From the IMG/VR virus record IMGVR_UViG_3300010413_000187, positions 1-24,110 of that record: a stretch of DNA of 24,110 nucleotides; one strand, 5' to 3'. Position 1 is the stretch's first letter; each line of letters opens with the position of its first letter. Source of the DNA: a virus. The position numbers and the translations under genes were made by a program. Shown here in pieces: positions 1-24,110 of this stretch. The notes beneath the pieces were generated by a model. That model did not search any database, was not told where the DNA came from, and was given only the letters and a program-made list of their open reading frames with translations.

Positions 1-1137
1 GAATATTGGTTCAATGCCAGCAGAGCATCCAGCTAGAAGGCTAATTGTTCCAGTTGGGGCAATTGACAAAAGTGCATTATTGCGCCGTCCGTTAAAGTCT
101 CCAGTTGTCCCTGGCCCCTTCTCTTCCATAAGCAACTTGCTTGTGTATTCTGCAGTGGCGTACAATGTGCTACCTACTACCTCTGCAAAGTCAATTGCTC
201 TCTCGCTGCCATAGACAATTCCCATTTTAATTAATGCGTCTGCGTATCCCATAATGCCAAGGCCAATTGACCTGTTTTCAAGCGACCACTCACGCGTTTC
301 CTCTGTCGGGAAATTATTTAGGGTTATCATGTTGTCAAGGAATCTAACAGCAATCCCAATCACCCTCCGAAACTCGTCAATATCAAACAGCCCGTCTTCG
401 CCAACAAACTCTGAAAGATTTATACTGCCAAGGCAACAACTGCCGTTGGGCGGGAGAGGCTGTTCGCCACAAGGATTGGTTGCCGTTATAGACTCTGGAT
501 CGTATTTTGTGCGACTCCTAATTGTGTCTATAAATAGTACCCCTGGCTCTCCGTTACCCCATGCACCTGACGCGATCTTGTGCATAAGGTATTCCTCTTG
601 GCTAATTTCCCCTTCGTCCATTGGCGTCGCTTTTGCATCGTTGTATGCCCACATAAATGAATCTGGAATTAGTACGCTTATGTTAAAGTTCGACAAATAT
701 GTTTCCGCAGCAGCCGCCAGGGTTTCACTTTTGAGCAATTCCTTTGCCACGCTATCTGGATCGGTTGTTATTAAGCGTAAGTTGAGTAGCTCTTTTATAG
801 AGTTTTTTGGTGACTTTTTTGGTGACTTTGCATCAATAAAATCTGTTATATCTTTATGATAAATCGACATAGTTGCCATACACGCAGCGTCACGGAACCC
901 GCCCTGCGTCATAGTCCTCATATCATATGAGAACGTTTTCCAGAATCCTACTGGACCTCCAGCAATACCGTGCGTAGAACCACTCACAGGCGTTCCAGCC
1001 GCACGAAGCTTTGAAAGTCCAATCCCCCAGCCTCCGCCAGCTTTTGTGATAGCCATAGCATCTGCTTTGGCCTTTGTTATTGAATCAAGATTGTCTTCTA
1101 TGCCAAGTACAAAACAGGCATATAGTCCACCGTCAGC
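1..1137 (-). CDS. nrdJ: Class II ribonucleotide reductase, main fragment (C-terminus beyond window)
   Basis: This is the B12-dependent ribonucleoside reductase that makes deoxynucleotides. Visible family landmarks, in order, are the segment LYACFVLGIEDNLDSI with the first redox cysteine, a glycine-rich GGGWGIGLSKLR loop, the MTQGGFRDAACM segment, the catalytic NPCGE motif (active-site Cys and Glu) and APTGTISLLAGCSAGIEPIF at the window edge. The last few hundred residues lie outside. The frame opens only at 1137, just after an in-frame TGA, and no good start codon or ribosome site lies there. The true N-terminus is the separate fragment 1133-1306 in another frame. About 16 to 20 conserved residues (the usual FLPNSPTLMNAG region) are absent at the junction. 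Class II is called from the motif style and the lack of a neighbouring small-subunit gene. Confidence 0.88.
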
Positions 1138-1306
1138 TATCGCTCATAATAGCATAAAAGTGATCCACCCAATCTTGTGGTGACTCCTCTGCTGCCGCGA
1201 TTGCATTTGCAACCCTGTGCAACAGCTCCTCTGGTGTCTTTTCTGTTCCTCTATAGTACCGCTTTTGCAAAATATTTTTTGCTATATCACTACTTGCGAA
1301 CTTCAT
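1133..1306 (-). pseudogene. nrdJ: N-terminal fragment of the ribonucleotide reductase, out of frame with the rest
   Basis: This 57-residue reading frame starts with ATG after a good ribosome site (AAGGGTGG) and overlaps the end of the dUTPase by 17 bases. Its sequence (MKFASSDIAKNILQKRYYRG, then EELLHRVANAIAAAEE and WVDHFYAIMS) is the normal start of a reductase of this family. It stops at TGA 1133-1135, where homologues continue into a conserved FLPNSPTLMNAG-like stretch. The rest of the enzyme follows at once in another frame. A deletion not divisible by three explains this best. Whether it is real or an assembly error cannot be decided here. Confidence 0.75.
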
Positions 1307-1787
1307 TTATACCACCCTTTGATCCCCTGTCTGTATTTGTGTCTATATTCCCTGTGTACAAAATTGGAGTATGAAGTGTGAGGGTTGGTACTAGCTGTGC
1401 TATATAGTCTCCAGGGGCGATAGTTATAGTCTCTTCAGTTGTGTTGTGTATTTTTACCTTGATCTGGCCGCGATACCCTGCGTCTATAACGCCAGCTAAT
1501 ACAGCGTAGTCAGAACGGCTCCTGGGCCATAGGAGTCCACCGATACCAGTAACCTCTATGCCCAAGAGTTTCTTTATGAGGAATCGATGTATTGATCCAA
1601 AAATAGGGAATTCAAAGCGAAGGCCGCTGTCAACAACGGCTATTTCGTTAGGGGCTATTGCAATACCAACCGCTGACGGAATATCTATGCCAAGGTCTGT
1701 ATCTCTATCTTTCACTGGCCCATATCCAGGGCCATCGAATTGGTGTTCTGTGTCTCTATCATATCTCAAAATCATTCTAATTGCCAA
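1290..1787 (-). CDS. dut: dUTP diphosphatase (trimeric dUTPase)
   Basis: The enzyme hydrolyses dUTP to dUMP and pyrophosphate, keeping uracil out of DNA and feeding dTMP synthesis. All five dUTPase motifs appear in order: DLGIDI (1), WPRSRSDY (2), GVIDAGYRGQIKVKIHNT (3, with the uracil-pocket Asp and Tyr), GDYIAQLVP (4) and C-terminal RGSKGGINEVRK (5, the P-loop-like arm). At 165 residues it is normal to slightly long. I chose TTG at 1787 because AAGGG lies five bases upstream; an ATG four codons later has a poorer ribosome site. It overlaps the preceding gene by 11 bases and the reductase by 17, consistent with one nucleotide-metabolism operon. Confidence 0.93.
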   Translation of the reverse strand: MAIRMILRYDRDTEHQFDGPGYGPVKDRDTDLGIDIPSAVGIAIAPNEIAVVDSGLRFEFPIFGSIHRFLIKKLLGIEVTGIGGLLWPRSRSDYAVLAGVIDAGYRGQIKVKIHNTTEETITIAPGDYIAQLVPTLTLHTPILYTGNIDTNTDRGSKGGINEVRK

Positions 1788-2301
1788 CGCATCCCTTATA
1801 TTTATCTCTTGTTATGTTTGTTTTTATGCTGTTAGTTCTATCATACAGCAAAGAAAACAAATTAGAATTATCAAATATAATTGTTACTGCAACTGGACCT
1901 TCCATATTGTGTCTAATCGCAGTGTTATAATCAACGTCTATTACTCTATTCCGACTTAGCCCAAGTTGGTAGTGATTCCTTGCAACAACATCTATAGCCA
2001 AGTATGGGCCATCTATTGTTCCGTCGGGCCATAGTATATGTATGTCCCTGCCTTTGTCACCGTTTCTATATACAGCAACGGCACCAATGTAGCCATTCTC
2101 AGAAAGCCACGCCTTATAATCCTTTGGCTTTCCGATTAGTCCTAGTGTTGCCGCTGTCCTTTCCATTGTAGATTTAGAGTAATATGCAGCACAACCATTT
2201 AGTGCTGGATTCTCTGTATAGTCTTTCCATGCTACATCTGACGTTGCCGTTATCGGAACAGCTATGTTAACGATACACAGCACAACATTTAAGAACCACA
2301 T
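1777..2301 (-). CDS. Exported protein with possible double-psi beta-barrel (RlpA-like) fold
   Basis: This 174-residue protein begins with a hydrophobic stretch (MWFLNVVLCIVNIAVPITATS) that looks like a signal peptide or N-terminal anchor, although it lacks the usual early Lys or Arg. The mature part contains an AAYYSKSTMERTAAT segment, then a GPYLAIDVVARNHYQLG segment and RNRVIDVDYNTAI. This layout loosely resembles the RlpA/3D double-psi barrel pattern (TA, then GP, D, R, then IDLS). That assignment is inference only. It starts with ATG after a G-rich stretch and lies downstream of the structured region 2302-2626, sharing its promoter. A role in the envelope late in infection or in superinfection is possible but unproven. 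Confidence 0.6.
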   Translation of the reverse strand: MWFLNVVLCIVNIAVPITATSDVAWKDYTENPALNGCAAYYSKSTMERTAATLGLIGKPKDYKAWLSENGYIGAVAVYRNGDKGRDIHILWPDGTIDGPYLAIDVVARNHYQLGLSRNRVIDVDYNTAIRHNMEGPVAVTIIFDNSNLFSLLYDRTNSIKTNITRDKYKGCVGN

Positions 2302-2335
2302 AGGCTTACCCCCCCAATTTGTATTGGAACAGAAT

Positions 2336-2362
2336 TAGCCCTGTTTCCAGGGCTATGTTTTT
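2336..2362 (+). terminator. Stem-loop with T-tract, terminator-like on the plus strand
   Basis: An 8-bp perfect stem (TAGCCCTG / CAGGGCTA, loop TTTC) is followed on the plus strand by TGTTTTTG. On the minus strand it has A's before it and no U-tract after it, so it would not stop the leftward transcript. It may block antisense transcription, or simply be the last hairpin of the structured leader. Confidence 0.35.
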
Positions 2363-2406
2363 GTTAGGTAATGCCGCCTATCCAAAAAGTCTCCAGCTTG
2401 CATCCC

Positions 2407-2460
2407 TGGGCAGACAGGCTTGGGCAGGATCAACTCAATCGCCTGCCCAAGCCATGCCCA
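2407..2460 (-). other. Very stable long hairpin within region A
   Basis: Outer arms TGGGCA/TGCCCA (6 bp) and inner arms GGCTTGGGCAGG/CCTGCCCAAGCC (12 bp) form 18 perfect base pairs separated by a small internal loop, with a 13-base terminal loop. Neither strand carries an adjacent U-tract, so it is not a standard terminator. Confidence 0.8.
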
Positions 2461-2631
2461 CAACCAAAATCTGAAAGGAGGTTTCAACGGACAGACAAGG
2501 AACCGACAAGCAAATCCCAAGGCCCGCCAAGCAGAGGGATTAGGATTCGAACCATCTAGGCTCCCATCTTCAAGCAATCCCTCTCTGCGTGTGGGTCTGT
2601 CGCCTGACTGACGACTATCCCCACACTGGTC

Positions 2632-2660
2632 ATTATACGCAGAAACCTTAACTTTGTCAA
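2632..2660 (-). promoter_or_regulatory. Perfect consensus sigma70 promoter (P3) for structured region A
   Basis: On the minus strand TTGACA (2655-2660) and TATAAT (2632-2637) are separated by exactly 17 bp, and the -10 is part of GCGTATAATG, shared with two other leftward promoters in the window. A 13-bp dyad (AAGAAT-N-ATTCTT, 2659-2671) overlaps the upstream edge of the -35 and the radical SAM stop codon. It could be an operator, but that is a guess. Confidence 0.85.
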
Positions 2661-2669
2661 GAATGATTC

Positions 2670-3878
2670 TTAACTTGTTACCATCTTGACAAACTTCTCC
2701 CTAAACATTTCTGGCACGTCTGTTTTGCCTGACACCTTGCCATGTCCAGAGAACCAATCAATGCCACGCTGATTCATCAGTATGAACCCATACGCAAGTC
2801 GTTTTATAGCTCTAAGATCATCTTCGGTAAAGTTGTCTTGGTTTGGCGCGACAAACTTGTTGTAGTCCAAATCTTCTAAGTCCCAATCCTCAAGTCCCAT
2901 ACGTTTCCAATCAATGGTTCCTGGTATTGGTGTTAACCGCTGAGATCTAGGTTCTACACCAAGCGATATGAGATATAGTAATGAATCCAGCATATCATCC
3001 TTTGTTTGGTACGGCAAGCCAATCATAAAGAAGCATCTTATTTGGCTCCTGTCGTAACCAAGCTCGTCAAGGATTTCAAGCGCATTTTTTAAGTCGTCTG
3101 CGTTTGTGTGTTGCGCTCTACCCATACGCTTGCGTTGTTCCAAAGAGATACTCTCAAACCCAAACGAGAACTCCACAAATCCAGCTTTGTGCATTAGAAC
3201 TGCAGTCTCTTTGTCAAGGTCTTTTGCACTCATTCCGCCAGGTACACGCAGTTTTACACTTATGTCCCTTTTTATGATCTCTTTACATATTTGTTGTATG
3301 TGTGTTTCTTTGTTAGCCAATATGTTGTCATCGCCAATCCACACTTCCTTGAATCCTTTTTTAATCAAGAACTCAATCTCGTCAACGACGTAATCCGCAG
3401 GCATTTGCCTGATGCCCTTGCCAAAGATAAGGTGAGTAGCACAAAAAGTACAAGCCCTGTCGCAGCCATAACTTGTAAATAGGTATGCGAAGTTTTGTTT
3501 GTATGGCAACAGGGTTGGATCTGGCGGGTATTTCATAGCCTCTGGATGTTGTCCGACAAAAATTTCATCGGCGCCAGATTGTTTTGCGTGTTCTGGTGCT
3601 AGCGTAGCATAAATGCCGCCAAGCCGAACAAACGCACTCGGATACCACAATTTGTAGAACGCTACAGCGTCCCACACCGAACGATAATGATAGGTAAACA
3701 TAGATGTGACATATATTTCCTCTGGTACAAAGTCCTTTTCTGGCATATCTGGATACCTAACATATCTAACATTATTACCAGTCGAATTAAGCCAGTTTGC
3801 TATTCTTAACAGTCCAACAAATTGATTGTTTGCACCCCACGATCTTGGGGGTTTTGGTTCTACCAATAAAACGTCCAC
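2670..3878 (-). CDS. Radical SAM enzyme with B12-binding-like N-terminal domain
   Basis: The radical SAM core is marked by GCDRACTFCATH, whose cysteines at about 139, 143 and 146 fit the CxxxCxxC motif that binds the 4Fe-4S cluster and cleaves S-adenosylmethionine. Further barrel motifs are VWIGDDNI, VEFSFGFES and CFFMIGLPYQT. Residues 1 to about 125 resemble the B12-binding domain of such enzymes (LLVEPKPP at the start, then RLGGIYATLAPEH and FVGQHPEA) but lack the cobalamin-ligand DxHxxG motif. The substrate cannot be read from sequence. The GTG start follows a strong ribosome site (AAGGGTGG), nine bases after a DNA methyltransferase gene, so a role in base or nucleotide modification is plausible. 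Length, 402 residues, is normal. Confidence 0.88.
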   Translation of the reverse strand: MDVLLVEPKPPRSWGANNQFVGLLRIANWLNSTGNNVRYVRYPDMPEKDFVPEEIYVTSMFTYHYRSVWDAVAFYKLWYPSAFVRLGGIYATLAPEHAKQSGADEIFVGQHPEAMKYPPDPTLLPYKQNFAYLFTSYGCDRACTFCATHLIFGKGIRQMPADYVVDEIEFLIKKGFKEVWIGDDNILANKETHIQQICKEIIKRDISVKLRVPGGMSAKDLDKETAVLMHKAGFVEFSFGFESISLEQRKRMGRAQHTNADDLKNALEILDELGYDRSQIRCFFMIGLPYQTKDDMLDSLLYLISLGVEPRSQRLTPIPGTIDWKRMGLEDWDLEDLDYNKFVAPNQDNFTEDDLRAIKRLAYGFILMNQRGIDWFSGHGKVSGKTDVPEMFREKFVKMVTS

Positions 3879-3887
3879 AATCCACCC

Positions 3888-5027
3888 TTATAGTTCTAGT
3901 TTTAGTTGTTCTGGCGCGTCGTCCTTTTCTTTATATGCATCTAGTATTTTGTCTACGTCAGGGCCATATTTGTCTGCCATTTCTAGCCACCATGTAGCCC
4001 TGTTTAATCCAGCGTCTGCATAATCACTATTTATTTCTACGCTGACAACATCTTCCCATCCAGCAAGTGACGCGCCAATAGATTCGCTCATAACACCACC
4101 AAACGGGACAAGTATCCTGCGTGGGGCGTATTTATCTGGAGGGAGCAACAGTTTGCCTAGCCATACATTTACGGCAAGAGGTTTTATTGTAGGGTGATTA
4201 ACTGGAGGCTCAATTCCAACCTTACGCTCATCTCCCAAGGACTTTTTGCCGTACATGACGCTTGACTGTCTCATTGTACCCGAATCGTCATAAAACGTCA
4301 AGAAATAGTCTTTGTCTGGAAATGTGAGGACATTACATGAAGGGTGGCACTCTGTCTTTGTACAAAGAGGGTGATGAACAACAATAAAGTTAGTAGGCCA
4401 CTTGCCGCCAGAATATTTTGTTGCCTCAATGTGAAATGCGCCAGAGCCATACTTCCTTATAGAGTCAGTCCACTTTCCTTCGTATGGGTTTTGGAATAAA
4501 ATGATAGGTTCTACCGCAGGCCTTAATGCTTGGATACCGTATCTGTACTCCCACCAGTCTAATGCTTCATCTGTCGCTGGTTTTGTTACATAATGATCTT
4601 TATCCCAACGCTCTCCAGACTTTTGATAGCCATAAGTCGCCGTACTTTTTTCGATAATCTCTCGCTCGTCGTATACGCCTGCCTCTTTATCTATGATTGT
4701 GTCGATGTGTTTCGCTTTATGCAGGCCTGTGGCATATGTCCAACAAAAAATAGTGGGGTGAATGATAAATCCAGCATCTTCAATTGCAACGGCAATCCTA
4801 TGCCATGTTCTAGGACCACCATATGTCATCCCAAATGCACCAGGAAGCATATGTTCCTTCATTAGCGCCCACGTGTTGGGATTCGTGCTTACTCCCGTTG
4901 CGTCCCACTCTTTATCAAGGAATCCGTACTCATATGGGCTGTCTGTTAGCAACGCATGGAACTTTTCGCCAGAGTATGTTTTACACCAATTGGAAATATC
5001 GTCGTTGTATATTTTTATACTTGCCAT
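3888..5027 (-). CDS. DNA methyltransferase, beta-class (N6-adenine or N4-cytosine)
   Basis: The enzyme transfers a methyl group from S-adenosylmethionine to a DNA base. Catalytic motif IV appears early (TDSPY, residues 28-32) and the SAM-binding region late (HPTIKP, then ILVPFGGVMSESIGAS and VVSVEI), the order typical of beta-class enzymes. The long middle (about 60-290) would carry target recognition, including a Cys/His-rich patch (HHPLCTKTECHPSC) that may bind zinc. DSPY in place of the common DPPY or SPPY leaves the target base unclear. I chose the ATG at 5027, which overlaps the end of the upstream exonuclease gene by 13 bases; a frame extension upstream is possible but unlikely. It is presumably cotranscribed with the radical SAM gene. 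Confidence 0.87.
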   Translation of the reverse strand: MASIKIYNDDISNWCKTYSGEKFHALLTDSPYEYGFLDKEWDATGVSTNPNTWALMKEHMLPGAFGMTYGGPRTWHRIAVAIEDAGFIIHPTIFCWTYATGLHKAKHIDTIIDKEAGVYDEREIIEKSTATYGYQKSGERWDKDHYVTKPATDEALDWWEYRYGIQALRPAVEPIILFQNPYEGKWTDSIRKYGSGAFHIEATKYSGGKWPTNFIVVHHPLCTKTECHPSCNVLTFPDKDYFLTFYDDSGTMRQSSVMYGKKSLGDERKVGIEPPVNHPTIKPLAVNVWLGKLLLPPDKYAPRRILVPFGGVMSESIGASLAGWEDVVSVEINSDYADAGLNRATWWLEMADKYGPDVDKILDAYKEKDDAPEQLKLEL

Positions 5028-5779
5028 TGTTCGCTTTCTGGAGACCAGTTGTTTTTCCAGCGCCAAATTGACAGGCAAGCAAGAAACACGTTAAAATAAC
5101 GACTAATATCTTCATGGCTTTGTACTTCTACCGCCTTGCCGTCTTTTGGAATCCTAATTATAGCAACTTTGTTTACATCTTCGGCATCCTCTTCTGTAAT
5201 GGCGTGGGCATATGCAGCACACTGCAAAAAGTATTCTGGATAAATTGCCTTGCTTGTTTTAAGGTCTCCAACAACCAATTCTCCTTTTACTCTCATAAGA
5301 ATGTCAACGGTGCCAGAATACATAAAGCGCCTAGAGAAAAGCCTGCGCTCGCTTGCCACATACTGAATATCTTGCGTTGATTCCCACTCTAGGAATGATG
5401 TTACAGCTGCAAGCACGGGTGGATATTCTGGCATATCTGGCTCTGGTATTTGAAGTATTTTTGCCTTTATGTGCCTCTCTATCCAGTCGTGTGCGTCAGA
5501 ACCTATATTTAATGCCTTTTGAGAGATTCTAAACCTGGATTCTTTTGCGTCTTGTAGAATTGTACTTATTTGCTCTTTGGTATAATTTGTATCTGGAAGC
5601 CATCTGTCTTTCAGATATTTTACTGTTTCGTTTACGGCCCAAGGAATAAGTGCTGGCTTATCAATAACGCCTACTATCCCTGTTACGCTTGGAACAATTA
5701 TACCATTGGCGGCATATAGGTGTTGTATAGGATCATACACCATTACAACTTTCCCGCCATACATACCCTGATCTGTCAT
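5015..5779 (-). CDS. RecB/Cas4-like PD-(D/E)XK exonuclease
   Basis: This 254-residue protein has the RecB-family nuclease signature: an early His (H97 in SDAHDWI), E144, the GTVD motif (D159), VGDLKTSK with D172 and K174 as the metal-binding D and catalytic xK, and the QxxxY motif (Q186 to Y190). Phage members of this family degrade or process DNA ends during recombination and replication. Iron-sulfur cysteines of true Cas4 are not evident, and no helicase is fused. ATG is preceded by TAGGAGG at ideal spacing. It sits between two methyltransferase genes in the same leftward operon. Confidence 0.88.
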   Translation of the reverse strand: MTDQGMYGGKVVMVYDPIQHLYAANGIIVPSVTGIVGVIDKPALIPWAVNETVKYLKDRWLPDTNYTKEQISTILQDAKESRFRISQKALNIGSDAHDWIERHIKAKILQIPEPDMPEYPPVLAAVTSFLEWESTQDIQYVASERRLFSRRFMYSGTVDILMRVKGELVVGDLKTSKAIYPEYFLQCAAYAHAITEEDAEDVNKVAIIRIPKDGKAVEVQSHEDISRYFNVFLACLSIWRWKNNWSPESEQWQV

Positions 5780-5788
5780 AATGGCCTC

Positions 5789-6532
5789 CTAAAACATCTT
5801 TAACTGTGTCACTCTTTGCTCTAGCGGATTAAGAGAAAACAACTTCTCAACCCTGTCGTCTTTTGATCCATCTGCTGTACTCAAGTCAGTTTTTGTACTC
5901 ATTTCAAGGACGCAGGTAAAGTCAGAAGGCGCGTTATATTCTGACACTATTACATCGTGTCCTTGGCTGCTAAGCTCTCTAACACGATCCCAAAATTCGT
6001 CATGGCTAAATGTCGGATGAAAGTCATATTTTGTTGTTCCCTCATAAGGGGGGTCACAGTAGATTAATAGCTTGCTGCGTGGTGGCTGGCGCGTCATAAA
6101 GTCGCAGGTGAAAAACTTAACGTCTTTTATGTATGATACGGCACGTAGCACACTTCTTGATCCCTCAGCGGCATAGTTTCTGTCAGAGTTTGGATCTCTT
6201 GCGTATCCACCAAACCATTTTCCGCCCCACGATGTAGCAAATCCGACAAATGCTACAAGTTCTGGAGGGTATTTATCCATATTGTTTTTTATATCGTCGT
6301 ACTCTTCGTTAGTAACAATTTCTGGTGGAACCCAACCGCCAATTGCGGCTCTCCACATGGCAATAAGATATGGGTTTATATCACTAGCATATCTAACAGA
6401 TGCGTGAACCCGCCGAAGTACCCATGCGGCACCAACAAATGGTTCCCAATACCATTGTCCATCCTTTATGACAGAATTTATATAACTAGAAATGTTACCA
6501 GCAGTTCTAAACTTTCCACCTAAATACTTCAC
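5789..6532 (-). CDS. dam: D12-class N6-adenine DNA methyltransferase (Dam-like)
   Basis: The protein methylates adenine in a short DNA site, as Dam and DpnM do. Motif X (KYLGGKFR) is at the N-terminus, motif I (EPFVGAAWV) at about 30-38, and catalytic DPPY at 160-163, the alpha/D12 order. The usual FxGxG is FVGAAW here, a mild deviation. The open frame extends upstream through the tRNA-Leu gene, so I placed the start at GTG 6532, right before KYLGGK and preceded by GGAGA five bases upstream, giving 247 residues. Nine bases separate it from the exonuclease. Likely roles are evasion of host restriction or marking phage DNA. Confidence 0.9.
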   Translation of the reverse strand: MKYLGGKFRTAGNISSYINSVIKDGQWYWEPFVGAAWVLRRVHASVRYASDINPYLIAMWRAAIGGWVPPEIVTNEEYDDIKNNMDKYPPELVAFVGFATSWGGKWFGGYARDPNSDRNYAAEGSRSVLRAVSYIKDVKFFTCDFMTRQPPRSKLLIYCDPPYEGTTKYDFHPTFSHDEFWDRVRELSSQGHDVIVSEYNAPSDFTCVLEMSTKTDLSTADGSKDDRVEKLFSLNPLEQRVTQLKMF

Positions 6533-6560
6533 GTAATCTCCAATCAGCTGTTTTTGAAAG

Positions 6561-6635
6561 TCCCCCTGGTAGGATTCGAACCTACACCGTCGCGATCTTA
6601 AATCGTGCGCCTCTGCCAAGTTGGGCCACAGGGGG
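6561..6635 (-). tRNA. tRNA-Leu (anticodon UAA), short variable loop
   Basis: A full cloverleaf can be drawn: acceptor CCCCCTG/CAGGGGG, D-arm GCCC/AGGC (one mismatch), anticodon stem CACGA/TCGCG (one A-C mismatch) with loop TTTAAGA giving anticodon TAA, five-base variable region, T-arm GTAGG-TTCGAAT-CCTAC and discriminator A. CCA is not encoded. Cellular tRNA-Leu has a long variable arm; this one does not. Confidence 0.92.
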
Positions 6636-6646
6636 ACAATTGCTTG

Positions 6647-6847
6647 TTATTCGGCACTATATATCAATGATCCGTTGTCCATATACTTATTTGGATCAAG
6701 GGACGCAATAAAGTTTAGGATTGCTGTTTCCAGTGTAGTCTCTGTAATTTCCTCTGCCCAATCGCAGGTATTACACACGACATAGATTCCTCCAAATGCG
6801 TCATCATAGTCTAGGTCAAGCGGCGAATCACATTTTGGACACAACAT
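6647..6847 (-). CDS. Small zinc-ribbon protein
   Basis: This 66-residue protein begins MLCPKCDSPLDL and has a second pair at VVCNTCDWAEE, so two CxxC knuckles probably bind one zinc ion. The rest is acidic and probably helical. The ATG follows AAGGAGG. It lies 11 bases upstream of tRNA-Leu and 10 bases after a second zinc-ribbon gene of the same layout, suggesting a duplication. A function in nucleic-acid or protein binding is inferred from the fold class only. Confidence 0.75.
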   Translation of the reverse strand: MLCPKCDSPLDLDYDDAFGGIYVVCNTCDWAEEITETTLETAILNFIASLDPNKYMDNGSLIYSAE

Positions 6848-6857
6848 TTTAGCCTCC

Positions 6858-7076
6858 TTATGGCTTTTTTACAGGAATTAGAGTACCATCTTTGTTAAAA
6901 AAGTCCTCTTGTTTTAATTCGGCTACAACCTCATTTACCCTGTTCCCAAGGTAATTGTATAACTTAGAACCATACATATCAACAACATAAATATCACAGT
7001 CCTGACAGGCTAGCAGTACGTCAGAATTGTAGCCAAGGAATACCTCTAGTTTTCCACTACAGTTTGGACAAATCAT
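6858..7076 (-). CDS. Small zinc-ribbon protein (second copy)
   Basis: This 72-residue protein begins MICPNCSGKLEVFL and has LACQDCDIYVV, the same CPxC...CxxC zinc-ribbon plan as its neighbour, followed by about 40 mostly helical residues. Identity between the two is low outside the knuckles. ATG follows AAAGGAAA. The preceding gene ends only two bases upstream, so it is in the operon. Function unknown. Confidence 0.75.
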   Translation of the reverse strand: MICPNCSGKLEVFLGYNSDVLLACQDCDIYVVDMYGSKLYNYLGNRVNEVVAELKQEDFFNKDGTLIPVKKP

Positions 7077-7078
7077 AA

Positions 7079-7279
7079 TTATTTCCTTTGCACGTTAGCG
7101 GCAAGGAGAGTGCCGCCGACCTCTACGCCAGTCGCGAACGTGTACATACCCTTCCAGTCTCTAATAAACTCTTTCACTGCCCTGCCAGCAAGATCGGTTA
7201 ACACGTTATTGTTTTCTAAAACGTCCTCTAGCCACGGCGAGTTTGATTCTACCTCAAATGCTATCGATACTTTTGTCAT
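7079..7279 (-). CDS. Small conserved-looking phage protein, function unknown
   Basis: This 66-residue protein (starting MTKVSIAFEVESNSPWLEDV) has no motif I recognise, no membrane segment and no cysteine. Its start overlaps the end of the HAD-like gene in an ATGA arrangement, which suggests translational coupling and supports it as a real gene. Two bases separate it from the next zinc-ribbon gene. Confidence 0.65.
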   Translation of the reverse strand: MTKVSIAFEVESNSPWLEDVLENNNVLTDLAGRAVKEFIRDWKGMYTFATGVEVGGTLLAANVQRK

Positions 7280-7719
7280 CCAATACCCCTTGGATCTAGT
7301 TGTTCTAATATTGCAATTGCCCTGTCTGCGTCCACTACATTTAATCCATATTCAAACTGTGGGCGTACACAATATTGTCCAGAAGGACAAGCGTCTAATT
7401 GATCGTCTATTATGACAAATGGATCATATATGCCATCACCATACTCTTGTTCAAGCCATGACATAATTTCCCATCGCCTTTCGTACTCAGGCCAATCTGG
7501 TGTAATGCCTATTATATCACCAGTTGTTCCCCACTGTTTCAGTATTAGGGTTATTTTTTGCAAGCCATAGTGTTTCCATGATGACGATACGACAATTTTC
7601 GCACCAGTGGTGTCCGTTATCCTATTAAGCTCTGCTATACACTTCGGATCGGCTGTATTTTTTGATGCATACCTTTGATTGATAAGGACACCATCTATGT
7701 CAAGGAAAACCACTTTCAT
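7276..7719 (-). CDS. HAD-superfamily phosphatase-like protein
   Basis: The N-terminus MKVVFLDIDGVL carries HAD motif I (DxDGV; the nucleophile is the first Asp). KIVVSSSW matches motif II in the HAD branch found in Swiss-Army-Knife RNA-repair proteins, and FVIIDDQLD matches motif IV. The family acts on phosphate esters, and phage members may trim nucleotide or nucleic-acid ends; the substrate is not visible. Length, 147 residues, fits this compact branch without a large cap domain. Its ATG overlaps the previous stop codon (ATGA) and its own stop overlaps the next start, so three genes are translationally chained. Confidence 0.85.
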   Translation of the reverse strand: MKVVFLDIDGVLINQRYASKNTADPKCIAELNRITDTTGAKIVVSSSWKHYGLQKITLILKQWGTTGDIIGITPDWPEYERRWEIMSWLEQEYGDGIYDPFVIIDDQLDACPSGQYCVRPQFEYGLNVVDADRAIAILEQLDPRGIG

Positions 7720-7901
7720 TTTTGCAAAAACCTTGTTGTAACTGTGTCAAGCTCCTTGATAGCCAACAAGACACCCTTAAATGCCTCCGCAACCTCTGGT
7801 CGCAAGTTTGGTCCAACGTCTGCGGTATCCATTTTTATATCTTGAAACAATGTGTGACAAAGCATATTCATCCTAAAGTCACCCTTCTCAAAATCTGCCA
7901 T
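7716..7901 (-). CDS. Small phage protein, function unknown
   Basis: This 61-residue protein (starting MADFEKGDFRMNMLCHTLFQ) appears largely helical and contains PNLRPEVAEAFKGVLLAIKEL. ATG is preceded by AAAGGAA at eight bases. Coupling to the HAD-like gene by a shared ATGA supports it. I considered the small helical anti-CBASS proteins but see no matching signature. Confidence 0.6.
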   Translation of the reverse strand: MADFEKGDFRMNMLCHTLFQDIKMDTADVGPNLRPEVAEAFKGVLLAIKELDTVTTRFLQK

Positions 7902-7913
7902 AACATAGTTCCT

Positions 7914-8183
7914 TTACTGGTACGATAGCGCAGACATTATGTCTTTTGCGCGATCCCTTAGCGATCTTGACATTCCAAGGGCTACTATCAATTTGTCCTC
8001 TAGGCTTCTTATACGATGCTCGGCTGAGTACGCAGGCTCAAGGTCTGCCTTTTTCTCTTTGCCAAGTTCTACCACGTTGTCGAATGTGAGGATAGTGGCA
8101 TTTAGTGTCTCTACTATCTCGTCTGCCATTTGTAGGATATGTATTGTCTTTAATTCCTTTAGCTCGTTTTCTTCACTGGTCAC
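7914..8183 (-). CDS. Small helical protein, function unknown
   Basis: This 89-residue protein is rich in Glu, Lys and Leu (ENELKELKTIHILQMADEI, later RIRSLEDKLIVALGMSRSL), so it is probably coiled-coil or helical-bundle. GTG start at 8183 follows AAAGGACA, and the first bases overlap the end of the DUF3310 gene by 11. No recognisable domain. Confidence 0.62.
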   Translation of the reverse strand: MTSEENELKELKTIHILQMADEIVETLNATILTFDNVVELGKEKKADLEPAYSAEHRIRSLEDKLIVALGMSRSLRDRAKDIMSALSYQ

Positions 8184-8394
8184 TGTCTTTTGTCCTTTCT
8201 ATTTCTCGTTCAATATACCATATTGCCTTATGGAGATCTTGTTCCTGATCTACACCTGGCTTTAGTCCTGCTCGCCACAAATGCTTTATAGCGGCACCAA
8301 CATTAAACGTCATATATTCAATTATGTCTATACACTCAACACCAGAAGGGTGCGAGTTGTAATGTTTTGGGTGATCAACGAAATTATAGCTCAT
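8173..8394 (-). CDS. DUF3310 family protein
   Basis: The 73-residue sequence shows the DUF3310 signature clearly: DHPKHYNSHPSGVECIDIIE, then MTFNVGAAIKHLWRAGLK and DLHKAIWYIEREIE. The family is common in phages. Some members are labelled nucleotide-kinase-like but the activity is not established. ATG follows AGGA. It lies seven bases downstream of the nuclease gene and overlaps the following gene. Confidence 0.9.
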   Translation of the reverse strand: MSYNFVDHPKHYNSHPSGVECIDIIEYMTFNVGAAIKHLWRAGLKPGVDQEQDLHKAIWYIEREIERTKDSDQ

Positions 8395-8401
8395 AACTAT
8401 C

Positions 8402-8935
8402 CTAACTAAACCAGAACATTGGCATCATTGGGTTAAGAGAGTTTGTGTGGAGTACAAATGCGCCAGCAAGTGGACCAGAAGCCTCAACCGTTTCTGGAAG
8501 CATATCTTCTGTAGCCCAACCGTTTATGTATGCTACCATGTTGTCAAGGTCTACTGGTATTAGAATGTATGTAGTGTTTATATGTCTCTCTGCAGGCCTG
8601 ACACACAAGCTATAGAAGTATGGGTCTTTACTGTACCGCATACGAGTAGCTTTGAAGTCTATGCCAGCGCCAGGAACATCGCTACCACCATCCCCACGTT
8701 TAGGATCAAGGTCAACGAACCAACGGCTTAATTTGTAAGGGTGATAGCCACCGAAAAGGAATTTGGTCCCTAAGATATTCCCTAGCTGGCCCGTGATTTG
8801 ATCCTCTCGGAACTTACGCACCCTCTCTTCCATGTCTGCTCTTATGTGACCAGCCCCAAGGAATGGAACCTTGTCCCCAACAGCTTTTGCGAATTTGAGT
8901 TCTGCCTCTGTTATAGGTACTTGTATTACTTTCAT
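8402..8935 (-). CDS. PD-(D/E)XK nuclease-like protein (restriction-endonuclease fold)
   Basis: Of 177 residues, the centre carries the catalytic pattern GDGGSDVPGAGIDFKATRMR: D86, then D93-F-K95, matching D...(D/E)xK. The preceding GQLGNILGTKFL with Q50 and upstream acidic residues fits the family helix. Compact phage proteins of this kind resemble restriction endonucleases or structure-specific nucleases. The target cannot be read. The frame extends upstream through tRNA-Ala, so ATG 8935 is the only sensible start. It lies five bases past the tRNA 3' end and has no ribosome site, so the processed mRNA would be nearly leaderless. Two methyltransferases downstream make a modification-linked role possible. 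Confidence 0.78.
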   Translation of the reverse strand: MKVIQVPITEAELKFAKAVGDKVPFLGAGHIRADMEERVRKFREDQITGQLGNILGTKFLFGGYHPYKLSRWFVDLDPKRGDGGSDVPGAGIDFKATRMRYSKDPYFYSLCVRPAERHINTTYILIPVDLDNMVAYINGWATEDMLPETVEASGPLAGAFVLHTNSLNPMMPMFWFS

Positions 8936-8940
8936 GATAA

Positions 8941-9013
8941 TGGAGCTGAAGGGAGTCGAACCCTTGACCTCCGCAGTGCAAGTGCGGCGCTCTCCCAACT
9001 GAGCTACAGCCCC
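8941..9013 (-). tRNA. tRNA-Ala (anticodon UGC)
   Basis: A canonical 73-nt cloverleaf: acceptor GGGGCTG/CAGCTCC with one G-U, D-arm GCTC/GAGC, anticodon arm CCGCA-CTTGCAC-TGCGG giving anticodon TGC, T-arm AAGGG-TTCGACT-CCCTT, discriminator A. CCA is not encoded. It ends the structured transcript from 9446 and precedes the nuclease gene by five bases. Confidence 0.97.
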
Positions 9014-9446
9014 AAGGCTTTTGTCGTGGCTACGCCACGCGCTGCTTACGCTGCGCGGTATATTTTTTTGTTTTGCAACTGTAACCAGTCGCACTCCCCC
9101 CTGCTGACAAAACAGGAGGGAGTTAGCAAGGCACCTATAATAAATACTAGGGCGATCCAGGTCGTTACGTGAGTGGGTAATTCTCACTAATTTACTCTAC
9201 CTTGCTACTCCTGGCCGAAGCCAACGGACGGGATTTGTGCTATGCGGTTCTCGCACCATTACACTCTGGATTTTTAACCCTTCTGAATTGATAACGCTGA
9301 CCAGATCAGCGTCGGTATATAGCCAGATCAACCGACTCCGCTTATAGCGGCAACCTCTACGCGCTTTCGCGCTGCCTGGGACTTATGGCTCTGCGTCCGT
9401 ATGTATTGACATACTGGCTTTTGTCATTGTGTTTTTTATTTTGTTG
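9014..9446 (-). ncRNA. Candidate large structured RNA upstream of tRNA-Ala (region B)
   Basis: About 430 bases hold no supportable gene but many helices. From the 5' end: 9399-9414, 9379-9398 (GGAC/GTCC), 9361-9372 (GCGC-GAAA-GCGC, GNRA-type loop), 9338-9350, 9311-9336 and 9295-9311 (both loops contain TGATCTGG), 9243-9255, 9212-9223 (UUCG loop), an 8-bp long-range stem 9124-9131/9200-9207 enclosing hairpin 9169-9187, 9093-9123 (11 bp), 9075-9092 (7 bp), then 9038-9058 and 9026-9038 just before the tRNA. Two stems contain G-U pairs that would be A-C mismatches on the plus strand, supporting the minus strand as the RNA. It has its own promoter. I cannot assign it to a known large phage RNA class. 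Confidence 0.6.
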
Positions 9447-9452
9447 TCGTCC

Positions 9453-9481
9453 ATTATACGCAAAAAGTACCATTTTGTCCA
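9453..9481 (-). promoter_or_regulatory. Sigma70-like promoter (P2) for structured region B and tRNA-Ala
   Basis: TGGACA (9476-9481), 17-bp spacer and TATAAT (9453-9458), within GCGTATAATGG, on the minus strand. Expected start near 9446. The -35 differs from consensus at one base. The same GCGTATAATG block is present in the other two leftward promoters. Confidence 0.82.
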
Positions 9482-9514
9482 AAGTTTGTGATCTCAACAA
9501 AAATCGCCAGAATG

Positions 9515-9895
9515 TCATTTACCGAGTGGATACCAAACCTGTTTCCCTAGCTTTGTTGCTGTCAACACGACTGGATCGCCCTTGTCAAATGCCATTACCG
9601 CATCAGATGATTCTACCATAAACCTCATGTAATCGCCCTTCGACGACGATGTTACCGTTATCTCTTTCGCCACATTTAGAGACTCTGGCTCAAACCCCAT
9701 ATCTGGCGAAAACATTTGTACTGAGATTCCGACTATTGATGCCATCGATGCTATTTTTATACCAGGAGCGGTATATCCAGTAAGGATAATTAGTTCGTCG
9801 CCGTACTTTTTAAGCGCAGAGCGCAAAGCCTTTTCAAGTACATCCTGTCGCTCTGCTGTCCATTTTATGGCTGATACCAATATTTTCCTGCTCAT
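9515..9895 (-). CDS. Possible SLOG/DUF2493-like Rossmann-fold protein
   Basis: This 126-residue protein alternates strands and helices as in a small Rossmann fold: MSRKILVSAIKWTAERQ, then DELIILTGYTAPGIKIASMA (a glycine-containing turn after a strand), VGISVQMFSP, and SSDAVMAFDKGD near the end. The pattern resembles SLOG/DUF2493 proteins that bind nucleotides or nucleotide-derived signals, but the match is weak. ATG 9895 follows AAGGGGTG; an in-frame start 21 codons upstream would overlap the promoter. It is the first leftward gene after the divergent control region, so it should be expressed early. Confidence 0.55.
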   Translation of the reverse strand: MSRKILVSAIKWTAERQDVLEKALRSALKKYGDELIILTGYTAPGIKIASMASIVGISVQMFSPDMGFEPESLNVAKEITVTSSSKGDYMRFMVESSDAVMAFDKGDPVVLTATKLGKQVWYPLGK

Positions 9896-9923
9896 CGTGG
9901 CACCCCTTGTTTGGTTATATACC

Positions 9924-9952
9924 ATTATACGCGAATTATGGGCGTTTGTCAA
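9924..9952 (-). promoter_or_regulatory. Perfect consensus leftward promoter (P1)
   Basis: TTGACA (9947-9952), 17-bp spacer and TATAAT (9924-9929) on the minus strand, again with GCGTATAATGG. Expected start near 9917, about 22 bases before the SLOG-like gene. Confidence 0.9.
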
Positions 9953-9972
9953 AAACACACTCGCAGGTTTAC

Positions 9973-10001
9973 TTGACTTTATAAATTCGATTTGTTATAA
10001 T
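9973..10001 (+). promoter_or_regulatory. Rightward promoter for the packaging and structural genes
   Basis: TTGACT (9973-9978), 17-bp spacer and TATAAT (9996-10001). The expected start is near 10008, only about three bases before the terminase ATG at 10011, so the mRNA should be essentially leaderless. It is back-to-back with P1; the -35 boxes are 20 bp apart. Confidence 0.88.
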
Positions 10002-10010
10002 ACTATCACA

Positions 10011-10715
10011 ATGACAGAAGAAATTAGTCTTGTACAAGTCGGCGATGATGAGCGAATGCCATCGGAGTTGATGATAGATTGGGTTTCGTTATCAGAGGGG
10101 CTGCCTAGCAATTGGGGTGACTGGATGCCTTTTCTGGCATTTGGTGTTCCATATGTCCAGATAGCAAACATTTTTGGGATAGATAAAAGCACAATAACAC
10201 ACGCCCTAAACGGGAATAAGGACTTTGCACGTAGGGTGTCACAGGCTAGGAAGATGGTTAAGCGCCAACTTCACTATGTTTGGTTAGACCAAAAAGCGGT
10301 TATGGCCTGGAAAAATCTTGATTATTACCTTACGCTTGATCCGTTTGAGAAAGATGAAGATGAACATTATGTGATTAAGACAGCGGCGGAGCGGCGCATG
10401 ATGTTCCAGGAAAAGGCAAAGATGACAAGGTTTGTGCTGCAACAGCTTGGATTGCATATACAGAGACACGAAGTTATACATCATACGCCACAGCCGATGT
10501 TTATGGGCGACGAAACGCTCGCTCAATATGTTGTTGACAGGGTAAAAGATCTTGTAAAGGGCGATGAGGAGCGTGACATAGATATTCTCGCTGCTGAGTA
10601 TCGTTATGTAGAGGGCGCTGGAGAGCAGGACTACGAAGATATGACGCCTATGGAAGACGAGATTGAATCTGAAGCTCCGTATGATAGGAAGAGTCCAGAG
10701 AGTGGCTTCGCATAA
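10011..10715 (+). CDS. Terminase small subunit (predicted)
   Basis: Small terminases recognise the packaging site on phage DNA and recruit the large subunit. This 234-residue protein has a helix-turn-helix-like segment (GVPYVQIANIFGIDKSTITH) in its N-terminal third, a helical middle and an acidic tail (EDMTPMEDEIESEAP). Position directly before the large terminase and the overlapping genes support the call. The open frame extends upstream to 9867 but crosses both promoters, so ATG 10011 is the start. It has no ribosome-binding site and should be leaderless. Confidence 0.78.
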   Translation: MTEEISLVQVGDDERMPSELMIDWVSLSEGLPSNWGDWMPFLAFGVPYVQIANIFGIDKSTITHALNGNKDFARRVSQARKMVKRQLHYVWLDQKAVMAWKNLDYYLTLDPFEKDEDEHYVIKTAAERRMMFQEKAKMTRFVLQQLGLHIQRHEVIHHTPQPMFMGDETLAQYVVDRVKDLVKGDEERDIDILAAEYRYVEGAGEQDYEDMTPMEDEIESEAPYDRKSPESGFA

Positions 10716-12435
10716 CGATTTGGAGTTTGCAAGACAAATAGCAGACGTAGCCGAGAAATCTCCGTTTGTGTGGGCCGTGAGTTATATTGCGCTTCCAAAA
10801 GGTGTTACCTGGACGTTTGAGGACAGGAAGTGGCAAATAGGCATAATGGAGGATTTGCACCCACGCCAGGTTGGAAGGAAACCTACGCAGATTGGGTGGA
10901 CTACTGTTGGAACAATAAAGGCGTTGTGGTTTATAGCCATGCGTAATTCAAGGGCTATGTACACGTTGCCAAGAAGGGATGACGTTACTGACTATGTTGC
11001 AACAACCCTTGATCCGATTATAGAGAATAGCGATTATCTTTCTGGCAGGATGGGTCGTACAAATAATGCCCGTATGAAGAGGATAGGTGACTCGTTCTAT
11101 CACGTTATGGAGGCGTCTGTTACTCCGCGTATGTTGCCTGTAGACATCCTAATTAACGACGAAGTAGATATGTCTGACCAGGACAACATAGAACAGTTTA
11201 TCGCTCGTCTTGACGCTTCAAAGTATAAATACCATTACCAGTTCTCTACACCTACGGTTGCTGGATATGGCATTGACGCAGCTTATGAAAGGTCTGACAG
11301 AAGAGTTTGGCTTGTTACTTGTAGTAAGTGCAATTCTGACCAAGAGCTAGATTGGGAGGATCAGCTTATAGTTCCAGACCGTAAGGGCGAGCCATACTTG
11401 GCGTGTATACATTGTAGAGAAGAACTTAGGAAAGAGGATATAGTCAATGGTCAGTGGGTTGTGACTAATCCTGGATCTGAGGTTCATGGATACCACGTGT
11501 CACACCTTATGCTTCCTTACACAAGGCCGCTAGATATGCTTGTGCAAGAATCAAAGGTGATGGACACTAAGACGTTTTACAATCTTAGGCTTGGAAAACC
11601 TTGGAGGCCAATTGGCGGCTCAATGCCTTCATCGCTATTCCGCGATCATGCATTTACGAGTGGTCACAATTCACAGAGCCATAAAGAGAAGGGATATAGG
11701 TATTTTTTGGGCGCTGACCAGGGTAATGAAGTGCATGTTATGGTTGGGAGGGTCCCAATCGGCGGAGATAGGCTTGAGGTAGTTTATGCAGAGCATATCC
11801 AGCCAAGACCTGGAGAGGATCAGTTTGAGAGGCTTGGCGCGATTGTTAGGATGTTTGATATAGACTTCGGCGTTTGTGACGCAAACCCGAATAGGCAGAG
11901 CATTTACAATTTGTGTAAAGACTTGCATGGGAAATTAGGTGCGGCTGATATAGGCACATATAATTATCCGTTTAGATGGAGTGGCTTTAATGGATCAGCC
12001 GCGTATAAAATAACATGCAGTCGTACAGACATACTAGATGGCGTTCGCGACGATGTTGCCAATGACAAAATTCAGTTTTGGGGCAATTGGGACAATCGGC
12101 CAAAGGTGCTTCGTGATGTTATCAATCAATGCGGCAACCTAAAACGCGACACGACGACAAAGAAGTTGCAGTCTGGTGGCGAGACAGTTGTTGGCGTTTG
12201 GAGGAAATCTGGCGCAGACCACTTCGCCTTTGCCCTTGCGCTATTGAGGCTTGCGGCTGTCATATCGCCTAACAGTACAAAGTTTGATTTCGCCGTTGTT
12301 GGTGGTGATACCCCTGTAGAGGGTGACGTTGACCAGGAAGGGCGACGAATAGAGAAAAGTAAAATTTGGGAGAACTCTTTTTACTATGTTAAAGACGATG
12401 GTGAAAAAGTACCTATTGGATCTGGCTTCTACTAG
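10681..12435 (+). CDS. terL: Terminase large subunit, lambda gpA type
   Basis: The motor-nuclease packages DNA into the prohead. K67PTQIGWT fits the deviant Walker A of lambda gpA (K-x4-G-x-S/T, with Lys at the front), and ILINDEVD is Walker B. A zinc ribbon (CSKC ... CIHC) sits between ATPase and nuclease parts, as in gpA proteins. The nuclease half includes FLGADQGN, FGVCDANPNRQSIYNL and GADHFAFALALLRLA. Length, about 584 residues, is normal. I used ATG 10681, overlapping the small terminase by 35 bases; GTG 10702, with AGGAAG upstream, is an equally good start. Confidence 0.93.
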   Translation: MIGRVQRVASHNDLEFARQIADVAEKSPFVWAVSYIALPKGVTWTFEDRKWQIGIMEDLHPRQVGRKPTQIGWTTVGTIKALWFIAMRNSRAMYTLPRRDDVTDYVATTLDPIIENSDYLSGRMGRTNNARMKRIGDSFYHVMEASVTPRMLPVDILINDEVDMSDQDNIEQFIARLDASKYKYHYQFSTPTVAGYGIDAAYERSDRRVWLVTCSKCNSDQELDWEDQLIVPDRKGEPYLACIHCREELRKEDIVNGQWVVTNPGSEVHGYHVSHLMLPYTRPLDMLVQESKVMDTKTFYNLRLGKPWRPIGGSMPSSLFRDHAFTSGHNSQSHKEKGYRYFLGADQGNEVHVMVGRVPIGGDRLEVVYAEHIQPRPGEDQFERLGAIVRMFDIDFGVCDANPNRQSIYNLCKDLHGKLGAADIGTYNYPFRWSGFNGSAAYKITCSRTDILDGVRDDVANDKIQFWGNWDNRPKVLRDVINQCGNLKRDTTTKKLQSGGETVVGVWRKSGADHFAFALALLRLAAVISPNSTKFDFAVVGGDTPVEGDVDQEGRRIEKSKIWENSFYYVKDDGEKVPIGSGFY

Positions 12436-12466
12436 CGATTTTCTTGAGCTTGTTGCTGTAGGACTA

Positions 12467-12742
12467 ATGGGAACGGAAATATTTTATACATTTGTGCGTG
12501 ACGAGATTCTTACTGCATTTACTACTGAAAGCGTAAAAGAGATTGTAAGGAAAGAGATTGCCGCTGCTGTATCGCAGCAAATGAGCAAGGTTTTGATAGC
12601 CGTTGGGGATAATGACATCCTTATTATTCCAAGCGACGGTGTTAGCGGAAGGGACTTTGAGCGCCTTGCGGCTATGATGCCTCCGTCAAAAAACATTGGT
12701 ATTATATCCGCTGACGACGTAAAAATTCTAAGGCTGACGTAG
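12467..12742 (+). CDS. Small protein between terminase and glycosyltransferase, function unknown
   Basis: A 91-residue protein if it starts at ATG 12467 (AGGA three bases upstream). The frame is open to 12386 with further starts, but those overlap the terminase by 50 bases and have no better ribosome site. The N-terminal half looks helical (ESVKEIVRKEIAAAVSQQMS) and the C-terminal half may be alpha/beta (VLIAVGDNDILIIPSDG, then IGIISADDVKIL). The position would suit a head-tail joining protein, but nothing in the sequence shows that. Confidence 0.6.
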   Translation: MGTEIFYTFVRDEILTAFTTESVKEIVRKEIAAAVSQQMSKVLIAVGDNDILIIPSDGVSGRDFERLAAMMPPSKNIGIISADDVKILRLT

Positions 12743-12743
12743 C

Positions 12744-13481
12744 ATGACAGCAGACGTTAGCTTGTGCATGGTAACGTACAACAAGCTTCCGTTTTTGAAA
12801 AGGTCTATTGAGGCTGTATTGAATAGCCTTGACAGCGAGAAGCTATATGAGTTTATTATCTTTGACAATGCCAGCGACGATGGGACTGCTGAGTGGTTAT
12901 CTTTGCTCTCCCATGTTTGTCCTGAGAATGTAAAGCTAGAGATTGTTACTGGCGATCAGAATTATGGGTTAAATGCATACGGGATGATTGTTCCAAAAAC
13001 TACTGCGGAGATAGTTGTTACGGTTGATGATGATATATTTGACATAGCTCCGCCAATGTGGGAAGAACTTTTTGAACGTGTTCTATTTAACAAGTTTAAT
13101 GGAAGGCAGTTTGGGTATGTTAGCACGGACACAATGAACGCGGATGGCGGAAGATACAATGGCAGTCCAATAGGGTACGCTAATCTAGGAGAGCTAACCG
13201 TAGAGATTGGGCCTGCTGGCGGGTGGTTTGCTGCTACTACTCAAGATGTTATAGAGGATGTTGGTGGATTCCATACAGGGAAGGGCGCGATGCACCTTGA
13301 GGATTTGGACTTTCAAACCCGTGTATGGAACAAGGGGTTTCTTGTTGGTACACTCATGAATATCAGTGTGTTACACGCAAGGTCTCCAAGGTATTACAAA
13401 GAACTAGGTCGGGAGGACACGTATATAGAGAAAATGCGATTAGCCTCATTAGAAGGGATCACTTTGGAGCCAATCGCTTGA
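12744..13481 (+). CDS. Glycosyltransferase family 2 (GT-A fold)
   Basis: The protein transfers a sugar from a nucleotide-sugar donor. GT2 landmarks are present: VSLCMVTYNKLPFLKRSIEA at the N-terminus, FDNASDDGT, the metal-binding VDDDI, GPAGGWFAAT (acceptor region) and HLEDLDFQTRVWNKG, whose ED may be the catalytic base region. At 245 residues it is a minimal GT-A catalytic domain without a membrane anchor. It starts one base after the preceding stop, within the packaging genes, where glycosyltransferases are unusual. Targets could be a virion protein, host surface glycan or modified DNA base; the sequence does not decide. Confidence 0.9.
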   Translation: MTADVSLCMVTYNKLPFLKRSIEAVLNSLDSEKLYEFIIFDNASDDGTAEWLSLLSHVCPENVKLEIVTGDQNYGLNAYGMIVPKTTAEIVVTVDDDIFDIAPPMWEELFERVLFNKFNGRQFGYVSTDTMNADGGRYNGSPIGYANLGELTVEIGPAGGWFAATTQDVIEDVGGFHTGKGAMHLEDLDFQTRVWNKGFLVGTLMNISVLHARSPRYYKELGREDTYIEKMRLASLEGITLEPIA

Positions 13482-13506
13482 CAATATAGTCTAAAGAGGG
13501 TAGAAT
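13478..13506 (+). promoter_or_regulatory. Promoter immediately upstream of the portal gene
   Basis: TTGACA (13478-13483), 17-bp spacer and TAGAAT (13501-13506). Its expected start coincides with the portal ATG at 13513, so this transcript would be leaderless. The -35 overlaps the last codons of the glycosyltransferase gene. Confidence 0.82.
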
Positions 13507-13512
13507 ACGAAC

Positions 13513-15078
13513 ATGAGTGTAAGAATTTTCATTAACGAAGGAACTGTTGGCAAGGCAAGCGTTTCTCAAGTAACTTCGCGGTTGCCTAGAACTGGTGTCG
13601 GAAGAAGTACAAGGGAAGAGGAAATCCTTGACTTAATGGATGCCGTTGCCGTTGTTCCATTCCTAAGCGCCTCTGGTGCAGTTGTTGGTCGCGGTGTTGT
13701 AGGCCCAGGCTTCGACATCGTAGAAGCCGAACTCAACAGTGGTGGCTCGGAGAGGAAGAGAAAGAGGATTCTTGACTTCTTTAATTACGTTAGTCCGACG
13801 CAGAAGAATGTAAAAGATATTTTTAGCCCATTGGCTAAAATGTACACGACTGCGTTTGCGTTTAGGATTTTTGGACACGCGGCTTGGCAGCTTGTGCGAG
13901 AAAAGCGAACTGGCGCTGTACTTGGTTTTGACTTAATTCCTGGCGTCATAAAGCCAAACGTAGAGTCTGATGGAACATTTAAATCTCCCGCTTATATACA
14001 ATACCTTAGAGTGGGCGGAGTAGAAACAACGTCTGAATTTAACAATCCAGACGATGTTGTGTTTTTTGCTGTTCCAGATTATAGTGGCGGCGTATACATG
14101 GCAGAACTGTTGTCTCTGGCAGAGTATACACTCCCAAGCGAGATATATGCTGCTATGGCGTATAGATCACTGCACGAGAACAGGGATGCGCCATATTCTG
14201 GTTTTTGGTATACCCCCAACGATATTGACGACGATACCTTCGCTAGATTCGTCGCTATGGTAAACGCAAAATATACTGGCTCGCAAAACTATGGTCGCAA
14301 CCCTATTATTATGAAGGGTGAGGGCGGCTTTAAGTCAATTTCGTCTACACGCGATGATGCGCCGTATGTTGAGGGGCGCGAGTTAAACAGAAACGAAATA
14401 TCAGCATCGACTGGAGTACCTGGCGCTAAGTACGGAATTGATACTAGCGCCGACATGAAAGAACTTAGGCGTGAGTTTTACGAGTCAACCCTGCGGCCAG
14501 TCATGTCGCTTCTTGAGGAATCGATATACACAAATATATGTATTCGGCTTTTTGATGCGCCAGAGTGGAAACTTAGATTTAGGCGTCCTGACTTTACAAC
14601 GGCTGTTGAAGATGCGTCAATAGAGTTGCGCCGTATCCAATGGGGCCAATGGTCTCCGAACGAAGCTAGAGCCTCACGCGGCGAGCTTCCAAGAGATGGT
14701 GGAGACTATTATCTTGTGCCTAAAAATATGGATATGGTCGGAGCTGACGGGAAACCTGGAAGGCCTGAGAATCAACCAGTAAATGACGACGAAGGGAATA
14801 TGGAGCCTTCTGAGGAAGATCCAGTCCCAGGAACAGAACCTCCTATACAACCACAGGTCGATGAGTCTGCGGTAATTGCCGAGATTAGAAAGTGGCGTAA
14901 GTTTGCTTTACGAGTTGCAGGCGGGAAAAGGTTTAGGCGCGACTTTGTGCCTAGTGAATCAATTCCTATTGAGGTTTGTAATTTTATCTCTGCCTCTCTT
15001 TCTGAAATAGGTAACGACAAAGACCTTGTTGCAGACTTCTTTGATGGGTTGATAGAGGAGATGATGTCGCTATGGTAG
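13513..15078 (+). CDS. Portal protein
   Basis: The portal forms the dodecameric ring through which DNA enters the head. The 521-residue length, the position after terminase and before the protease and capsid genes, and sequence features fit: a long alpha/beta core (EIYAAMAYRSLHENRDAPYS, later EISASTGVPGAKYGI), a helical stem/wing region (ELRREFYESTLRPVMSLLEE) and the typical C-terminal run QWSPNEARASRGELPRDGGD. A Pro/Glu-rich linker (EDPVPGTEPPIQPQ) precedes a helical tail that may contact scaffold or capsid. No ribosome site precedes ATG 13513; a GAGGG lies too far away (12 bases). Confidence 0.88.
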   Translation: MSVRIFINEGTVGKASVSQVTSRLPRTGVGRSTREEEILDLMDAVAVVPFLSASGAVVGRGVVGPGFDIVEAELNSGGSERKRKRILDFFNYVSPTQKNVKDIFSPLAKMYTTAFAFRIFGHAAWQLVREKRTGAVLGFDLIPGVIKPNVESDGTFKSPAYIQYLRVGGVETTSEFNNPDDVVFFAVPDYSGGVYMAELLSLAEYTLPSEIYAAMAYRSLHENRDAPYSGFWYTPNDIDDDTFARFVAMVNAKYTGSQNYGRNPIIMKGEGGFKSISSTRDDAPYVEGRELNRNEISASTGVPGAKYGIDTSADMKELRREFYESTLRPVMSLLEESIYTNICIRLFDAPEWKLRFRRPDFTTAVEDASIELRRIQWGQWSPNEARASRGELPRDGGDYYLVPKNMDMVGADGKPGRPENQPVNDDEGNMEPSEEDPVPGTEPPIQPQVDESAVIAEIRKWRKFALRVAGGKRFRRDFVPSESIPIEVCNFISASLSEIGNDKDLVADFFDGLIEEMMSLW

Positions 15079-15422
15079 ATACCTATGATCTGAGGTTAAC
15101 ACTTCAATCTATAACCCTTGCGGTAATGATTTTTAGTGCGTTAGCTGTTGCTTGGTTTAGGATAAAGTATAAGTATATTCCACGGTCGTTTTGGGGTATA
15201 TGCGCCCTGATAATTCACGTGATATTGTTTTATACATTAGTGATTCTATCAGAGGTAGGTGTGTTTAATGTAATCGAATTTGCGAAGGAAACTTTTAACT
15301 GTCAGGTGCTTACATTTGGCACGTGGTCCTCCGCAATTAGGCTGCAAACTGCAATAGAGATATTTCTAATGATCGGTACAGTTGTGCGGAGGCAATCATG
15401 GATCAACTCGGCGCTGAGATAA
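15072..15422 (+). CDS. Small integral membrane protein (holin candidate)
   Basis: This 116-residue protein has two clear hydrophobic segments (about residues 10-30, LQSITLAVMIFSALAVAWF, and 39-60, SFWGICALIIHVILFYTLVI) and a weaker third near 92-107. A basic stretch (RIKYKYIPR) lies between the first two. Its ATG overlaps the portal stop codon and the next gene overlaps its end, so three genes are chained. Size and topology would suit a holin or other membrane effector, but the lysin is several genes away, so this is only a candidate. Confidence 0.7.
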   Translation: MVDTYDLRLTLQSITLAVMIFSALAVAWFRIKYKYIPRSFWGICALIIHVILFYTLVILSEVGVFNVIEFAKETFNCQVLTFGTWSSAIRLQTAIEIFLMIGTVVRRQSWINSALR

Positions 15423-15829
15423 TTGTTCCTATCATTATTGCGGTTGTGGCGTCTATTCCTGGAATCCTTAGCTTTATAAGAATGTTAAGAAAAGATAAGG
15501 TTGAGGGGGTAGCTATAATTAGTAGCGCGGAGAAGAATGACGCAGATGCGACAAATATATTTGTAACCGCTGCTACAACCCTGCTTGATCCACTTATGGC
15601 TAAAATAGAAAGGCTAGAGAAGAGGGACATAGAGAGAGAGCAGGTTCTCAACGATGTTTCAAAGCGATTAGCTATTGTAGAAAGGAACAATATGCTACTG
15701 TGTGACGGTGTTCGCAGGCTTATCTTGCAAATAAAGAGCATGGGGGCCGTACCCGTGTTTGAAATAGACGAATCTATATGCGATGAAATATCAAAGAATA
15801 GTAAAGTTAATGCTGGTCATTTGACATAG
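15398..15829 (+). CDS. Membrane-anchored coiled-coil protein, function unknown
   Basis: This 143-residue protein has one N-terminal membrane segment (EIIVPIIIAVVASIPGILSF) followed by a basic RMLRKDK and a long helical stretch with heptad character (MAKIERLEKRDIEREQVLND, then KRLAIVERNNMLL). The plan resembles single-span phage membrane proteins found near holin or spanin genes. ATG 15398 is preceded by GGAGG at five bases and overlaps the previous gene by 25 bases. Function is not shown by the sequence. Confidence 0.72.
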   Translation: MDQLGAEIIVPIIIAVVASIPGILSFIRMLRKDKVEGVAIISSAEKNDADATNIFVTAATTLLDPLMAKIERLEKRDIEREQVLNDVSKRLAIVERNNMLLCDGVRRLILQIKSMGAVPVFEIDESICDEISKNSKVNAGHLT

Positions 15830-15850
15830 CTAGATAATGTGTGGTATAAA
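15821..15850 (+). promoter_or_regulatory. Possible promoter before the gene at 15867
   Basis: TTGACA (15821-15826), 18-bp spacer and TATAAA (15845-15850). The expected start is near 15857, at the end of the GGAGG ribosome site (15853-15857), so transcripts made here would lose that site, while read-through transcripts would keep it. Confidence 0.55.
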
Positions 15851-15866
15851 TAGGAGGTAATAGGTA

Positions 15867-16172
15867 ATGTTTGATTGGTCTAGTGGAGAGTTAGGATATA
15901 GAGTTTCTAGCTTTCCTGACGATACAGCTGCTATAGATTTTATACTAGACTCGCTGATCGTTAAAAAGATATATGCTTCGTGGGATGAATCTATCAATGG
16001 CGAGCTAGTAGACTACGGCGGAGGCGTTAGAGCTATTACTGCCAAGATGCTAGTTATTGCTGGTGAGGATTTTCTTATGGGCATTAAGAATATCGGGCAA
16101 GTACGTGCTGCGCAAATATTGGAGGATGTTAAATCTACCTTGGCGGAGGTTCCATATGCCAGCGGTGTATAG
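15867..16172 (+). CDS. Small phage protein with possible helix-hairpin-helix, function unknown
   Basis: This 101-residue protein (starting MFDWSSGELGYRVSSFPDDT) ends with FLMGIKNIGQVRAAQILEDV, which resembles a helix-hairpin-helix DNA-contact element (GIGxxxAxxIL). The match is short and inferential. GGAGG lies nine bases before ATG. It precedes a zinc-knuckle gene with a 17-base overlap. Confidence 0.65.
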   Translation: MFDWSSGELGYRVSSFPDDTAAIDFILDSLIVKKIYASWDESINGELVDYGGGVRAITAKMLVIAGEDFLMGIKNIGQVRAAQILEDVKSTLAEVPYASGV

Positions 16173-16338
16173 TGATATAGAATCGAAGCCGTTGACATCT
16201 GTGGTTTGTAAATGTTTGCGCTGTGGTGCTGTTGTACATGGGGAATTGCTAGTTCGCGTGTTTTGTAAAGAATGCGTCGATGCGATGATAAAAGATGCCA
16301 GAGACAACAGAAAATTATCACAGGATTCCAGTGAGTAG
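16156..16338 (+). CDS. Small zinc-knuckle protein
   Basis: A 60-residue protein with CLRC and CKEC knuckles 18 residues apart (CKCLRCGAVVHGE ... VFCKECVDAMI), probably binding one zinc. The frame is open further upstream but ATG 16156 has an ideal ribosome site (GGAGG, six bases). It overlaps the preceding gene by 17 bases and the protease-scaffold gene by 8 (or 44 if that gene starts at 16295). Confidence 0.68.
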   Translation: MPAVYSDIESKPLTSVVCKCLRCGAVVHGELLVRVFCKECVDAMIKDARDNRKLSQDSSE

Positions 16339-18142
16339 TGGTCACAGTGACCACTCCATCAAAACAATTACAGTTAGTGCGTCGAAGGGGATTAAAGCTC
16401 TTTATTGTACTGACTGTAAGGAAATCATCACGTATTTGTTTGATGTAGATAAATGGACAATGGATGAAGCTAAAGAGTGGGTTGAGAACCACAAAAAGGA
16501 ATTTGAGGACTGGTCTGAGTTGGCTATAACAAAGGGAGTCATTCCTTTTCACAGCTATCCAAAAGCAAGTGATGGAACAGCCTGGGATGGCCCTGGCGAA
16601 GTTTCTAAGGCAGAAGTGTCTGATTTAAAAAAGATGTGTACGTGGTACGATTCTGGAAATCCAGACGTTAAGTCGTCGTACAAGCTTCCACATCATAAAG
16701 CAGATGGATATGCGACTGTTTGGAACGGAGTCAAGGCTGCTATGTCTAGGCTATATCAAAGCAATACAAAAATTCCTGACTCTGACAGGAAAGCGTGCTA
16801 TAATCATCTTGCAAGGCATTATAAGGAATTTAGCAAAGAGCCGCCAGAATGGGGCAAGGAATATTCTAATGATGAGTTGCAAGTTTTGTTTGGTGATGGT
16901 GATATGAGAAATTTGGACAGGCGCACTAAGGACTTTATTGGTTCGCAGGTGCGATACAAATCTTATGGGACATTCTTGCCGAAGGGTGTTGAGGACGGTT
17001 CCTCTGACGAATTGTATGTTCGTGGGTTTTTCACCGATGATAAAGAAGACGTTGTTGGTGATATAATTACCAAAGAGGCAACCGACGAAGCGATAGAGCG
17101 TTGGAGAAAATGGGGCAATATCAGGACAATGCACGACTATCCTTCTGGCAGGGCCGTAAAGATCGGCGAGACTGATGGGCTTGACTGGAACGAGATTGTA
17201 ACCGTTCCAGTTGATAAAAATACAAGAGAGCTTATTGAGGGCGGGGTGCTAAAGGCTTATTCTGTTGGGATTATCCCACGAAAGTATGAGCTTAACCAGG
17301 CGGCTATTGAGGCCGCAGGGGAGGATGCAGATCCTTGGTTTTTCCCGCTTATCATACATTCTTACGATATGGTAGAAATCTCTTATGTAGATCACCCAGC
17401 AAACTACGCCGCTACCATTCAAGAGATTGGTAGCCAAAAGTTTAAGGAGATGTCCCACAGGACTGTAATTTTTAAGAATAATGAAGTTATGGGGGATATT
17501 GACGATATGGATGAGATGGAAAAGAATGCTATTGAGCAAGAAGAGCTTGATAGCGATGATGAGGTTCTTGACAGCGTAGAGCAGCAAGATGCCGATCTGG
17601 AATCTGAGATTGAGGAAGAGGTAGCTGGCGAAGATGAGGTCGTCGAAGCTGATCCTGAGCCAGAGACAGATAAAGATGAGGTTGATGAAGAGGATGAGGT
17701 CGTGGAAAAGGAAGAGGACGAGACATTTGATGTTGCCTTGGCCGTAGGCGATATTAAGGGATCAATCTCTGGCCTTGAGGAACGCGTAACTCACCTAGCC
17801 GAATCTCTCGACAGTCTTGTGGACCGCGTTGTGGAAAGATTGCTTGATGCCATGACTGCCAGTTCTGAGGAACAGGCTAATGTGGCTGAAGAAGAAATTA
17901 ATGAGACTAAACAGTTTGACAGTGACGCTTTTGTTGAAAAGATTACTGAGAAAGTTCTATCTGGGCTTGCCGACATTCTCGTACCAGAGGCAGCTCGTAC
18001 CGCTAAGGTATACGTTGACTCTGACGGAAATGAGGTTACTCCAGAGACATCTGAACAAAAGACAAAGCGGTATCTGGAAATGACGCCTTCACAGCGTCGC
18101 ACAAGGATGAAAGAAGTCCTTGAGAATACTTTTAATAAATAA
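16331..18142 (+). CDS. Prohead protease fused to scaffold-like domain
   Basis: Three parts are visible. The N-terminal part (to about residue 190) has a CTDC knuckle and a block (SYKLPHHKADGYATVWNG ... CYNHLARHYKEFSKEPPEW) seen in phage head-maturation proteins. The middle (about 215-370) is a serine protease of the HK97/XkdF kind: ELYVRGFFTDDKEDVVGD, IRTMHDYPSGRAV with the likely catalytic His, and LKAYSVGIIP with the likely Ser. The C-terminal part is highly acidic (Glu/Asp-rich, about 395-475) and then coiled-coil, as in internal scaffolds removed during maturation. I chose GTG 16331 (AGGA five bases upstream); ATG 16295 would add 12 residues but lacks a ribosome site. It lies directly before the capsid gene. 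Confidence 0.86.
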   Translation: MSSGHSDHSIKTITVSASKGIKALYCTDCKEIITYLFDVDKWTMDEAKEWVENHKKEFEDWSELAITKGVIPFHSYPKASDGTAWDGPGEVSKAEVSDLKKMCTWYDSGNPDVKSSYKLPHHKADGYATVWNGVKAAMSRLYQSNTKIPDSDRKACYNHLARHYKEFSKEPPEWGKEYSNDELQVLFGDGDMRNLDRRTKDFIGSQVRYKSYGTFLPKGVEDGSSDELYVRGFFTDDKEDVVGDIITKEATDEAIERWRKWGNIRTMHDYPSGRAVKIGETDGLDWNEIVTVPVDKNTRELIEGGVLKAYSVGIIPRKYELNQAAIEAAGEDADPWFFPLIIHSYDMVEISYVDHPANYAATIQEIGSQKFKEMSHRTVIFKNNEVMGDIDDMDEMEKNAIEQEELDSDDEVLDSVEQQDADLESEIEEEVAGEDEVVEADPEPETDKDEVDEEDEVVEKEEDETFDVALAVGDIKGSISGLEERVTHLAESLDSLVDRVVERLLDAMTASSEEQANVAEEEINETKQFDSDAFVEKITEKVLSGLADILVPEAARTAKVYVDSDGNEVTPETSEQKTKRYLEMTPSQRRTRMKEVLENTFNK

Positions 18143-18156
18143 TAGGTGGTGTAAAA

Positions 18157-19497
18157 ATGGATTATAAGTCTGAATTGAAAAAGGCACTTACCGCAAGTTC
18201 GTCAAGCGGAACCGCCCTTATTCCTGAAGACCTTGAACCTATGATCCGCGCCAACCTTCTTGAGCTTTCGCCGCTGACACGCATGGTGCCAGTCGTTCGC
18301 GCTGACGGGAATATCCACAGGGTAGTACGTCGGACTGCACACAACACTGGTGCATGGTTCGAAGGCGAAATGACGGATGCAAGCTATAATCAAAGTACAT
18401 ACGCCCGTAGGTCAGTAGAAGTAAAGATTCTGCGTACCCACGGTCAGGCGTCTGACTTCATGGTATCGGCTGCACGGTCATTCACAGATGTAATGGCTGA
18501 CGAAATTGAATCGGCCACAGAAGGACTAGCGGACCTGTTTGAGTTTTCAACGATTTGGGGACACGGTGACGACCTGAGCTTCACTGGTGATGCCTATCAA
18601 TATACTGGTCTTTATGGTTGGCTCTTGAGCGATGCTTCAAGCTCCAACGTAGTTGACGCAGATGGAACTATTACTTTGAGCGATCTGGACGACCTACTTG
18701 ACATTACGATGAACAAGTACAGAAACGTCCGTGATATGCAGTATTTGTTCCTGATGTCTCCTCAAATGAATAGCAAGGTAACTGGCCTTCAAACATTGAT
18801 TCGCCGTGCCGTGCAGACCATTACATTTGAGGGTGGTTTTGAAATGGAAACATACCGTGGTGTACCTATCCTGAAGAGTGGATTTGTGCGCCCCGCAGGG
18901 ACCACAACTTCTCCTGCGGTTACAGCGGCACCAGCTGGTTCTGGTGGTGGTATTGCTCTTGCGACTGGAAACTATATGTATAAGATCGCAAGTATTACCC
19001 TTTACGGCGAGCAAGTGGCTGGAACAGCAGACACAACCAACGCTGTAACGAACGGTACGCACGACACCGTTGATCTGACCTGGACGGCAGACGCTTCGGC
19101 AAAGCTGTACGCGATTTATCGCACAAACACAGACGATGCAGATGCAGATGCTAACTACGATCTGATTGACATTATCGCTGCAAAAACATATAACTCTGAT
19201 GGTTCTGTCAACACAAGCGTTGCTGCTTACAGCGACACTGGCCTGACAGGGCTTTCAACAATTCACCCGATGGCAAGCGGTGACGAGACAATCTTCCTGG
19301 TTGGCCTTGGACAGCGCCAAGGGCTTTCCCGCCCTGTGCTGACGCCTACCGTTGGCGAACCGATGGACTCTCTGGTGAATTACGTTACGTTGTCTGAGAC
19401 AACGGACAGCCTGCAGTTTAGGCTGAAATCATATCATACCGTGCAAGTTCCGTGGGGTAATCTTCACGGAGCGATTCGCCGTGTGACTGTAGCATAA
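18157..19497 (+). CDS. Major capsid protein, HK97 fold with Ig/FN3-like insertion
   Basis: The 446-residue protein has the HK97-capsid course: an N-terminal arm (ALIPEDLEPMIRANLLELSP), E-loop region (TGAWFEGEMTDASY), spine-helix region (ADEIESATEGLADLFEFSTI), P-domain segments (YLFLMSPQMNSKVTGLQTLI, ETYRGVPILKSGFV) and a strand-rich end (LQFRLKSYHTVQV). Residues about 246-368 interrupt it with a Thr/Ala/Gly-rich linker and a beta domain (NYMYKIASITLYGE, VDLTWTADASAKLYAIYRT) like Ig/FN3 surface modules. AGGTGG precedes ATG. Arginine is mostly CGN, whereas neighbours use many AGG/AGA codons, consistent with strong expression. A terminator follows. Confidence 0.92.
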   Translation: MDYKSELKKALTASSSSGTALIPEDLEPMIRANLLELSPLTRMVPVVRADGNIHRVVRRTAHNTGAWFEGEMTDASYNQSTYARRSVEVKILRTHGQASDFMVSAARSFTDVMADEIESATEGLADLFEFSTIWGHGDDLSFTGDAYQYTGLYGWLLSDASSSNVVDADGTITLSDLDDLLDITMNKYRNVRDMQYLFLMSPQMNSKVTGLQTLIRRAVQTITFEGGFEMETYRGVPILKSGFVRPAGTTTSPAVTAAPAGSGGGIALATGNYMYKIASITLYGEQVAGTADTTNAVTNGTHDTVDLTWTADASAKLYAIYRTNTDDADADANYDLIDIIAAKTYNSDGSVNTSVAAYSDTGLTGLSTIHPMASGDETIFLVGLGQRQGLSRPVLTPTVGEPMDSLVNYVTLSETTDSLQFRLKSYHTVQVPWGNLHGAIRRVTVA

Positions 19498-19535
19498 ACG
19501 ATAGTTTACTTGTTGTGCCTCCTATCCTAGAAAGC

Positions 19536-19566
19536 GCCCACCCACCTGTAGGTGGGTGGGCCTTTT
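19536..19566 (+). terminator. Rho-independent terminator after the capsid gene
   Basis: A perfect 11-bp GC-rich stem (GCCCACCCACC/GGTGGGTGGGC) with loop TGTA is followed by CTTTT. It lies 38 bases after the capsid stop codon and 25 bases before the next gene. The short T-run suggests partial termination, since no strong promoter is seen before the lysin gene. Confidence 0.85.
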
Positions 19567-19591
19567 GGATGTTGGCTGAAGGACAACCAAT

Positions 19592-21712
19592 ATGAGTAAA
19601 TTGACATTACATTTTCAACAAATACCGTCGTTTGCGGAGTCATTTGTTAGAGATTCTGGTGTATCGTATGTAAAAATGATCGATCCTCCAGAGGCAAATA
19701 TGTTCCCTGGTACGCGCATTATCGGCAGGACGTATATGGTAGACGGAGATGCAAATGCCCTTGTTGCAAAGGGAGCGGCTGGCGCAAGAGAATGGTTTAA
19801 CCATTGGTTGCCCATATACGAATCGCGTCCGTACATATACGCGTGGGAATCACCAAACGAGCCACAGCCGATGTGGGAGTATTGGTTTAGAGTCGCCCTT
19901 AAAGAGTTCTTGATTGAATGGGCAAGGCTGATGAGGGATCATGGCTGGAAGACTGTTGGTGGTTGCTTTGGGGTTGGGTGGCCTAATGTAGATGAGGCGA
20001 AAGATGTTGGCGCTGGACTACAGGCTTGTGACTTTATAGGTATTCATGAATATAGTGCGCCTGCTATGTGGGATGGTGAGTCGTGGTATTGTCTGCGCTA
20101 TCGTAGAACAATTAATGAGTTGAGAAACGCTGGTTTTACAATTAAGCCAGTTATGATAACAGAGTGTGGCATTGATGGCGGAGTCATTGATGATGCACAC
20201 GCCAGGACTGGATGGAAAACATTTTGCACGGCTGGTGGTGAGGATCAGTACCTTGAGCAACTAAAGTGGTATGATTCTGAACTTATGAAGGACAGTTATG
20301 TAGAAACAGCAACGATCTTTATAGCTGGGCCTAATGCAGACTGGATGGACTTTGAGGTTACGCCTACGTTGGCAAGTAAACTTGCAGCTTATATTGCAAG
20401 CACTGCAAATCCAGAGCCAGTTGATAAGGCGAAGGGTATAGACGTTAGCAAGTACCAAGGAGACATTAATTGGGATCTTGTAAAGGCTGACGGATATGAC
20501 TTTGTTATGATACGGGCGTCAGGCCCGAACGACGACAGGACAGCGGTTGTTCCAGATCCGAAATTTCCATCTAACTATGATGGTGCTGGAAGTGTAGGTA
20601 TGCTTCGCATGGCATACCACGGTATGCAGGACGTATTTGAGGGGCAGTCAAAGATATTTGTTGATAGCGTTGGTGGTCGCCTGCTAGAGTTGGGGTATGC
20701 CAGCGACCTTGAAATACTAAGTATCCCTGACGAAAAATGTGACAGGCACCTGCAAAAGGTTGATGAATTAGTAGCCGAATTGCTAGGTGTACCAGTTAGT
20801 AGGAGTACAAAGGTATACACAAGCCCTAATTTTATGTCTGCGCACTCAACATATTGGGCAGAGGATCGTGACCTGTGGCTTGCCCATTGGACTACAGAGG
20901 ATAACATTATAATCCCTAAGCCCTGGAACGATTGGGAGTTTTGGCAATATGGCGTTGGTGATGCAGGGACAGTAGACGGAATAACAACAAGGATTGACCT
21001 TGATGTTTATAATGGAACTCGCAAAGAGTTGTTTGACAAGTATAAACCAGAAAATGGAGTTGAAGATATGATAGAAGTAGTAGATCTGAATGGGAACCCA
21101 ATTGAGAATGGGTGGGCTGATGCTGTTTCCCGTGGAGCGCGACTGTTTGAGGCGACTCCGCCAGAGGGAGCGACAGTGTGGCGCGTAAAAAGGCTTATTC
21201 TTGATACTGGCGGAAGTATGGCGTTCAGGATGTATGCAAAAGACGAGAATGGCGCTGCGATTCCTGGCGTTGCAATTTTTGAGGGCTGGAAAGATCCAGT
21301 AGAGGCATTTAAGCTTCCCGCTGACGCGGCCCCAAGAATGTCTGAGGATTATTGGGGACAACCTAAAGATCTTGATGGCTCAACACTTCCGAATACAGTA
21401 TTTAAGCTAAACGATCAGTTTACTAACCAGGACGGGTTTTTGGAATGGCTTTGGGGACCAGGGGAGTTTGTTAACGCCAATGAGATCGTGCATTGGGGTT
21501 GGGTAATGCCTGGAGATAACAAGGACTATTCTGATGTGTTTGTTATCCCTGGATGGTGGGCCGAACACATTAAGTATTGGGTTGAATTTGAGAAAAGCGT
21601 TGGCACCGACGATGGTGGCGGCGAAACGCCAGGTGATGGAGATTATAGCGAATTGCTAGATCGGATTGCAGTGGCGGTTGAATATATGGCTGCACATTGG
21701 CCTTATAAATAG
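19592..21712 (+). CDS. Two-domain glycoside hydrolase: clan-A barrel plus GH25 muramidase
   Basis: Residues 1 to about 275 look like a clan-A TIM-barrel hydrolase, with candidate acid/base E90 in ESPNEPQP and candidate nucleophile E191 in ITECGIDGG. Residues about 280-485 are a GH25 lysozyme: KGIDVSKYQGDINWDLVKAD (D284), a DLE motif (D372, E374) matching the family catalytic D-x-E, KVYTSPNF and WEFWQYG near its end. Residues about 490-680 form a beta-rich Trp-containing domain that may bind wall glycan or other sugars. No signal peptide is seen. AAGGAC precedes ATG. It could be the endolysin or a virion-associated wall hydrolase; placement beside the capsid gene leaves both open. Confidence 0.86.
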   Translation: MSKLTLHFQQIPSFAESFVRDSGVSYVKMIDPPEANMFPGTRIIGRTYMVDGDANALVAKGAAGAREWFNHWLPIYESRPYIYAWESPNEPQPMWEYWFRVALKEFLIEWARLMRDHGWKTVGGCFGVGWPNVDEAKDVGAGLQACDFIGIHEYSAPAMWDGESWYCLRYRRTINELRNAGFTIKPVMITECGIDGGVIDDAHARTGWKTFCTAGGEDQYLEQLKWYDSELMKDSYVETATIFIAGPNADWMDFEVTPTLASKLAAYIASTANPEPVDKAKGIDVSKYQGDINWDLVKADGYDFVMIRASGPNDDRTAVVPDPKFPSNYDGAGSVGMLRMAYHGMQDVFEGQSKIFVDSVGGRLLELGYASDLEILSIPDEKCDRHLQKVDELVAELLGVPVSRSTKVYTSPNFMSAHSTYWAEDRDLWLAHWTTEDNIIIPKPWNDWEFWQYGVGDAGTVDGITTRIDLDVYNGTRKELFDKYKPENGVEDMIEVVDLNGNPIENGWADAVSRGARLFEATPPEGATVWRVKRLILDTGGSMAFRMYAKDENGAAIPGVAIFEGWKDPVEAFKLPADAAPRMSEDYWGQPKDLDGSTLPNTVFKLNDQFTNQDGFLEWLWGPGEFVNANEIVHWGWVMPGDNKDYSDVFVIPGWWAEHIKYWVEFEKSVGTDDGGGETPGDGDYSELLDRIAVAVEYMAAHWPYK

Positions 21713-21722
21713 ACATAGGGGC

Positions 21723-21751
21723 TTGACCGAATAGCTCTATTATGGTAAGAT
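21723..21751 (+). promoter_or_regulatory. Promoter upstream of the beta-rich virion protein
   Basis: TTGACC (21723-21728), 17-bp spacer and TAAGAT (21746-21751). A small leader hairpin (ATCCCT-AACA-AGGGAT, 21763-21778) precedes the ribosome site GGAGG of the gene at 21797 and may stabilise the mRNA. Confidence 0.68.
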
Positions 21752-21796
21752 AGCAATAACGAATCCCTAACAAGGGATGCATATGGAGGAATTTAG

Positions 21797-22282
21797 ATGG
21801 CTGCAACAGTTACGATTAGAGTAAATACTGGAGCTAGCGCGGGTACACAATCTGGCGCAGTAAGCGGTATTGATTTTATTAGTGCTGACAATGCCACAAA
21901 CTCTACCACAAATAGGCAGACATATCCGATTACCGCTGGCGGGAGGTCATATGAAAAGTGGCTAACTGCAAGGGTAGACGTAGCGCCTGACAACTATGTG
22001 AATAACTTCCAGTGGTGGGGTGATGGCGGAGTACAGCAATCGACCGCTTTGTATATCGGGAAGACTGCAGCTGGCGTAACTCCAACAAACTCTGACAGTT
22101 CGGTTGCGACGAATGACTGGACAGGCTACTTGACAGGATCAAGATTTGCTTGGCACGCAACTAACCTAACAGGTGTTGGAAGTGTTACTGACTTTGCTGT
22201 ATTCCAGCTTGACGTTAACTCTGACGCGACTCCAGGGAACTGGACGCAAGAAACGCTTAACTATAGCTTTGACGAAGCATAA
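21797..22282 (+). CDS. Beta-rich presumed virion protein (decoration or fibre type)
   Basis: This 161-residue protein is rich in Thr, Ser, Ala, Asn and Gly with alternating strands (TVTIRVNTGASAGTQ, KWLTARVDVAP, DFAVFQLDVN) and no cysteine or charged clusters. Such composition is typical of capsid decoration or surface proteins. Its own promoter, leader hairpin and excellent ribosome site (GGAGG, seven bases) suggest high expression. No specific family is recognised. Confidence 0.65.
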   Translation: MAATVTIRVNTGASAGTQSGAVSGIDFISADNATNSTTNRQTYPITAGGRSYEKWLTARVDVAPDNYVNNFQWWGDGGVQQSTALYIGKTAAGVTPTNSDSSVATNDWTGYLTGSRFAWHATNLTGVGSVTDFAVFQLDVNSDATPGNWTQETLNYSFDEA

Positions 22283-22305
22283 ACAATATAGGATTTGGAG
22301 GCACA

Positions 22306-23445
22306 ATGAGTAATGTAATTCTCGTTGCTGGCACAGGCCGATCAGGCACATCGGCAGTTGCTGGCGTGTTGCATAAACTTGGCGTTCATATGGGCGATGA
22401 GTTTGTTGATGCAACACACGCGAATAAGTATGGGACGTTTGAGGAATTAGAGTTCTTTGTAACGATACGCTCGTCTGGTATTAACTTCGACGAGTGGCTT
22501 GACGATTATATAATGCGTCGTTCTGACGGGCATGAATATTGGGGCATTAAAGATCCGATGCTGACAAGGGCATTCCCTGTTGTTGCGTCGCATCTTAACA
22601 ATGTTAAAGTAATCATAGCTCGGCGCGAAGAGGTTCCGTCGGTGAACTCTTATTTGTACGCGTATCATAGCAAGGTAAATATTGCCAGGGATTGGTATTC
22701 TACATGGGATACAATCTTGGCAGAGTCTCTTGATGGGTATCAAGGCGAAGTTTTATTTATCGACTATGATGATATGATTGAGAACCCGTTGCGCGAAGTG
22801 GACAGAATTGTGAAATTTGTGTACGGGGACTCTGTTGTGGAGATAGCGGAGGACGCCGATGCGTTTCATGAAGCCGTTACACATATCAGGACAGACGGAA
22901 GGCATTTTGACCGTGATGGCAAGTGGATTCGCAAGGTGTCTGCGCCCAAGCAAGATTGGGGGAATATTGCCGTTGGCGTCAGGATCGCCAAGTCTCCAGA
23001 GTATCATTTTTTTACTAGTTGGACAAAACTTCTTACTGGTGGAATGAGGAAGAACGACACTGTACTTATGCCAATTGGCTGGATGCCTGCTCATTGGGCA
23101 GCAAATGCATTGGCTAGAGATTTTCTGAGGACAGACAAAGACAGTCTGTTGATGATCGACGACGATATGGTTTTTGAGCAGGATGCTCTTGAGTTACTAA
23201 GATCAAATCCAGATACAATGAAGTACGATATTGTATTCGGGTTTTGTACGCATAGGACTTGGCCTCCGCGACCAGTTGTTATGAGGACGCAAGAGAAACA
23301 GCCTCCGTTGCCGTATAGCCTTATGGGTGAAACATTTGATTATGTGCATAAGGAGATTTCTGACGGGGCAATTATAGACGTGAGTGGAGTTGGGCTTGCG
23401 TTTACGTTCGTCTTACTTCAGTTACGGGCAAGGTATGGAATCTGA
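22306..23445 (+). CDS. Sulfotransferase-like plus GT-A glycosyltransferase fusion, truncated by frameshift
   Basis: The N-terminal domain has the sulfotransferase 5'-phosphosulfate loop (AGTGRSGTSAVAGVL, residues 8-22), YWGIKDPML and VIIARREE, the usual PAPS-binding positions. From about residue 215 a GT-A domain follows: VGVRIAKSPEYHFFTSW, ARDFLRTDKDSLLMIDDDMV with DDD at 285-287 as the DxD metal site, and IVFGFCTHR. At GVGLAFTFV the frame runs into unrelated residues and stops. The remaining GT-A part (ending HIG) is encoded in another frame at 23384-23707. Repaired, the protein would be about 466 residues. GGAGG precedes ATG. It probably modifies a surface glycan, but the acceptor is unknown. 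Confidence 0.82.
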   Translation: MSNVILVAGTGRSGTSAVAGVLHKLGVHMGDEFVDATHANKYGTFEELEFFVTIRSSGINFDEWLDDYIMRRSDGHEYWGIKDPMLTRAFPVVASHLNNVKVIIARREEVPSVNSYLYAYHSKVNIARDWYSTWDTILAESLDGYQGEVLFIDYDDMIENPLREVDRIVKFVYGDSVVEIAEDADAFHEAVTHIRTDGRHFDRDGKWIRKVSAPKQDWGNIAVGVRIAKSPEYHFFTSWTKLLTGGMRKNDTVLMPIGWMPAHWAANALARDFLRTDKDSLLMIDDDMVFEQDALELLRSNPDTMKYDIVFGFCTHRTWPPRPVVMRTQEKQPPLPYSLMGETFDYVHKEISDGAIIDVSGVGLAFTFVLLQLRARYGI

Positions 23446-23707
23446 CGACATACCATTTTCTAGAAGAGCCAGAGAGCTAGGATACAAGATGGCGGTTGAC
23501 ACAAATGTGAAGATTGGTCATATTGGGCAAACAGTATTTGGCTGGGGGGAATACCTTAAATGGAAGGCCTCATTGAAGTCAGCGACGACTGTTGAGTTTG
23601 AGGCTGACGAGCTAGAAAGGGTAATAAAAGAGGCGATGCCTTATTTGGATGAGAATAAAGTTGCCGCACAGAATATACTAAAATGGATAGGGGCCGATGA
23701 TGAATAA
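23384..23707 (+). pseudogene. C-terminal fragment of the sulfotransferase-glycosyltransferase fusion
   Basis: The frame contains YGQGMESDDIPFSRRARELG and VDTNVKIGHIGQTVFGW, the expected end of a phage GT-A domain (catalytic acidic residues, then the RARELGY helix and a His-containing C-terminal motif). It has no credible ribosome site of its own; the only ATG (23435) sits directly against AAGG. The upstream gene stops at 23445 in a different frame. A short deletion with a frameshift best explains the pair, since a simple one-base shift leaves the usual helix after GLAFTFV missing. Confidence 0.7.
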
Positions 23708-24083
23708 GTTCAGGTACGATGTTATTATCATTAATGGCGAAGAGAAAACGCGTATAGATTGGGGCAATCAGCCTGGATGGATAGAGGAGAACGCAGACAA
23801 GCTAGACAACGCTGATTCTTTATGGCTTGTTCCTAAAAGTGGTGACACTAATTTTCGCAACGTGTCTGTCAAATTGGGTGATGGGAAGCGATGGATATTG
23901 TTCAGTAGGGTTTTTGGTCGCAGCAATTCTGGATTAAATAAGCAAGTTCGGCTTTACGCAATTGGTTGGCAAAAGACAATCGGCGGAGTAAACCAGAAGA
24001 GCTTAATGTGGATATATCCTAGTGGCGAGATGGAGCTAGGCGAGAATCCAACATACGTTAATGTGTTCTTGGATATGTTGTAG
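23697..24083 (+). CDS. Phage protein of unknown function
   Basis: This 128-residue protein (starting MMNKFRYDVIIINGEEKTRI) looks beta-rich and soluble, with SLWLVPKSGDTNFRNVSV and RWILFSRVFGR. No family is recognised. The start overlaps the previous stop by 11 bases. Tandem ATGs lie at 23697 and 23700; AGGGG upstream is better spaced for the second. It ends just before another ribosome site. Confidence 0.7.
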   Translation: MMNKFRYDVIIINGEEKTRIDWGNQPGWIEENADKLDNADSLWLVPKSGDTNFRNVSVKLGDGKRWILFSRVFGRSNSGLNKQVRLYAIGWQKTIGGVNQKSLMWIYPSGEMELGENPTYVNVFLDML

Positions 24084-24091
24084 GAGGACTG

Positions 24092-24110
24092 ATGGATGGG
24101 GATAACGATA
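24092..24110 (+). CDS. Start of a further gene, cut by the window edge
   Basis: GGAGG (24083-24087) precedes ATG at 24092 by four bases and ATG at 24096 by eight, so a gene probably begins here. Only six codons are visible and the frame cannot be settled. Confidence 0.45.

Follow-up and report, generated by a model that had tools for sequence, protein, structure and literature searches.

The window analysed here is the 24,110-base IMG/VR virus record IMGVR_UViG_3300010413_000187, in which two gene blocks diverge. The leftward block carries radical SAM, dUTPase, methyltransferase and nuclease genes; the rightward block is a packaging and structural one, with terminase (phrog_675), portal and major head protein genes. 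Near the point of divergence, the minus strand presents in order a promoter-like site, about 430 gene-free bases and a tRNA-Ala(TGC) gene (Table 1). The divergent region also holds two more strong sigma70-like promoters back to back, one on the plus strand (9973-10001) and one on the minus strand (9952-9924), with 11 and 12 of 12 matches, respectively; only a few leader bases separate the rightward one from its ORF. On the minus strand, 5' of the gene-free bases, lies a small protein gene (9515-9898), 46-51% conserved in relatives; it has no clear match in Pfam, and isolate phages yielded no relative. Elsewhere in the window, the reading frame between terminase and portal (12744-13481, plus strand) has a weak glycosyltransferase similarity that falls below curated cut-offs. 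At positions 1-1309 of the minus strand is a reading that we take, by eye, to be ribonucleotide-reductase-like: frame 0 stops near 1136 (MKFASSDIAKNILQKRYY...YAIMSDS*) and the following frame carries on (ADGGLYACFVLGIEDN...), a break that a frameshift, a small deletion or an assembly error could explain.

Four related IMG/VR contigs (L002, L003, L004 and L005) were found via the terminase. Since a 13.6-kb stretch around the locus is identical in L002 and L004, though their datasets differ (3300010413 and 3300009509), three distinct sequences are available beyond the window, and the comparisons below use four distinct sequences from one phage clade. In all four contigs the element lies directly upstream of tRNA-Ala, in one copy per record and with a core identity among relatives of about 76-80% (BLAST). 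A coding reading of 9015-9446 was ruled out, as no frame is open throughout the four aligned sequences on either strand. The gene directly after the tRNA (8402-8935, minus strand) is far less constant: it matches at 63% in L003 and at 21% in L002, and an unrelated ORF takes its place in L005. A GGYDC...IDVKTT motif in the L002 version may, we presume from its look, be PD-(D/E)XK-like.

Blastn in phages returned only tRNA matches or chance matches of 25-30 bp, and blastn in plasmids did not find the element. Pattern searches of viral contigs and genome contigs, together with terminase-based scans, had as true matches the same four contigs; the candidate carriers L013, L014, L015, L016 and L017 were rejected on reading as chance coding matches. 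Three isolate phages whose terminases are remote relatives were scanned with the covariance model R1, which had no match. Within these phage, plasmid, genome and viral-contig searches, the element is provisionally restricted to one clade.

Table 1. Features of the structured RNA locus in the window (positions of the 24,110-base record)
Feature	Position	Strand	Remarks
Sigma70-like promoter TGGACA-17-TATAAT	9453..9481	-	11/12 consensus matches; putative transcription start ~9446
Structured RNA, ~430 nt	9015..9446	-	same locus in L002/L004, L003 and L005; alignment z -7.9; covariation
P1 hairpin	9407..9426	-	UGACA/UGUCA; 3 double-changed pairs
K1 loop-loop contact	P1 loop GCCAG 9418-9414 with P3 loop CUGGC 9326-9322	-	20/20 cells paired; 3 double-changed pairs
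Conserved block: GCCAUAAGNCCCAGGCAGC, P2a (GCGC-GAAA-GCGC), GUAGAGGUUGCC	9349..9389	-	near-invariant; P2a one double-changed pair
P2b hairpin	9338..9350	-	CCGC/GCGG; 2 double-changed pairs
P3 hairpin	9311..9336	-	GUCGGU/ACCGAC; 3 double-changed pairs
P4 hairpin with H-type pseudoknot PK4	9282..9310	-	each 2 double-changed pairs, 20/20 cells
Invariant AUCCAGAGU	9263..9271	-	6-bp complementarity to CUGGAU in all four
Variable linker	9234..9262	-	length and sequence unlike in every member
3' domain: UCCCGUCCGUU, P6, P7, P8, CGUAACGACCUGGAUCG, P9	9124..9233	-	11 double-changed pairs (model with P10), 0/500 shuffles
P7 long-range helix	9207-9198/9133-9124	-	covaries
P10, C/U-rich strand with invariant G6 run	9094..9122	-	all four pair; G.U changes
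P12 and P13 tandem hairpins adjoining tRNA	9026..9057	-	P12 4 double-changed pairs; P13 pairs in all four
tRNA-Ala(TGC)	8940..9014	-	directly 3' of the structured RNA in window and all relatives

The preliminary description had proposed a large structured RNA of a dozen helices beside the tRNA, over a range (9014-9481) that takes in the promoter; the RNA proper runs from about 9446 to 9015. That proposal is borne out by a covarying fold at the same locus in the relatives. From the four sequences RNAalifold predicts 68 pairs, of which 19 have double changes, and in column shuffles that preserve gaps and conservation the element has a z of -7.9, a value that none of 100 shuffles reaches; the same procedure gives -0.8 for a coding stretch of the terminase and -0.3 for a neighbouring gene. 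In the helices selected for testing, 218 of 220 cells are paired and 27 pairs have changed on both sides (0 of 20,000 independent shuffles reach this), a count that favours high pairing as the strands were picked by hand; the column-shuffle z and a fixed-structure count of the 3' domain are less exposed to this choice. The fixed-structure count finds 13 double-changed pairs in the 5' domain and 11 in the 3' domain (0 of 500 shuffles), and the number of paired cells is roughly halved or worse when partners are slid by 1-3 columns. Lack of covariation, which had been named as grounds for giving up the RNA, was not seen; covariation is strong.

We take the minus strand to be the RNA strand, a conclusion supported by the orientation of promoter and tRNA, by G.U cells and by single-sequence folding. 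For the window, single-sequence folding of 9015-9450 gives z values of -5.2 on the minus and -2.2 on the plus strand, and the minus strand is preferred in three of the four members. Two stems had earlier been noticed to use G-U pairs only on the minus strand; the hand-chosen helices, which were chosen as pairing on that strand, have 17 G.U and 0 A.C cells. The alignment z, at -7.9 versus -7.5, does not separate the strands. The RNA's own promoter, also noticed earlier, is real as a consensus match and its position is kept in the relatives. L005 has a perfect TTGACA-17-TATAAT there with P1 starting 7 nt past the -10 element, a spacing from which transcription would begin at P1; L002 and L003 have weaker versions with 8/12 matches (TCAACA or GCGACA-17-TAGTAT).

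The 5' domain contains two contacts, K1 and PK4, that come in addition to the helices described before. K1 joins the loops of P1 and P3, and its letters change in concert from phage to phage: GCCAG/CUGGC in the window, GUUGG/CCAAC in L002, GCUGG/UCAGC in L003 and GCUGG/CCAGC in L005. It is fully paired at one offset only. The stem of P1 varies likewise, with UGAUA/UAUCA and CAACA/UGUUG in relatives; as MAFFT shifts the P1 loop of the window by one base, the automatic count is too low for both P1 and K1. In PK4, the P4 loop (UCUGG 9305-9301 in the window) pairs with a downstream segment (UCAGA 9286-9282), the variants being UCUGG/UCUAA/UCUGC for the loop and UCAGA/UUAGA/GCAGA for its partner. 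To judge by complementarity, AUCCAGAGU could pair with the invariant CUGGAU (within 9169-9153); neither segment varies in any member.

In the 3' part of the RNA, the long-range 8-bp stem noted previously corresponds to P7. Helix ends of P7, P9 and P10 vary among members. P12 and P13, next to the tRNA, have almost wholly changed in sequence between members and both hairpins are kept. Other features that had drawn attention in the window are incidental, because they are not conserved. The GNRA and UUCG tetraloops are present in the window, as GAAA and UUCG, and are replaced in relatives by AUGUA/ACAU and by UUUU/AUUU/UUCCA, so that only the helices are conserved there. The repeat TGATCTGG does occur in the adjacent loops of P3 and P4, the P3-loop copy being half of K1 and the P4-loop copy half of PK4; lacking conservation in the relatives, it was rejected as a functional repeat. 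A mobile element with target duplication was rejected too, since the 10-bp flanking direct repeat GACAAAAGCC is missing from relatives.

To place the RNA among known families, Rfam cmscan was run at gathering thresholds on the window and relatives, and with the E limit raised to 10 for each of the four members. No match to GOLLD (RF01998), ROOL or any leader family was found in the four members at E up to 10, and group I and II introns, RNase P RNA and tmRNA had no gathering match, the only trace being a 6-bit tmRNA fragment (E 3.6). As no member matches any Rfam family, the RNA is not assigned to GOLLD, ROOL or another known family, and the suggestion that it may form a new class is supported, with strong covariation as well. 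It is phage-borne and near tRNA genes, as is GOLLD; its complex fold, backed by covariation, extends over hundreds of nucleotides, and with K1 and PK4 it has a covarying kissing loop and pseudoknot, as large ornate phage ncRNAs do. It is probably a new, smaller relative, in style, of GOLLD and ROOL; it lies in the same kind of place and, by analogy, would work like them.

The likenesses and differences can be stated for each. ROOL is also a phage or prophage RNA often found near tRNA genes and with no known protein partner, and the two share many helices, pseudoknots, covarying kissing loops and a variable linker. Unlike the window RNA, at about 430 nt, the solved form of ROOL has 659 nt (PMC12286853); its conserved sequences are others. 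ROOL forms a homo-octameric RNA nanocage. GOLLD (RF01998) is likewise encoded by phages near tRNAs and has a linker, kissing loops and a 3' domain that is conserved (PMC12286853), but it often exceeds 800 nt (PMC12286853) and has no sequence or covariance-model match to it. The abundant ncRNA of ICP1 and the lncRNAs of phage K are further large phage ncRNAs, which their authors compared with GOLLD and ROOL (PMC7567579, PMC9241854). The ICP1 RNA differs in being about 800 nt long, in a phage without tRNAs, and both it and the phage K RNAs are known by RNA-seq (PMC7567579, PMC9241854), whereas the window RNA is read from genomic letters.

On balance, we consider it fairly probable that the element is a stand-alone folded phage ncRNA of about 430 nt, co-transcribed with tRNA-Ala, released by RNase P and accumulating in the manner of GOLLD and ROOL. 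Leftward transcription would start at its own sigma70-type promoter, with the RNA as the 5' part of the transcript and tRNA-Ala following. As no promoter or terminator match was found at the RNA-to-tRNA junction, the 3' end would be provided by RNase P: in maturing the 5' end of the tRNA, the enzyme would free an RNA ending at about 9015. This RNA is predicted to fold into a 5' domain of P1-P4, held by K1 and PK4, then a variable linker, a P7-based 3' domain and two hairpins, and by analogy with GOLLD and ROOL it would most likely accumulate in the course of infection, as a stable RNA or RNA complex.

Because the RNA stands at the start of the leftward gene block, it may have a role in cis, as a processive antiterminator of the type of HK022 put or as an attenuator sensing a ligand or a tRNA. 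The promoter would drive the RNA, tRNA-Ala and closely packed minus-strand genes with no terminator match between, yet we think such a leader unlikely: a riboswitch or leader would call for a conserved downstream gene, and the gene that comes next after the tRNA varies from phage to phage across the four; a tRNA that needs excision sits between RNA and genes; no terminator-like expression platform was found at the RNA 3' end; and there is one copy per record and no Rfam leader family match. A second copy, as in putL and putR, has no room, given the few leader bases of the rightward promoter. That the gene after the tRNA has been swapped while promoter, RNA and tRNA stayed together speaks for a stand-alone RNA rather than for a leader specific to one gene.

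The other readings appear more remote. At about 10 kb, beside the RNA, GC skew and the direction of the genes both switch; this and the invariant G6 run would suit an RNA that serves replication as a primer or at the origin, in the way of ColE1 RNA II, forming an RNA-DNA hybrid near the divergence of the gene blocks and processed to a primer. We find this improbable: the skew switch tracks gene direction, P10 holds the G-run in base pairs, neither iterons nor a site for a replication protein were seen, and the tRNA directly downstream is left without explanation. In phi29 pRNA, much as with K1, covariation preserves the complementarity of two loops within a single RNA, and a terminase is encoded about 1.3 kb away from the window RNA, so that a packaging RNA might be imagined whose K1 loops, conserved and covarying, assemble a ring on it. 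This has still less to recommend it: the enzyme (phrog_675, phrog_15) belongs with the ordinary large terminases rather than with phi29-type ATPases, and the window RNA, without a pRNA match in Rfam scans or in sequence, is much larger than phi29 pRNA. Least credible is that the tRNA precursor has here an ordinary 5' leader, processed off and folded by chance; the RNA does end at the tRNA, but compensatory covariation over most helices and the pseudoknot-type contacts have already refuted a chance fold, and the tRNA-Leu of the window (6635-6560) follows its preceding ORF after about 13 bases, without such a leader.

Kissing loops build the RNA-only cages of GOLLD and ROOL, two phage RNAs that often lie near tRNAs, and a covarying loop contact of GOLLD, first seen by sequence analysis, proved intermolecular (PMC12286853). 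By that precedent K1 could act within or between molecules: it may be purely intramolecular, or it may, by analogy, pair in trans between copies and yield a homo-oligomer. We put forward only tentatively, and as rather doubtful, the idea of a compact ornate RNA class that homo-oligomerises via P1-loop/P3-loop trans pairing, a third, unrelated RNA-only assembly beside a tRNA; were it true, the RNA would join GOLLD and ROOL with a size no more than about two thirds that of ROOL. Phages repeatedly evolve unrelated elaborate RNAs beside tRNA genes, none of those compared here having a known function. With its helices defined and a single, specific loop-loop contact, an independent example of smaller size would help to find what the phage gains from them and whether self-assembly recurs among such phage RNAs.
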